Shown here: in pieces, positions 1 through 64,000 of the stretch
Layout: the number at the start of each line of letters is the position of its first letter
Position numbering within the stretch: the stretch's first letter is position 1
Source: Algihabitans albus
GTDB lineage: Bacteria; Pseudomonadota; Alphaproteobacteria; Kiloniellales; DSM-21159
NCBI RefSeq assembly: GCF_003572205.1
Contig: NZ_QXNY01000003.1
Location: 124,001 to 188,000 of the forward strand
Reading direction: 5' to 3'
Length of the DNA: 64,000 nucleotides
The notes under the pieces: model-generated
Seen by the model: only the letters and a program-made list of their open reading frames with translations
Told to the model about the DNA's origin: nothing
Database searches by the model: none
Position numbers and translations under genes: made by a program

Positions 1-117
1 GACCCAAAGCGCGGCGAACCCCATGGCGAACCCAATGGCGAGGTTCAAAAGCGTGAAGTCGGCGAAGAGGGCGCACCAGCCGATCGCCAGCAGCAGGTTA
101 AGCACGAAGAGGTTCAT
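1..117 (-). CDS. mnhE: Mrp/Mnh antiporter subunit E, 5' part only
   Basis: Only the first 39 codons are in the window; the gene runs off the left edge. The peptide opens [20 protein letters not shown] and continues as a hydrophobic helix, as in MnhE/MrpE, a small membrane subunit of the seven-subunit Na+/H+ antiporter. The ATG overlaps the mnhD stop as ATGA, so the two are translationally coupled. Position directly after mnhD is the canonical order A-B-C-D-E-F-G, so F and G are expected just outside the window. The call rests mainly on order, start coupling and hydrophobicity. Confidence 0.8.
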
Positions 118-1679
118 TCTTGGACCTCCAACACGTCCGTCTCTCCGCTCGCAAGCGACACCGCCGTCATGCGCGCGAGCCCCTCGTCCCCAAGCACCGC
201 CGCCACGTAGGGCCGCGGATCGAGGAGCTCTTCCGCCGAGCGCTCCGCCAATTGATAGAAGGGCTCGACGAAGAGGCCGATGGTCACCGTCATGGCGGCC
301 AGCACCGCAATCGGGCCGAGCAGAAACCAGCGTTGCGCGCCGGTCAAGGGCGGCGGCGGCGGACCCGCCTCTGCCGGCCGCGCTTTCCAAAAGGCATTCA
401 ACCAGATCTTGGTCATGGAATAGATGGTCAGCAGACCGACCGCCAGCGCGACGGCCGCAATGACGTAGCCTTCGGCTTCGATAGAGGCCTGAACCAGCAC
501 GAACTTGGCCCAGAAACCCGACAAGGGCGGAAAACCTGCCAGCGAGAAGGCGGGAATGAAGAACAGAACGGCAATCAAGGGGTGATATCGGTAGAGGTCG
601 CCCAGACGCTTCAGCTCGAAGGAACCGCCGATGCGGTTCACCACGCCCGAAACGAAAAAGAGGTTCGCCTTCACGATGATGTGGTGAACCAGATAGAAGA
701 CGGCGCCGACGATCCCGAGCGGCGTGTAGAGCGCCAAACCGAGGATCATGTAGCCGATCTGGCTGACGATGTGGAAGGAGAGGATGCGCCTCAGTTCGTT
801 CTGCGCCGCCGCACCCAGCACGCCGGTCACCATCGTCAGGCCGGCGACCCACAGCAGGATCTCGTGGGTGTAGCCGACATCTCCGGTAAAGATCAGGGTG
901 AAACAGCGGATCAGCGCGTAGACCCCGACCTTGGTCAGCAGACCGGAGAAGATCGCGGAGACCGCCACCTTCGGCGTGTGGTAACTGGCCGGCAGCCAGA
1001 AGAACAGCGGGAAGACCGCCGACTTGATACCGAAGGCGACAATGAACATCACCGCCACCACGGTCACCAACCCCTGGTTCTCCACTTCCTGGAGGCGGAT
1101 GTGGAGATCCGCCATGTTCAGCGTGCCGGTCAGGCCGTAGAGCAGGCCGATCCCGCCGAGGAAGAGAATGGTGGCGATCAGATTGAGCGCGACGTACTTG
1201 ACCGCACCGTCCAGCTGCGCCCGGCGACCGCCCAGAACCAGCAGCGCGAAGGAGGCGATCAGCATCACCTCGAACCAGACATAGAGGTTGAAGAGATCGC
1301 CGGTCAGGAAGGCGCCGCAGACGCCGCACAGCAGAGCATGCAACAGCGGATGAAAGCCGTAGGCGACCGCCTTGTCGCCGACATCGCCGAAGGCGTAGAC
1401 GACCGTCGCCAGGCCGATGATGGCGGTGATCAGCACCATCACGGCGCTGAGGTGATCGGCCACCAGCGTAATGCCGAAGGGCGCCGGCCAGTCGCCCATC
1501 TGAGCCGCGAGGATACCCTCTTGCCAGACCGCCGCCATCAGGGCGATCGACAGGCCCAGCAGCCCCAGCGCAGCGGTCACGCTGACGATACGCTGGGCTG
1601 CGAGATTACCGCGCAGGATGAAGCCGATAACCGCCGCGATCATCGGCAGGATAATCGGAAGAACCAGCAACCAACTCAT
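114..1679 (-). CDS. mnhD: Na+/H+ antiporter subunit D (Mrp/Mnh/Pha)
   Basis: 521-residue polytopic membrane protein of the NuoM/NuoN-like proton-pumping family (Proton_antipo_M). It is one of the two large ion-translocating subunits of the Mrp complex, which exports Na+ against H+ at the cytoplasmic membrane. The key membrane glutamate is Glu137 in the stretch [13 protein letters not shown] and the key lysine is Lys219 in [16 protein letters not shown]; both fall at the numbering known for characterised MrpD proteins. About 14 hydrophobic segments are visible. The ATG overlaps the end of mnhC by 4 bases (ATGA), and the stop overlaps the mnhE start. Length is normal for the family. Confidence 0.96.
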
Positions 1680-2065
1680 AGAGGCCGGTCCTTCGAAGCC
1701 GGCTCGGCCGCGCTCTCCTCGGGCTCGGCGACGCGCATGGCATCGGTGTCCACCGTCTCAAGCTCCTGATAGGCGCGAAAAGCGAGCACCAGAGCGAAGG
1801 CGAGTAGGCCGAAGGAAATCACGATCGCAGTCAGGATCAAGGCCTGCGGCAAGGCATTCGCCACCCCGGGATCGGGCAGGCTTTCCCCCGTCGCGATCAA
1901 AGGCGGTGCCGCCCGCGTCAGGCCACCGCCCGCGAAGATCAGCAGATTGGCAGCGTTGGAGATCAGGACCAGGCCGAACACGAAACGCACCAGGTTGCGG
2001 CTGAGCATCAGATAAACGCTGGCCGCCATCAGTACGCCGACCAGGACCGCGACGATCGGTTCCAT
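1676..2065 (-). CDS. mnhC: Na+/H+ antiporter subunit C (Mrp/Mnh)
   Basis: 129-residue NuoK-like subunit with three hydrophobic segments; the middle one carries the typical [19 protein letters not shown]. The polar tail is rich in Glu. It starts at an ATG sharing one base with the mnhB stop (TGATG) and ends overlapping mnhD by 4 bases, so it is tightly coupled inside the operon. NuoK-like subunits help build the proton path next to the D subunit. Length (about 110-130) is normal. Confidence 0.95.
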
Positions 2066-2558
2066 CAGGATCTGTCCTCCGGCAAGGATCTGTCTGCCGG
2101 CCAGGACCTCGTCTCGAGCCCGGGATTCTCCTCGGGTTCAACCGGGTCGTCCTCGACGTCCGCCTGTTGCTCCTTGATCCCCAGCACAATGGTCAAGACC
2201 GCGCCGACCACGACCAGATAGACGCCGATGTCGAACGGCAGCGGCGTGCCGGCCTTGAAGTCCATGATCGTTGTCCACTGACCGGTCAGAAACGGCGCCG
2301 GCTCCAACAACGCCAGGAAGCCCGAGCCGATGGCGAGGCCGAGGCCGACAGCTGCGATCACGCGCGGATCGGCCCGGAGCGCCTTACGCACGGCCTCCGC
2401 GTCGGTGGCCAGGGCATAGAGCGCGAAGGCGATGGCAGCGATCAGCCCACCGATGAAGCCGCCCCCCGGCTCGTTGTGGCCGCGCAACAGCATGAAGACG
2501 GAGAAAACCAGCATGAGCGCGACCAGGAGACGCGAAGCCTCGCGCAGGATCAGGGAAT

Positions 2559-2562
<4 letters not shown>
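2065..2562 (-). CDS. mnhB: Na+/H+ antiporter subunit B (Mrp/Mnh)
   Basis: 165-residue MnhB-domain protein starting [20 protein letters not shown], with the conserved [14 protein letters not shown] after the first helix and four transmembrane segments in all. The start at 2562 was chosen because it overlaps the mnhA stop (ATGA) and opens directly into the conserved domain; a much longer upstream reading in this frame is only the shadow of mnhA. The acidic tail after the last helix ([12 protein letters not shown]) extends it slightly beyond the usual 140 residues. The B subunit is separate here, whereas many alphaproteobacterial Pha systems carry a fused PhaAB. Confidence 0.95.
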
Positions 2563-4916
<2,354 letters not shown>

Positions 4917-5070
4917 ACTCTCAGTCGTCTCCCCGTCCCCACAGCCGGCCCGTCACTTGCTCGCGACGTTCCGCCGACCGCACCGACCGCCGCAGCCCCG
5001 CCGCCGGCACTCCCGAGCCGGATTTCCAATGAATCCGTCTCTCAATTCAACATGTTAGAGCACATCCGAG

Positions 5071-5102
5071 GGCTCAAGCCAAACCATCGCGTGGCTTGAC
5101 CC
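5071..5102. repeat. Inverted repeat, 11-bp arms
   Basis: Arms GGCTCAAGCCA (5071-5081) and TGGCTTGACCC (5092-5102) pair at 10 of 11 positions around a 10-base loop. No T-run follows on either strand and no gene ends here, so it is not an obvious terminator. Confidence 0.55.
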
Positions 5103-5221
5103 CGCCTCGATTTGCTCTCAGGCAAACCTGTCCGCCCTTCGGCTGAGTTTTCGCCGGCCATCGACAGGTCGGCACGCCCCCCGCGCGAATTCTCCCGCGT
5201 TCTGCGCGGTATATTTGGCAC

Positions 5222-5252
5222 GAACCGGAGTGTTTCAAGACGAGTCCGGTTC
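5222..5252. repeat. Inverted repeat, perfect 8-bp arms
   Basis: GAACCGGA (5222-5229) and TCCGGTTC (5245-5252) are exact reverse complements around a 15-base loop, TGTTTCAAGACG being its core. It resembles interspersed palindromic elements seen in alphaproteobacterial intergenic regions, but only one copy is visible here. Confidence 0.5.
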
Positions 5253-5458
5253 CAAGGCATCTGCGAGCGCTGGGAAAGAGCCCTGCGATGCTGCGGCGCA
5301 ACCTTCGCCCCTTCCCCGCCAGCCCCTAGCCCGCCTATGATCGGCCTCGCTCAAGAAGCATGCTCGGGAGCAACAACCAAGAAGTCCCGATCGTCGAGTC
5401 CTCGGAACTGTCGGGCATTTCCAGAAAAATCGCGCGATGCTGCTCTGAACTTGGAATA

Positions 5459-5512
5459 AGAGCGTTTCTCGGACGATCAGACCGCCTCGCCTGATCGCCC
5501 GACAAACGCTCT
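5459..5512. repeat. Long inverted repeat, 22-bp arms, before the molybdenum enzyme gene
   Basis: Arm 5459-5480 (starts AGAGCGTTTCTCGG) and arm 5491-5512 (ends GACAAACGCTCT) pair at 20 of 22 positions around the 10-base loop ACCGCCTCGC. It ends 23 bases before the start codon at 5536, so any transcript from upstream would carry this hairpin in its leader. It may be an intergenic repeat element or an attenuator-like structure. Confidence 0.7.
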
Positions 5513-5535
5513 AGCGAAACAACGGGAGAGTCGGA

Positions 5536-7878
5536 ATGGGTCAATTCGGCAAAGGCCAAGGTATCAGACGCGTCGAGGACCAGCGGTTCCTGACCGGTCA
5601 CGCGCGCTACACCGACGACATCCGTCTAGCGGGCGAAAGCTATATGGCCGTCGTCCGCAGTCCCCTGGCGCATGCTGAAATCACCGCGATCGATATCGCA
5701 GAAGCACGGGATCTGCCCGGCGTTCTGTTGGTTCTGACGGCGGAAGACCTCGCGAGCGAGAAGATCGGCAATATTCCGGTGCTCGCCAAAATCCAAGGAC
5801 GCGACGGCGAGGTGAAGCAACCGCCGCATCCGGTCCTGGCCCGGAGGTTCGTGCGTCACGTCGGCGATCCGGTCGCCGTGGTCGTGGCCGAAACGTACGA
5901 ACAAGCCGTCGCGGCGGCCGAGACGGTGGTGGTCGACTACGACGACCGGCCGGCCGTGACCGACGCCGCCGCCGCTTTGGCGGCGCAGGCACCCCAGGTA
6001 CATCCTGAAGCACCGGGCAACCTGGCGCTCACTTGGGAGCATGGCGACCGCGCTGCCGTCGAGGCGGCCTTCGCCAAGGCCGAACGGAGGGCGCGCATCG
6101 AGATCATCAACAACCGACTGGTCGTGAACTCCATGGAACCGCGGGTGGCGCTCGGCGAGTACGACCCGGCCAGCGAACACTTTACGCTCACCACGCCCAG
6201 TCAGGGCATCTTCCGACTGCACGACCAGTTGGCCGAAACCATCCTAGGCACGACCAAGGACAAAGTCCGCATCGTAACGCCCGATGTCGGCGGCGGTTTC
6301 GGTATGAAGATTTTCTGTTACGCCGAACAGGTGCTGGTTCTGCTGGCCGCGAGGCGGCTTGGCCGGCCCGTGCGCTGGGTCGGAGAGCGAACCGAGTCCT
6401 TCCAATCGGACATCCAAGGCCGCGACCACAGGACCGTGGCGGAGATGGCGATGGACAAGGATGGCCGCTTCCTTGGGATTCGCGTCGAAACCAAGGCCAA
6501 CCTAGGAGCCTATCTCTCCAACTTCGGACCCTACATCCCGACCGGCGCCAGCACGCAGATGTACTCCGGTCTCTACAAGATTCCCGCCATCTTCGCGGAA
6601 GTGCAGTGCGCCTTCACCAACACCGTGCCGGTCGACGCCTACCGGGGTGCCGGGCGGCCCGAAGCCGCCTACTGCATGGAGCGCCTGGTTGAGGCCTGCG
6701 CCCGCGAGATCGGTGTCGACACCCGCGAAATCCGGCTGAGAAACTTCATTCGACCCGAGGACCTTCCCTACGAGACCGGGATGGGCCCGGTCTACGATTC
6801 TGGCGATCCGGCTCGCCTGCTCGAGCAGGCCACGAAACTGGCGGACTGGGAGGGTGTGGCCGAACGCAAGGCGGAAGCGCGCCGGCGCGGCAAGTACCGC
6901 GGCATCGGCCTTGCCTCTTACGTCGAGGCCTGCGGCGGCATCGGTGCGGAGGAAGCCCGCATCTCCCTGGAGGAAGACGGCGGCGTCACCCTTGTGATCG
7001 GCACGATGACCAACGGCCAGGGCCACCACACCGCCTATGCCCAAATTCTCAACGATCTGATGGACATTGATCCGGAGAAGGTCCGCCTGGTGCAGGGCGA
7101 CTCCGACATCGTCAAACGCGGCGGCGGCACCGGCGGGTCACGCTCGCTTCTGATGGGCGGCGTCGCGACAGAGCGCGCCGGAGAGAAAGTCATCGAGCGC
7201 GCGCGAAAGGTGGCCGGCCATCTGCTGGAGGCCGCCGACGCCGATCTGGAGTTCGCCGACGGTCTTTTCACCATCGCCGGGACCGACAAGCGGGTGACCC
7301 TGACGGAGGTCGCGAAAGCAACCCACGGCGAGGACTTGCCGGAGGAGATCGCCGGACCGATCGAGGAGACGGGCGGCTACAAGGCAGAGGCCATGACCTA
7401 TCCCAACGGCTGTCACATCGTGGAACTCGAGATCGACGACGCCACCGGCACGGTCGAGATCCTGCGATACGTCGTGGTTGACGATTTCGGCAAGGTCGTG
7501 AACCCGCTGCTGGTACTCGGTCAGGTCCATGGCGGTACCGCCCAGGGCATCGGTCAGGCCTTGTTGGAGCATACCGTCTACGATGAGGACGGCCAGCTGA
7601 TCACGGCCAGCTTCATGGACTACACCATGCCTCGGGCGGACGATACGCCCAACTTCGAGATCACACTGGTCGAAGACATGCCCTGCGCCACCAACCCGCT
7701 GGGGGTGAAGGGCGCCGGCGAAGCCGGAGCGATCGGCGCGCCGCCGGCAATCATCAATGCGCTTCTGGACGCCTTGCAGCCGCTTGGCGTGGCTCACCTG
7801 GACATGCCGGCCACACCGGAGCGGATCTGGCGCGCAATGCGCGACGCCGACAGCGCGCAGCGGCGGGCGGCAGAATGA
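5536..7878 (+). CDS. Xanthine dehydrogenase family molybdopterin-binding subunit (CoxL form II type)
   Basis: 780-residue large subunit of a molybdenum hydroxylase, with the N-terminal a/b-hammerhead domain (to about residue 130) followed by the two molybdopterin-binding domains. VGGGFGMKIFCYAEQ near 250 is the typical cofactor-binding turn. AYRGAGR at 368-374 is the form II active-site motif rather than the AYxCSFR of true CO dehydrogenase, so CO oxidation is unlikely. The catalytic glutamate is Glu729 in GVKGAGEAGAIG. The usual medium (FAD) and small (2Fe-2S) subunit genes are not adjacent, so partners must be encoded elsewhere. ATG at 5536 follows GGGAGAG. Its stop overlaps cysQ (ATGA). 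The substrate cannot be told from sequence. Confidence 0.92.
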   Translation: MGQFGKGQGIRRVEDQRFLTGHARYTDDIRLAGESYMAVVRSPLAHAEITAIDIAEARDLPGVLLVLTAEDLASEKIGNIPVLAKIQGRDGEVKQPPHPVLARRFVRHVGDPVAVVVAETYEQAVAAAETVVVDYDDRPAVTDAAAALAAQAPQVHPEAPGNLALTWEHGDRAAVEAAFAKAERRARIEIINNRLVVNSMEPRVALGEYDPASEHFTLTTPSQGIFRLHDQLAETILGTTKDKVRIVTPDVGGGFGMKIFCYAEQVLVLLAARRLGRPVRWVGERTESFQSDIQGRDHRTVAEMAMDKDGRFLGIRVETKANLGAYLSNFGPYIPTGASTQMYSGLYKIPAIFAEVQCAFTNTVPVDAYRGAGRPEAAYCMERLVEACAREIGVDTREIRLRNFIRPEDLPYETGMGPVYDSGDPARLLEQATKLADWEGVAERKAEARRRGKYRGIGLASYVEACGGIGAEEARISLEEDGGVTLVIGTMTNGQGHHTAYAQILNDLMDIDPEKVRLVQGDSDIVKRGGGTGGSRSLLMGGVATERAGEKVIERARKVAGHLLEAADADLEFADGLFTIAGTDKRVTLTEVAKATHGEDLPEEIAGPIEETGGYKAEAMTYPNGCHIVELEIDDATGTVEILRYVVVDDFGKVVNPLLVLGQVHGGTAQGIGQALLEHTVYDEDGQLITASFMDYTMPRADDTPNFEITLVEDMPCATNPLGVKGAGEAGAIGAPPAIINALLDALQPLGVAHLDMPATPERIWRAMRDADSAQRRAAE

Positions 7879-8705
7879 GCGAAAGCGGAATGAACAACAG
7901 CGAGCAAGAGGCCGAACCGCAGGACGACCTGCTTGCCGTTCTGCGTATCCTCGCCGAGCGGGCCGGCAAGATCGCGCTTGCCTACTATGCGGAAGCTGAA
8001 GAGATCGAGGTTCGCAGCAAGGCCGACGCCTCGCCGGTCACGGAAGCGGACGAGGCCTGCGAAGCCTTCTTGCTGGAGGCATTGCACAAGCTGACACCGG
8101 ACGTGCCGGTGGTTTCCGAAGAAGCCTCGTCCCAGAGCGGCCTGCCGGATATCGACGTGACAAAGCCCTTCTGGCTGGTCGATCCGCTGGACGGCACGCG
8201 GGAGTTTATCTCTCGGAATGGCGAGTTTACCGTCAACGTCGCCCTGATCCGAAACCAGCGGCCGGTGGCGGGCGTGGTGCATGCGCCGGCATTGGCCATG
8301 ACCTGGTGCGGCGGCTTCGACGACGAGGGCAAGGGTCACGCCAGCTTCAACGAGACGGACCGGCCGCCGATGGCCATCGAAGCCCGGCGAACGCCTGAAG
8401 CGGGCGAGACCGTCGTGGCCAGCCGCCGTCACGGTTCGGGCGAGGACCTGGAGACCTTCCTTGCCGAGCGGAAGATCGCCGAGCGGGTCACAGCCGGCTC
8501 CTCCCTGAAGTTCTGTCTGGTCGCGAGCGGCAAGGCCGATCTCTACCCTCGCTTCGGCCCGACCATGGAATGGGATACCGCTGCCGGCCAGGCGGTCTTG
8601 ACGGCCGCGGGCGGATTGGTGGAAACGCTGGATGGCGAACCGCTGCGTTATGGCAAGGCAGGCTTCGCGAACCCGAACTTCGTCGCCGTCAACCAGCGTG
8701 ACTAG
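7875..8705 (+). CDS. cysQ: 3'(2'),5'-bisphosphate nucleotidase CysQ
   Basis: 276-residue member of the inositol-monophosphatase superfamily. The metal-binding motif is seen as EE at 82-83 (VVSEEASS) and DPLDGTREF at 103-111, with WDTAAGQAVL towards the C terminus. CysQ removes the 3' phosphate of PAP/PAPS, protecting sulfate assimilation. The start overlaps the stop of the preceding molybdenum-enzyme gene by 4 bases, indicating translational coupling; a second in-frame ATG five codons later is possible. The first 15 residues are poorly conserved and acidic. Coupling to a molybdenum hydroxylase is unusual; see findings. Confidence 0.94.
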   Translation: MSESGMNNSEQEAEPQDDLLAVLRILAERAGKIALAYYAEAEEIEVRSKADASPVTEADEACEAFLLEALHKLTPDVPVVSEEASSQSGLPDIDVTKPFWLVDPLDGTREFISRNGEFTVNVALIRNQRPVAGVVHAPALAMTWCGGFDDEGKGHASFNETDRPPMAIEARRTPEAGETVVASRRHGSGEDLETFLAERKIAERVTAGSSLKFCLVASGKADLYPRFGPTMEWDTAAGQAVLTAAGGLVETLDGEPLRYGKAGFANPNFVAVNQRD

Positions 8706-8767
8706 CCTCCCCGGGAAACAATAGGTTTCCGTTACAGACCTTCGGTTTTCGGGTGGGAAGCCCGATC

Positions 8768-8789
8768 TCTTGCTGAACAGCCAGCAAGA
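8768..8789. promoter_or_regulatory. Inverted repeat just upstream of azoR, possible operator
   Basis: TCTTGCTG (8768-8775) and CAGCAAGA (8782-8789) are perfect 8-base reverse complements around AACAGC, ending 14 bases before the azoR start codon. Azoreductase genes are often controlled by local repressors, but no regulator gene is adjacent, so the role as operator is a guess. Confidence 0.4.
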
Positions 8790-8803
8790 AGAGACTTCTC
8801 GCC

Positions 8804-9454
8804 ATGGCCGCCAGCATCACGCATCTCGCGACGAACCACTCCAAAGGTAACCCGACGCCACGAGTCCTGCGGATCGACGCGAGTGCGCGCAAGACAGGCT
8901 CCACGACGCGCGGCTTAGCCGACAAGGTCATCGAGCGGCTGCGTGACCAGCATCCGGAGTTAACGCTTGTCGAACGCGATCTGGCTGAGGGCATTCCCTT
9001 CGTGACCGAGGCCTGGGTGGCCGCGAACTTCATCCCGGCCGAGACCCGCACGCCCGAACAGCGGGCTCAACTGGCGGTCTCCGACCTGCTGGTCGCGGAA
9101 CTGGAGACTGCCGACATCCTGGTCATCGGCCTCCCGATCTACAACTTCGGCCCGCCGGCTGCTCTCAAGGCCTGGATCGACCAGATCGCCCGGGCACGCG
9201 TGACCTTCCGCTATACGGAAAACGGACCGGTCGGCCTGCTGGAGGGTAAGAAGGCCTATCTGGTCGCGGCCTCCGGCGGAACGGCAATGGGCAGTGCCAT
9301 AGACTTCGCGACGCCCTATCTCCGGCACGTCTTGGGCTTCGTCGGCATCGAGGATGTCACGCTGATCGCCGCCGACCGACAGATGGTGGACGCTGAAGCC
9401 GCCAGCGACAAAGCGGAACGCGCACTCCAGAGCGCACTGCCGTTATCGGCTTGA
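8804..9454 (+). CDS. azoR: FMN-dependent NADH:quinone oxidoreductase / azoreductase
   Basis: 216-residue flavodoxin-fold protein of the AzoR family. RIDASARKTGSTTRGLADKV at about 24-43 is the FMN-phosphate binding loop, LPIYNFGPPAALKAWIDQIA lies around 110-130, and FRYTENGPVGLLEGKKAYLVAASGG follows. These enzymes reduce quinones and azo compounds with NAD(P)H in the cytoplasm and protect against electrophiles. The N terminus carries some 15 residues more than typical, so the true start could be slightly downstream. It is separated from cysQ by 98 bases holding the inverted repeat and ends 4 bases before the convergent SLC13 gene. Confidence 0.93.
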   Translation: MAASITHLATNHSKGNPTPRVLRIDASARKTGSTTRGLADKVIERLRDQHPELTLVERDLAEGIPFVTEAWVAANFIPAETRTPEQRAQLAVSDLLVAELETADILVIGLPIYNFGPPAALKAWIDQIARARVTFRYTENGPVGLLEGKKAYLVAASGGTAMGSAIDFATPYLRHVLGFVGIEDVTLIAADRQMVDAEAASDKAERALQSALPLSA

Positions 9455-9458
9455 GCCG

Positions 9459-11246
9459 CTAGAGCCCCCAGACCAACAGGATCATTGGAATCGCCACGGC
9501 GACGAGCAGCAACTCGAGCGGAGCGCCCATCTTCCAATAGTCGCCGAAGCGGTAGCCGCCCGGCCCCATGATCAGCGCGTTGTTCTGGTGACCGATCGGC
9601 GTCAGAAACGCGCAGGACGCACCGATCGCGACGGCCATCAGGAAGGCATCGGGATTGGTTTCCAGCCGCTCGGCGAGATTGACGGAGATCGGCGCCATGA
9701 CCACGGCGGTCGCGGCGTTGTTCAGAACGTCGGACAGCGTCATAGTCACCACCAGCACGAGGGTGAGAACCACCCACGCCGGCAGGCCACCGGTCACCTC
9801 GAGAATCGCGGAAGCGATGGTATCGGTCGCGCCGGTCGATTGCAGCGCCCCGCCGACCGGGATCAGTGCGCCCAGCAGCACGATCACGGGCCAGTCGATC
9901 GCAGCATAGAGCCCGCGCAGCGAGACCAGACCGCTTGCCACCATCACGGTCAGGGCGGCACCGAAGGCGATGTAGATCGGCACGAGGCCCAGGCTCGCGA
10001 CGAGGATGGCAAGCGCGAAGAGGCCAGCCAGAGAAGCCGCATGGCGGCGCTGTCCGTAGATCAGCCCGCGCTCGGCCAAGGGAAGCAGGTCGTAGCGCGC
10101 CACGAAGTCGGAGACCCTGTCTTCCTCGCCATGAAGCAGCAGGACGTCACCGGCCGCGAATCGAAAGTCGCGCAGACGTCCGCGATAAGGCCTGCCCTCC
10201 CGCGCCACACCCAGAAGCGTGAGTCCGAGGCGCGAACCCAGGCGTAGCTGCTCGACCGTCCGCCGTTCCAGGTTGCTGTTGGGCGGAATGACGGCTTCGG
10301 CAACGATTGCCTCGCCATCGGTCAGCAAGCCGTCTTCCGGAGTGCCGCTTTTACCCTGTTCCACGCCCAGCCGCCGGACGAAGGCTTCCAAATCCTTGGG
10401 CGACGCTTCGATCAGAACGCGGTCGCCGACGATCAGGGCGAGACCGCTTGGAACCGGCGCGATGCGCCGGCCCTGACGCATCACGGCTACGACCTGCACT
10501 TCGAGGTCCTTAACCTTCTCGTATAACTCCGAGACCGTCAGGCTGGAGGCCTCGCTGTCAGCCGGAATGCGGATCTCCGAGAGGTAGGCGTCGATCCGCA
10601 TCAGCTCGGCCGCGCCGGTGCCCGCCGCATCGCCGCGTGGCATGAGGCGCCATCCGATCAGCGTTACGAACAGCAGGCCGGCCAGGGCGACGACGCCGCC
10701 CACGGGGGTAAAGTCGAACATGTCGAAACTACCACGTGCGGGCAAAAGTTCGGCCCGCTGCGTCGCCACGATGATGTTGGGCGGCGTTCCGATCAAAGTG
10801 ATCAGGCCGCCCAGAATGGTTGCGAAGGAAAGCGGCATCAAGAGCAACCCCGCCGCCCGCTTGGCCTTGGCAGCGCTCGAGAGCGCCACCGGCATCAGCA
10901 AGCCCAAGGTGCCGACATTGTTCATGAAACCGGAGAGCAGGGCACCGATCCCGCCCAGCGCGGCAATATGCGTGGTCGTCCGCCCCGCAGCCGGCTGCAC
11001 AGCCCGAGCGAAGATATCGGTCGCGCCCGAATCGCTGAGCGCCTTTGACAGCGCCAAGACCAGCGCCACTGTCACCGTCGCCGGATGGCCGAAGCCTGCG
11101 AACGCCTCGGTCGCCGGTATCAAACCAGCGACCACACAGGCGATCAAGGCGCCGAACGCAACCACGTCGTAGCGGATCCGCCCCCAGACCAGCAGAACGA
11201 CAAGGAGCGCCAGAAGGCCGAACAGCAAGCCTTGGTCGAGACTCAC
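9459..11246 (-). CDS. SLC13-family permease with two TrkA-C (RCK_C) domains
   Basis: 595-residue membrane protein of the divalent anion/Na+ symporter (SLC13/DASS) superfamily. Some 11-12 hydrophobic segments are split by a soluble middle region (about 210-385) holding two RCK_C domains; GDRVLIEASPKDLEAFV and GDVLLLHGEEDRVSDFV are their characteristic strands. The family signature TLSDVLNNAATAVVMAPI is near residue 510 and an earlier pseudo-repeat LLSGFMNNVGTLGLLMPVAL near 110. GTG at 11246 is preferred over a TTG two codons upstream because CGGAG lies 6 bases before it. Substrate (sulfate, dicarboxylate or other) is undetermined; it follows the SDR gene by 59 bases, so the two may be cotranscribed. 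Confidence 0.9.
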   Translation of the reverse strand: MSLDQGLLFGLLALLVVLLVWGRIRYDVVAFGALIACVVAGLIPATEAFAGFGHPATVTVALVLALSKALSDSGATDIFARAVQPAAGRTTTHIAALGGIGALLSGFMNNVGTLGLLMPVALSSAAKAKRAAGLLLMPLSFATILGGLITLIGTPPNIIVATQRAELLPARGSFDMFDFTPVGGVVALAGLLFVTLIGWRLMPRGDAAGTGAAELMRIDAYLSEIRIPADSEASSLTVSELYEKVKDLEVQVVAVMRQGRRIAPVPSGLALIVGDRVLIEASPKDLEAFVRRLGVEQGKSGTPEDGLLTDGEAIVAEAVIPPNSNLERRTVEQLRLGSRLGLTLLGVAREGRPYRGRLRDFRFAAGDVLLLHGEEDRVSDFVARYDLLPLAERGLIYGQRRHAASLAGLFALAILVASLGLVPIYIAFGAALTVMVASGLVSLRGLYAAIDWPVIVLLGALIPVGGALQSTGATDTIASAILEVTGGLPAWVVLTLVLVVTMTLSDVLNNAATAVVMAPISVNLAERLETNPDAFLMAVAIGASCAFLTPIGHQNNALIMGPGGYRFGDYWKMGAPLELLLVAVAIPMILLVWGL

Positions 11247-11305
11247 CCGCAACTCCGGTCGTCTGGGGTCATAGCTGCAGCCGTGGCAGAGTCAGCGGAG
11301 CGGCA

Positions 11306-12097
11306 TCAATAGAGATGCTGGCCACCGGTGACGAAAACTTCGGTTCCGGTCACGTAAGCGAAGTCACGCGTGCAGAGCCGAAAGACGGCCGCAGCCACTT
11401 CATCGGGCGTGCCCATACGCTGCATCGGAATACGCGGGATGAGGCTTTCATACTCCGGTCCGATCATGCCGGTCTCGATCTCACCCGGCGCCACGGCGTT
11501 GACGCGGATGCCGAGCTGCGCCAACTCCACCGCCAATTCGCGCGTGAGAGCCGAGAGTGCAGCCTTGGAGGTCGAATAGGCCGAACCGGCGAAGGGGTGG
11601 GTCGCATGACCGGCGATCGAGGTGATGTTGACGATACTGCCTTTCCCGCGCCGCAGCGGCACGGCGAAACCACGCGCCAGCGTCAAGGGCGCGAAGAAGT
11701 TCAGTTCGAACACCCAGCGCCAGTCGGCGATGTCTCCGTTCAAGCAGCCCAGCCGTTCCTTAAAAGGCGTTTTCGGGCTGACAGCCGCGTTATTGACCAG
11801 CGCCTGCAGGCCTCGGTCGCCGAGGATCTCGACCGCTTCCGCGATGAAGTCGGCGACACCCGCCGGGTCGGCTAAATCGGCGGTGATGTGATGAGCCCAG
11901 TTTGGATCGCGCTTGCAGGCCTCCGGCACCTCCTCGCGCGAACAAGTAATGATTCGCCAGTTCTCGTGCGAGAAACGCATGACCGTCGCGTGACCGATGC
12001 CCCGACTGGCGCCGGTGAGCACCACGGTCGGCTTCTCTGCACCGTCGCTTTGCGTCTTTTCGAGCGTGAGGCGGTCGGCGGAGATCTGATCGGCCAT
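11306..12097 (-). CDS. SDR-family oxidoreductase
   Basis: 263-residue classical short-chain dehydrogenase/reductase. The NAD(P) turn TGASRGIGHA is at about 28-37, NNAAVS near 103, and the catalytic Tyr-Lys pair in YSTSKAAL near 172-180 follows the conserved serine in IVNITSIAGHA. The end VTGTEVFVTGGQHLY is the typical C-terminal cofactor/substrate region, suggesting a FabG-like fold. The specific substrate is unknown. ATG at 12097 has only a weak ribosome site. It lies between the SLC13 gene and two small unknown genes, all on the minus strand. Confidence 0.9.
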   Translation of the reverse strand: MADQISADRLTLEKTQSDGAEKPTVVLTGASRGIGHATVMRFSHENWRIITCSREEVPEACKRDPNWAHHITADLADPAGVADFIAEAVEILGDRGLQALVNNAAVSPKTPFKERLGCLNGDIADWRWVFELNFFAPLTLARGFAVPLRRGKGSIVNITSIAGHATHPFAGSAYSTSKAALSALTRELAVELAQLGIRVNAVAPGEIETGMIGPEYESLIPRIPMQRMGTPDEVAAAVFRLCTRDFAYVTGTEVFVTGGQHLY

Positions 12098-12235
12098 ACG
12101 GCGCAGTCTAGACCAAATCGCGGTCTAGCGAAATCGCGCCGACAACCCGCCGAACCACGCGGTCCGATCCCCGATCGATCCTACCGAAAACCGAATCTCG
12201 CCTCGAGATTTTGCGCACAACGCCGCTAGGATGGC

Positions 12236-12649
12236 TCAAGAGGCTGCCGCCCCGCCTTGCTTAGCCAACTGAGCCTGTCCGGCCGAGCGAACGGAAACGA
12301 CCTGAAAGGTGCGCATGACGTCGTCCTGTTCGCGCAGCGACACATACTCGCCCTCCACGAAGCGATGACTGTCGAAGCGATACCCAGACTCGTCGACATC
12401 GGGATCGCCCTTGATGTCGTAGTGGAAGGCCCAACTGCGGCCGCGGGTATGGATCAGATGGCCGTACTCGTCGGCCTCGCCTTCCCAGAAACGCCAGACG
12501 TTGCAGTGCTTGCGCTGCTTTCGCCATGCCTCGACATCGATGTGTCCTTCGACGTCTAGCGGTGCAACGAACTCGTAGCCGCGGCTCGGACTGCCATTGG
12601 GAAAGTCGTGATCGCGCGCCAACTCAAGGCGAATCGACATAAGCTTCAT
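12236..12649 (-). CDS. Conserved protein of unknown function (137 aa)
   Basis: 137 residues, soluble, no signal peptide or helix long enough to cross a membrane. It is unusually rich in aromatic residues and His/Asp (HCNVWRFWEGEADEYGHL, SWAFHYDIKGDPDVDESGYR), suggesting a compact beta-rich domain. I do not recognise the family. The start at 12649 (MKLMSIRLELARDHDFPNG) is chosen because a longer version would overlap the upstream 93-residue gene. It is 46 bases downstream of that gene on the same strand, so they are probably cotranscribed and may act together. Confidence 0.72.
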   Translation of the reverse strand: MKLMSIRLELARDHDFPNGSPSRGYEFVAPLDVEGHIDVEAWRKQRKHCNVWRFWEGEADEYGHLIHTRGRSWAFHYDIKGDPDVDESGYRFDSHRFVEGEYVSLREQDDVMRTFQVVSVRSAGQAQLAKQGGAAAS

Positions 12650-12695
12650 GAGCGGATGAGCTCCTGCAAAAACCGATGGGTAGGATCTTGACGAC

Positions 12696-12977
12696 CTAAG
12701 CCGAGGCCTTGGCGACATCGACGTCAGGGTGCGTCTCGACGAAGTGGCGCAAGACCAAACGCAACTTCAACGCATGCTTATAATCCTGACGACCTTCGGC
12801 CGCAGCAATATCCTCAAGAATCATGCGTTTGAGCAGCGGCACACCGTCGGGCGAATGCACCAGATAGTTGCCAAGCTCTGCCGCCACGATCTCGGGGCAG
12901 TGCTCATGCTCGACGATCGCGTCGATCTCGTCTTCCGTGAGGTCCGATAAGGCGATCACATCATCTAGCGTCAACAT
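12696..12977 (-). CDS. Conserved small protein of unknown function (93 aa)
   Basis: 93 residues, predicted mostly helical and acidic: MLTLDDVIALSDLTEDEIDAI is followed by a HEHCPEIVAAELGNYLV segment and a C-terminal helix with KHALKLRLVLRHFVETHPD. No transmembrane segment or known motif; a His-x-His-Cys cluster at about residues 24-27 could bind metal (inference). A strong ribosome site GGAGG lies 10 bases before the ATG. It follows the universal stress protein gene on the same strand after 143 bases and precedes the 137-residue unknown gene. Confidence 0.75.
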   Translation of the reverse strand: MLTLDDVIALSDLTEDEIDAIVEHEHCPEIVAAELGNYLVHSPDGVPLLKRMILEDIAAAEGRQDYKHALKLRLVLRHFVETHPDVDVAKASA

Positions 12978-13120
12978 GGCTTTTCCTCCAAGAGCCGCCG
13001 GTCAGGCGGCGTCGACGCGTCCAGGGGCGGCGCTCTTTGCGGCGGCGCCACCTCCAGGTCACGGCAGGTTTCTTACTTCGTCATCGGCACTCCAGTGCGC
13101 ACGATCCAGGTCGCGATCGT

Positions 13121-14002
13121 TTAGTGCGCCATCAGGACCGGCAGGCTGGTGTGGGTAAGCACCTCTCGGGTCGCGCCACCGAGCACGAACTCACGCAGCC
13201 GGCTGTGACCGTAGGCCCCCATTACCAAAAGATTTGCACCGGCCTCCGCGGCGGTGGTCAACAGCGTGTCCCCGGCACCGTCCGTCAGCGCGACCTCGCG
13301 TGCCCTGGCATCGACGCCATGCAAGGTAAGCCACGCCACCGCGGTGTGCGGATCGTGGGCGTTACCTTCGGGTGGTTTTTCACCGCCGTTCAAATGAACG
13401 ACCTCCACGGCTTCAGCGCCGGCCAACAGCGGCAGAGCAGCCGTTACCGCCCGCGCGCACTCGCGCTGGCCGGTCCAGCCAACCACCATTTTGCTTCCTA
13501 TCGCGCCTTCGTATCCAGGCGGAACAACCAGGACCGGGCGACCGGCCTCGAAAAGCGCGGCCTCCAACGCCGGCGCATAGGCCCCATCGCTCTCGGCGTC
13601 GGGCCGTCCGGCGATCACCAGATCGAACACCAGTGCGCGCTGAGCCGTTTCGCTTTCCTCACGCCCCGTCACGCTGCGCCAGGCGAACACGAACTTGCCC
13701 GCCTCCGCCTTGCCATTGGCCTGAAGCGGTTGCGCATCGACGCCGCGGCACGCGTCTTCATAGGCCGTACGCGCGACCTTGGCATGATCCTCCACGCTGC
13801 GCCGCAGATCAGCCGAAATCTGCTCGACCATGGCGCCGGACATACCTTCGCCCACCAGCGGAATGGAACTGTCCGGGTCGAGTTGAACGTGCAACGCCTC
13901 CACATAGGCGTCGTAGCGCCGACCGATCTGCACAGCCGCAGCAAGCACCGCAGAACTGGCGGGACCGCCATCGACAACGGCGAGCAGCGATGAAATGGAC
14001 AT
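13121..14002 (-). CDS. Universal stress protein, tandem UspA domains
   Basis: 293 residues with a degenerate N-terminal Usp domain (about 1-140) and a better conserved C-terminal one ending LLVMGAYGHSRLREFVLGGA, matching the ATP-binding G-2x-G-9x-G pattern, with Gly rather than Ser/Thr after it. The start at 14002 (MSISSLLAVVDGGPASSAVL) was chosen because it opens directly into the domain and has AGAGGG upstream; a 34-codon longer reading lacks support. UspA proteins help survival under starvation and low oxygen. An exact FNR/FixK-type box lies at 14104-14117, about 100 bases upstream, so oxygen-responsive control is likely. Confidence 0.92.
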   Translation of the reverse strand: MSISSLLAVVDGGPASSAVLAAAVQIGRRYDAYVEALHVQLDPDSSIPLVGEGMSGAMVEQISADLRRSVEDHAKVARTAYEDACRGVDAQPLQANGKAEAGKFVFAWRSVTGREESETAQRALVFDLVIAGRPDAESDGAYAPALEAALFEAGRPVLVVPPGYEGAIGSKMVVGWTGQRECARAVTAALPLLAGAEAVEVVHLNGGEKPPEGNAHDPHTAVAWLTLHGVDARAREVALTDGAGDTLLTTAAEAGANLLVMGAYGHSRLREFVLGGATREVLTHTSLPVLMAH

Positions 14003-14103
14003 AAACCGTAACCCTCTAGCAGCCTTCCATCCGCCTCTATGTCCGCCACCACGGGAAGAGGCAGAGCTTGCCAGCAAGATCCGTGTGCTGGCCAGACAGG
14101 GCA

Positions 14104-14117
14104 TTGATGTGCGTCAA
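14104..14117 (-). promoter_or_regulatory. FNR/FixK-type box upstream of the universal stress gene
   Basis: On the minus strand the sequence is TTGACGCACATCAA, an exact match to the TTGA-N6-TCAA palindrome bound by FNR/FixK/Anr regulators. Its centre is about 108 bases from the usp start codon, leaving room for a promoter with the box near -41.5 and a leader of roughly 65 bases. The matching -10 (GATCTT) is weak. Confidence 0.62.
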
Positions 14118-14229
14118 CGAACCAACTGACGGGCTCAGATGAATGGCGACAGATAGGCGAAGTGGGACCGGTAGAGCGGCAAGTACCGGCAGAGATCGAC
14201 AGCAAGCCGAACTCAGGACCGTTCGGACC

Positions 14230-15165
14230 TCAGGTTCCGTACTGCGGCGTCTCTTCGGCCAGGACATGCGGATCCTGATGGATGATCACCTCAGCGTCTG
14301 GAAAGGCCGTCTGCAGCTCGGCCTCGACAGCCTCCGCGATCGCGTGAGCACGGTAGAGAGTCATGCCGCCATCGAGTTCCAGATGGAGTTGGATGAAGGT
14401 GCGCGGCCCCGACGTCCGGGTCTTCAGATCGTGCACGCCCAGGACCTCGCTGTAGCCGCGGACCACTTGGAGAATCCGCTCCCGTTCCTCAGGAGGCAGC
14501 TCCCGGTCCATCAACATGCCGAGTGCATCGCGCCCGATCCGATAGGCGCTGTAGAGAATGTAGCAGGCCACGCCCAGACCGATCAGCGGATCGGCCCGCA
14601 GCAGACCGAACTCACTGGCCAGCACCAGTGCGGCGATCACCGCCGCGTTCATCAGCAGATCTGAAAAGTAGTGCAAGGAATCGGCGGCGATCGCACTGGA
14701 TCCGGTCCGCCTCACGACATAGCGCTGGAAGCGGACCAAGGCGAAGGTCAAAGCGATAGAGAAGACCATCACAGCGACGCCGAGCCTGCCGTGCTCAACG
14801 GCTTCGGGCCGAACCAACCGGTGAATGACCTCGAAGGCAAGCAAAACGGCTGAGCCCGCGATCAAGCCGGACTGCAGCAAAGCCGCCAGCGGCTCGGCCT
14901 TTCCGTGGCCGAAGCGATGCTCTTGGTCAGCCGGGACCAGTGCCTGACGAACCGCGAGCAAGGTCACCAGGGACGCCGCCACATCGAGTAGGGAGTCTAC
15001 AAGACTGGACAACATACTGACGGAATCCGTCAGCCACCAGGCACCCAGCTTGACGACGATCAGGACGGAGGCGGTCGCGACCGAAGCGTAGGTCGCAAGC
15101 TTCATCAAGCGGCCGGCGCGGCGTGCATCGAGACGTTGCGGCTTGGCTGTTGCGGGCTCGGGCAT
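14230..15165 (-). CDS. fieF: Cation diffusion facilitator FieF
   Basis: 311-residue cation diffusion facilitator, very like ferrous iron/zinc efflux protein FieF. Metal-site residues are visible in TM2 (LSSLVDSLLDVAASLVTL) and TM5 (DSLHYFSDLLMNAAVI), and HRFGHGKAEPLAAL lies between TM2 and TM3. The C-terminal cytoplasmic domain contains HDLKTRTSGPRTFIQLHLEL and ends near IIHQDPHVL. It exports divalent metals in exchange for protons. The start at 15165 (MPEPATAKPQRL) has AGGGAAGG upstream; the longer frame overlaps pdxH. It follows pdxH closely and may be cotranscribed with it. Confidence 0.93.
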   Translation of the reverse strand: MPEPATAKPQRLDARRAGRLMKLATYASVATASVLIVVKLGAWWLTDSVSMLSSLVDSLLDVAASLVTLLAVRQALVPADQEHRFGHGKAEPLAALLQSGLIAGSAVLLAFEVIHRLVRPEAVEHGRLGVAVMVFSIALTFALVRFQRYVVRRTGSSAIAADSLHYFSDLLMNAAVIAALVLASEFGLLRADPLIGLGVACYILYSAYRIGRDALGMLMDRELPPEERERILQVVRGYSEVLGVHDLKTRTSGPRTFIQLHLELDGGMTLYRAHAIAEAVEAELQTAFPDAEVIIHQDPHVLAEETPQYGT

Positions 15166-15178
15166 CGGACAGCCTTCC

Positions 15179-15781
15179 CTAGGGATAGAGCCGTTCCGTC
15201 CGCCAGCCGGTCGGGCTCTCGGACTCCCGATAATACACGAGCCGGTCATGCAGGCGGAACGCACCGTCTTTCCAAAACTCGATCAACCGGGGCGTCACTC
15301 GGAAACCGGACCAATGCGGCGGACGGGGAACCGTACCGAGACCGTACTTCGCGGCATATTGTGCGACGCGCTTCTCCAAGGCATGGCGGCTTTCCAAGGG
15401 GCGCGACTGCTGCGAGGCCCAGGCACCGATCTGGCTCTGTTTCGCCCTGCTCGCGAAGTAGGCGTCGGCTTCTTCGGAACCGACCTGCGCCACCTCACCC
15501 TCGACGCGAACTTGCCGCCGCAGGGATTTCCAATGAAACAGGAGAGCGGCCTTGGGGTGCGAAAGGATTTGCGTGCCCTTGCGGCTCTCGTAGTTCGTAT
15601 AGAAAACGAACCCGCCGTCGCTCACATCCTTCAACAGCACCATCCGCTGGGCCGGCATGCCGTCAGGCCCGACGGTCGCAAGAGCCATCGCATTAGGATC
15701 GTTGACTTCTTGGGACTTAGCTTCCTCCAGCCAAGCCTCAAAGAGGCCAAAAGGATCTTCTTGTGGGTCGGGAGCGAACAT
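15179..15781 (-). CDS. pdxH: Pyridoxamine 5'-phosphate oxidase
   Basis: 200-residue FMN-dependent oxidase that makes pyridoxal 5'-phosphate, the last step of vitamin B6 synthesis and salvage. Recognisable stretches are [21 protein letters not shown] near 30-50, [16 protein letters not shown] (FMN/PLP binding), [16 protein letters not shown], and the C-terminal [17 protein letters not shown] and RLVYYRE. It ends GWRTERLYP, the typical conserved C terminus, at family length. The ATG at 15781 opens in [18 protein letters not shown]. The fieF start lies 13 bases past its stop. Confidence 0.96.
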
Positions 15782-15998
15782 GCAGCCTGTACTTTCCGGC
15801 GAAGACTTTGCGAAACATGAAAGGGATCATAGACGGGGATGACCCCTCCGGGTGATTCGTACAATCGGCGGAGTGATGCCGGCAGATCGACGTCGGCAGC
15901 GCGACGCCGGATGAAGAGTATAGACGGCAGAAAGCCTGCTCCAACCCTTTGGGGGGCAAGGCAGACACGTCAAGAGAGCAGAACGAGAGGCAAGCTCA

Positions 15999-16481
15999 AT
16001 GATGCGCAAACTGGCAATCATCGCAGTCGCGGCCCTGTCCCTGGGTCTGGCCGGCTGCGCCAACGACGGCAGTGGCCCCGGCACCAAGCAGGTGGTGGGT
16101 GCGCTGGGCGGCGCCGCGCTCGGCGGCCTGGTCGGCTCGCAGATCGGCGGCGGCACCGGCCAGCTGATCGCTACGGCTGCCGGCACCGCGATCGGCGCCT
16201 TGGTCGGATCGGAGATCGGCCGAGGTCTCGACGATGTCGACCGCATGCGGGCCTCACAGGCTCAGCAGCAGGCGAGCAACGCACCGATCGGCGAAACGAT
16301 TTCGTGGAACAACCCGAATTCCGGCAACCAGGGCACCTACACCGCGACCCGCGATGGTTACAGCCAAAGCGGCCGTTACTGTCGCGAATTCCAGGAAACC
16401 ATCACCGTCGACGGTCGGACAGAAACCGGCACGGGCGTCGCCTGCCGCCGTACTGACGGGACTTGGGAGATTATGAGCTGA
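15999..16481 (+). CDS. Glycine-zipper lipoprotein, 17-kDa surface antigen-like
   Basis: 160 residues with a lipoprotein signal peptide ending LSLGLAGC, so the cysteine near residue 20 should be lipidated. Next comes a glycine-zipper 2TM-like segment (VVGALGGAALGGLVGSQIGG, then GTAIGALVGSEIGRGLD). The C-terminal domain (SGNQGTYTATRDGYSQSGRY, then CREFQETITVDGRTETGTGV) is typical of the rickettsial 17-kDa antigen family. Probably an outer-membrane structural or barrier lipoprotein; exact role unknown. ATG at 15999, or the adjacent ATG at 16002. A strong terminator follows at 16510. Confidence 0.9.
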   Translation: MMRKLAIIAVAALSLGLAGCANDGSGPGTKQVVGALGGAALGGLVGSQIGGGTGQLIATAAGTAIGALVGSEIGRGLDDVDRMRASQAQQQASNAPIGETISWNNPNSGNQGTYTATRDGYSQSGRYCREFQETITVDGRTETGTGVACRRTDGTWEIMS

Positions 16482-16509
16482 TCTTCAGGATCCGACGAAG
16501 TGCGGGGCC

Positions 16510-16544
16510 AGGGCGCCGGTTCAAGCGGGATCGGCGCCCTTTTC
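16510..16544 (+). terminator. Rho-independent terminator
   Basis: AGGGCGCC (16510-16517) pairs perfectly with GGCGCCCT (16533-16540) around a 15-base loop and is followed by TTTCCC, giving a run of four T counting the stem end. It sits 28 bases after the lipoprotein stop and before cbpA, so the two genes are likely separate transcripts. Confidence 0.75.
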
Positions 16545-16629
16545 CCATCGTCTCCCTTGTGGAAAGCCATCACGTTACCCACTAGATAGAACCCTGAAGA
16601 GCTTGATCTGACGGGACGATTCGCCGCCG

Positions 16630-17565
16630 ATGCGCGATCCATACCAGGTGCTGGGCGTTAACCGCGACGCCAGCCAAGACGAGATCAAAACGGCCTATCG
16701 CAAGCTGGCTAAGGAACTGCATCCGGACCTCAATCCGGGCAATGCCGAAGTCGAGCAACGCTTCAAAGACGTCTCTCAGGCCTATGGAGTCCTGAGCGAT
16801 GCGGACAAGCGGAAGCGTTTCGATGCCGGCGAAATCGATGCCAGCGGCCAGGAAAATCCGCAGCGCGGCTTTTATCGCAGTTACGCCGAGGCGGCTGGCA
16901 CGGGAGGCGACAAGTACAGTCGTTTCGCCTTCGACCAGGACTTTTCGGCGGACGAGATCTTCTCCGACCTATTCGGCGGCAGCTTTCGACGCAGCGACGG
17001 CGGCGGCGGCAATCGTGCGCGCCAGCGTGGCGCCGACGTGCACTACGCGGTGCCGGTCGGCTTCCTCGAGGCAGCGACGGGTGTGCGCAAACGCATCCAG
17101 TTGTCCGACGGCAAGACGCTGGACGTGGCGATCCCCGAAGGCATGGAGAACGGCCAGACCTTGCGGCTCAAAGGCAAAGGACGCCTGGGCTTCAACGGCG
17201 GCCCGGAGGGCGACGCCTATCTGGAGGTGCAAATCGAGCCGCACGCCTTCTTCACACGCAAGGACAACGACGTGCACCTGGAGGTGCCGGTGACCCTGGC
17301 GGAGGCCTTGAAAGGCGCCCAGATCGAGGTTCCCACTGTCCATGGCAAGGTCGCCATGAAAGTACCCGCCGGGGCTAATAGCGGCACGGCTCTGAGACTG
17401 AAGGGCAAGGGTATCAAGGACCGCAAGTCGGGCCTCTACGGCGACCAGTACGTCAAGCTCAAGGTGGTCCTACCCGACGCGCCCGGCGACGATCTGGTCG
17501 ACTTCGTCGTCGAGTGGTCGGAAAAGAACCCTTACGATCCCCGCCGAAAGGCAGGACTCGCCTGA
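16630..17565 (+). CDS. cbpA: DnaJ-like co-chaperone CbpA
   Basis: 311 residues: an N-terminal J domain (residues 1-70, [20 protein letters not shown]) with the HPD motif in [10 protein letters not shown], a Gly/Ser-rich linker, and two C-terminal DnaJ substrate-binding domains (from about 135, with [19 protein letters not shown] and [20 protein letters not shown]). No zinc-finger cysteines, which separates it from DnaJ and matches CbpA. It stimulates Hsp70 and binds curved DNA in enteric bacteria. cbpM follows 73 bases downstream and encodes its modulator, supporting the call. Confidence 0.94.
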
Positions 17566-17638
17566 GAGGCTCTTTGCGATTGGTCTCTTCCGTCCCGCCC
17601 TCAACACGGCCGTTCCGAACCACGCAAGGAGGTCCGCC

Positions 17639-17983
17639 ATGCTGATGACGCTCGCCGAGGTGGTCACCCGCATCGATGCCGCAGGCCTTACGATCACCCA
17701 GACGCAGCTCGTCTATTTCGCCGAACAGCAGTGGGTCCGCGCGCGCCAGGAAGAGGGGGCCTGGTACTTCGACGAACAGGATGCCGCCCGTGCCCAGCTG
17801 ATCTGCGAAATGCGCGAGGACATGGCGATCAACGACGAGGCCATGCCGCTAGTTCTGCGCCTGTTGGACCAAGTCTACGCTTTACGTGGCGTGATTGGTG
17901 AAATGCAGCAGGTCCTCGGTCAGCTTCCGGCCGAAGAGCGCGCGGAAATCGAGGAAAAGCTGCGAGCGGCGCTGGACGGCTAG
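17639..17983 (+). CDS. cbpM: Chaperone modulator CbpM
   Basis: 114 residues, MerR-like winged-helix N-terminal half (LAEVVTRIDAAGLTITQTQL, then VYFAEQQWVRARQEEGAWYF, then DEQDAARAQLI) and a helical C-terminal half with LVLRLLDQVYALRGVIGEMQ. CbpM binds the J domain of CbpA and blocks its co-chaperone and DNA-binding activity. A consensus ribosome site AAGGAGG lies 7 bases before the ATG at 17639. Position directly after cbpA is the normal arrangement. Confidence 0.9.
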   Translation: MLMTLAEVVTRIDAAGLTITQTQLVYFAEQQWVRARQEEGAWYFDEQDAARAQLICEMREDMAINDEAMPLVLRLLDQVYALRGVIGEMQQVLGQLPAEERAEIEEKLRAALDG

Positions 17984-18018
17984 ACCAAGCTGGCGTTTTA
18001 AGGACTTACTGAAGAATT

Positions 18019-19368
18019 CTATCGATCCTCGGCGTCCTCGGGCGGTTGGCTGTCCTCATCCATCGCCTCCAGCACCTCGGCCACGGAGATGACGGCAAGA
18101 TCGCGGCTGTGGTCGGCCCAGCGTTGAGCCGCACGACCGGCGGCACCGGGCCAGCGGCGTTTCGGGCTCGGCTCGATCTTCAGAGCTTGCTGCAAATCGC
18201 CGAAACTCAAGTGACGCAAGTCACGCGCGAGCAAAATGCGGCTTCGGTTGGCGCGTTCCAGGATACCGGCCTTCCTCAGCTGGGAAATCAGCAGATCCAC
18301 CTCGGCAGGGGTTGCCGGCAAGCCACGGTGAAGCCGCCCTTGCGAAAGCCGCCGTCCTTCTTCCCCCGCGGCCTTGAGGCGTTCCAGCACGGCGAGGCCG
18401 AGCGCCAGTTTCTCCCCGGGATCCATAAGAATTGCACTTGGCGAATCGCTGTAGCGCCACTCGGGCAGGGCTGCTGCCGTTTCGGCCCCCAGCAAAACAA
18501 CGGTCCAAGCCAGATAGAGCCAGAGGAGAAAGATCGGAAGCGCCGCCAAGGCCCCATAAAGAGCTTCGTAGGTTGGGAAATTCACAATGTAGAGGCCAAA
18601 GCTGTACTTCAGCAGTTCGAGCAGAAGTGCCGCCGCCAATCCGCCTGCAAGGGCATGCCGCACGGCGACACGGCGATGCGGCACCACGAGGTAGATCACC
18701 CCGAAACCAAGGGTGGCCAGAATGATTGCGACGAAACGGGACGCCACGATGGCACCGCCGGTCAGGCCGCCGACCAGTTCCATCTGCGCCAAAGCGTAAA
18801 CGTAGGATGAGAGAGAGAAAGAGGCGCCGATCAGCATCGGGCCCAGGGTCAGCATCGCCCAGTAGATCAGAAACCTCAGGGTGGCGCTGCGCGGTTGTGC
18901 TTCACGGAAGATCTTGCTCAGCACCGCGTCGATATTGCTGAGCAATAGCACGGCGGTCAGCGCCAGGCCGATCACGCCCGGTCCCGTCAGCCTCGATGCA
19001 TTCTCGAGAAACTCGTCGTAGTAGTCGCCGATATCGACCCCGCTGCCAGGCGGGAAGATGGCATAGGCAGCCTCGCGCAATTGGTCCCGCGCCGCGTCGA
19101 AGGCGGGAAAAGCGGCCAGAATGGCGAGTGCGATGGCGATCAACGGCACCAAGGCCAAGAGCGAGGTGTAGCTGAGCCCGGCCGCCAGACGGAAGCCGTC
19201 GTCCCCCAAGAACCGCAAGACCACAAAACGCACGAAGTTGAAGGCAACGAGCCTCGCGCGCAGGACTTTCGGAGGCGCCAAGGATTGCTGCGGCCCTGTC
19301 GGTGGCTTTTGCGCGGTTACGGCCATCGTGACAGAGAGCATAGCGCAACGGCCGAAGTCCCGCGCCAC
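18019..19368 (-). CDS. YihY/virulence factor BrkB family membrane protein
   Basis: Up to 449 residues. After about 45 polar residues come six transmembrane helices typical of YihY (YTSLLALVPLIAIALAILAA; GLALTAVLLLSNIDAVLSKI; ALYGALAALPIFLLWLYLAW), then a soluble C-terminal domain of about 130 residues with winged-helix-like helices (SQGRLHRGLPATPAEVDLLI). Family function is not settled. Start is uncertain: GTG at 19368, ATG at 19341 and ATG at 19326 are all in frame and none has a good ribosome site. It converges on cbpM, 35 bases apart. Confidence 0.88.
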   Translation of the reverse strand: MARDFGRCAMLSVTMAVTAQKPPTGPQQSLAPPKVLRARLVAFNFVRFVVLRFLGDDGFRLAAGLSYTSLLALVPLIAIALAILAAFPAFDAARDQLREAAYAIFPPGSGVDIGDYYDEFLENASRLTGPGVIGLALTAVLLLSNIDAVLSKIFREAQPRSATLRFLIYWAMLTLGPMLIGASFSLSSYVYALAQMELVGGLTGGAIVASRFVAIILATLGFGVIYLVVPHRRVAVRHALAGGLAAALLLELLKYSFGLYIVNFPTYEALYGALAALPIFLLWLYLAWTVVLLGAETAAALPEWRYSDSPSAILMDPGEKLALGLAVLERLKAAGEEGRRLSQGRLHRGLPATPAEVDLLISQLRKAGILERANRSRILLARDLRHLSFGDLQQALKIEPSPKRRWPGAAGRAAQRWADHSRDLAVISVAEVLEAMDEDSQPPEDAEDR

Positions 19369-19569
19369 GGAATTCCCGGCGGGAAAAGCGGCTTCGAGGC
19401 CGGGCGAATCGGCTGGTTCGCCCGCCTTTGACCTGTAAGTGCCATAGTGTAGGATGCGCCGCCGCTGGGCTGCGGGGCCGACTCGGACCCGCCGTCGGCG
19501 GCCATTTCATTCCAGCCGATGTAGTGCCTGCAACGGCTCCGCAATCGGGCATCCAGTATCGGGAAGAGC

Positions 19570-20409
19570 ATGTCGGATTCGCCTGCGTTAATGAGCGGCA
19601 AACGCGGTCTTGTCATGGGGGTCGCCAACGATCGCTCCATTGCCTGGGGTATAGCCCAGGCCGTACGCGCCCAGGGCGCGGAATTGGCCTTTACCTACCA
19701 GGGCGAGGCGCTGGAGAAGCGCGTGCGCCCACTAGCTGCCAGTGCCGGCAGCGATCTGGTGCTGCCTTGCGACGTCAGCGACGACGCCTCGATCGATTCC
19801 GTTTTCACGGTCCTCGAGGAAAAATGGGGTCAGATCGACTTCCTGGTCCACGCCATCGCCTATGCCGACAAGGAAGAGCTAAAGGGTAAGTATCTGGCGA
19901 CCACGCGCGATAACTTCGTCAAGTCGCTCGACATCTCCTGCTATTCCTTCACCGCCATCGCCCAGCGTGCTGCCCCCTTGATGTCGGACGGCGGCAGCCT
20001 GCTGACGCTCAGCTACTATGGTGCCGAGCGCGTGATGCCGCACTACAACGTCATGGGCGTGGCCAAGGCCGCGCTCGAAGCCTCAGTCCGCTATCTGGCC
20101 TCAGACCTGGGAGGATCGGGGATCCGCGTGAACGCCATCTCCGCCGGTCCCATCAAGACTCTAGCTGCCTCGGGCATTGGCGATTTCCGCTATATTCTGA
20201 AATGGAACGAGTACAATTCGCCACTGCGCCGCAACGTCACCCAGGAACAGGTCGGCGGTGCAGCGCTTTACATGTTGTCGAGTCTTTCGGGTGGGGTCAC
20301 GGGCGAGATCCACCACGTGGATTCCGGCTATCATACGGTCGGCATGATGGCCGTCGAGGCAGCACCGCAGATTCGCGATCTGCTCGAAGGCTTCAAGAGT
20401 CAGGGCTGA
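19570..20409 (+). CDS. fabI: Enoyl-[acyl-carrier-protein] reductase (NADH) FabI
   Basis: 279-residue divergent SDR catalysing the last reduction of each fatty-acid elongation cycle. The cofactor loop [13 protein letters not shown] is at 17-29. Catalytic Tyr159 and Lys166 lie in [19 protein letters not shown], with Tyr149 in the equivalent of the first conserved tyrosine. [18 protein letters not shown] covers the flexible substrate loop. Family length is normal. aroC begins 28 bases after its stop on the same strand, so the two probably share a transcript. Confidence 0.97.
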
Positions 20410-20437
20410 GGCCCGGGTCTAGAGAGGTTGCAGCGAC

Positions 20438-21520
20438 GTGGCAGGTAACGCCTTCGGCCAAGCCTTTCGGATCGTGACCTGGGGCGAGAGCCACGGGCCC
20501 TCTATCGGCTGCACGATCGACGGCGTTCCGCCGCGGATACCGCTCAGCGAAGCGGACATACAGCCCGACCTCGATCGCCGCAAGCCGGGTCAGTCGCGCT
20601 ACACCACACAGCGGCGCGAAGACGATCTGGTGCGCATTCTCTCGGGCACTTTCGAAGGCGCGACGACCGGTACGCCCATTGCCCTTGAGATCCAGAACGC
20701 CGACCAGCGGTCCAAGGACTACAGCGAGATCGCCGACAAGTTCCGGCCCGGCCATGCCGACTACACCTACTGGACCAAATACGGCATCCGCGACTACCGC
20801 GGCGGCGGACGCTCCAGTGCGCGGGAAACCGCGATGCGGGTCGCCGCCGGCGCAGTGGCGCGTCAGGTGCTGGACCACCTGCTGGACGGAATCGCCATTC
20901 GCGCGGCTCTGGTTGAGATGGGCGGCGATATCGTCGATCGGGCGAACTGGGACTGGGCGCAGCTCGAAGCCAATCCCTTCTTTTGCCCCGATCCGAGCGC
21001 GGCCGAGCGCTGGGCCGCGCAGCTGGATGCGGCGCGTAGGAACGGCTCTTCGCTGGGGGCCGTCGTCGAAGTGGTGGCTGAGGGTTTCCCGGCCGGCCTG
21101 GGCGAACCGGTCTACGACAAGCTGGATGCCGATCTCGCCAAGGCGATGATGTCGATCAATGCCGTCAAGGGCGTGGAGATCGGTGACGGCTTCGCGGCGG
21201 CACGCCTGTCCGGAGAAGACAACGCGGACGAGATGCGTATGCAGAAAGGACGGATCTCCTTCCTGTCCAATCACGCGGGCGGCGTTCTCGGCGGTCTTTC
21301 GACCGGCCAGCCTCTCGTGGTGCGTTTCGCCGTCAAGCCGACCAGTTCGATCCTCAAGCCGAAGCGCACCGTCGACCGCTTCGGTCAGGATGCGGAGATC
21401 GTGACCAAGGGACGTCACGATCCCTGCGTCGGCATTCGTGCCATTCCGGTCGGCGAAGCGATGATGGCGCTGGTGCTGGCGGATCACCTGCTGCGGCATC
21501 GCGCTCAGATCGGTCTGTGA
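20438..21520 (+). CDS. aroC: Chorismate synthase
   Basis: 360-residue FMN-dependent enzyme that converts EPSP to chorismate, the last shared step of aromatic amino-acid synthesis. Signatures are [20 protein letters not shown] near the N terminus, [20 protein letters not shown] near 121-140, and the C-terminal [20 protein letters not shown]. It starts with GTG at 20438 behind AGAGAGG. Its stop overlaps the GTG start of the next gene (GTGA), so the acetyltransferase is translationally coupled. The fabI-aroC neighbourhood recurs in related alphaproteobacteria as far as I recall. Confidence 0.97.
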
Positions 21521-22017
21521 GCGACGTCGATCCGGCCGCCGCAATCCGCCGTGCGGAAGCGGCAGACTGCGGCGGGTTGGCGGCGCTACTGATGGAGGCC
21601 TTCGCTTTCTACGGCGATCCGCAACCTTTGCCGGCCGTCGAAATGTCGGAGCGACTGCGACGACGGATCGATCAGCAACCGGGTTTCGAGGCCTTGGTGG
21701 CCGAGCGCGACGGCCTGCCGGTCGGCTTTGCCATCTACGCACCAGTGTTCTGGACGACCGATTGCGAGCTGGCGCTGTTCCTCAAGGAGATCTACGTCAC
21801 GGCGTCCGCGCGAGGCAACGGCATCGGACGGGCCTTGATGGCGGAGATGGCAGACATCGCGGTGAAGCGCGACTGGACACGACTGGTGTGGACGGTGGAT
21901 CGTTTCAATCGACAAGCCATCCGCTTCTACAAGTCGCTGCCCGGCCTCCGCGTTCTCGACAAGAATGTCTTCCTGATTACTGGCGAGAGCCTCACACGCC
22001 TGGCCGGGGAAAGCTAG
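21517..22017 (+). CDS. GNAT-family N-acetyltransferase
   Basis: 166 residues with a single GNAT fold. The acetyl-CoA pyrophosphate loop is [16 protein letters not shown] near 98-113, preceded by the strand ALFLKEIYV and followed by [20 protein letters not shown], the usual motif B. It resembles diamine/spermidine-type acetyltransferases only in general layout; the substrate is unknown. The GTG start overlaps the aroC stop by 4 bases, so its level should follow aroC. Confidence 0.88.
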
Positions 22018-22039
22018 CGCTCGCCCAAGCCGCCAGGAT

Positions 22040-22915
22040 CTATTTGGCTTTCAACGCGACCCACAGCCCCGACGACACCAGCGCGACGCCGAGCAGGAAC
22101 TGCAGGGTTATGGACTCGTCCAACAACCAGACGCCAAGCGTCGTGGCGACGATCGGGCCGAGCGAGAAGAAGGCGGCAACGTCGCTGGCCGAGGTGTGCG
22201 CCAGAGCCCAAGTCAGCAGAAGAAACCCAGCCGCGCTGGCAACACCGGTAAGAAAGATGACAGCCCAGATGGGCGCGGCCAATTCGGACCAGACCGACGG
22301 CCAGCCTTCGAAAAGTATCAAGGCGGGCAACAACACGATCACCGCCGGCGCCATAGAGAGAGCGCTAACCGTTCGAGCGCCGTGACGCCGTGTATAGGTC
22401 CCGTAGAGGACATTGCAGACCGCACCCGTGAGGGCCGCGCCGAAAGCGGCCAAATCGCCGATCCAGGCGCGCGGGTGGGTCAGGATATCGCGCTCACCAA
22501 TCGCCACGGCCACCCCGACCACGCAGGCGGAAACGGCCAGAGCCTTCAGAAAACTGCGCGGTTCCCGCCGGAGGGCGATCGCGATTCCCATCGTGAGCAA
22601 AGGTATCGTGGCGAAGATGACCGCAGCCCGGCCCGCCGGAATATAGAGCAGACTAAAATGGAACAGGCCCGCCAAGATAGCGAACTGCGCCACGCCCAAG
22701 GCGGCAATCGCAGAGATGTCGCCGAAGGACAAGCGTCGCCAGGACGAGAGCGCTGCGAAGGGAAGCAAGCAAACGAGCGCGATCGCATAACGTAGAAAGG
22801 TCAGCCCGGTCGGTCCGACATCGGCGACAACGAACTTCGACGCCACCGTGGTCGCACCGATGGAGACACCGACTCCCGCAGCTGCGATCAAGGCCGCGCC
22901 TCGAAGCCCGCTCAC
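22040..22915 (-). CDS. EamA-family (DMT) transporter
   Basis: 291 residues with ten hydrophobic segments arranged as two EamA repeats of five helices (about 8-140 and 150-290). GPTGLTFLRYAIALVCLLPF marks the first repeat and GPIVATTLGVWLLDESITLQ the second. Such drug/metabolite transporters export amino acids or other small molecules; the substrate cannot be inferred. It starts with GTG at 22915 and lies tail to tail with the acetyltransferase gene, 22 bases apart. Confidence 0.9.
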   Translation of the reverse strand: MSGLRGAALIAAAGVGVSIGATTVASKFVVADVGPTGLTFLRYAIALVCLLPFAALSSWRRLSFGDISAIAALGVAQFAILAGLFHFSLLYIPAGRAAVIFATIPLLTMGIAIALRREPRSFLKALAVSACVVGVAVAIGERDILTHPRAWIGDLAAFGAALTGAVCNVLYGTYTRRHGARTVSALSMAPAVIVLLPALILFEGWPSVWSELAAPIWAVIFLTGVASAAGFLLLTWALAHTSASDVAAFFSLGPIVATTLGVWLLDESITLQFLLGVALVSSGLWVALKAK

Positions 22916-22999
22916 GGTCTTGCCCAGTACTGCCGCAGGAACGGAGCCGCCGCTTTATCGCAGAGGCTCCTGAAGCTCGAAACCCGGTTAACCGATACG

Positions 23000-24196
23000 C
23001 TAAGGAAGAGAATACATTCCACGACTGGCAGGAACCCCGACCGGCAGGTTCTCGTGGGCCGGCTGGTCGAGCCTCGCCACCGACTTCCAATCTAGCACAA
23101 CATCCGACAGAAGTTCGCGTGCTTGCTCGGTAAAGGGTTGTATATCTTCGAAATTCGGCCGATCGAAGCTCTTGTATAACAGGGCGCCATGCGTGCTTCC
23201 GGGCAGATAACGCGGCAAGAGACCGCTGAAGGCATAGCCGAGGTGCCGCAACCGCTCCAACGCGCCCGCCGCTTGAGGTCGATCGAGTCCGACCAGAATC
23301 TGGGCGGTACGCCGACCGGCAGCGCTGGCCCGCCGCTCAAAGTCATCCAGGAGATCCGGCAGGTCCTCGCCAGCTTCTTCCAAGGTCAAACGTGCCATGT
23401 CAAAGCGCGGCATATCCGTCTCTTCGCCCAGAGTGGCGCGGCGAGTCAGCTGAGGCTTCACCACTGGCAAAGCCGGCCCATCTTCGCCCGCAGTCGCGAG
23501 CAGCCGCCAAACCCAGCCCGCCAGCTCGGGAGAGACATAGGCGGGGCTCACAGGACCTCTGCCGAAGGAGCGATACTGCACCACGGTGGCAATCGGCCCA
23601 GCTGCCCCTTCGCGGGCCAGCATCCGCTGCGGAACGTAATCGATCTCGAAACCGACATCGCGCAGACCGGCCGCCGAGAGAACACGCTGAGAAATCTTGT
23701 GGTTCGTAAGCGCCGTCCCGAACAGCGCCTCGCAAGCCGGATCGGCCTCGGCCAGGTCCAGCGCCGCATCGAAGATGTCTCGGAAAATGCCGGCTTTGCG
23801 GTGGTCGGCAACGACGATTCCCTGGCTGATTTCGTAAATATTACCGTTCGGTGCCGAGCGGCGGAGCGCAATATGTCCAGCGAAGTCGCCGCTTCGATGC
23901 CGCGCCAGGAAGGAGATCTGTTCCCCGCTGTTGAGCGCTGCGGCTATGGCTGCGGTGTCGTAGACAGCACTGGAGAGGTAGTCTTCACCATAGACCCGCC
24001 GAAATCCATCGGGGATAAGGCCGGCTTCCTCCGGTCCGATGCGGGCGATCATGTAGTCGCCGACGCGCATCGGGTCACGGCTCGGAAGGGTACTTCGCCG
24101 ACTGGCCGGGCTGCAGGCCTTCGTCCATTCCACACTGAAACCGGAGGGCTGCCGCAGATCCGAACCGGCTATCTTCCCAGCAGCAGCGCTCGACAT
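23000..24196 (-). CDS. GNAT-fold protein of unknown substrate, two-domain
   Basis: 398 residues, soluble. A GNAT-like core spans about residues 45-190 (QISFLARHRSGDFAGHIALR; EISQGIVVADHRKAGIFRDI; HKISQRVLSAAGLRDVGFEI). After a linker, the C-terminal half (about 270-370) repeats features of a second, degenerate GNAT domain (AQILVGLDRPQAAGALERLR then HLGYAFSGLLPRY). I do not recognise a named family. ATG at 24196 is used; an in-frame ATG at 24070 starting MRVGDYMIARI would give the compact domain start and cannot be excluded. The AT-rich upstream region carries a strong inverted repeat at 24285-24330. Confidence 0.72.
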   Translation of the reverse strand: MSSAAAGKIAGSDLRQPSGFSVEWTKACSPASRRSTLPSRDPMRVGDYMIARIGPEEAGLIPDGFRRVYGEDYLSSAVYDTAAIAAALNSGEQISFLARHRSGDFAGHIALRRSAPNGNIYEISQGIVVADHRKAGIFRDIFDAALDLAEADPACEALFGTALTNHKISQRVLSAAGLRDVGFEIDYVPQRMLAREGAAGPIATVVQYRSFGRGPVSPAYVSPELAGWVWRLLATAGEDGPALPVVKPQLTRRATLGEETDMPRFDMARLTLEEAGEDLPDLLDDFERRASAAGRRTAQILVGLDRPQAAGALERLRHLGYAFSGLLPRYLPGSTHGALLYKSFDRPNFEDIQPFTEQARELLSDVVLDWKSVARLDQPAHENLPVGVPASRGMYSLP

Positions 24197-24545
24197 TTTT
24201 CGTTCCCCAGTTGAGTTCTTGCCCGGAAAATCGCGACTTACTTCAACTCCCTTTGGATACGTTAGCGAAAAATTAACTATAAGTAAATCAGGTCATTAAC
24301 CATTAACAGTTAAGGTTAATGGCCTGATTTGAATGTGAGGATTTTCGAGCAATCGCCGACTGATCTCGCGCTACGCTACGAACGTGGGTTGTCGGTTTTC
24401 CGAGGGTCCGACGAAGCGCGACTGCGAGCCGACGCGACAGTCGAAGCGCCCTGCACCGAGCGGGCGGCTTCGACGCTGCCGAGCCTGTTTCTTTCCACGT
24501 CAGATCGGATCGCCGAGAAGGCCCTTCGCGACCTATCGACCTGCG
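24197..24545. other. Intergenic region with AT-rich promoter-like stretch
   Basis: 349 bases between the GNAT-like gene and the stop of the RNA methyltransferase. The part at 24230-24335 is sharply AT-rich against the background and holds the inverted repeat at 24285-24330. The rest (24336-24545) shows no gene; the short readings there lack ribosome sites and typical composition. Confidence 0.6.
24285..24330. promoter_or_regulatory. 46-bp inverted repeat rich in TTAA, possible operator
   Basis: Arms AAATCAGGTCATTAACC (24285-24301) and GGTTAATGGCCTGATTT (24314-24330) pair at 16 of 17 positions, and the middle ATTAACAGTTAA is itself a palindrome (TTAAC-A-GTTAA). Four TTAA tetramers fall within 24 bases. 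It lies about 90-135 bases upstream of the GNAT-like gene start. TTAACCAT resembles a half-site of the cell-cycle regulator CtrA, though the full TTAA-N7-TTAA spacing is not met. A terminator role for the upstream methyltransferase gene is an alternative. Confidence 0.55.
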
Positions 24546-25841
24546 TCACCGCAAAAAGACGGCGACCAGTTCCAGATGGCTCGACCAGGGGAACTGATCC
24601 ACAGGTGTAATTTGCTCCAATCGGTACCCGCCATCCACCAGAAGCCTGGCATCGCGGGCAAAGCTGGCCGGATTGCAGGAAACCGCCACCACCGTCGGGA
24701 CATCGCTTGCCGAAATGTGGGCGACCTGAGCCGGGGCACCGGCGCGCGGCGGATCGAAGACGATAGCATCGAAGACGTTCAACTCCTCGCTGCGTAGCGG
24801 CTGGCGGCCGAGATCACGGCGTTCTCCAGCCACTCGCCCCTGCAGCGACGGTTGACGGGCTGCCGTGTCGAGAGCCGCCAGGGCTTCGGCATCGCCTTCA
24901 TAGGCCAGGATACGGGCCCGGTCGGCCAAGGCAAAAGCGAAGGTTCCAAGTCCGGCATAGAGGTCGGCGACGCGAAGCGCGGAGTCCGGGATCGCCGAAC
25001 GGACCAAGTCGATCAAGGCCGCCTCCCCTTCGCGACTGGGTTGCAGAAATGCCCCCGGCGGAGGGGTGACCTGAGCGCGGCCGAAGCTCAAGACGGGCAG
25101 GCGGCGCAGCGCCAAGGGCTCCGACAAGCCGCCTCGAAGACGCCACGACAGACGGGCCAAGTCCCGAGTTTCGGCGAAATCCGCCAGGGCCTCGCGTGTT
25201 TCCAGATCGGGCGCAACGTCCGTCTCGACCAGCAGATCCAGCCCCGTTTCCGTATCGACCAGCGTCGCCTCGGCCTCGCCGCCCTCGGGCAGCCATAGCG
25301 CCAGGACAGCGCGAAGCGGCTCCAGCAGGTTCAGAAGAGTCGGCGTTACCAGCAAGCACGTTGTCAGGTCGACCAGGTTATGGCTGCGGGCTTCATGAAA
25401 ACCAAGCTGCAGACGCCTGCCACGGCGACGCGCCGCGAAGACCGCGCGACGGCGGCAACCAGGCGCGATCTGCACCAGCGGCCTCACGACCGCCGGATCC
25501 AATCCCTGACGCGACAAATGCGTGCCCACCAGAAGCTGCTTCCAGCGGTGATAGAAATCGGCCTGCAGATGCTGGACCTGGCAACCGCCACAGGGACCGA
25601 AATGCGGACATGGGGGGTCGATCCTGTCCGGGCCTTCTTCCAGAATTTCCAGGATCTCACCGAGCAGCGCGCCACCCTTCTTCTCGCCCGTCACGCGCAG
25701 ACGCAGAAAGTCGCCGGGCGCCGAGAGCGGGACGAACACCAGCCCCTCCCCCGTCTTCGCCACGCCATCGCCGCGTGCACCGAGCTCGGCCACGCTCACA
25801 TCGATTTGGCGTCCGCCGCCGGGACGAACACGTCGTCGCAC
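24546..25841 (-). CDS. RNA (uracil-C5)-methyltransferase, RlmD/TrmA family
   Basis: 431 residues. An N-terminal TRAM domain (about 10-70, VAELGARGDGVAKTGEGLVF) precedes the [4Fe-4S] cysteine motif CPHFGPCGGCQ at about 77-87, with a fourth cysteine in DLTTCLL. The SAM-binding Rossmann domain starts at ADLYAGLGTFAFAL; VFDPPRAGAP and the catalytic cysteine in VVAVSCNPASFARD follow, and it ends HLELVAVFLR. It methylates uridine C5 in rRNA or tRNA; which site is not decidable from sequence. It starts with GTG at 25841 behind AAGAGG, divergent from the AhpD-like gene. Confidence 0.92.
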   Translation of the reverse strand: MRRRVRPGGGRQIDVSVAELGARGDGVAKTGEGLVFVPLSAPGDFLRLRVTGEKKGGALLGEILEILEEGPDRIDPPCPHFGPCGGCQVQHLQADFYHRWKQLLVGTHLSRQGLDPAVVRPLVQIAPGCRRRAVFAARRRGRRLQLGFHEARSHNLVDLTTCLLVTPTLLNLLEPLRAVLALWLPEGGEAEATLVDTETGLDLLVETDVAPDLETREALADFAETRDLARLSWRLRGGLSEPLALRRLPVLSFGRAQVTPPPGAFLQPSREGEAALIDLVRSAIPDSALRVADLYAGLGTFAFALADRARILAYEGDAEALAALDTAARQPSLQGRVAGERRDLGRQPLRSEELNVFDAIVFDPPRAGAPAQVAHISASDVPTVVAVSCNPASFARDARLLVDGGYRLEQITPVDQFPWSSHLELVAVFLR

Positions 25842-26008
25842 TTGGAACCTCTTGCCGGTAAAACTTGGTTGTTGAACGCCGGTCGGTGAAACCTGGGTGA
25901 CGAGGTCTCGCGGGCTCTGGCCAAAGGCGCCCCAAAGAGGCTACCACCAAGGCCGTGGGCCGAAGAGCAAGGAGCGCCGCACCATAGGCGCCAACAAGGA
26001 GGAAGGCC

Positions 26009-26587
26009 ATGCCGCAACCCGATCATGTCATGAAGCTGCCGGTGCCGAAGGAGTCCGAGCTCGAGGAAGACCTGCAAACCTACTTCCAGAAGTGCCGGGA
26101 GAAGCTAGGCTTCGTGCCCTATGTGCTGCAGGCCTATGCGCTAAGGCCCGAAAAGCTGCGCGCTTTTGGACGGATGTACAACGAGCTGATGCTGGGCGAG
26201 TCCGGTCTGACCAAGCTGGAGCGCGAAATGATCGCGGTGGTCGTCTCCAACGTAAACCGTTGTTACTACTGCCTGGTTGCTCATGGAGCGGCGGTTCGCG
26301 AACTGTCGGGCGATCCGCAGCTGGGCGAGATGCTGGTGATGAACTATCGTGTCGCCGAGCTAAGCGAGCGACAACGTGCCTTGCTTGACTTCGCTTGCAA
26401 GCTCACCGAAACACCACACCTGATGGAGGACGCCGACAGACGACGCCTGTTCGACGCAGGCCTGTCAGATGAAGACGTCTTCGACCTCTGTGCCGTGATC
26501 GGCTTCTTCAACATGTCGAACCGCGTGGCTTCCGGTACGGATATGATGCCCAATTCGGAATATCATGCCGTTTCGCGTCAGGGCTAA
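26009..26587 (+). CDS. Peroxidase-related enzyme, AhpD/carboxymuconolactone decarboxylase-like
   Basis: 192 residues, all-helical AhpD-like fold. The redox motif is Cys-Tyr-Tyr-Cys followed by His in VNRCYYCLVAHGAAVREL near residues 86-103, with the upstream glutamate in LTKLEREMIAVVVS. The proteins of this group act as peroxidase-type antioxidants, but their physiological partner is usually unknown. AAGGAGGA lies 8 bases before the ATG at 26009. The 3' end is close to sppA, whose GTG start lies 44 bases downstream, so cotranscription is likely. Confidence 0.9.
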   Translation: MPQPDHVMKLPVPKESELEEDLQTYFQKCREKLGFVPYVLQAYALRPEKLRAFGRMYNELMLGESGLTKLEREMIAVVVSNVNRCYYCLVAHGAAVRELSGDPQLGEMLVMNYRVAELSERQRALLDFACKLTETPHLMEDADRRRLFDAGLSDEDVFDLCAVIGFFNMSNRVASGTDMMPNSEYHAVSRQG

Positions 26588-26630
26588 CCCCGAAGCCATC
26601 CGCCTCAACACTAGACCGGAGGGCAGCGGC

Positions 26631-28430
26631 GTGATCCGCATCATCCTCTTTCTGCTGAAATCCATCGTCGGCCTGCTGGCCAGTGTCGGACTGCTGTTGG
26701 TGGTCGTGGTGCTGGTCGGCGTCTTCGCATGGCGCGAAGCGGCCGAAACCTTCGACGAAAGGATCGGCTTTCGAACCGCCGAGCAGGCCCTGCCCGAGTC
26801 CATGATGCTGGAGCTCGATCTCTCGCCCGGCGTCGTCGAGCGGCAGGACGGTGGTTTCTCCGCAGCGGCCTTCGGCGGGCCCTGGCAGCTCGCCGACCTG
26901 ATCGAGGCAATCGAGGATGCCGGGCAGGATCCCGGCGTCGAGGGCATACTGCTTCGCTTGGGCGCGGGCGAGCTCAACATCGCTCAAGTGCAGGAATTGC
27001 GAGATGCGCTGATCGCCTTCCGCGCCGAAGACAAGCTCGTCTTCGGTTTTGCGGAGAGCTTTGGCGAAGCCGGGAACGGCACCCTGCACTACTACCTCGC
27101 CACGGCGATCGACGAGATCTGGCTGCAGCCCTCCGGCGGCCTCGACCTGACCGGTTTCCTGCTGGAGCAGCCCTACATGCGCGAAGCGCTGGCTGGCTTG
27201 GGCATCACCGGGCGCTTCGGCCAACGCGAGGAATACAAGGGAGCGGTCGATCCTCTGACCCGCGACGCCATGTCGCCGGCGGTGCGCAGCAACCTGGACC
27301 GCCTCCTGGCCTCCTGGCGCGAGCAGCTGGCAGAGGCCATCGCGGATCACCGCGGCATCGGCCTGCCCGAAGCCAGACGGCTGATCGACAATGGGCCTTA
27401 CCTGCCTGCCCAGGCTCTGGAAGCGGGACTCGTCGACCGTCTCGCCTATCTCGACGAAATCCGCGGCCTGGCCGAGACGCATGTCGAACGCGTGAGTTTC
27501 CAGCGCTACGTGAACCAGCGCGAGCAACCGGAGACGTCAGCGGACGCGCCGACCGTCGCCTTAATCTACGGCATCGGCCCGGTCGTTCTGGGGCACAACG
27601 AAGGCCGCAGCCCCTTCGCCGGACCGGATATGCAATCCGGCCGGATCGTCGAGGCTCTGATGGCCGCCGCCGAGGACCCGGCCGTCGAAGCTGTCGTCTT
27701 CCGCGTGGATAGCCCAGGCGGGTCCTATGCAGCCTCCGACGCGATCTGGCGGGCCGTCGCCCAGGTACGCGCTACCGGCAAGCCAGTGGTGATCTCCATG
27801 GCCAGCCTGGCGGCCTCGGGCGGTTACTTCGTTGCAGCCGGGGCTGACCGCATCGTCGCGCAGCCCGGCACCGTGACCGGCTCGATCGGAGTCGTCTCCG
27901 GCAAATTCGTGCTCGCAGACCTGTGGAACGACCTGGAGATCAATTGGGATGGCGTCCAGGCTGGCAGCAATGCAGCCTACTGGAGCGCTAACCGCAACTT
28001 CACCCCGGACCAATGGCAGAAACTGCAGACCGGCCTGAGCGCGGTCTACGAGGACTTCCTGGAAACCGTGGCCGAGGGACGGGGCCTCGAGGTCGCCGCC
28101 GTGCGTGATATCGCCGGCGGTCGCGTCTTCACTGGCGCCGATGCGGCGGAGAACGGACTTGTCGACGCGCTGGGCGGCCTGACCGTTGCCGTCGCGGCCG
28201 CGAAGGAAGTTGCCGGGATCGCCCCCGAGACCGAGGTGCTGCTTGTCGAGTTTCCTCAGGAACCGCGCTTCCAACGTTTCCTTCGGGACCTCGCCGGTCT
28301 GCAGGCCGATGCGACGACACTGGTCCGACTCGCGCAGGTAGTCGACCGTCTTGAGCCGGTTTTGCGAATGATCGGGGCGTTCGAGGCGCAGGGCCCACAG
28401 ATGCGGGTCGCACCGGCCTTGGAACAGTAA
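26631..28430 (+). CDS. sppA: Signal peptide peptidase SppA, 67-kDa type
   Basis: 599-residue membrane-anchored serine protease that clears cleaved signal peptides. One N-terminal transmembrane helix (residues about 3-30, IIFLFLLKS region to VFAW) is followed by two tandem S49 domains. The general base is Lys203 in REEYKGAVDPLTRD and the nucleophile Ser396 in SMASLAASGGYF, as in the E. coli 67K enzyme. GTG at 26631 is chosen because GGAGG sits 8 bases upstream and it opens directly into the membrane anchor; a longer ATG reading overlaps the preceding gene. It converges on tlyA. Confidence 0.94.
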   Translation: MIRIILFLLKSIVGLLASVGLLLVVVVLVGVFAWREAAETFDERIGFRTAEQALPESMMLELDLSPGVVERQDGGFSAAAFGGPWQLADLIEAIEDAGQDPGVEGILLRLGAGELNIAQVQELRDALIAFRAEDKLVFGFAESFGEAGNGTLHYYLATAIDEIWLQPSGGLDLTGFLLEQPYMREALAGLGITGRFGQREEYKGAVDPLTRDAMSPAVRSNLDRLLASWREQLAEAIADHRGIGLPEARRLIDNGPYLPAQALEAGLVDRLAYLDEIRGLAETHVERVSFQRYVNQREQPETSADAPTVALIYGIGPVVLGHNEGRSPFAGPDMQSGRIVEALMAAAEDPAVEAVVFRVDSPGGSYAASDAIWRAVAQVRATGKPVVISMASLAASGGYFVAAGADRIVAQPGTVTGSIGVVSGKFVLADLWNDLEINWDGVQAGSNAAYWSANRNFTPDQWQKLQTGLSAVYEDFLETVAEGRGLEVAAVRDIAGGRVFTGADAAENGLVDALGGLTVAVAAAKEVAGIAPETEVLLVEFPQEPRFQRFLRDLAGLQADATTLVRLAQVVDRLEPVLRMIGAFEAQGPQMRVAPALEQ

Positions 28431-28451
28431 GAACAGGACGGCAGTCTCGAG

Positions 28452-29189
28452 TCAGAGAGATTTTCTAGCCGAAAGCAGGGACTCGCGGTTGCCGTCGCTC
28501 CCCGAAATCGGACTGTCGACGAGTTGCTCTACGGTCCAGTCAGCCTGTGCGGCAAGCCAGTCGCGGACCTTGACGACGGCGGCCGAGCGAACCGTCGGGT
28601 CGCGTAGGATGCCGCCTTTACCGATCGCAGCGGGACCTGCCTCGAACTGTGGCTTGACCAACGCCGCGAGACGGCCTCCCGGGGCGACCAGCGGGAGCGC
28701 CGCCGGCAGGCCGAGCGTCAGGGAAATGAAGCTTAGATCTGCGCTCAGCAAGTCGATTGGCTCGGGAATCAACGCTCTGGTCAGCGCCCGGGCGTCGGTT
28801 CGCTCCAGGGATACGACGCGCGGGTCGGCGGACAGTCGGGGGCTGAGTTGCCCTCGACCGACATCGACCGCATAGACCTTCGCAGCCGCGCGGCTGAGCA
28901 GAACGTCGACGAACCCGCCAGTCGAGGCACCGAGATCCAGGCAGACGAGGCCCGCCGGATCGAGATCGAAGACATCGAGAGCGGCCGCCAGCTTAACACC
29001 GCCACGGGACACCCAGGGGTGGTCGCGGCCGGTGACGATCAGGTCCGCCGTCTCCTCCAGGCCCTGGCTGGCCTTGACCAGCGGTCGTCCATCGCAAAGC
29101 ACCAGACCTGCGGCGATCAGCGCCTGAGCGCGGGTGCGGCTTTCCACCAGTCCGCGCGTCACCAGTAGACGGTCGGCGCGCTGCTTCAT
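28452..29189 (-). CDS. tlyA: TlyA-family rRNA methyltransferase
   Basis: 245 residues: an S4 RNA-binding domain (about 1-60, RADRLLVTRGLVESRTRAQA) and an FtsJ-like methyltransferase domain with VCLDLGASTGGFVDVLLSRA as the SAM loop, then LLSADLSFISLTL and LAALVKPQFEAG. TlyA makes 2'-O-methylcytidine in rRNA; the old name haemolysin A is misleading. The start at 29189 overlaps the stop of the MATE gene (ATGA), and a far longer upstream reading in this frame is the shadow of that gene. Confidence 0.93.
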   Translation of the reverse strand: MKQRADRLLVTRGLVESRTRAQALIAAGLVLCDGRPLVKASQGLEETADLIVTGRDHPWVSRGGVKLAAALDVFDLDPAGLVCLDLGASTGGFVDVLLSRAAAKVYAVDVGRGQLSPRLSADPRVVSLERTDARALTRALIPEPIDLLSADLSFISLTLGLPAALPLVAPGGRLAALVKPQFEAGPAAIGKGGILRDPTVRSAAVVKVRDWLAAQADWTVEQLVDSPISGSDGNRESLLSARKSL

Positions 29190-30607
29190 GCTGCGGCCGG
29201 CCGGTCCAGCAAGCCAAGTCGCTCCCGCAGAACGAAGCGGAGCGTCAGCCCGACGGCGGCGGCCGCCAGCCCGACAGCCAGGCCCATCCAGACGCCGACC
29301 CCGTCCAGCCCCAACGGAAAGGCGAAGACCCAGGCCGCACCGAATCCCACGACCCAGTAGCTGAGGACGGCAATGACCAGCGGCCAGGCCGTGTCCGAGA
29401 GCCCCCGCAGAGAGGACACCATGGCGACCTGCGCACCGTCGACCAGTTGGAAGACCGCGGCAACCAGCAGGAAGTTGACGGCCAGAACGAAGACCGGTCC
29501 ATCGATCGGGCTGCCGGACTCCAGAAACAGTCCGACGATGGCCTCCGGCGCGAACCACATGACGAGCGCGGCGGCACCGGTGGTGACACCCGCCAGCAGC
29601 ATAGCCATCCAGCCGGCCCGCCGCACGCCTGCGCGGTCGCCGGCTCCGAAGCGCTGACCGACCCGAACCTGTGCGGCCTGACCGATGCCCAGCGGCACCA
29701 TGAAGGCCACCGACGCGACCTGAATGGCCACTGCATGGGCTGCCAGTTCCAAAGTTCCGATCAGCCCCATCAGCAGCTGACAGGCGCCGAACAAACCGCT
29801 TTCGGCGATCAAAGTGACGCCGACAGGCAGGCCGATCCGCCAGATCTCCCGATAGCGCTGCCAGTCGGGCCGCCAGAAACGGACGAAGACGTGATAGCGG
29901 CGAAACTCCCGATCGCGCAGCACAACCGCGACCAGCCACGCGAAGAGACCGACCCAGATCAAAGATGTCGCCCAGGCCGCACCGGCGATTCCCAAGGCCG
30001 GAACGCCCAGCGCCCCGTGGATCAGGAGGTAGTCCAAGGGCACGTTGACGACCGCGCCGGCGATCAGGCCGATCATCACGGTATTGGGGCGCGAGAGCGC
30101 CGACACGAAGAAACGCAATACCAGAAAACCAAAACTGAAAGGCAGACTCCAGACGATGGCGCGCAAGTAAGGCTCGGCCAACGCCACAACCTTCGGGTCC
30201 TGCCCCGTCAGCAAGAGCAGATCGCCGCCGAACCAGAGCGCCAGCGCGGCCGGCGGCACCAGCGTGATCGCAACCCAGAAACCCTGCCGGATCGAGCGGC
30301 GCACACCCTTGAAGTTGCGCGCGCCGCGCGCCTGGCTGGCCAAGGAGGCCGAGGCGATCAGGACGCCCAGACAAAAGAGCCAGATGTTGAAGTAAAGCAT
30401 GAAGGCCAGTGAGCCCGCCGCCAGATGCGTTGGACCGAGCGGCGCGATCATCAGAACGTCGGTGACCGACATGGCGATCAGACCGAGCTGGCCGGCGATC
30501 AGCGGCAAGGCGAGCTTCACCATGGCCCTGGCTTCGAAAAGCCAGGGGCCAAGGCCGGCCGCGCGTTCAGGCGCAGCCGGCGAGGGAGTGGACGCCGCGA
30601 CGGTCAT
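29186..30607 (-). CDS. MATE-family multidrug efflux transporter
   Basis: 473 residues with twelve hydrophobic segments in two MatE repeats. LALPLIAGQLGLIAMSVTDV at about 34-53 opens the first repeat; WRIGLPVGVTLIAESGLFGA in mid-protein opens the second. MATE proteins export cationic compounds in exchange for Na+ or H+. The ATG at 30607 has no strong ribosome site. It is translationally coupled to tlyA through a 4-base overlap, and dxs lies upstream on the same strand after 163 bases. Confidence 0.94.
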   Translation of the reverse strand: MTVAASTPSPAAPERAAGLGPWLFEARAMVKLALPLIAGQLGLIAMSVTDVLMIAPLGPTHLAAGSLAFMLYFNIWLFCLGVLIASASLASQARGARNFKGVRRSIRQGFWVAITLVPPAALALWFGGDLLLLTGQDPKVVALAEPYLRAIVWSLPFSFGFLVLRFFVSALSRPNTVMIGLIAGAVVNVPLDYLLIHGALGVPALGIAGAAWATSLIWVGLFAWLVAVVLRDREFRRYHVFVRFWRPDWQRYREIWRIGLPVGVTLIAESGLFGACQLLMGLIGTLELAAHAVAIQVASVAFMVPLGIGQAAQVRVGQRFGAGDRAGVRRAGWMAMLLAGVTTGAAALVMWFAPEAIVGLFLESGSPIDGPVFVLAVNFLLVAAVFQLVDGAQVAMVSSLRGLSDTAWPLVIAVLSYWVVGFGAAWVFAFPLGLDGVGVWMGLAVGLAAAAVGLTLRFVLRERLGLLDRPAAA

Positions 30608-30770
30608 GGGACCTGAGACTATGGGCGAATCAACGCCGGGTCGAAAGACGGAGGCGTGGCAGGGCTGCTATGCGGTCGAACGCCAGAGCAGGAGCCTCTG
30701 AGACGGGCGGCGCAGGCACCATTTGCCGCAATCGCCCCGACGCGAGGCGGGCGGCGTCGCCCGGTGTGTG

Positions 30771-32702
30771 CTACGCCCTAGCCGGGCGAACTTCCGTATC
30801 GTTGTAGCCGAGCGCGGTCAGCGCCGTGGCGACGATGTCGGAGGCGGCGAGGCCGGCCCAAGCCATCTGCTCGTCGGGCTTGCCATGATCGATGAAACGG
30901 TCCGGCAGGCACATGGGGCGCACCTTCACACCGGATTCCAGGATCCCCTGACGTGCCAGTGAATGGAAGCAGTAGCTGGCGAAGCCGCCGACCGCGCCTT
31001 CCTCGATGGTGATCAGCACCTCGTGCTCGCTGGCCAGGCGCCGCAGCAGGTCTTCGTCCAGCGGCTTGGCGAAACGCGCATCGGCTACGGTCGTGCTGAG
31101 CCCCTTGGCGGCCAGTTCGTCGGCGGCGGTCAGAGCGTCCTTCAGGCGCGTGCCGTAGCTGAGGATCGCAACCTTGGTGCCTTCCTTGACGATCCGGCCC
31201 TTGCCGATCTGCAGCGGCGTGCCGCGCTCCGGCAAGGGCACGCCGATGCCTTCTCCGCGTGGGTAGCGCAAGGCCGAGGGGCGATCGTCGATGGCCACCT
31301 GAGTCGCGACCATGTGCATCAGTTCCGCCTCGTCGGAGGCCCCCATCAACACGAAATCGGGCAAGCACCCCAGATAGGCGATGTCGTAAGAGCCCTGATG
31401 GGTCACGCCGTCCGCCCCAACCATGCCGGCACGGTCGAGCACGAAGCGCACGGGCAGCTTCTGGATCGCAACGTCGTGCACCACCTGGTCGTAGGCACGC
31501 TGCAGGAAGGTGGAATAGATCGCCGCGAAAGGCACGAAACCTTCGCAAGCCAGGCCAGCACAGAAAGTGACGGCATGCTGTTCGGCGATTCCGACATCGA
31601 AGGTGCGGTCGGGGAAACGATCGCCGAACTTGTTGAGGCCGGTTCCCGAGGGCATGGCCGCAGTCACAGCCACCACCTTGTCGTTGTCCTCGGCCTCCTT
31701 GATCAGGGCGTCGGCGAAAACTGAGGTATAGGCTGGCGCCTTGGGCTGGGGCTTGGCCTGCTTGCCCGTGATGACGTCGAACTTGGCAACGCCGTGGTAC
31801 TTGTCGGCCGCCGCTTCGGCCGGCGCATAGCCCTTGCCCTTCTGGGTTACGGCATGGATCAGCACGGGGCCGGCGAAGTCGGTATCGCGGACGTTCTTCA
31901 GAACCGGGATCAGATGCTCCAGGTTATGACCGTCGAGCGGCCCGATGTAGAAGAAGCCCAACTCCTCGAACAGCGTACCCCCGGTCACCAGTGTACGCGC
32001 GTACTCTTCGGCCCGCTTGGCGGTCGCCTGAAGTCCGCGGGGCAGCCGCTCGGCCAGATGCTTGCCCCAGTGGCGGACCGACTGGAACGACTTTGAGCTG
32101 ACGATCTGCGACAGATAGCTGCTCATGGCGCCGGCGGGCGGCGCGATGGACATGTCGTTGTCGTTGAGGATCACGACCAGACGCGTGTCGCGGGCTCCGG
32201 CATTATTCATCGCCTCGTAGGCCATGCCGGCCGACATGGCGCCGTCCCCGATCACCGAAATCACATGGTTCCTGGCGCCCTTGTAGTCACGCGCCACAGC
32301 GTAGCCCAGACCGGCGGAAATCGAGGTCGAGGAATGCGCCGCTCCGAAGGGGTCGTATTCACTTTCGGTTCGGTTGGTGAAACCCGAGAGCCCTCCGGTC
32401 TGGCGTAGAGTGCGGATCCTGTCGCGCCGTCCGGTCAGGATTTTATGCGGGTAGCACTGATGGCTCACGTCCCAGATCAGCTTATCGTCGGGCGTGTTGA
32501 AGACATAGTGCAGCGCGACCGTCAGCTCCACGACCCCGAGACCGGCGCCCAAGTGGCCACCGGTGTGGGAGACGGCGTCGATCATCTCGATGCGGAGTTC
32601 GTCCGCGAGCTGACGAAGTTGGCTTTCGTTCAACTCTCGCAACTCGGCCGGGGTGGGAACCTGATCCAGCAACGGGGTCTTGCTCTCGCCTGACACGCTC
32701 AC
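30771..32702 (-). CDS. dxs: 1-deoxy-D-xylulose-5-phosphate synthase
   Basis: 643 residues, family length. This thiamine-diphosphate enzyme condenses pyruvate and glyceraldehyde 3-phosphate, the first step of the MEP isoprenoid pathway. Visible are [20 protein letters not shown], the thiamine motif [38 protein letters not shown] and the C-terminal [16 protein letters not shown] at 32702 is chosen: AGAGGA lies 5 bases upstream and [15 protein letters not shown] is a normal N terminus, while the longer reading has no support. xseB lies 195 bases upstream; the ispA gene often found between them is absent. Confidence 0.97.
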
Positions 32703-32798
32703 GCTCGTCCTCTTTTCTTTTCTATTCCCCCGGCGCCATCGAAGACGCGACGGCGGACAAGCGAGAAAGGTCCGACTTCGTAAGAAAAAGGTCAAGCC

Positions 32799-32829
32799 CG
32801 CGTGTTTTATGGATTCTATCTAACACGCG
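32799..32829. repeat. Inverted repeat between xseB and dxs
   Basis: CGCGTGTT (32799-32806) and AACACGCG (32822-32829) are perfect reverse complements around a 15-base loop. On the minus strand it is followed after about nine bases by CCTTTTTCTT. It may be a weak terminator or attenuator between the two genes. Confidence 0.45.
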
Positions 32830-32897
32830 CGTCGTTTCGACCCTTTTCCGCACCAACGCCTCGTTCCGCATCTCACCGGATGCGGCGTCGCGGCGGC

Positions 32898-33167
32898 TCA
32901 GCTTCCCTCGAAAGGCTCGCCGCGCGCTGCTCCGTCCGGACCCAGCGCGATCATCTCGATCTTGGCCTGAGCCTCTCGCAACTTCGCTTCGCAATGGGCC
33001 TTCAGGTGCGCTCCACGCTCGTAAGCATCGATGGCTTGATCGAGCTGACCTTCGCCCGACTCCAACCGGCTTACGATCTGGCGCAGCTCTTCCAGCGCCT
33101 CCTCGAAGGACATCTGAGCTATCTCGCTTGGCACCTGGGGTGCCTGCTGTCCGGCAGCTTCGGCCAT
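32898..33167 (-). CDS. xseB: Exodeoxyribonuclease VII small subunit
   Basis: 89 residues, the coiled-coil small subunit that binds XseA in exonuclease VII. The conserved core SFEEALEELRQIVSRLESGE at about 19-38 is followed by LDQAIDAYERGAHLKAHCEA and a short Gly/Pro-rich tail. The start at 33167 (MAEAAGQQAPQVPSE) is chosen since the 49 upstream codons in this frame are unlike the family; AGAGGA lies three bases before it, rather close. xseA is not in this window. Confidence 0.93.
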   Translation of the reverse strand: MAEAAGQQAPQVPSEIAQMSFEEALEELRQIVSRLESGEGQLDQAIDAYERGAHLKAHCEAKLREAQAKIEMIALGPDGAARGEPFEGS

Positions 33168-33341
33168 CGGTCCTCTGTCTATACTTTGTTTCAACGCTGT
33201 TTTACCGGTCGCAGTCTGTAGCACGTGGAGCGCGCTGCTGTCTGCGAGATTGGCCTTGGCCGGACGTGGCGCGTAAAGTGTCAATTCAGAGCCAATTCGA
33301 GGGCTGCCGCTCAAAAGCAGCGGGACGAAGGAGAGTAAAGA

Positions 33342-34034
33342 GTGAGGGCGTTCCAGAGTTTAATCTGTCTCGCTGCCGCGCTGCTGCTGACCGCCTGCGC
33401 CGGAGATCTGTCGGCACGCTATGGGCAGACCGTGCTGGAACGGGTGGCTCCAGACACACCCGCTCCGGACTCGCTGGTCTACTGCAGCGGCCATGGTTGC
33501 GCCGAACGGCACACTTTCGGCTTTTCGTCTTCGGAATGGCAGGCAATCGCCGGGCACTTCGAACCGCCGCCGGTCGGTCCGGAAGATGAGCGGCGGCGGT
33601 TGGCCGAGGCCGCGGCGACCTTCGAAACGATCGCCGGGCAGCACACCGATACCGGCGGCGACGAGGCGAGAACCTTCGCCGGCTTCGGCAGCAAGGGGCA
33701 GCTCGACTGCATCGATGAAGCCGTGAACATGACCCAACTGGCCCGATTGCTCGCGGCAGAGGACTTGCTGCGCTACCACACGCCGGGCCTGCCGGTACAG
33801 CGGGGCAACTTCATCGATAGCTGGCCGCACTACGCCGCGAGCCTGCACGAAGAGGCGAGCGGACAAAGCTACGTGCTTGACGGCTGGTATAGGGATAACG
33901 GCGAACCGGCGCTGGTCCTGCCGACCAAGGTCTGGCGCGCCGGGATCGACGAACCGCTGCTGGCTTGCCTCCGCACCACCGAAACACGGGGCGCCGAAGC
34001 ATCCGAGAACGCCGCGCTTTGCTACGGCGGCTAA
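33342..34034 (+). CDS. Putative lipoprotein of unknown function (230 aa)
   Basis: 230 residues with a lipoprotein signal peptide: MRAFQSLICLAAALLLTACA, lipobox LTAC with Cys19 as the lipidation site. The mature part has paired cysteines (CSGHGC near 48-53, single ones in QLDCIDEAVNMTQL and near the end) that could form disulfides in the periplasm, and WPHYAASLHEEASGQSYVLD as a conserved-looking core. I do not recognise the family. GTG start at 33342, with AAGGAGAG upstream. It converges on the deacetylase gene with a single base between the stops. Confidence 0.78.
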   Translation: MRAFQSLICLAAALLLTACAGDLSARYGQTVLERVAPDTPAPDSLVYCSGHGCAERHTFGFSSSEWQAIAGHFEPPPVGPEDERRRLAEAAATFETIAGQHTDTGGDEARTFAGFGSKGQLDCIDEAVNMTQLARLLAAEDLLRYHTPGLPVQRGNFIDSWPHYAASLHEEASGQSYVLDGWYRDNGEPALVLPTKVWRAGIDEPLLACLRTTETRGAEASENAALCYGG

Positions 34035-34035
34035 G

Positions 34036-34974
34036 TTACTTCGGGCCCGCTTCCATCAGCGCCGTCACATGCGCGGCGGCGGAGCGCGCCAAACCCTCGA
34101 GGTCGTAACCGCCCTCTAGCGTCGAAACGACCCGGCCCCGCGCCGCATGCTCCGCCACGTGGAGAATCTCCGTGGTGGCCCAGGCGAAGTCTTCCTCGGT
34201 GAAATTCAACCCGGCCAGAGGGTCCGCATAATGTGCATCGAACCCGGCTGAAACGATGACGAAATCGGGGTCGAAGGCCCGCAATCGGGGAATCACCACC
34301 TTGCGGTAGATCTCCCGGAACTCTTCGGAGCCGGCGCCGGGCGCCAGCGGGATATTGACGATATTGCCGTGGGCGCCGCGCTCGCTGGCCGTGCCGCTGC
34401 CCGGATAGAGCGGCATCTGATGACTGCAGAACAGCATCAGGTCCGGGTCGTTCCAGAAAGCGGCCTGAGTGCCGTTGCCATGGTGTACGTCGAAATCGAC
34501 GACGGCGATCCGGTGCACCCTGTGGGCCGTGCGCGCGTGAAGGGCGCCGATGGCGGCGTTCGAAAAGACGCAGAAGCCCATGGCGCGATCGGGCTCCGCG
34601 TGATGACCGGGCGGGCGGATCGCGCAGAAAGCGTTGTCCGCCTCTCCGGCCATCACCGCATCCACCGCCGCCGTGACGGCGCCTGCCGCGCGCAGGGCCG
34701 CCTCGCCGGAGGCCGCGGAGACGACCGTATCGCCATCCAGATGCGCCGTACCGCTGGCTGGGACCGCGGCAAAGACAGCTTCGACGTACTCCGGCGGATG
34801 CACCAGCTCGATCTGCGCGCGATCGGCCAAGGGTGCTTCCCGCCGCTCAAGTGACTCGAACAGAGGATCGTCGAGGGCACTGAGAACGGCCTGCAAACGA
34901 GCAGGCCGCTCAGGGTGACCGGGGCCCGTGTCATGCTCGGCACAGATCGGATGGCTGTATAAGAGGGTGGTCAT
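34036..34974 (-). CDS. Histone deacetylase family protein (acetylpolyamine/acetoin-type amidohydrolase)
   Basis: 312-residue zinc hydrolase of the arginase/deacetylase fold. HDTGPGHPERPARLQAVLSA is at the N terminus, the His-His pair occurs in RPPGHHAEPDRAMGFC, and zinc ligands in VVDFDVHHGNGTQAAFW and SAGFDAHYADPLAGL. The last part GGYDLEGLARS carries the catalytic tyrosine. Bacterial members deacetylate acetylpolyamines or similar amides. Start at 34974 (MTTLLYSHPICAEHD) fits the family; the longer reading extends into the divergent region upstream of dcd. Confidence 0.94.
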   Translation of the reverse strand: MTTLLYSHPICAEHDTGPGHPERPARLQAVLSALDDPLFESLERREAPLADRAQIELVHPPEYVEAVFAAVPASGTAHLDGDTVVSAASGEAALRAAGAVTAAVDAVMAGEADNAFCAIRPPGHHAEPDRAMGFCVFSNAAIGALHARTAHRVHRIAVVDFDVHHGNGTQAAFWNDPDLMLFCSHQMPLYPGSGTASERGAHGNIVNIPLAPGAGSEEFREIYRKVVIPRLRAFDPDFVIVSAGFDAHYADPLAGLNFTEEDFAWATTEILHVAEHAARGRVVSTLEGGYDLEGLARSAAAHVTALMEAGPK

Positions 34975-35143
34975 GAGGTGGGATGCCGCCTTTTCCGCGT
35001 ATTCGATCGCGTTCTTTCGCAGCAGCTTACGCGATGGTCGTGCGGCGAAACAAACCTCGTTTCGCACGGCTCGTGACAGCCCGATTGTGACGACTCTGCC
35101 GGGCTGCTACAGGGGACCGCAGTCGGAGGAGAAAGAGTTCCAC

Positions 35144-36316
35144 ATGGCCGAGGCCACTACAGCAGCATCGTCGCAGTCCACGCCGCGCGGCGCCGGTATC
35201 TTACCGGCTCAGGCGATCCGCGAGCTGATCGCAACCGGCGAGATCGCGGCGGCGGACGCCGACTGCGAAGCCGATCTGCTGGCCCAGGTTCAACCGGCCA
35301 GCCTCGACCTCCAACTCGGCTCCGTGGCCTATCGAGTGCGGGCCAGCTTCCTGCCCGGCAAGGGCCGCGCAGTGGCCGAGCTGGTCGACGACCTGTCGAT
35401 GCACAGGATCGACCTCACTGCCGGAGCCGTCCTCGAGGTCGGGTGCGTCTACATCGTTCCCTTGATGGAGCGCTTGACCTTGTCCAGCCGGATCGCCGGC
35501 ATCGCCAATCCGAAGTCCTCGACCGGCCGGCTCAACGTCTTCACGCGACTGATCTGCGACGGTGCAACCTCTTTCGACAAGGTGCCTGAAGGCTACGAGG
35601 GGCCGCTCTACGCGGAAATCGCGCCGAACGCCTTTTCCATCCTGGTGCAGAGGGGCACTGCCCTGAACCAGCTCCGGCTGATCCGCGGCTCACCGGGTGT
35701 CCGGGATGCCGCTCTCGCCCGGCTCCATGCCGAGGTCGGACTGATCGGCGACGAAGCGGAAGCGGTGATCGATCGCGGTTTGATGTTTACGGTGGACCTC
35801 ACCGGCCGGGCAGGCGGCCTAGGCAGCGAGGGCCTGATCGGCTTTCGGGCCAAGCGTCACGCCGATGTGATCGACGTCGCAAGGATCGGCCACTACGACC
35901 CGAGGGAATTCTGGGATCCGATCTCGGCCAGTCGCGGCAATCGCCTGATCCTGGACCCGAACGAATTTTATATTCTGGCCTCGAGCGAGGCGGTGCGCAT
36001 CCCGCCGACTCATGCCGCCGAGATGGTTGCCTACGATGTCCAGGTCGGGGAGTTCCGGGTCCACTATGCCGGCTTCTTCGACCCCGGGTTCGGCTGGGAG
36101 GCCGAGTCTCTCATCCAGGACAAGGGAACGCGCGCCGTCTTGGAGGTGCGCAGCCACGAAGTTCCCTTCATGCTCGAAGACGGTCAACCGGTCGGCCGTC
36201 TGGTCTACGACCGCTTGGTCGCACCGCCGGACCAACTCTATGGCGCCGGCATCGGTTCATCCTACCATGCCCAGGGTCTCACCCTCTCAAAGCACTTTCA
36301 GCCCTGGTCCGAGTAG
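35144..36316 (+). CDS. dcd: 2'-deoxycytidine 5'-triphosphate deaminase, long form
   Basis: 390 residues, about twice the length of the E. coli-type Dcd, matching the long 2'-deoxycytidine 5'-triphosphate deaminase family of alphaproteobacteria. Two dUTPase-like repeats are visible: QPASLDLQLGSVAYRVRASF with IAGIANPKSSTGRLNVFTRL in the first half, and RLILDPNEFYILASSEAVRI with GFFDPGFGW in the second. It makes dUTP from dCTP for thymidylate synthesis. ATG at 35144 follows GGAGGAGAAAGAG. It is divergent from the deacetylase gene with a 169-base shared promoter region. Confidence 0.9.
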   Translation: MAEATTAASSQSTPRGAGILPAQAIRELIATGEIAAADADCEADLLAQVQPASLDLQLGSVAYRVRASFLPGKGRAVAELVDDLSMHRIDLTAGAVLEVGCVYIVPLMERLTLSSRIAGIANPKSSTGRLNVFTRLICDGATSFDKVPEGYEGPLYAEIAPNAFSILVQRGTALNQLRLIRGSPGVRDAALARLHAEVGLIGDEAEAVIDRGLMFTVDLTGRAGGLGSEGLIGFRAKRHADVIDVARIGHYDPREFWDPISASRGNRLILDPNEFYILASSEAVRIPPTHAAEMVAYDVQVGEFRVHYAGFFDPGFGWEAESLIQDKGTRAVLEVRSHEVPFMLEDGQPVGRLVYDRLVAPPDQLYGAGIGSSYHAQGLTLSKHFQPWSE

Positions 36317-36498
36317 CCCCACCCGTGATTTCAGGCAGCCGATTCCCGGTCTTCCGCCCGATCCGACCTTCTTTGCCGCCGACTTGAAGTCTGGCGCGAG
36401 GGAGTATCACCCGGTACTCTGCGTATAAATTAGCAGACAGCCTGCCGGTGCGTGACGACGGCACCGTTTGCTCTAGCATGCGAAGCTGGGCGCGCAAG

Positions 36499-36526
36499 CT
36501 CGGCCTTTTTTTATGCCGAGGCCGAG
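36499..36526. repeat. Hairpin in the leader of the RND operon
   Basis: CTCGGCC (36499-36505) pairs with GGCCGAG (36520-36526), the loop starting with seven T. It lies 24 bases before the adaptor start codon. Either a terminator-like end of dcd transcripts or a leader structure. Confidence 0.35.
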
Positions 36527-36550
36527 GAGGCCGAGGCAAGGAGAGTCAAC

Positions 36551-37741
36551 GTGAGCGTAAGGGTACGAAAGAGCGTTCTTGCCCTTCCACTGTTGCTCGG
36601 CTTCGCCGTCGCGGGCGGTCCATTCATGCCTTCCGCAGCGGCGCAAGGCGGTCCGCCAGCCTCGCCAGTGCATGTCGATGAGGTGGTGCGCGCGCCTTTG
36701 TCGCAGACTGCGCCAGCCATCGGGCGGGTCGTGGCCCGCAAGGCGGGCCCCGTGGCGACGCGGATCGATGGCGCGGTCGCGGAATATCTGGTCGAGGTCG
36801 GCGACAGGGTGAACGACGGCCAGCCGCTGGCCTTGATCGACGATGCGGTCCTGGCGGCGCAACGCGAGCTGGCAGCGGCCCAGTTGAGCGAGGCGGAGGC
36901 GTTGATCGCCACCCGTCGCGCCGGCATCACCCTGGCCGAACAAGAGATGCGCCGCATCGAGGGTCTGCGCAGCTCGGCGGCCTTCAGCCAGGCTCGCTAC
37001 GACGACCAGCGTCAGACCGTCGCTATCGCCCGCGCCGAACTGAATGAGGCCGAAAGCGCCGTCGCCTCGGCCGGCGCGGAACTGGAATTGGCCGAACTCA
37101 ACGTTTACTACGCCGAGGTGCGCGCGCCCTACGCCGGCGTGGTGACCGAGCGGCACAGCGAGGCCGGCGCCTACCTGCGAACGGGCGAGCCGGTCGTTTC
37201 GCTGGTCGCGGTCACGGAGCTGGAAATCGAGGTGGAAGTTCCCTTCATGCGCTTGGGTGGCCTTACGCCAGGTACACAGGTCAACGTGCAACTGGCCGAT
37301 CGTTCGATGCACACTGCGGTCGTACGTGCCGTGATTCCCAACGAGGATCCACGTACGCGTACGCGCCCGGTCCGTCTGCTGCCGCAGTTCGGAAGCGTCG
37401 ATACGCCCCTGGCCCCCGGGCAGAGCGTGACCGTGCAGGTCCCGGTCGGCACGGCCCGCGAAATCGTGAGTGTCGCGAAGGACGCCATCTTGCCGCGAGG
37501 GGGAGGTGGCCAGCAGATCTTCGTGTTCGAGGAAGGCCAGGCCAACCTGCGCGACGTCGATCTCGGGGTCGCGGTGGGCAATCGCTTCGAGGTCTTGGAG
37601 GGGCTGCAGGTCGGCGACCTGGTGGTGGTGCGCGGTAACGAGAGACTGCGCGACGGCCAGGCTGTGATCCCGGTCAACCTCGACGCCGAGGGCGGACCGC
37701 AGTCAGCCCCCAATACCGCCCAGACCGATAACCAGGGCTAG
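36551..37741 (+). CDS. RND efflux periplasmic adaptor subunit
   Basis: 396 residues. A signal peptide (about 1-31, LALPLLLGFAVAGG to SAAAQ) leads to a membrane-fusion protein with biotinyl-lipoyl-like halves: VATRIDGAVAEYLVEVGDRV near 80 and APYAGVVTERHSEAGAYLRT near 205, separated by a coiled coil of alternating Ala/Glu/Arg (about 115-185). Then come the beta-barrel and membrane-proximal domains, with VPVGTAREIVSVAKDAILPR. It links the inner-membrane pump to an outer-membrane channel not encoded here. GTG at 36551 has AAGGAG six bases upstream and opens the signal peptide. The pump gene follows after 18 bases. Confidence 0.93.
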   Translation: MSVRVRKSVLALPLLLGFAVAGGPFMPSAAAQGGPPASPVHVDEVVRAPLSQTAPAIGRVVARKAGPVATRIDGAVAEYLVEVGDRVNDGQPLALIDDAVLAAQRELAAAQLSEAEALIATRRAGITLAEQEMRRIEGLRSSAAFSQARYDDQRQTVAIARAELNEAESAVASAGAELELAELNVYYAEVRAPYAGVVTERHSEAGAYLRTGEPVVSLVAVTELEIEVEVPFMRLGGLTPGTQVNVQLADRSMHTAVVRAVIPNEDPRTRTRPVRLLPQFGSVDTPLAPGQSVTVQVPVGTAREIVSVAKDAILPRGGGGQQIFVFEEGQANLRDVDLGVAVGNRFEVLEGLQVGDLVVVRGNERLRDGQAVIPVNLDAEGGPQSAPNTAQTDNQG

Positions 37742-37759
37742 GCGGAGTTCGGCGCGGCC

Positions 37760-40700
37760 ATGAATCTCATCCGCCTCGCCATCGAACGCCCGACCGCCGT
37801 CATCGCGGCCGTCATTATGGTTGTGATGTTCGGCTGGGTGGCGCTGCAGGCGATTCCGATCCAGCTCGCCCCAGACGTGAACCGCCCCGTGATCACGGTG
37901 CAGACGGTCTGGCCAGGCGCCGCACCCGTCGAGGTCGAGCGCGAAATCGTCAATCGCCAAGAGGATGCTCTGAAGGGCCTGGAGGGTCTGGACACGATCA
38001 CCTCGCGGGCGGAAACCGGCCGGGCGCGAGTCAGCCTGGAGTTCGCGATCTCGACCAACATGGATCGGGCACTGCTGCTGGTGGCCAACCGGCTCGACCG
38101 CGTCTCCGACTATCCCGAGGAAGTCGACGAGCCGACGATCGATACCTCTGGCAGCGACGACAATCCGATCGCCTGGTTCAACATCGTTCGCCTGCCCGGC
38201 AACGAACAGCCGATCCATACCTACGGCGACTTTGTCGACGACGTTATCATCGACCGCCTTGAGCGAGTGTCCGGCGTCGCGAACATCAACGTCTTCGGCG
38301 GCAGCGAGCGGCAAATCGAGGTGATCGTCGAACCGGAGTTGCTGGCGCGCTATCAGCTGACGGTGACGGACGTGGTCGCCACATTGCGCGCCGCGAACGC
38401 CAGTGTATCGGCCGGCGACGTCGAAGAGGGAAAGCGCCGCTACGTGGTCCGCACGGAGGGCGAGCTCGATACCGTGCAGTCGGTGGGCGACGTGGTCTTG
38501 CGCTCCGAGGGCGACGGTCTGGCCGGGGTCGGACGCGTTACCGTGGCCGATATCGCCATCGTCCAGTTCGGCTATACCGAACCGACCGCCCGCATTCGCA
38601 TGAACGGCCAGGCCGCCCTGGCGATGAACGCGGTGCGCGAGACGGGCGCCAACGTGATCGAGACCATGGAGGGCATCCGGTTGGCGCTGGACGACTTGCG
38701 CGCCTTCCAGGTGCCGAACGCCGGCCTCGAACTCCGCCAAGTCTACGACGAAACGGTCTACATCAACTCCGCGATCGACCTGGTTAACCAGAACATCTAC
38801 ATCGGCGGCAGCTTGGCGGCGCTACTGCTTCTGATTTTTCTGAGGTCCGGCCGGGCGACGCTGATCATCTCGCTGGCCATTCCGGTTTCGGTCATCGGCG
38901 CCTTCGTCGCGATGGCGGCCTTGGGGCGCTCGATCAACGTCATTTCCCTGGCCGGACTGGCCTTCGCGATCGGCATGGTGGTCGATGCGGCCATCGTGGT
39001 GCTGGAGAACATCTACCGCTTGCGCGAGCGCGGTCTGCGCCCGGCCGAGGCCGCCTACAAGGGCGCTTCGCAGGTCTGGGGAGCCGTGTTGGTCTCCGCC
39101 TTGACCACGGTCATGGTCTTTATCCCCGTCCTGATCATGGATCTGGAGGTCGGCCAGCTCTTCCGCGACATCGCGGTCGCTATCTCGGTGTCCGTGCTGT
39201 TGTCTCTCGTCGTCTCCATCACCGTCATTCCAGCGCTCTCGAACTGGCTGTTCGGCTTCGGCGCCAAGCAGGGCGAACAGTCCTCCGTCACCCGGATGCG
39301 CCTGCCGGTGATCGACAGCTTCGCCGATGGCTTCGTTCGCGCCATCGTCGGGTTTCAGCGGCGCGTCGTCTCGAACCGCATGATGGCGATCTCCGTGGTC
39401 AGCGCCGTGACCCTGGTCGCCGGCGCAGCGGCCTGGCTGTTCCTCCCCAAGCTGGAGTACCTGCCGGAGGGCAACCGCAATCTCGTGCTGGGGATCATCA
39501 TCCCGCCGCCGGGCTACAATCTCGACACCACAACCGACATTGCCGAAGGCATCGAAGGATCGGTCCGTCACCTTTGGTCTTCGGAGACCGGCCCGGAACG
39601 CAACGAGGGGGGGCCGCCGAAGATGGAGCGGTTCTTCTTCGTCGCGACCCGCTCGACGACCTTCGTCGGCGCAATCTCCGAAGAAGCGCAGAAGGCCAGC
39701 GAGCTGGTCCCGGTGCTGCGTGGCCCGGTCTTCAGCGAACCCGGGACCTTCGGCTTCATCAACCAGCCATCGATCTTCGGCCGGGGCATCGGCTCGGGCC
39801 GAACCATCGAACTCGATATCTCCGGCGCCGAGCTCGAGACCATCGTACCGGTCGCTCAGGAGGCAGCCGGCCGCGTCACCCAGATCTTCCCCTTCAGCGA
39901 GGGCAACCAGCTTCGTCCCAATCCGGGGCTCGAGTTGGGCGCGCCGGAGGTCAGGGTGCTGCCCGACCGCATGGCCTTGGCCGACGCAGGCGTCAGTGCG
40001 CGCGAGCTGGCCGACACGCTCGATGCCTTCAACGACGGCCTGCGTGTCGCCGAGATCACGATCGGCACGGAACGCATGGATCTGATCCTGGAAGGCCCGA
40101 AACAACTGGAAGAGTCCACGCAAGGAATCGGCAATCTGCCGGTCGTCACCAGCAGCGGTCTGATTCTACCGGCCGAAGCCTTGGCGAACGTGATCCTGAC
40201 CGCGGGGCCCACGGAGATTCGACATCGCGAGCGGCTGCGCACCATCACGCTGGAGATCCGCCCCCGACCCGGACTGCCTTTGGAGGCGGCGGTGGAGCAG
40301 TTGGAACGCGAGGTTATTCAGCCAATGCGCGATGCCGGACTGCCACCGGACATCCGCATGTCCATCTCGGGAACGGCCGACAAGCTGAGCGAGACCTGGG
40401 ACGCGATGATCTGGGATCTGCTGCTGGCGGTGGTCATCGTCTACCTAGTGATGGCCGTGCTGTTCGAGAGCTTCGTCTACCCGCTCATCATGCTCCTGGC
40501 GGTTCCGCTGGCCGCGGCCGGCGGCATCGGCGGCCTCGCGCTGCTCAACCTCTTCACCTATCAGCCGCTCGACATGCTGACTCTGCTCGGCTTCGTCATT
40601 CTGATCGGTATCGTGGTGAACAACGCGATTCTGCTGGTTCACCAGACCTTGCAGCAGATTCGCGAAGAAGGCATGGCGCCGGAGGCCGCGATCCTGGACG

Positions 40701-40969
40701 CGACTCGCAACCGAATCCGGCCGATCTTCATGTCCACCCTGACCAGTGTCTTCGGCATGTTGCCGCTGGTGGTGTTCCCCGGCGCAGGCTCGGAACTCTA
40801 TCGCGGGCTGGGATCGGTGGTCGTCGGCGGGCTCTCCATGTCGGCGGTACTGACCCTACTGGTGGTGCCGCCGATGCTCAGCCTGCTCGTCGGCACCTTG
40901 GAGGGCGGCCGAACGGCCGCTCCCGCCGCCCGGCTGCCGGATCGTGCAGAACCTCAGCCCGGCGAGTAG
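37760..40969 (+). CDS. RND-family efflux pump, inner-membrane permease
   Basis: 1069 residues, AcrB/MexB superfamily: one N-terminal helix (MNLIRLAIERPTAVIAAVIM), a large periplasmic porter domain, six helices, a second porter domain and six more. TM4 reads GMVVDAAIVVLENIYRLRER, with one aspartate followed by Ala instead of the usual Asp-Asp pair, a pattern also seen in heavy-metal pumps of this superfamily. GGIGGLALLNLFTYQPLDML and GIVVNNAILLVHQTLQQIRE mark the C-terminal half. Substrate class is undetermined. No regulator is adjacent. Its stop is 4 bases from that of the convergent tusA. Confidence 0.94.
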   Translation: MNLIRLAIERPTAVIAAVIMVVMFGWVALQAIPIQLAPDVNRPVITVQTVWPGAAPVEVEREIVNRQEDALKGLEGLDTITSRAETGRARVSLEFAISTNMDRALLLVANRLDRVSDYPEEVDEPTIDTSGSDDNPIAWFNIVRLPGNEQPIHTYGDFVDDVIIDRLERVSGVANINVFGGSERQIEVIVEPELLARYQLTVTDVVATLRAANASVSAGDVEEGKRRYVVRTEGELDTVQSVGDVVLRSEGDGLAGVGRVTVADIAIVQFGYTEPTARIRMNGQAALAMNAVRETGANVIETMEGIRLALDDLRAFQVPNAGLELRQVYDETVYINSAIDLVNQNIYIGGSLAALLLLIFLRSGRATLIISLAIPVSVIGAFVAMAALGRSINVISLAGLAFAIGMVVDAAIVVLENIYRLRERGLRPAEAAYKGASQVWGAVLVSALTTVMVFIPVLIMDLEVGQLFRDIAVAISVSVLLSLVVSITVIPALSNWLFGFGAKQGEQSSVTRMRLPVIDSFADGFVRAIVGFQRRVVSNRMMAISVVSAVTLVAGAAAWLFLPKLEYLPEGNRNLVLGIIIPPPGYNLDTTTDIAEGIEGSVRHLWSSETGPERNEGGPPKMERFFFVATRSTTFVGAISEEAQKASELVPVLRGPVFSEPGTFGFINQPSIFGRGIGSGRTIELDISGAELETIVPVAQEAAGRVTQIFPFSEGNQLRPNPGLELGAPEVRVLPDRMALADAGVSARELADTLDAFNDGLRVAEITIGTERMDLILEGPKQLEESTQGIGNLPVVTSSGLILPAEALANVILTAGPTEIRHRERLRTITLEIRPRPGLPLEAAVEQLEREVIQPMRDAGLPPDIRMSISGTADKLSETWDAMIWDLLLAVVIVYLVMAVLFESFVYPLIMLLAVPLAAAGGIGGLALLNLFTYQPLDMLTLLGFVILIGIVVNNAILLVHQTLQQIREEGMAPEAAILDATRNRIRPIFMSTLTSVFGMLPLVVFPGAGSELYRGLGSVVVGGLSMSAVLTLLVVPPMLSLLVGTLEGGRTAAPAARLPDRAEPQPGE

Positions 40970-40973
40970 GCCG

Positions 40974-41219
40974 CTACCCCACCTTCCGGATACGCAGGAC
41001 GAAGTGATCGCCGTCCTGACGATTTTCGAGAAGTTCGTGACCCGTCGTCTCGCAGAAGCTGACGAAGTCCTGCGGCGCACTCGGGTCCGTAGCCAGCACT
41101 TCCAGCGTGCCGCCGGGCGGCACCTCCTTCATGGCCTTGCGCGCCCGCAAAACCGGTAGAGGGCACTTCATGCCCTTGGCATCGAGCGTCCGGTCGCTCT
41201 TCGGAGTCGCTTCGCTCAT
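40974..41219 (-). CDS. tusA: Sulfurtransferase TusA family protein
   Basis: 81 residues, SirA/TusA fold. The catalytic cysteine lies in the hallmark CPLPVLRARKAMKEVPPGGT, followed by LATDPSAPQDFVSFCETTGH. TusA-type proteins carry persulfide sulfur for tRNA thiolation and molybdenum cofactor or Fe-S work. Start at 41219 is chosen since it overlaps the stop of the DUF423 gene (ATGA). The gene family is certain; the exact sulfur pathway is not. Confidence 0.92.
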   Translation of the reverse strand: MSEATPKSDRTLDAKGMKCPLPVLRARKAMKEVPPGGTLEVLATDPSAPQDFVSFCETTGHELLENRQDGDHFVLRIRKVG

Positions 41220-41596
41220 ATCCCTCGATCCTGTCTTGTTAGCGCATAGCAGGCCAAGGCGGCCCAGCCGATCAGGAAGCTCACGCCCCCAATCGGCACG
41301 ATCATGCCGAGCCAACGCGTGCCAGTCAGAGCCATGACGTAGAGCAGGCCGCTGAAAACCACGGTTCCGGCCAGAAAGCCGCTGCCGGCGAGCGTCAGAC
41401 TTCGTGCCGGCGCCCGGGCCGCAAGAAGCGCGACAGTCAAGAGTCCGGCGACATGCAGCATCTGATAGCGCAGGCCGGTGGCCAGCCAGTCCAAGGCTTC
41501 CGGCGGCAGACGACCCTCCAGTCCATGGGCCGCGAAGGCGCCGATCGCCACGGAGAGGAAGCCGCTAACAGCGGCGGTCACAAGCCAAAAGGTCAT
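41216..41596 (-). CDS. DUF423 family membrane protein
   Basis: 126 residues, four hydrophobic segments, typical of DUF423/YgdD inner-membrane proteins of unknown function. Conserved parts are IGAFAAHGLEGRLPPEALDW near 17-36, FLAGTVVFSGLLYVMALTGT, and PIGGVSFLIGWAALACYAL at the end. The start at 41596 (MTFWLVTAAVSGFL) matches the family. Translationally coupled to tusA by a 4-base overlap; the GDPD gene lies just upstream. Confidence 0.9.
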   Translation of the reverse strand: MTFWLVTAAVSGFLSVAIGAFAAHGLEGRLPPEALDWLATGLRYQMLHVAGLLTVALLAARAPARSLTLAGSGFLAGTVVFSGLLYVMALTGTRWLGMIVPIGGVSFLIGWAALACYALTRQDRGI

Positions 41597-41606
41597 GATC
41601 CAGCAC

Positions 41607-42359
41607 TTACGACCAGACACCACGGCACTGCAAGACGTCGCGAAGCAAGCTCGGCCGGTCGGTCATAAGGCCGTCGACACCCAGGTCCAGCAGCCGTTCC
41701 ATCTCGGCACGCTCATCGACGGTCCAGACATGGACCTGGATATCCCGGGCATGGGCCGCCCGAATCAGATTGCGCGTAACGAGGGGGATACCGCGAAACT
41801 GCGTCGGCACCTGCAAGGCACCGCAATCCGGAACACCGAGCGGAAGGCCGTAACCGGTCGCCCAGACACGGAACACGCCGAAAGGACCCGGCGACCAACA
41901 GAGCGCTGGCCCCAGCAGCTCTCGCAGGCGACGCACACGCGCCTCCTGGAAGCATCCGACGCAAACCCGATCGAGAGCCCCCGCATTGCGGATCGCCTCG
42001 ACCATGGGGACGACGGCCGAATCGCTCTTCGGTTCCAGATTGATGCGCAGCTCGGGCCAAGCCGCCAACAGCTCGTCAAAGCGCGGGATCGGTTCGCCCG
42101 CCACCCGCAGATGGCGCAGTTCGGACCAGTCCAGTTCGCTCACGCTTTGCGGCCGGCCGGCGAGCCGAGCCAAGTCGTCGTCGTGAAAGACGACTGCAAC
42201 TCCGTCCCGCGTCGCTTGGATATCCGTCTCGATGTATCGATAACCAAGCCCCACGGCATGGGCGAAAGCCGCGAGTGTGTTTTCCGGAGCCTCAAGAGCG
42301 CCGCCCCGATGGGCGAAAGCGAGCGGACGGTTCGATTGGAGGAACGCATACGAGAGCAT
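41607..42359 (-). CDS. Glycerophosphodiester phosphodiesterase
   Basis: 250-residue GDPD-family TIM barrel. The catalytic residues are visible in FAHRGGALEAPENTLAAFAH at 15-34 (His-Arg and Glu) and YIETDIQATRDGVAVVFHDD near 46-65 (Glu, Asp and His). The C-terminal HVWTVDERAEMERLLDLGVD is also typical. It hydrolyses glycerophosphodiesters from phospholipid turnover to glycerol 3-phosphate; no signal peptide, so probably cytoplasmic. Only 10 bases separate it from the DUF423 gene downstream, so one operon GDPD-DUF423-tusA is likely. Confidence 0.93.
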   Translation of the reverse strand: MLSYAFLQSNRPLAFAHRGGALEAPENTLAAFAHAVGLGYRYIETDIQATRDGVAVVFHDDDLARLAGRPQSVSELDWSELRHLRVAGEPIPRFDELLAAWPELRINLEPKSDSAVVPMVEAIRNAGALDRVCVGCFQEARVRRLRELLGPALCWSPGPFGVFRVWATGYGLPLGVPDCGALQVPTQFRGIPLVTRNLIRAAHARDIQVHVWTVDERAEMERLLDLGVDGLMTDRPSLLRDVLQCRGVWS

Positions 42360-42439
42360 TGACCGCAGAACCTTGGCAGTTGTATCGACACGATGGAGGA
42401 TCTTGGGGGAGACCTCGGCGTCGAGAATGCGAATTATCT

Positions 42440-42454
42440 TTACGATTTTCGTAA
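42440..42454. promoter_or_regulatory. Palindrome upstream of the XRE regulator gene, possible operator
   Basis: TTACGA-TTT-TCGTAA is a perfect 6-3-6 palindrome. Twelve bases later TATAAT (42466-42471) looks like a -10 element for the regulator gene at 42560, so this palindrome sits about where a -35 would be. That suits autoregulation by the encoded helix-turn-helix protein. Confidence 0.5.
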
Positions 42455-42465
42455 GTTCGCGTATT

Positions 42466-42471
42466 TATAAT
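42466..42471 (+). promoter_or_regulatory. Putative -10 element (TATAAT) of the XRE gene
   Basis: A perfect TATAAT in a locally AT-rich stretch of an otherwise GC-rich genome, 89 bases before the ATG at 42560. No good -35 hexamer is seen; the palindrome at 42440-42454 overlaps that position. Confidence 0.45.
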
Positions 42472-42559
42472 TCAACCAATCGGCGCAGATATCCAATCGT
42501 CCTGGCTTCCCTTGCCGAGAATGCGCCACAAAACGCAACGGTGGGAAGGTTCTTGATTT

Positions 42560-42994
42560 ATGGCTGATACACGGGACTCCGCGGCCTGGGCACCGCACCC
42601 GGTTGACGCTTACGTCGGCCATCGGCTGCGGCAACGCAGGGTGGCTGTAGGTCTGACTCAGGATAAACTTGCCAAATCCGTCGGCATCACCTTCCAGCAG
42701 GTCCAGAAGTACGAGCGCGGCACCAATCGGATCGTCGCCAGCCGACTCTACGAATTGGCCCAAGTGCTGCGGGTTTCGGTCGACTACTTCTTCAAGGATT
42801 TCGAGATAGAGGCCGGCAGGCCGTCTGATGCGAGCGCCGCGGATCAGGGCGAGGCCGGCTTCTCGGACGTTATGGGGGAGCGTGAAACGCTGTCGTTGGT
42901 GCGCGCCTTCCACAGGATCGGAAACGGTATCGTGCGCCGCCGCCTGGCCGAGCTGATTCGCTCCCTTGGCGAGTCGAACAGAAACCTCTGCTGA
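42560..42994 (+). CDS. XRE-family helix-turn-helix regulator
   Basis: 144 residues with a Cro/CI-type helix-turn-helix at about 20-75: RLRQRRVAVGLTQDKLAKSV then GITFQQVQKYERGTNRIVAS. The C-terminal half is a variable linker with a conserved tail (ETLSLVRAFHRIGNGIVRRR). It resembles the short regulators widespread in alphaproteobacteria. Its targets are unknown; the palindrome at 42440-42454 is a candidate self-operator. ATG at 42560 follows GGAAGG at a rather long spacing. Confidence 0.9.
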   Translation: MADTRDSAAWAPHPVDAYVGHRLRQRRVAVGLTQDKLAKSVGITFQQVQKYERGTNRIVASRLYELAQVLRVSVDYFFKDFEIEAGRPSDASAADQGEAGFSDVMGERETLSLVRAFHRIGNGIVRRRLAELIRSLGESNRNLC

Positions 42995-43110
42995 AACCCC
43001 TTTGGTACCGCCGTGGACCGTTCGCGGCATGGCGGCAAAGAGTGCGGTCTGTCCTGCCGGGTCCCCACTCTCTGGGCGCCGCGCCGCTTTGATGCTACAT
43101 CCGCCGCGCC

Positions 43111-46399
<3,289 letters not shown>

Positions 46400-46808
46400 G
46401 TGTACGCCGCTGCAGGTCGTAGCAGATGAAAGTGTGGCGATAGGGCTGGGCCAAGGCACAGGGGGCGCCAAGGGTGTCACGTCCATAGTAGATCAGCCGC
46501 TGATAATCGCCGTTGCAGCTTCGCAGCGCCGAGTCGTAGAGCTCGGCCTCGTTGTTCAACGCCGGGCCGTAGCAGAGCGAGATGACGCCCGGGCGCACAA
46601 GGTCGGACTGCGGCCCTTCCTGCAATTTCTGAGCGAGGTAGAGCTCGTTGATCTCCTCGACCAGCGCCTTGGGCGACGCGATCGGATAGGGATATTCAGC
46701 GCAGCCGGCGAGAAGCAGGAGCGCGAAGAGGATCGGCAACCCGGCAAGGCGAGGCAAGAAGGTCATGCGGCGGACAATAGCGACTTCGCCGATGCCAGTA
46801 AAAGCGCT

Positions 46809-46837
46809 TTGACACGGCTGACATGGCCGTCAGCATG
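46809..46837 (+). promoter_or_regulatory. Promoter-like TTGACA with palindrome, upstream of SpmAB
   Basis: TTGACA at 46809-46814 is a perfect -35 hexamer; 17 bases later lies the weak -10 AGCATG. Between them, GCTGAC-ATGGCC-GTCAGC (46817-46834) is a perfect 6-6-6 palindrome, a usual place for a repressor operator. The SpmAB start is at 46899. Confidence 0.45.
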
Positions 46838-46898
46838 AAAACTCGCTGTCGTCCGAGTCGCCGCCGCAAGGACTGAGTGTTCGAGGCTTTTCTCCACC

Positions 46899-48227
46899 AT
46901 GAATCTCGTCTTTTTCGCCCTGGTCGCAATCGCCTTTGCCGTCGCGGCAGTGCGGCAGCTTCTCTGGAACGCCGGCGGGCTGGATGAAGTGGCGCCCATG
47001 GCGCTTCTCACCGACGAGATGATCGCCGCCGCCCGCGCCTCGGTCGAACTGGCGATCGGACTGGTCGGTGTCATGGCGCTGTTCCTCGGCCTGATGAAGG
47101 TGGCCGAGCAAGGCGGCCTGCTCGTGATCATCGCCAAGACCGTGCGGCCGCTGATGACTCGTCTGTTTCCCGATGTGCCGCCGAACCACCCGGCCATGGG
47201 CGCCATGATCCTCAACATCTCGGCCAATGTGCTGGGTCTGGGCAATGCGGCCACACCCTTCGGCATTCGCGCGATGCAGGAGCTGGACAAGCTCAACCCG
47301 CACAAGGGCACGGCGACCAACGCCATGGCGCTGTTTCTCGCGATCAATACCTCCTCGGTCACGCTGCTGCCGACCGGTGTGATCGCCCTGCGCGCTTCAC
47401 TGGGTTCGACCGAGCCAGCCGCCATCGTACCCACCACCCTGGTCGCCACCCTCTGCTCGACCATCGTTGCCATCGTTGTCGCCAAGTCTCTGCAGCGCTT
47501 CTTTGCAACACCGTCGCCGGACCCCGAGGTCGAAGCGGCCGAGCAGGCAAGCGGCGCGGCCGCCGCGGAGAGATCGGAAATCCCGGGCGATATACCCGAT
47601 GCGCCGGCAGGATCGGACGAAGCCTATCCGCTCCGGGTCTCTCTGCTGGTCCTGCTCGGCGTCGCCACGCTGGTGCCACTCACGGTTCTCTATGGCCGTG
47701 AGATCTCGCCCTGGATCGTGCCGGCGCTGATGGTCGGCCTACTCGGCTTCGGCATGGCCAAGGGGGTCCGGGTGTACGAGTGCTTCGTCGAGGGTGCCAA
47801 GGACGGTTTTCAGGTCGCGCTCAAGATCATTCCCTATCTGGTCGCGATTCTGGTGGCGGTCGCCATGTTCCGGGCAAGCGGTGCTCTGGAGGCACTGGTC
47901 GTCGCCATCGGGTCCGTGACCGACCCTCTTGGCCTGCCGGCCGAAGCGGTGCCCATGGCGCTCCTGCGTCCCCTGTCCGGCTCCGGCGCCTATGGGGTCA
48001 TGACGTCGATCATGCAGGACCCGGCGACGGGACCCGATACCTACGTCGGGTTCCTGGTCTCCACTCTGCAGGGCTCGACCGAGACGACTTTCTATGTGCT
48101 GGCCGTTTACTTTGGTGCGGTGCAGATCCGGCGCATCCGCCATGCCCTCGCCGCCGGCATCTCCGCCGACATCGCGGGCGTGATCGCCGCCGTCGCCATC
48201 GTCGGACTGCTGTTCGGCGCGTTGTGA
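46899..48227 (+). CDS. Fused spore maturation protein A/B-like membrane protein
   Basis: 442 residues, with two nucleoside-recognition (Gate) membrane domains. The first (about 30-200, AMGAMILNISANVLGLGNAA and ALFLAINTSSVTLLPTGVIA) corresponds to SpmA, the second (about 255-440, VALKIIPYLVAILVAVAMFR and LRPLSGSGAYGVMTSIMQDP) to SpmB. An acidic linker at about 205-245 joins them. In Bacillus the pair dehydrates the spore core; Gram-negative bacteria that do not sporulate carry it too, with unknown function. ATG at 46899 opens the first helix. DUF1491 follows after 28 bases. Confidence 0.92.
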   Translation: MNLVFFALVAIAFAVAAVRQLLWNAGGLDEVAPMALLTDEMIAAARASVELAIGLVGVMALFLGLMKVAEQGGLLVIIAKTVRPLMTRLFPDVPPNHPAMGAMILNISANVLGLGNAATPFGIRAMQELDKLNPHKGTATNAMALFLAINTSSVTLLPTGVIALRASLGSTEPAAIVPTTLVATLCSTIVAIVVAKSLQRFFATPSPDPEVEAAEQASGAAAAERSEIPGDIPDAPAGSDEAYPLRVSLLVLLGVATLVPLTVLYGREISPWIVPALMVGLLGFGMAKGVRVYECFVEGAKDGFQVALKIIPYLVAILVAVAMFRASGALEALVVAIGSVTDPLGLPAEAVPMALLRPLSGSGAYGVMTSIMQDPATGPDTYVGFLVSTLQGSTETTFYVLAVYFGAVQIRRIRHALAAGISADIAGVIAAVAIVGLLFGAL

Positions 48228-48255
48228 TCAGGGCGCAGTGATCGGGGAGAGTGCG

Positions 48256-48603
48256 ATGCAGCAGGAGGACGACACGCGGATCCCGACCCATCTCTGGGTC
48301 ATGGCCCAGGTGCGCCGCTGCAACGACGGTGGCCAGCCTGCCTATGTGCTCCGCAAGGGCGAACGCATGAGCGGCCTGGTACTGGTGAAGCTCGCCTTGC
48401 TCGACGGCACCGCCAAGGTCCTTGTCCAACAGCGCGATCTCGACGGCCGGCTCGGCTGGATGCTCGCCAAGGGCGACGGCCCGATCGCGGAGCCAGAAGC
48501 CGATGCCTATATCGCCCGTACCATCGACCGGGACCCCGACCTCTGGGTTGTCGAGGTCGAGGCGCGCGACGGCTTGAACCCCTTCGAGGGGACAGCGATT
48601 TGA
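48256..48603 (+). CDS. DUF1491 family protein
   Basis: 115 residues. RIPTHLWVMAQVRRCNDGGQ at the N terminus, VLVQQRDLDGRLGWMLAKGD, and the end PDLWVVEVEARDGLNPFEG match DUF1491, a family almost confined to alphaproteobacteria and of unknown function. The ATG at 48256 is preferred over a GTG six codons upstream because GGGGAGAG precedes it. Probably cotranscribed with the SpmAB gene. Confidence 0.9.
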   Translation: MQQEDDTRIPTHLWVMAQVRRCNDGGQPAYVLRKGERMSGLVLVKLALLDGTAKVLVQQRDLDGRLGWMLAKGDGPIAEPEADAYIARTIDRDPDLWVVEVEARDGLNPFEGTAI

Positions 48604-48668
48604 GGGGTCCGACAGGGCTTCACCGCCAGCCTTTGACCTGCGGCACGGCTTCGGCTTGACTGCCGCAC

Positions 48669-49481
48669 ATGCTCCCTCGCCCCCAGACAAAGGCGAAGAC
48701 CGCCCTCGCCCGTGCCCAGATGGCTTTAGCCGCCGGCGACCTACCGGGCGCAGAGGCGATCTTGAGCCGGCATCTGCAGCGCAAGCCGAAAGACGCCGAA
48801 GCGTTAGCCCTGGCCGGCGTGATAGCGCTCCAGCGCGGTGCGACCGGGGAAGCGCAGCGCCGCCTGCGCCGGGCAGCCAAATTGCGACCCGACGATGCCG
48901 CATTGCTCACCAACCTGGGTATCGCCGAAGAGGCGGCCGGGGAGCCCGACGCAGCCGTCGCGAGTTTGACCCGAGCTTGCGCTCTGCGCCCCGACTTCGC
49001 ACAGGCGCTCTATAACCTCGGCATCCTCTTGCGCCGGTTGGAGCGGCCCACTGAGGCGGCTGAGGCCCTGGCGCGAGCCAGCAACCTGGAGCCCGGTCAC
49101 GGTAAAGCCAAGTCGGCCCTGGCCGGTGCCTTGCTCGATGCCGGCCGGTCCGATGAGGCGCTGACCGCAGCCGAACATGCCTTGGAGACGAGCGACGGCG
49201 AAGATATCCGCCTGACCGCAGGACTCGCCGCCAAGACGCTGGGGCGGTGGAAACAGGCTGCGCTGCATCTCGAGCAAGCCGGACAGCGGCCCGAGGCGCT
49301 GTTGGAGCTGGCCCACTGCCGGCAGGAAGCCGGCGAATCGACGGCGGCTCAAACCGCCTATCGCGCCGCCCTCGCTCTCGATCCGAGCCTCTATGCCGCA
49401 GCGGTCAAACGGCTGGTCTCCGCCGCCAAGGGAGAGCTGCCGCTGCGTCCCGCCGCGCTACGCGCCTGGCTCCTCGGCTAG
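48669..49481 (+). CDS. Tetratricopeptide repeat protein
   Basis: 270 residues, almost entirely TPR-like helix pairs of 34 residues starting about residue 12 (ALARAQMALAAGDLPGAEAI, DAEALALAGVIALQRGATGE, AALLTNLGIAEEAAGEPDAA, AQALYNLGILLRRLERPTEA and later repeats). No signal peptide or catalytic domain, so a cytoplasmic scaffold for protein contacts. Partner unknown. Its 3' end overlaps the convergent downstream gene by 24 bases. Confidence 0.88.
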   Translation: MLPRPQTKAKTALARAQMALAAGDLPGAEAILSRHLQRKPKDAEALALAGVIALQRGATGEAQRRLRRAAKLRPDDAALLTNLGIAEEAAGEPDAAVASLTRACALRPDFAQALYNLGILLRRLERPTEAAEALARASNLEPGHGKAKSALAGALLDAGRSDEALTAAEHALETSDGEDIRLTAGLAAKTLGRWKQAALHLEQAGQRPEALLELAHCRQEAGESTAAQTAYRAALALDPSLYAAAVKRLVSAAKGELPLRPAALRAWLLG

Positions 49482-50195
49482 CGGTTCGGCTGTATCGGTC
49501 TGAGCGCGGTAGTGTTTGCGGTAGACGCCCGGCTCTGCGGCCAAGGCGCCTTGCACCTGCGCGAAGGCCGCGGCCGCGGCCTCGTCGAGGGCGGCACAGT
49601 CCAGGTCCAGAGGCTGGCGCGGCACAGGTAAGCACTGCGCCACCGGGGTCCCCTTCGGCAGAACACCGGTGAAATCTGGATCGCGCCAAACGGCCGGAAA
49701 GTGCACGAAGGAATCGGAGAAGCCGTCGCAATCGACCAAACCGGTCAGAGTGGTGAAAGGCAGGTCGGCCCGGTTGACCGGATGCAGGCACAGCAGCGAC
49801 CAGCCGGCCGGCAAGGCGATGGTCCAGAAGGAGTTGAACTTGACGACCAGCGCCTCGGGATCGTGCAGCGGCGAACCGGTGGCCTGCTCCGGGAAATGGC
49901 AGGAAATGGGCGCGCGCGTGTAGGGGCCGGTGGCACCCGGAGGCGGAACCGGCCAGTCCCAGGCAAAGCGACCCGACTCGACCTGCAGATCGCAGGCCAG
50001 CGGCATCACGAAGCCGGCGGACATGGCATCCACGAAGGGCGGGCACTGCTTCACCGTGCGCAGCGAAAACCCGAGATCGTCGGAGAAGGCTTCGCTGGGC
50101 ATGGCTCGCAGCCAATCGGGCAGCGCGCGGCGGGATGGCAGCGGCTGCGGCAGGATCGGCTGCAGCTCGGGCGGACAGCGGAAGGTCACTTTCAT
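49458..50195 (-). CDS. Conserved protein, possibly DUF6065 family (245 aa)
   Basis: 245 residues, soluble. Conserved-looking blocks are PLPSRRALPDWLRAMPSEAF, TVKQCPPFVDAMSAGFVMPL, KFNSFWTIALPAGWSLLCLH followed by PVNRADLPFTTLTGLVD, and PKGTPVAQCLPVPRQ. The pattern of a GW-LL-HP-N stretch followed by a PxGTPxAQxxPVxR strand recalls DUF6065, a family of unknown function; I hold this assignment lightly. The ATG is 15 bases past the stop of the ABC permease gene cluster, so it may be read from the importer promoter. Confidence 0.7.
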   Translation of the reverse strand: MKVTFRCPPELQPILPQPLPSRRALPDWLRAMPSEAFSDDLGFSLRTVKQCPPFVDAMSAGFVMPLACDLQVESGRFAWDWPVPPPGATGPYTRAPISCHFPEQATGSPLHDPEALVVKFNSFWTIALPAGWSLLCLHPVNRADLPFTTLTGLVDCDGFSDSFVHFPAVWRDPDFTGVLPKGTPVAQCLPVPRQPLDLDCAALDEAAAAAFAQVQGALAAEPGVYRKHYRAQTDTAEPLAEEPGA

Positions 50196-50210
50196 AGGAC
50201 TGCCCCGGGC

Positions 50211-51149
50211 CTACTGCGCCGGCTGAGGCTGAGGTTGGCCCTGAGGCTGGAGCGCCGGCGACCCGTCGCGACCTCGGTCCAGGCCCGAGGTCATCTCGGC
50301 GTCCGCGCGCTTGGCCGCCTCGATCCTCCGTTCCTCCTCCGCCCGCTCCGCCCGGCGCTTCATCTCCAGGGCAATGGCGGCGACCACCGTAAGGACAATG
50401 AAGATCACCGCCAAGGCGTTGACCTCCGGCGTCAGGCTGAGGCGCGCCATGGAGGCGAGCTGAATGGTCAGCGTGGTCTCACCCCCGATTGCGAAGACCG
50501 TCGTGTTGAAGTTCTCGAAGGACTGCAGGAAGGCAAGCACCGCCGCCGTGAAGATCGTCGGACGCAGGAACGGCAGAGTGATCTTCCAAAAGACCTGACG
50601 ATGGGAGGCACCGAGATCGAGCGCGGCCTCCTCCAGCGCATGATCGAAGCGCTGGAGCCGTGCCATGAAGAGCAGCATGCAGTAAGCCGAGATGAAGGTC
50701 GCCTGCGCCAGAATCGCCAAAAGAAGCCCGCCAGGAACGCCGAGATTGTTCCAGAACACCAGGGTCGAGATGCCGAGGATGATGCCCGGGGTCAGCAGCG
50801 GCGAGACCAGAACGCCGTACAGGAACGTCCGGCCGCGCGTCTTAAGGCGAGTCAGCAGCAGAGCCCCGGACAGTCCCAGCGTGATCGACAGGGCGACGAC
50901 GCCGGCACCGATGATGAGGGAGTTCACCACGGCAGCCCAGATCTGGGCGTTGTCGAAGAGCCGCTCGAACCAGTGGAAGGTCAGTCCCTCGAAGGGAATG
51001 GCCCGCGGGATGCCCGGTTCGTTGAAAGCCGCCACGAACATGAAGATCAGCGGCAGGAACATGTAGCCGAAGAAGATCACCAGGTAACCCTTGACGGCCC
51101 AACGGGTCATGTCCTCGGCCCGAAAGCTCGGCTTCCTGGATCGCGCCAT
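50211..51149 (-). CDS. ABC importer permease, PotC-type
   Basis: 312 residues with six membrane helices and the binding-protein-dependent permease motif EEAALDLGASHRQVFWKITLP near residues 185-205, where the ATPase docks. It continues LRPTIFTAAVLAFLQSFENF. After the last helix it carries an unusual 60-residue charged tail (RRAERAEEERRIEAAKRADA, ending QPQGQPQPQPAQ). ATG at 51149 with GGGAGCAGGGA upstream is chosen over a GTG ten codons earlier. It is the last transport gene of the D-A-B-C operon. Confidence 0.88.
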   Translation of the reverse strand: MARSRKPSFRAEDMTRWAVKGYLVIFFGYMFLPLIFMFVAAFNEPGIPRAIPFEGLTFHWFERLFDNAQIWAAVVNSLIIGAGVVALSITLGLSGALLLTRLKTRGRTFLYGVLVSPLLTPGIILGISTLVFWNNLGVPGGLLLAILAQATFISAYCMLLFMARLQRFDHALEEAALDLGASHRQVFWKITLPFLRPTIFTAAVLAFLQSFENFNTTVFAIGGETTLTIQLASMARLSLTPEVNALAVIFIVLTVVAAIALEMKRRAERAEEERRIEAAKRADAEMTSGLDRGRDGSPALQPQGQPQPQPAQ

Positions 51150-51179
51150 CGTCCCTGCTCCCGCCGGTTCCGTTTCCAC

Positions 51180-52367
51180 CTACTTCGCGATGTCCTGCAG
51201 GCTGACCTTGAACAGACGCATCATGACGAGAATGAAAACGATGCAGGTGGTCAGCAGCGTGAAGGCATAGGCCGAGCCGAGGCCCCAGTCGTTGCCCTCG
51301 TTGAAGGCGTCGTAGATCACCTCGGTGAACCACTTGGAAGTCGTGCCGCCGAGGATCAGAGGGACGGCATAGGAGCCCGCCGCCAACATGAAGGTCATGA
51401 TGCAACCGACGGCAATGCCAGGCTTGGCGTGGGGGATCACCACGCGCAGGTGAATGCGCCACCAGGGCGCCCCCAGATCGCGCGCCGCCTCGATCTGGTT
51501 CCTATCCAGCGTGTCGATGGTATTGTAGATCGGAAAGATCATGAAGAGGATGTAGGCGTAGGTCATGCCGATGATCACGGCGCCGTTGCCCTGACGCCAT
51601 CGGATCGGCTCGCCGATCACACCCAGCGCCAGAAGCAGTTCGTTGATCACGCCTCCATCGGACAACAGCATAAGCCAGGCGAAGGTACGCAGGATCTCAT
51701 TGATCCAGTAAGGCACGATCAACGCCAGCATCAGCAAGGCGGCCTGTTCGCCGGGCGCAGCCTTCGCCAGATAGAAGGCGATCGGGTAGCAGACGATCAG
51801 ACAGATCAGGGTCACCAGCACCGAGGCCCAGATCGTCTTCAGGAAGATCGAGCGGTTCAGATCGTTTTCGACCAGTTCCCGGTAATTGGCGAGACCGTAC
51901 TGCGGCGCAGCGGCCAGCCGCGCCTGTTCCAGGCTCCTATCGTTTTCGGCAATGACAAGGCGATTGCCGTCGATCTGTACCTCAAGGTCGACGATCTCCG
52001 CGCGCAGAGCCTCAGGTGTGGCCGCTGCCGCCTGCTGCCGAGTGCCGGAGGCGAAGGGATTTAGCAGCGTCGCGCCGCCGCGCTGAACCTCGGGATCGGG
52101 TTCGCCCGCCTCGAGGGCCTCGATCCGCGTCCGCAGCCTGCCGACGGCGCGTTCGGCGCGTGTAATCTCTACGAAGAGGCGGTCCGTATTCGCCTGGATC
52201 TGCGCCGCACGCGCGCTGGCGGCCGGGTCGCTGTAGGTCAGCGACTTCTCCAGCATCAGAAGCTGCGGCAGGACGATCATGCCGACCATCCAGATGCCGC
52301 ACCCGAGGAAGATGTAGGCGGTCATGACGCCGCCATAGCGGCGGACGAAATCCTGAACGGCCTGCAT
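51180..52367 (-). CDS. ABC importer permease, PotB-type, with long insert
   Basis: 395 residues. After the first helix (about 14-37) comes an extra soluble stretch of about 110 residues with coiled-coil character (ASARAAQIQANTDRLFVEIT; AERAVGRLRTRIEALEAGEP; LRAEIVDLEVQIDGNRLVIA), absent from E. coli PotB. The other five helices follow, with the ATPase-docking loop EAARDLGAPWWRIHLRVVIP near 290-310. The insert should lie on the periplasmic side and could contact the binding protein (inference). It starts at ATG 52367, 24 bases past the ATPase gene stop. Confidence 0.88.
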   Translation of the reverse strand: MQAVQDFVRRYGGVMTAYIFLGCGIWMVGMIVLPQLLMLEKSLTYSDPAASARAAQIQANTDRLFVEITRAERAVGRLRTRIEALEAGEPDPEVQRGGATLLNPFASGTRQQAAAATPEALRAEIVDLEVQIDGNRLVIAENDRSLEQARLAAAPQYGLANYRELVENDLNRSIFLKTIWASVLVTLICLIVCYPIAFYLAKAAPGEQAALLMLALIVPYWINEILRTFAWLMLLSDGGVINELLLALGVIGEPIRWRQGNGAVIIGMTYAYILFMIFPIYNTIDTLDRNQIEAARDLGAPWWRIHLRVVIPHAKPGIAVGCIMTFMLAAGSYAVPLILGGTTSKWFTEVIYDAFNEGNDWGLGSAYAFTLLTTCIVFILVMMRLFKVSLQDIAK

Positions 52368-52391
52368 CGACTTGCCCCCTCCCCGCTGTAT

Positions 52392-53504
52392 CTAGGCCGC
52401 CGCCGCGCTGTCGGGGCTTTCGCTCGGCAGAGCGACGGCTGCGTCGGCGGAGAAGCCGATGGTTACCTGCTGTCCCTGCGCGAGCCTCGACAGATCGCGG
52501 TCGTTGGTCAGGTGGACGATTAGACTGCGTCCCTGATCGCCGCGCACAAAGAGGTTGACGTAGGCGCCCTCCAGATCGATGCGCTCCACCTCGCTGACGA
52601 AGGTGTTGTCAGGCAGATTCGTCTCCGGCCGGTCTTCGTCGAGAAGCAGGCAGCGCTCGGGCCGCACGAAAACCGACGCCATCTCGCCCGGCGTCAGATT
52701 TTCCCGATTACGGGCGCGCAAAAGACCGCGAGGCGTCTCGATCGCTGCGCAGCCGTCCGACACGTCGGTCACGCGGCCTGCGAAGCGATTGTTCTCGCCG
52801 ACGAAGGTGGCGACAAAGGCCGTGTGCGGCGCGCTGTAGATCTGGTCTGGCGTACCGACCTGTTCGATCACCCCCTGGGACATCACGCCGACCCGATCCG
52901 ACATCGTCAGGGCTTCGCCTTGATCGTGCGTGATGTAGATGAAGGTAACGCCGGTCTTCTTCTGTATCGCGCGCAGTTCCGCCCTCATGTGTTGGCGCAG
53001 CTTCAGATCGAGCGCGGAGAGCGGCTCGTCCAGCAGCAGCACCTCAGGCTCCACGGCCAGGGCACGGGCAATGGCAACACGCTGGCGCTGGCCGCCCGAC
53101 AGCTCCGTCACCAGCTTGTCGGCTTGATCGGGCAAGGCGATCAGATCCAACAGTTGCTCGGCCCGCTTGCGCCGCTCAGACTTGCCGATCCCACGTACTT
53201 CCAGACCGAAGGCTATGTTCTCCCAGACTTTCATCAGCGGAAAGAGCGCCAGATTCTGAAAGATCAGGGCGGTCGGGCGCTTGTTCGGCCCGAGGCCGGC
53301 CATATCCCGACCGCCGATCCGCACGACGCCTTCGCTCGGCTCGATAAAGCCTGAGACCATGCGCAAAATAGTCGTCTTCCCGCAGCCGGATGGGCCGAGG
53401 AAGGAGAAGAACTCACCGCTGCGAATGGTCAGGTCGGCGTCGCGAACAGCTGTGAAGTCACCGAACCGCATGGTGACGCGGTCCAGTTCGACATCCATGC
53501 CCAT
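52392..53504 (-). CDS. ABC importer ATP-binding protein, PotA-type
   Basis: 370 residues. Walker A GPSGCGKTT near 38-46, signature LSGGQRQRVAIARALA near 135-150, Walker B VLLLDEPLSALD near 155-166, and the H-loop in YITHDQGEALT; a C-terminal TOBE domain follows (about 280-350). Typical of the spermidine/putrescine/iron/2-aminoethylphosphonate ATPase cluster. The start at 53504 (MGMDVELDRVTMRFGDFTAV) has GGGAGG six bases upstream; the longer frame upstream is unsupported. It lies 131 bases after the binding-protein gene. Confidence 0.92.
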   Translation of the reverse strand: MGMDVELDRVTMRFGDFTAVRDADLTIRSGEFFSFLGPSGCGKTTILRMVSGFIEPSEGVVRIGGRDMAGLGPNKRPTALIFQNLALFPLMKVWENIAFGLEVRGIGKSERRKRAEQLLDLIALPDQADKLVTELSGGQRQRVAIARALAVEPEVLLLDEPLSALDLKLRQHMRAELRAIQKKTGVTFIYITHDQGEALTMSDRVGVMSQGVIEQVGTPDQIYSAPHTAFVATFVGENNRFAGRVTDVSDGCAAIETPRGLLRARNRENLTPGEMASVFVRPERCLLLDEDRPETNLPDNTFVSEVERIDLEGAYVNLFVRGDQGRSLIVHLTNDRDLSRLAQGQQVTIGFSADAAVALPSESPDSAAAA

Positions 53505-53635
53505 AGTAGGCCTCCCAGATCGGCGAAGGTCCGGACCCTCGACAGGGGTCCGGTTACCACGCCAGATTACCGCACCGGATCCGGGCGGCAGCCGGCGCGG
53601 CGGAGAGTCCGCCGCGCCGAATCGCTCGCAGCCTG

Positions 53636-54796
53636 TCAGGCCGTCTCGTAGCGAGTGATGTACTCCGCACGCAGCTTCTGGAACCAGCCGGGCTCCGGCT
53701 TCCACCAATAGAGCTGCGAGATGGCCTCGCCGTTGGGGCCATACATGAACTTGAAGCGCTCCTGCGCTGCCTCGTCCAGCGCGGCCTCGGCCCCGATCGC
53801 GGCCGAGTTGTAGCCGGCGTGCGACGCATGCATGCCGCCGCCTTCGGCGGACGTCAGCCAGTTGATCAGTTCATAGGCCTGATCGACGTTGGCGGCGCCG
53901 GAGGGCATGCACATGGTGTCGAGCCAGGTCAGAGCACCGTCGGTCGGCGCGACGTACTTGATGCGGCCGTCGGTCTCCTTCCACATATTGACCGCCGTCC
54001 CGTCCCAGCTCTGGCCGATCACGCAACCGTCGGACAGGAAGGCACCGGTCAGCGCCTGGGCGTCTTTCCAGAAGGTTCGGATCCAGGGCTTATGCTCGAC
54101 TGCGAAGGCAAGGGCCTGATCGAGAACCTTTTTGGCAGTCTCCTCGTCCTGGTGGGCCTTGTCCATCATCTCGCCGGTTCCGTCGATCATCACGCCCATG
54201 GCGGTCAGGCCGGAGCGCGGACGCACGGTGACGAGATCGCGGTTATCTTCCTGCCAGATCGTGCTCCAGGACACGTCGCCGTACTTCAGGTCGCGCTGGC
54301 TGCTGTCGAAGGCGACGGCCTCGGTCCCCCAGTTGAAGGGAACGCCGAACCGCTGACCGCGGCGGGAGGCACCGAGGTCGAGAGACTTGTCCCAGATCGC
54401 CGGCTGCACCTGATCGGCCATGACGCGGTTCTCGTCGATCGGCTGGAGCAGATCGACTCCGTCTTCTTCGCTGGCATCGAACCAGGAGACCAGCGTGGTG
54501 ACGGAGGGGAACACCAGGTCGAAACCCTCGCCCTTGGCCGCACGGACCTTGGACAGCACCTCGTTGTTGGTGCCGTAGACGGAGAGATTGATCTGGATAC
54601 CCGTACGTTCCTTGAAGGTCGCGATCATGTCCTCGGAGACGTACTCGCCCCAGGCATAGACGTCGACCTCGCCCGAGGAAGCGAGTGCGCGCGGGCTGAT
54701 GATGGCGGGCGCTGCCACGATGGCTGCACCGGCTGCAGCGCCTTTGAGCAGGCTGCGACGAGTCACCAAGCGACGCGAAGTATGGCTGTGAGACAC
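53636..54796 (-). CDS. ABC importer substrate-binding protein, PotD-type, Tat-exported
   Basis: 386 residues. The N terminus carries a twin-arginine signal (LVTRRSLLKGAAAGAAIVAA, cleavage likely after ALA near residue 40), so it is folded before export. The mature part is a PotD/PotF-like two-lobe protein: EVDVYAWGEYVSEDMIATFK, FDLVFPSVTTLVSWF, and VPFNWGTEAVAFDSS. Polyamine or related amine is the usual substrate of this family; 2-aminoethylphosphonate binding proteins belong to the same superfamily. GTG start at 54796 behind GGGGGA. A Pho-box-like promoter lies upstream at 54939-54983, questioning a simple polyamine role. Confidence 0.88.
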   Translation of the reverse strand: MSHSHTSRRLVTRRSLLKGAAAGAAIVAAPAIISPRALASSGEVDVYAWGEYVSEDMIATFKERTGIQINLSVYGTNNEVLSKVRAAKGEGFDLVFPSVTTLVSWFDASEEDGVDLLQPIDENRVMADQVQPAIWDKSLDLGASRRGQRFGVPFNWGTEAVAFDSSQRDLKYGDVSWSTIWQEDNRDLVTVRPRSGLTAMGVMIDGTGEMMDKAHQDEETAKKVLDQALAFAVEHKPWIRTFWKDAQALTGAFLSDGCVIGQSWDGTAVNMWKETDGRIKYVAPTDGALTWLDTMCMPSGAANVDQAYELINWLTSAEGGGMHASHAGYNSAAIGAEAALDEAAQERFKFMYGPNGEAISQLYWWKPEPGWFQKLRAEYITRYETA

Positions 54797-55293
54797 GGTG
54801 ATATCCCCCTTCCCTGTATAGACTGTTCTTTCAAACGGCAGGCTGCTGTCGTTCCGCGGAAACCCATGCCTCCAGACTGGATACGATACGCATCACCCGA
54901 CAGGACAGATACGCCCCATCGGTGACAGGTTGATCGGAGTTATGCGTCGCGTCCATGACGAATATATGACAGAAAAGTTACATATAACGCGTGGGGATGT
55001 GAATAAATGCGCAACGCCGCGCCAAGGCTGTACGGGTCCCCAGCATCACCTCGATCGCCTCGACTCCGAACAAAATACTGTGATCCAGCTCCGCCGATTT
55101 GGAACTCGCGCCGGCCGGGCGATCGCGAGGGATCTAACGCCGCCAGGACAACACCATCCGCCCTCGCATCCTCCTCGGATTCCGGGCGCCGGCCTCCGCA
55201 AGCGTCGTTCCGATGGATCAGGCGCCCGCCATCCACCAAAACCCAAATTGCATCGCCACGTGAAAGCAAGCCACAACCCAGAGCGCCGGCGCC
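54797..55293. other. Intergenic region upstream of the importer operon
   Basis: 497 bases between the binding-protein gene and the TonB receptor stop. The part at 54955-55010 is AT-rich and holds the Pho-box-like promoter. I see no gene: the short readings at 54930-55293 are Arg/Pro-rich shadows without ribosome sites. No convincing terminator for the receptor gene is visible. Confidence 0.6.
54939..54983 (-). promoter_or_regulatory. Pho-box-like promoter of the Pot-type operon
   Basis: On the minus strand three 7-mers, ATGTAAC, CTGTCAT and TCGTCAT (54983 down to 54955), follow each other with spacers TTTT and ATAT, an 11-base period. The middle one is the exact PhoB half-site. Ten bases after the last comes CATAAC (54944-54939), a -10-like hexamer at the spacing found in PhoB-activated promoters. 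The first gene starts at 54796. Confidence 0.6.
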
Positions 55294-57459
55294 CTAGAAC
55301 ACGCGGCTGTAACGGAGTCCGACGGTTCGACCGAAACCGTTGACCGGGCGGTTGCGCGACGCGCTTGCCGTAGGGTTCTCGTAGTCCGTATCCAGAAGAT
55401 TCTCGACACCGACGCCGAGATTGCCCCCGAACACAGGATAGTCGGCGGCGAAATTGAAAGTGATGGTGTTCTCGATCTCGACCCGCTCAACCCCATCGTT
55501 CCGGTCGCGCGCGCCGGAGTAGACAGCCTCCAGACGAAGATCGAGATCGAAGTCGGTCTTGTAGTCGACGTAACCGGTCAAACGAAGCGGTGGTCCGATA
55601 CGGTTGTTTGGCAGATAGGAGTCCAGTTGCCCGTCGTCGTCGGTGTCCCGCTTTCCCTCGCTCCAGGAGAATACGCCACCGAGTGTCAAGCGATCGGTCA
55701 CGTCACCTTCCAGAACGGCTTCGACGCCGACGATACGCTCCTCCTGCTGGACCACCTCGTTCGTCGAGACATCGAAGTTCGTTCCCAGTTCGGACTGACT
55801 GAGGTAGCCCGAGAGACTGCCGCGGAGACGATTCCAGTTTCCGCGGACTCCGATCTCGTAGTTGTCGACCAGCTGAGCCTCCGGAGCGATATCGGAAAAA
55901 TCGACCGTGCCGCCGAAAGGCAGGTTCTGGCCGGCGCGACGCGTGAAACCGCCGACGTCGGGCAGGGAGTAACCCTGCGAGAAAGCGCCGAAGACCTCAA
56001 CTTCGTCAGTCAGAAAGACGACGGCACCAAGGTTGAACACGAGTTCGTCGTAGGACGTATCGCCACCGACCACGTCGACAGGGGCCAGCGTGAAGACCGC
56101 GCCGTTGCCCTGCAGGAAACGGTAACTGGGCCGCGTGAAGTCATCGATCTCGAGATCGAAGCGTTCGTAGCGAACGCCGCCACGGACCAGCAGCCAGTCC
56201 AGGGGCGAAACCTCGGCCTGCAGAAAGCCCGCATAGCTGTTCTGGCTCATGGGTGCGATAGCCTCGACACCGTCTTGGAATTCCTGTGTTGTCTCATCGT
56301 AGGTGTAGTCGAACCCCCAGGTCAGGGTCAGACTTTCGTAAATCTCGTCGAGTTTGGTATCGACGGTCGTTCGGATACCGAGTTGATCTGCATTGAAGGT
56401 CGTCTGCCCGTCTTCCTGCGAGATGTAGACCAAGGTATTGGCGGCGGAGAGCCGGGCGTCGGCAAAGCGCTTTTCGATGTCGTTGCGGAAGGCCCGGACC
56501 GTGAGACTACCGAGGGGAAAATCGCCATCCGTGAATTCGACGGCTTGATAGTTGGAGTCTTCGTAGATGTTTCGGCCGGTGTAGGGTGCGGAGAAGTCGA
56601 CGCTCGCCGGCTCTGTCGAATAGTCGGTGAAGAAATCCGGATCCTGATCGAACCGCGTCACCTCTGCGCTGACTTGCAGTCGTCGGGAGCCGAAGTCCCG
56701 TCCCAGCTTGATCAACCCATTGTAGGACTCGCTGTTCCCGAAGGCGCCTTGACCGAGCAGCGGGTCGTCGGGCAAGCGATCGCCGTTGCCATCGAAAGTC
56801 TCATTTGTCGCTTCGGCGGAGATAACGGCGAAATAGTCGAAGAGTTCCGCGTCTCCCGAGATTCCAACGGAGGCCTCCGGCGCCAACGAGTCCTCGACGT
56901 CGGCCGTAAAGGCGCGCAGGCCGACGCTGGCGGTCACGGTCGGAGCGCCGTCCGTCGAGTCTTTGGTGATGAAGTTGACGATCCCGCCGGTAGCGCCGTT
57001 GCCGTAGATGCTGCTGGCGCCATTGACGATCTCGATCCTTTCGATCTGGTTGAGATCGATCAGCGAGATAATGCGAGAAACATCGCGCAGAGGCGTGTTG
57101 CGCGACACCCCGTCGACGAGCACCTGCACGCCGCGCCCACGGAAATTTTCCGCAGAACCGGAAACCGTCTGGTTGCTGGACGAGAAACCCGGTACGAGCT
57201 TGGAGAGGATATCGGTTGGGTCCTTCGAGATCGAAAGTTGCTGTTCGATCTGCTGCCGGTCGATGACGATGACCGAGCCTGGAATTGCAGAGACAGGGCG
57301 CGGTGCTCGGGTCGCCGTATTGACAATCGGCTCCAATGCCATGGTCTGCCCGGCAGAGGCCTCGAAAGGTACTTCCTGCGCGGAGCTGCCACCAGCCGCT
57401 GAGAGCAGTGCGGCCGTCAAGACGACGGCGAATTTGTGGTGTATTCGACCGATACCCAT
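55294..57459 (-). CDS. TonB-dependent outer-membrane receptor
   Basis: 721 residues. A signal peptide (about 1-28, ending GGSSAQE) is followed by the plug domain (about 45-160: LSKLVPGFSSSNQTVSGSAE; RGRGVQVLVDGVSRNTPLRD; VNGASSIYGNGATGGIVNFI) and a 22-strand barrel ending NGFGRTVGLRYSRVF, with the terminal aromatic needed for outer-membrane assembly. LGVGVENLLDTDYENPTA is the usual penultimate motif. It resembles ferric-siderophore receptors, but the ligand is unknown; no siderophore genes are near. ATG at 57459 follows TGAGGT. A Fur-like palindrome lies upstream at 57689-57709. Confidence 0.92.
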   Translation of the reverse strand: MGIGRIHHKFAVVLTAALLSAAGGSSAQEVPFEASAGQTMALEPIVNTATRAPRPVSAIPGSVIVIDRQQIEQQLSISKDPTDILSKLVPGFSSSNQTVSGSAENFRGRGVQVLVDGVSRNTPLRDVSRIISLIDLNQIERIEIVNGASSIYGNGATGGIVNFITKDSTDGAPTVTASVGLRAFTADVEDSLAPEASVGISGDAELFDYFAVISAEATNETFDGNGDRLPDDPLLGQGAFGNSESYNGLIKLGRDFGSRRLQVSAEVTRFDQDPDFFTDYSTEPASVDFSAPYTGRNIYEDSNYQAVEFTDGDFPLGSLTVRAFRNDIEKRFADARLSAANTLVYISQEDGQTTFNADQLGIRTTVDTKLDEIYESLTLTWGFDYTYDETTQEFQDGVEAIAPMSQNSYAGFLQAEVSPLDWLLVRGGVRYERFDLEIDDFTRPSYRFLQGNGAVFTLAPVDVVGGDTSYDELVFNLGAVVFLTDEVEVFGAFSQGYSLPDVGGFTRRAGQNLPFGGTVDFSDIAPEAQLVDNYEIGVRGNWNRLRGSLSGYLSQSELGTNFDVSTNEVVQQEERIVGVEAVLEGDVTDRLTLGGVFSWSEGKRDTDDDGQLDSYLPNNRIGPPLRLTGYVDYKTDFDLDLRLEAVYSGARDRNDGVERVEIENTITFNFAADYPVFGGNLGVGVENLLDTDYENPTASASRNRPVNGFGRTVGLRYSRVF

Positions 57460-57688
57460 TGCTTTACCTCAACATCTTCTTGGTTTTCCGTTGTTTTTAG
57501 AGATCAGCTCGCAAGACGGTGCCTACCCACGCAGCGACAGGTTGACCTCGCGGATCCGTCGCCGGCAGGTGCCAGCGCGTCAGGTCTTTGAACGATGCGC
57601 CCAGAACGGCGGCTGCCGAGGCGGCGAGATTTTTCGAAAAGCCCAAGTCCGAGGGCGTGAAATGAGGAGTGAAGGCTAAGTTTCCGTA

Positions 57689-57709
57689 ATGCAATTGATT
57701 CGCATTTGC
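57689..57709 (-). promoter_or_regulatory. Fur-like palindrome upstream of the TonB receptor
   Basis: AATGC (57689-57693) and GCATT (57703-57707 region) frame an AATTGATTC core; read on the minus strand, GCAAATGCGAATCAATTGCA resembles the imperfect Fur sites found before iron-receptor genes. It lies about 230 bases from the start codon, rather far. Confidence 0.35.
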
Positions 57710-57947
57710 AAACAGAAACTTCACGATCGTTGAACGAGGCCGGCCATCCCGAAGCGCCGAAATCACGAGCTAGAAACAGGCTCAAATCATGATAGAGGTC
57801 CGAGGAGTCTGACGATCACTTCGAGATCGAGGCCCGACAACCTTCAGGACCATGAAGCGGGTCCGCTAAATCACGATCAGTTCGACGTCAGGACCGTTGC
57901 GCCGCTATTCGCGGATTATGCAATCAAAGTCGTCCAGGTCGGCGATC

Positions 57948-58543
57948 TAAGCAACCTGGATGTTGGCACCCGGCTGCCCGCCGTCGGCCTTGTCCTCCGG
58001 CGCAATGGTCACGAACACTAGGGGTCGACCCCGGCGTTCGCCAGCGCACCGAGCAGGAGCTGCAAGGTCACGCCAGCATCGACGGCGCCGTTGGGTGAGA
58101 TTGCGATCTACTCGGGCTCCAGGTCGTGCGACGGCTGTTCGCCGGGTAAAATACGCAGGCCGAGATGGCGCAGAGCGTCCGCGCCGAAGACGTCCAGGAT
58201 CTCCAAGCCGACCGTGTCGATGACCCCGGCGTCGGCACCGACCGAGAGATCGATGATGCTGATCGAACCGCGCGGATCGACGCCATCGTCGGCTTCGCCC
58301 TCGTTGGCGCCCAGCAGCTTCGTGCCGTCCGGCGTGAAGGCCAGCAGGTCGGGCAGAGCGCCGACTTCGTAGGTCGTAACTTCGATCAGCGTCGTCTCGC
58401 CAGCGCCGTCGGTGCCGATCCGTAGCAGGGTGACCGTTCCCGGATCGGCGACGAGATCGGCCTACATCGCGACGGCGTCGAGATCGTTGGACACGGAGAC
58501 GGAGTTTACGCCTGCACCGAAACGCCCAGGCCGAGCGCCAACC
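57948..58543 (-). pseudogene. Remnant of a choice-of-anchor-I / ExeM-type extracellular protein
   Basis: On the minus strand, reading from directly after the dehydrogenase stop, one frame gives FGAGVNSVSVSNDLDAVAM, a stop, then ADLVADPGTVTLLRIG, ALPDLLAFTPDGTKLLGANE, GSISIIDL, LRHLGLRILPGEQPSHDLEP, a stop, then IAISPNG. This is the order and spacing of the choice-of-anchor-I domain, where the first stop replaces a codon in VAVAVEADP and the second the Tyr of DLEPEYIAVSP. A frame change near 58030 then gives PLVFVTIAPEDKADGGQPGA and NIQVA before another stop, resembling ExeM-type secreted nucleases. The N-terminal part is missing. Two or more stops and a frameshift mark it as decayed. Confidence 0.75.
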
Positions 58544-59620
58544 TCAAGGTGTTATGGCAACCTTAAGGACGCCATCGCGCTGATTAGAGAAGAGATCGTA
58601 GGCGGCTTCGATATCGTCGAGCTTGTAGCGATGCGTTACCAGCGGTTCGAGATCGACGCGCCCGCCGGCGATCACGTTCATCAGCCGACGCATGCGCTCC
58701 TTACCGCCCGGACAAAGCGAGGTGACGATCTTATGGTCGCCCAATCCGGCCAGAAAACCATCGAGCGGAAGCGTGAGATCGCCGGAATAGACGCCCAGGC
58801 TGGAGAGCGTGCCGCCCGGCTTGAGCACACGCAGACAAGCCTCAAAGGTCTCCTGCAGACCCAGGGCTTCGATTGCCACATCCACGCCGCGACCGTCGGT
58901 GAGCCGCGTGATCTCGGCAACCGGGTCGACCTTGGTGAAGTCGATCGTATGGTCGGCCCCCATCTTACGGGCGATCTCCAGCCGTTCGGGGACCGAGTCG
59001 ACGCCGATGATCGTGGTCGCGCCCTTCAGCTTCGCACCGGCCGTCGCGCAGAGGCCGATCGGGCCCTGCGCGAAGACCGCGACGGTGTCCCCGATCCGGA
59101 TGTTGCCGCTCTCAGCCCCGGCGAAGCCGGTCGACATGATGTCGGGGCACATCAGCACCTGTTCGTCGGTCAGGCCGTCCGGCACCGGCGAGAGGTTCGC
59201 CATGGCATCCGGCACCAAAACATAATCCGCCTGAGTACCGTCGATGGTGTTGCCGAAGCGCCAGCCGCCGAGCGGCTTCAGGCCATGCTTTCCCCCCTGC
59301 CCGTCCTGGGAGTGCAAGCCGTCGAGACAGGCGTAGGAATGACCGCTGGGGCAGATCGCGCCGGCAATCACGCGCTGACCTTCCGTGTAGCCGGTCACGT
59401 TGGCACCCAGCTTGTCGATCACGCCGACCGGTTCGTGACCGACGGTCAGGCCCTTGGCGACCGGATACTCGCCCTTGAGGATATGCACGTCGGTACCGCA
59501 GATCGTCGTCGTGGTGATGCGCATCAAGGCGTCGTTAGGTCCGACATCCGGAATCGGCTTGTCCTCGAGGGCGATCCGCCCAGGTTCGATGAACACCGTC
59601 GCCTTCATTTTCTGCGCCAT
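58544..59620 (-). CDS. Zinc-dependent secondary alcohol dehydrogenase
   Basis: 358 residues of the medium-chain family. Catalytic zinc ligands: Cys in TICGTDVHILKGEY near 42, His-Glu in TVGHEPVG near 60, and Asp in CPDIMSTGFAGAESGNI near 150, the pattern of bacterial secondary (isopropanol-type) dehydrogenases rather than the usual Cys. The four structural-zinc cysteines are absent (CPSGHSYACLDGLHSQDG instead). Rossmann loop AQGPIGLCATAGAKL. ATG at 59620 is preferred over a TTG two codons earlier because GGGAG is nine bases upstream. An exact FNR/FixK-type box lies at 59693-59706. Downstream abuts the pseudogene. Confidence 0.92.
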   Translation of the reverse strand: MAQKMKATVFIEPGRIALEDKPIPDVGPNDALMRITTTTICGTDVHILKGEYPVAKGLTVGHEPVGVIDKLGANVTGYTEGQRVIAGAICPSGHSYACLDGLHSQDGQGGKHGLKPLGGWRFGNTIDGTQADYVLVPDAMANLSPVPDGLTDEQVLMCPDIMSTGFAGAESGNIRIGDTVAVFAQGPIGLCATAGAKLKGATTIIGVDSVPERLEIARKMGADHTIDFTKVDPVAEITRLTDGRGVDVAIEALGLQETFEACLRVLKPGGTLSSLGVYSGDLTLPLDGFLAGLGDHKIVTSLCPGGKERMRRLMNVIAGGRVDLEPLVTHRYKLDDIEAAYDLFSNQRDGVLKVAITP

Positions 59621-59692
59621 CTGCAACCATCTCCCTTTCCGCTGTTGATGCGGCTTGAACAGCCCCGGTCGTTGGGCAAGCCACCGAATTTA

Positions 59693-59706
59693 TTGACCGT
59701 ACTCAA
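59693..59706 (-). promoter_or_regulatory. FNR/FixK-type box upstream of the alcohol dehydrogenase
   Basis: TTGAGTACGGTCAA on the minus strand is an exact TTGA-N6-TCAA palindrome, its centre 80 bases before the dehydrogenase start at 59620. A promoter with the box near -41.5 would give a leader of roughly 38 bases. It is the second such exact box in this window, both in non-coding leaders. Confidence 0.62.
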
Positions 59707-59796
59707 ACATAATGCACGACGACGCAAACCGCCATGAGCGAGATTGATCGGAAGTCTTCGCAGCGGAACGCCGATCCCAACGGCGCCCCTACACCT

Positions 59797-62583
59797 TCAC
59801 GATTGCGACGATGCGTTCCTCGGCGAGAGGGTGCTGCCGTCCGGGCCGCCAGGCAGGTTCTGGGTTCGCCCGCCGAACAGGGCCGCGCGGACGCGCTTCT
59901 CCAGCTCCAGAACAAGCAGGACGGCGACGCCCACGACGAAGACCTGCAAACCCTGCAGCAGGCTCAAGGGGCGGGTTGCGAAGAAGGCTTCCATGAAAGG
60001 CGCATAGGTGAAGAGAAACTGCAGCGCCGTCACGGCCGCGATGGCGATCAGCACGGACCGGGTGCCGAAAAAGCCGCGCAGACTGAGGGAAGAAGCGTCG
60101 AGGTAGCGCACGGAGAAGAGATAGAAGATCTCCATCACCACCAGGGTATTGACGGCGATGGTACGCGCCTCTTCGACGCTGGCGCCTTGCGCCTGGGCGA
60201 GCGTGAACTTGCCGAAGATCCCGGCCGAGAACAACAGAGACACGAAGCCGACGCGCCACAGCACAAAGCGCGACAGGATCGGCTCGCTAGCCGGCCGCGG
60301 CGCCCTACGCATCACACCCGGCTCCGACGGCTCGAAGGCCAGCGTCATGGCAAGCAGCACCGAGCTGACCATGTTCACCCAGAGAATCTGAACTGGTGTG
60401 ATCGGCAAGGTAAGTCCGAGCAGAATGGCCGCGACGAGACTGAGCGACTCGCCGCCGTTGACCGGCAGCAGGAAAACGATCGCTTTCTTCAGGTTGTCGT
60501 AGACCGTTCGCCCCGCCTTCACTGCGGCGGCGATGGTCGCGAAGTTGTCGTCCGCGAGCACGATCTCGGCGGCCTCCTTCGCCGCCTCGGTGCCCTTCCC
60601 GCCCATGGCGATGCCGACATCCGCGCGCTTGAGGGCGGGCGCATCGTTGACACCGTCACCGGTCATGGCCACCACGGCGCCGCCTTCCTGCAAGGCCTCG
60701 ACGAGACGCAGCTTGTGCTCCGGGCTGGTGCGCGCGAAGACGTCGACTTCCCGAGCGCGCCGGCGCAGCTCTTCGGGCTCGAGACCGTCGATCTCCGCAC
60801 CTTCCAACACCTCGGACGAATTCTGCAGGCCGAGCTGCCGTGCCACCGCGGCAGCGGTACCGGCATGATCGCCGGTAATCATCTTGACGCGGATACCCGC
60901 AGCTCGACATTCGGCCACGGCGGCGATCGCCTCCTCCCGCGGCGGATCGATCAAGCCGACCAGGCCCAGCAGTGTGAGGTCGCCCTCCACGTCGGCGAAC
61001 AGCAGCTCTCCATGCTCCGTATGCGTGGCCTTGCTGGCGATGGCGAGCACGCGCTGGCCTCGGGCCGCGATGGCCTCGGCCTGCTCGTGCCAATAACCGC
61101 GGTTGAGCGCTTCCGCCGTGCCGTCTTCGTGACGTTGATGGCGGCTCATCTGCAACAGGCGCTCGGGCGCGCCCTTGACGAAGATGGCGGCATTACCCTC
61201 GTGATCGTGATGCAGGCTCGCCATGAAACGATGCTGGGAATCGAAGGGGATAGAGTCCGTCTGGGGGCGGGCGCGTCGCTCGAAGTCCAGATCAAGCCCC
61301 GCCTTGCTGGCGAGGGTCAGGAGCGCACCCTCCATGGGATCTCCGACCACGGTCCAGGTATCGCCCTCGCCATGGAGTTCGGCCTCGCTGCACAGGAGCG
61401 CGCCTTTGGCAAGATCCGTCAGCAGCGGGAAATCGGCGACCGCGATGTCGCGACCGGAGTCGGAAAACCCGCCGTGCGGCGCATAGCCACTGCCGGACAC
61501 CGTGAAGAGGCGCTGGGCGGTCGCGACCGAAGCAACCGTCATCTCGTTTTTGGTCAACGTCCCGGTTTTGTCGGAGCAGATAACCGAGACCGAGCCCAAG
61601 GCTTCGATGGCCGGCAGGCGACGCACGATGGCATTGCGCCGCGCCATGCCCTGCACGCCGATGGCCAAGGTCACCGTGAGGATCGCAGGCAATCCTTCCG
61701 GAATCGCGGCAACCGACAGCCCGACCACGGCCATGAAGAGCTCGCTGAATCCATAGTCCGCGACGGTCAGTCCGAAGACCAATATGAGCGCGCTGAAAAG
61801 AAGGACAAAGCCGGTCAGCCACTTGGCGAAGATGGCCATTTGCCGGATCAGCGGAGTCGTCGTGGTACGGACCTCGGCGATCAGACTGCTGATGCGCCCG
61901 ATCTCCGTAGCGGCGCCGGTGGCGACGGCAAGACCGCGGCCCTGACCGGCCGCCACCAGCGTCCCGCTGAAGGCCAGCGAGCGACGGTCGCCGAGCGGAA
62001 CGTCCCGTGCCACGGCGTCGGTCGCCTTCTCCACCGCCAAGGATTCTCCGGTCAGAACGGCCTCTTGAACCCTCAGCCCGCGGACCTCCAACAAGCGCAG
62101 ATCCGCTGGCACCCGGTCTCCAGCCTCCAGGATCACCAGATCGCCGGGCACGATCTCCTCACCCGGAATGGTCCTGCGGCGCCCCGCGCGCAGCACCGTC
62201 GCCTTCGGCGCCAGCATGTCGCGGATCGCCTTGAGGGCCTGCTCCGCCTTGCCCTCCTGGACGAAGCCGATCACAGCGTTCACGACGACCACTGCCAGGA
62301 TGACGAAGGTATCGACCAGATGCCCCAGCAAAGCGGTGATAGCCCCGGCCGCGAGCAACACATAGATCAGGAGGTTGTGGAACTGACGCAGGAAGCGGAT
62401 CAACGGACCCCGGCGCCTCGGCTCCGGCAAGCGGTTCGGCCCGTAGCGCCCGCGTCGCCGCTCCGCCTCGGCGTCGGTTAACCCATCCGCCACCGCCTCA
62501 AGACTCTCCATCGCCTCGACGGCGGGCCGGTCGTGCCAGGTTGCATCGGAACCGGATCGACTGGGTGGATTACGTTTCGACAT
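59797..62583 (-). CDS. P-type cation-transporting ATPase (P2-type)
   Basis: 928 residues with the full P-type set: TGES at 178-181, PEGLPA at 295-300 in TM4, the phosphorylated Asp338 in DKTGTLT, KGAPERLL near 470-477, and TGDGVNDAPALKRADVGIAM at 641-660. Compared with the Ca2+ pump SERCA, Glu296, Asn709, Glu712 and Asn737 are kept, but the TM6 Asp is Ser741 (WVNMVSSVLLAMTLAFEP), so the transported ion is uncertain. The layout resembles mycobacterial CtpF. ATG at 62583. The alcohol dehydrogenase gene follows after 176 bases with its own promoter box. Confidence 0.93.
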   Translation of the reverse strand: MSKRNPPSRSGSDATWHDRPAVEAMESLEAVADGLTDAEAERRRGRYGPNRLPEPRRRGPLIRFLRQFHNLLIYVLLAAGAITALLGHLVDTFVILAVVVVNAVIGFVQEGKAEQALKAIRDMLAPKATVLRAGRRRTIPGEEIVPGDLVILEAGDRVPADLRLLEVRGLRVQEAVLTGESLAVEKATDAVARDVPLGDRRSLAFSGTLVAAGQGRGLAVATGAATEIGRISSLIAEVRTTTTPLIRQMAIFAKWLTGFVLLFSALILVFGLTVADYGFSELFMAVVGLSVAAIPEGLPAILTVTLAIGVQGMARRNAIVRRLPAIEALGSVSVICSDKTGTLTKNEMTVASVATAQRLFTVSGSGYAPHGGFSDSGRDIAVADFPLLTDLAKGALLCSEAELHGEGDTWTVVGDPMEGALLTLASKAGLDLDFERRARPQTDSIPFDSQHRFMASLHHDHEGNAAIFVKGAPERLLQMSRHQRHEDGTAEALNRGYWHEQAEAIAARGQRVLAIASKATHTEHGELLFADVEGDLTLLGLVGLIDPPREEAIAAVAECRAAGIRVKMITGDHAGTAAAVARQLGLQNSSEVLEGAEIDGLEPEELRRRAREVDVFARTSPEHKLRLVEALQEGGAVVAMTGDGVNDAPALKRADVGIAMGGKGTEAAKEAAEIVLADDNFATIAAAVKAGRTVYDNLKKAIVFLLPVNGGESLSLVAAILLGLTLPITPVQILWVNMVSSVLLAMTLAFEPSEPGVMRRAPRPASEPILSRFVLWRVGFVSLLFSAGIFGKFTLAQAQGASVEEARTIAVNTLVVMEIFYLFSVRYLDASSLSLRGFFGTRSVLIAIAAVTALQFLFTYAPFMEAFFATRPLSLLQGLQVFVVGVAVLLVLELEKRVRAALFGGRTQNLPGGPDGSTLSPRNASSQS

Positions 62584-62876
62584 GGTTTCTCCGCTTCGGC
62601 GTTACCGCAAGAGCCTGCGGCGGCACTCTAGTTCGTTCTCGCAAATGTTGAACAGGGGTCCGGCCGGCGGCGATTCAAGTCAAACCGCATTGCGAACCCT
62701 TCGATCTCCCTGAAAGGCGGCATCTTCTTGTCGTTCGAAGGAGGCTTCGACTAGACAAGATATCGATGCCGGTAACGCCAAGACTATCGACACCGGCCCC
62801 GCACGCCCACGAGAATGCCACCAAGCGGTGCCGTCGAGCCGGCCTGCTGGATAAGGAATGGATTGGGGAGGATGGA
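62584..62876. other. Divergent intergenic region
   Basis: 293 bases between the P-type ATPase and the serine hydrolase, both reading outward. No exact FNR-type or Pho-type box was seen here. GCCGGT and ACCGGC near 62765-62800 form a weak inverted repeat with an 18-base spacer. No gene found. Confidence 0.5.
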
Positions 62877-64000
62877 ATGGCGGCTTTGGAAACGCTTCTG
62901 AGCGAGGCAGTGGCAAAGGACACCTTGCCCTTCGCCGTGGCAATGGTCGGCGACAGTGAAGGCATCGAATGGTCCTGTTGTGCCGGCGATGCCGCCAAGG
63001 GCCAACCGGCGCGGGAAGACAGCGTCTTTCGCATCTTCTCCATGACCAAGGCGATCGGTTCGCTGGCGGCAATGATTCTGATCGACCGCGATAAGCTCGA
63101 CTTCGACACTCCGGTCGCTGAGATTCTGCCGGAGTTCGACCGTCTCAAGGTCATCGATCGCTTCGACGGGGATACCGCGATTCTGCGCGATCCCGTTCGC
63201 CCAGCCACCGTACGGCATCTGGCAACCCATACCAGCGGCCTGGAGTACGAGATCTGGAACGCGGACATGCCGAGATACATGGAAGCGACGGGGCTCCCCT
63301 CCATTCTGTCGGGCAGCCGAGAGGGTTTGTTCTACCCCTTGATGAGCGATCCCGGTACACGCTGGGCCTACGGGAACGGGATCGACTGGTTGGGGCAGGT
63401 CGTCGAAGCGGTCGACGGGCGCTCCATCGACCGCTTCTGCCGGGAAGAAGTCTTCGAGCCGCTGGCCATGACGAGTACCGGCTTCGAGCCGGGCCAAACC
63501 AAACAAGATCGCTTGGTGGATAGCACCATCCGTGGCGGGGACGGTTCCTTCGAGCCCTTCGAGATAGCGCCGCCGCCAAACCCTGAGTTCTATGGAATGG
63601 GTCACGCGCTCTACGCGACGGCGCCGGACTACCTGCGCTTTCTGCGCATGCTCTTGAACGGCGGAACGCTGGACGGGCAGACGATCCTGTCCCGGCACGG
63701 GGTCGAAAGGATGCTGGCCAATCATATCGGCGACCTGTCTCTCGAGAAGATGGTCACCGTCGCGCCTGCCGTCTCGGCCGACGTCGACATCTTCCCCGGC
63801 ACCCGAAAGACACACAGCTTCGGCTTCATGCGCGTGGAAGAAGACTTGCCCGGCCAGCGGTCGGCCGGATCGCAAGGCTGGGCCGGCGTGCTCAACACCC
63901 ATTACTGGTTCGATCCGCACCAGGACCTCGCGGCCGTGCTGATGACGCAGTTCCTGCCCTTCGCGGACCCCCGCTTCATGCAGCTCTACAGCGATTTCGA
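62877..64000 (+). CDS. Serine hydrolase, beta-lactamase/EstB class C fold, 3' end outside window
   Basis: 374 codons visible, open at the right edge. The class C/esterase motif Ser-Met-Thr-Lys occurs in VFRIFSMTKAIGSLAAMILI at about residues 47-66, and the Tyr-x-Asn motif as RWAYGNGIDWLGQVVEAVDG near 165. DPVRPATVRHLATHTSGLEY and YATAPDYLRFLRMLLNGGTL are further family blocks. No signal peptide is seen, so probably a cytoplasmic esterase or amidase rather than a periplasmic beta-lactamase. GGGGAGG lies five bases before the ATG at 62877. It reads away from the P-type ATPase gene. Confidence 0.9.
   Translation, partial: MAALETLLSEAVAKDTLPFAVAMVGDSEGIEWSCCAGDAAKGQPAREDSVFRIFSMTKAIGSLAAMILIDRDKLDFDTPVAEILPEFDRLKVIDRFDGDTAILRDPVRPATVRHLATHTSGLEYEIWNADMPRYMEATGLPSILSGSREGLFYPLMSDPGTRWAYGNGIDWLGQVVEAVDGRSIDRFCREEVFEPLAMTSTGFEPGQTKQDRLVDSTIRGGDGSFEPFEIAPPPNPEFYGMGHALYATAPDYLRFLRMLLNGGTLDGQTILSRHGVERMLANHIGDLSLEKMVTVAPAVSADVDIFPGTRKTHSFGFMRVEEDLPGQRSAGSQGWAGVLNTHYWFDPHQDLAAVLMTQFLPFADPRFMQLYSDF

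Follow-up and report, generated by a model that had tools for sequence, protein, structure and literature searches.

The spermidine and putrescine importers of E. coli, PotABCD and PotFGHI, share with the transporter described here a fold, the subunit types and the residues in the amine half of the binding pocket. Unlike them, the importer has R192 and S195 in place of the acidic Asp168 and Glu171, a twin-arginine signal, a longer B subunit, a fifth gene and a Pho box. ABC importers of amino-phosphorus compounds have also been described. AepXVW and AepSTU are reported to import 2-aminoethylphosphonate (2-AEP), AepX to depend on PhoBR under Pi depletion in P. putida, and both 2-AEP-binding proteins, AepX and AepS, to belong to pfam13343 (PMC8316502). 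The binding proteins of AepXVW, AepSTU and PhnSTUV are of the pfam13343 type, whereas the one examined here is matched best by SBP_bac_8 and PotD models.

An experimental precedent for PhoB control of a PotD-annotated protein comes from Phaeobacter sp. MED193. In Table 1 of the study, the 'PotA' and 'PotD' genes MED193_11419 and MED193_11424 have values of 2.64 and 2.59 at low phosphorus and show no rise in a phoB mutant (-0.29 and -0.10) (PMC10132767). The pair, a putative counterpart of our importer, has a PotD-like annotation, an ATPase under the adjoining locus tag and dependence on phoB. That table was the nearest precedent: titles and abstract openings in the open literature yielded no report of a Pho-boxed, PotD-like organophosphorus importer, and the available portions of papers on S. 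meliloti and Caulobacter contained nothing on such an importer.

The operon and its upstream array

The window, a 64,000-nucleotide stretch of the Algihabitans albus genome, carries the following features of the importer operon and its upstream region.

53636..54796, minus strand: PotD-fold substrate-binding protein with a twin-arginine signal and the R192xxS195 signature (models, alignment, structure prediction)
52392..53504, minus strand: ABC ATPase, PotA/PhnT2-like (putative start; the open frame extends to 53708)
51180..52367, minus strand: permease B, which exceeds PotB by about 110 residues close to its N-terminus
50211..51179, minus strand: permease C
49458..50195, minus strand: fifth gene, c6, after permease C, predicted to encode a divergent dUTPase-fold protein
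54955..54983, minus strand: Pho box of three strong units, ATGTAAC/CTGTCAT/TCGTCAT, in an 11-base register (unit matrix and shuffles)
54922..54950, minus strand: continuation of the array, GCGACGC/CTCCGAT/CTGTCAC, with a strong last unit (six-unit scores and gap-free sister alignment)
54939..54944, minus strand: CATAAC, 10 bases past the third unit, previously proposed as a -10 element; not conserved in sister genomes
54907..54912, minus strand: candidate -10 element GTATCT, at a distance of 9 bases from the last unit (four genomes conserve the GGGCGTA block)

An earlier note on this DNA had described the binding protein as Tat-exported and had set the transporter apart from standard PotABCD by an insert in the B subunit and a charged tail of the C subunit. 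The first two withstood comparison. Residues R13, R14 and L17 of the twin-arginine motif are invariant in a 13-row alignment; permease B has 395 residues against 275 in E. coli PotB, and many, not all, of 73 homologous B matches are similarly long. In permease C the charged tail can be read from the sequence. A gene for a TonB-dependent receptor (55294-57459) lies upstream on the operon's own strand. A TPR protein gene (48669-49481, plus strand) is convergent with the operon, and several of the homologous loci also have a TPR gene close to the transporter.

The three 7-mers of the Pho-box-like array, reported as standing in an 11-base register with 4-base spacers, are present as the note had described them, on the minus strand (ATGTAAC at 54977-54983, CTGTCAT at 54966-54972 and TCGTCAT at 54955-54961). 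The array is longer than had been recognized, with six units in a single 11-base register that reaches down to 54922; its middle units are weak and its last, CTGTCAC, occupies 54922-54928. The assignment of CATAAC as the -10 element found no support: the sequence does lie 10 bases beyond the box, but reads CGGAAC and CAGAAC in sister genomes G002 and G001, respectively. We infer that GTATCT is the more likely -10 element; a sigma-70 scan of 54780-55300 found no promoter-like site.

Strength and conservation of the Pho box

The array was scored with a matrix of 7-base units and free spacers, trained on 18 sites upstream of pstS genes from the order to which the window belongs, none of them from its genus. 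Twelve of the 30 pstS loci were set aside, seven for want of a good sense-strand array, three as near duplicates and two as members of the same genus; as the training sites had been chosen for the closest fit to the textbook consensus, the matrix leans towards it. Against a background of 20 stretches of 20 kb (400 kb) from the same genome, searched on both strands, the three strong units scored 26.5 bits, compared with 23.2 for the genome's own pstS box and a background maximum of 16.0, and none of 2,000 dinucleotide shuffles of the intergenic region equalled the score. Scored over six units, the array reached 26.9 bits (27.8 in G002 and 17.6 in G001), the background maximum being 2.1. The genome's own pstS box, GTGTCAT-GCGTAAT-CCGTAGT, uses the same 7-mer units and 11-base register typical of pstS-type Pho boxes and is made up of three units only (six-unit score -7.6), whereas the importer array has six with a weak middle. 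In a whole-genome search with a pattern tailored to the site, it was the sole place without mismatches among 27 with at most three; the backwards control gave 18.

A PhoB-type array is thus well supported, and where it ranks among the genome's own boxes varies with the scoring method. A second profile built from these pstS sites, rigid and 29 bases long, also weighs the spacers and the pstS-type third unit. At E ≤ 10 its whole-genome list, for which 150 of 340 first-look candidates were scored, contained three other places (13.6, 13.1 for pstS, and 11.7 bits) and not the site, which came first within the window alone (8.4 bits, E 0.29). The comparison with pstS proposed earlier has a divided outcome: the unit matrix puts the site above the genome's own pstS, and the rigid profile leaves it off the list. 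We count this lower rank against our main reading. The pstS gene itself was recognized by TIGR02136 at 144.2 bits, below the cut-off of 206.6; phoR, pstCAB, phoU and phoB are present in one locus (L202), as read by eye from open reading frames rather than by models.

Loss of the 11-base repeats in close relatives had been named as a test of the site. The array aligns without gaps across this genome and both sisters. G002, whose binding protein is 96% identical, keeps all three strong units, and G001 keeps the register with degenerate units; the three upstream units of G001 are weak alone, with a best three-unit score of 13.0, a value met four times in the background. The best conserved block, around CTCCGATCAACCTGTCAC to GGGCGTAT, can still be made out in G010, which belongs to the family but is more distant. 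We conclude that the regulatory site is genuine and that it is conserved across the genus.

The idea of an oddity confined to one genome is not supported, since other alphaproteobacteria have related loci with boxes. The homologous loci examined, all from named organisms, were the best 80 of 564 confirmed relatives, and 78 were testable for boxes, two having too little upstream sequence. Two-unit arrays of at least 14 bits by the unit matrix occurred upstream on the sense strand in 22 of 78 loci, on the antisense strand in 8 of 78, and within genes in none. Clear examples are those of Pseudovibrio axinellae (CTGTCATgggtCTGTCAT), Jiella pelagia (CTGTCATcgcgCTGTCAT) and a Hyphomicrobiales metagenome-assembled genome (CTGTCATgaaaCTGTAATctgcGCGTAAC). 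With two or three units allowed, 26 of 78 reached the threshold; the other 52, which include the two nearest relatives outside the genus, had no box at 14 bits. Both these 52 loci and the eight antisense matches are counted against the main reading. At the threshold used, the tree requires at least 16 changes of the box trait, suggesting that Pho control comes and goes. Together, the matrix score, the shuffles, the sense-strand bias in homologues and the conservation in sister genomes bear out the proposal of PhoB-type control, and PhoB very likely controls the transporter.

The genome has 13 other SBP_bac_8 loci, 8 of which were scored for boxes over 600 bases. Of these eight, a PhnS2-like one alone reaches 14 bits; two PotD/PotF-like loci score 1.7 and 4.7. 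The PhnS2-like locus (L213, 9619-10715; C2, about 851.6-852.7 kb) is a second Pho-boxed importer, a binding protein and permease behind TTGTCATgaaaCTGTCGT, with a two-unit box of 19.0 bits and a PhnS2-like match of 113 bits, below the cut-off of 393. Elsewhere, a Phn-HD phosphonate oxygenase is encoded at L201, 10154-11073 (C1, about 56.15-57.07 kb; 232.6 bits, cut-off 214.6). A strong Pho box, CTGTCATgaaaCTGTAAT, lies beyond the 3' end of this gene, between convergent genes as called.

The binding protein and the fifth gene

The predicted structure of the binding protein (mean pLDDT 88.4) has the PotD/PotF fold, with matches to a PotF variant (7oyu; Z 34.4, rmsd 2.5, 320 aligned) and to 1pot (Z 32.5, rmsd 3.5, 319 aligned); GABA and opine receptors are among the structural neighbours that rank below the PotD group. 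The protein misses the equivalog cut-offs for PotD and PotF (90.5 versus 582 and 80.2 versus 636 bits). SBP_bac_8 is its best Pfam match, and PF13343 is second with 35 bits (cut-off 24.6).

In line with the earlier note, the pocket lacks the full polyamine-binding residue set. PotD W34, E36, Y37, W255 and D257 all have counterparts, and the half of the pocket in common with PotD comprises W49, E51, Y52, W264, W291 and D293. The stretch corresponding to PotD Asp168 and Glu171, the acidic residues that hold the second amine, reads RPRSGLTA, so that R192 and S195 stand where the acidic region has been lost; no acidic counterpart of these two residues was found in the clade. Arg192, Ser195, E159 and N330 are invariant in all of the best 80 of 564 homologues and in 6 of 6 plasmid-borne homologues. 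For Q262 and W264, part of the conservation seen across the 80 loci follows from the scan patterns, which contained both residues. Neither PotD nor PotF has R192, and the two PotD/PotF-like paralogues in the same genome, which keep the acidic type, lack it as well; PotF does have a serine at 195. By DSSP a helix starts at 193, directly after R192, a setting common for anion sites; from the alignment we infer that R192 occupies a ligand-facing position. R149 was considered as a further signature residue and rejected, because three homologues on roseobacter plasmids have Val or Ala there.

The fifth gene, c6, starts 15 bases past permease C and encodes a 245-residue product for which neither Pfam nor NCBIfam gave a match at E ≤ 1e-3. 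The product does match phrog_7084, a group without known function, and relatives occur in 49 phage records; the names of 48 of these refer to Halorubrum, Haloarcula or halophage. Structural modelling (pLDDT 90.0; best Foldseek match E 1.3e-4) assigns c6 a trimeric-dUTPase fold: all 50 matches listed in the structure comparison are dUTPases, the best listed having Z 10.0 and rmsd 3.3 over 115 aligned residues. GLVDCD and GTPVAQ in its sequence resemble dUTPase motifs 3 and 4. By tblastn, c6 is encoded near the transporter in 24 of the 80 homologous loci.

Neighbourhoods and the imported compound

Neighbours were counted by tblastn with one representative each, within the fetched stretches of the 80 loci; the ATPase was the sole representative with a match in the 400-kb background, a limited control drawn from one genome. 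A PehA-like phosphoric/sulfuric ester hydrolase was found in 10 of 80 loci, an Na/Pi transporter in 6 of 80 (13 in union) and a CehA/PHP metallohydrolase in 8 of 80. PehA-like genes also stand beside family members in G010 and in Aliiroseovarius (L039 and L212), and in Leisingera (L208) an Na/Pi transporter and a HisN/inositol-phosphatase-type gene do so. The scanned PehA matches (447-563 bits) all fall below the model cut-off of 900. Counted against our main reading are the absence of any recognized phosphoesterase beside the transporter operon in the window, and the ability of PehA-type enzymes to cut sulfate esters too. A tie between the operon and a PehA in the same genome was rejected: one near full-length relative lies on C2, below the cut-off and with no upstream Pho box. 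Thirteen loci, all of them without a box, have MocR-like regulators; such proteins bind PLP and in most cases respond to amines, and as neighbours they would fit an amine ligand. Boxes occurred in 16 of 23 loci with c6 and 10 of 55 without (Fisher 3.3e-5), and in 0 of 13 loci with MocR and 26 of 65 without (Fisher 0.0035). A link of the box with c6, or its exclusion of MocR, was discarded, neither being significant after shared descent was considered (2-3 independent contrasts).

The changed pocket and part of the neighbourhoods point to an amine-bearing phosphorus compound. We consider it reasonably probable that the operon encodes a PhoB-activated ABC importer of a small zwitterionic organophosphorus compound bearing an amine, for example an aminophosphonate or a phosphodiester with an amine headgroup, rather than of a polyamine. 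The earlier suggestion of a phosphorus-bearing amine agrees with the exchange to Arg and Ser and with the phosphoesterases that adjoin some homologues; a phosphodiester, a 2-AEP-like compound and a phosphocholine-type headgroup are candidate solutes. A strict 2-AEP transporter, analogous to AepXVW or PhnSTUV, seems unlikely, albeit worth taking seriously. PhnT2 is the closest NCBIfam model to the ATPase (345.7 bits, below the cut-off of 457.7), and the genome has a Phn-HD oxygenase near another Pho box. However, neither PhnS nor PhnS2 models match the binding protein at E ≤ 1e-3, the second Pho-boxed importer, itself under the PhnS2 cut-off, is the better candidate for that role, and no phosphonate genes were noticed in a non-systematic look at neighbour clusters.

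PhoB could instead control the import of a phosphorus-free amine, such as a polyamine or betaine, as a nitrogen source, as a counter-ion or for phosphorus-free lipids during starvation. The PotD/PotF fold, the retained amine half of the pocket and the strong box in this genome would all suit such a role, which we nevertheless judge rather improbable, given that the acidic residues that hold the second amine in PotD lack acidic counterparts throughout the clade and that esterase and Na/Pi neighbours accompany part of the family. Less probable again is a zwitterionic solute ending in a carboxylate or sulfate (similar to GABA, an opine or choline sulfate), for which Pho control would be a local addition; the GABA and opine receptors among the lower structural neighbours, the sulfate-ester activity of the PehA class and the many unboxed homologues favour it, whereas the recurrence of sense-strand boxes in distant branches of the tree and the Na/Pi neighbours do not. 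Several members of the OmpR/PhoB family bind direct repeats of 10-11 bases, and one of these might bind the array in place of PhoB; we regard this as very improbable, in that a matrix trained only on pstS boxes picked out the array and the genome has a pst cluster.

Under our preferred reading of an organophosphorus-amine importer, phosphorylated PhoB would bind the six-unit array at low phosphate and switch on the binding protein, the ATPase, both permeases and the dUTPase-fold partner, presumably from the promoter described above. The amine end of the solute would sit in the PotD-like half of the pocket (W49, E51, Y52, W264, W291 and D293), and its phosphorus end could lie at a putative anion site formed by R192 and the N-terminal end of the next helix, with S195. 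A broader proposal, which we hold to be doubtful, is that the whole family of 'spermidine/putrescine importers' consists of unrecognized organophosphorus importers of the Pho regulon, partnered by a cytoplasmic hydrolase whose dUTPase fold was recruited for phosphorus scavenging. The substrate of this partner could then be the imported compound itself, perhaps a headgroup linked to a nucleotide or pyrophosphate, for instance a CDP-amine or glycerophospho-amine.

Surveys based on PotD-type annotation would assign such genes to polyamine uptake. Should the genes serve to import organic phosphorus, these surveys would count too much polyamine uptake and miss a way in which alphaproteobacteria scavenge organic phosphorus. 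The combination of R192xxS195, E159 and N330 offers a simple handle for re-annotation, and makes the phoB-dependent Phaeobacter 'PotD' directly testable.
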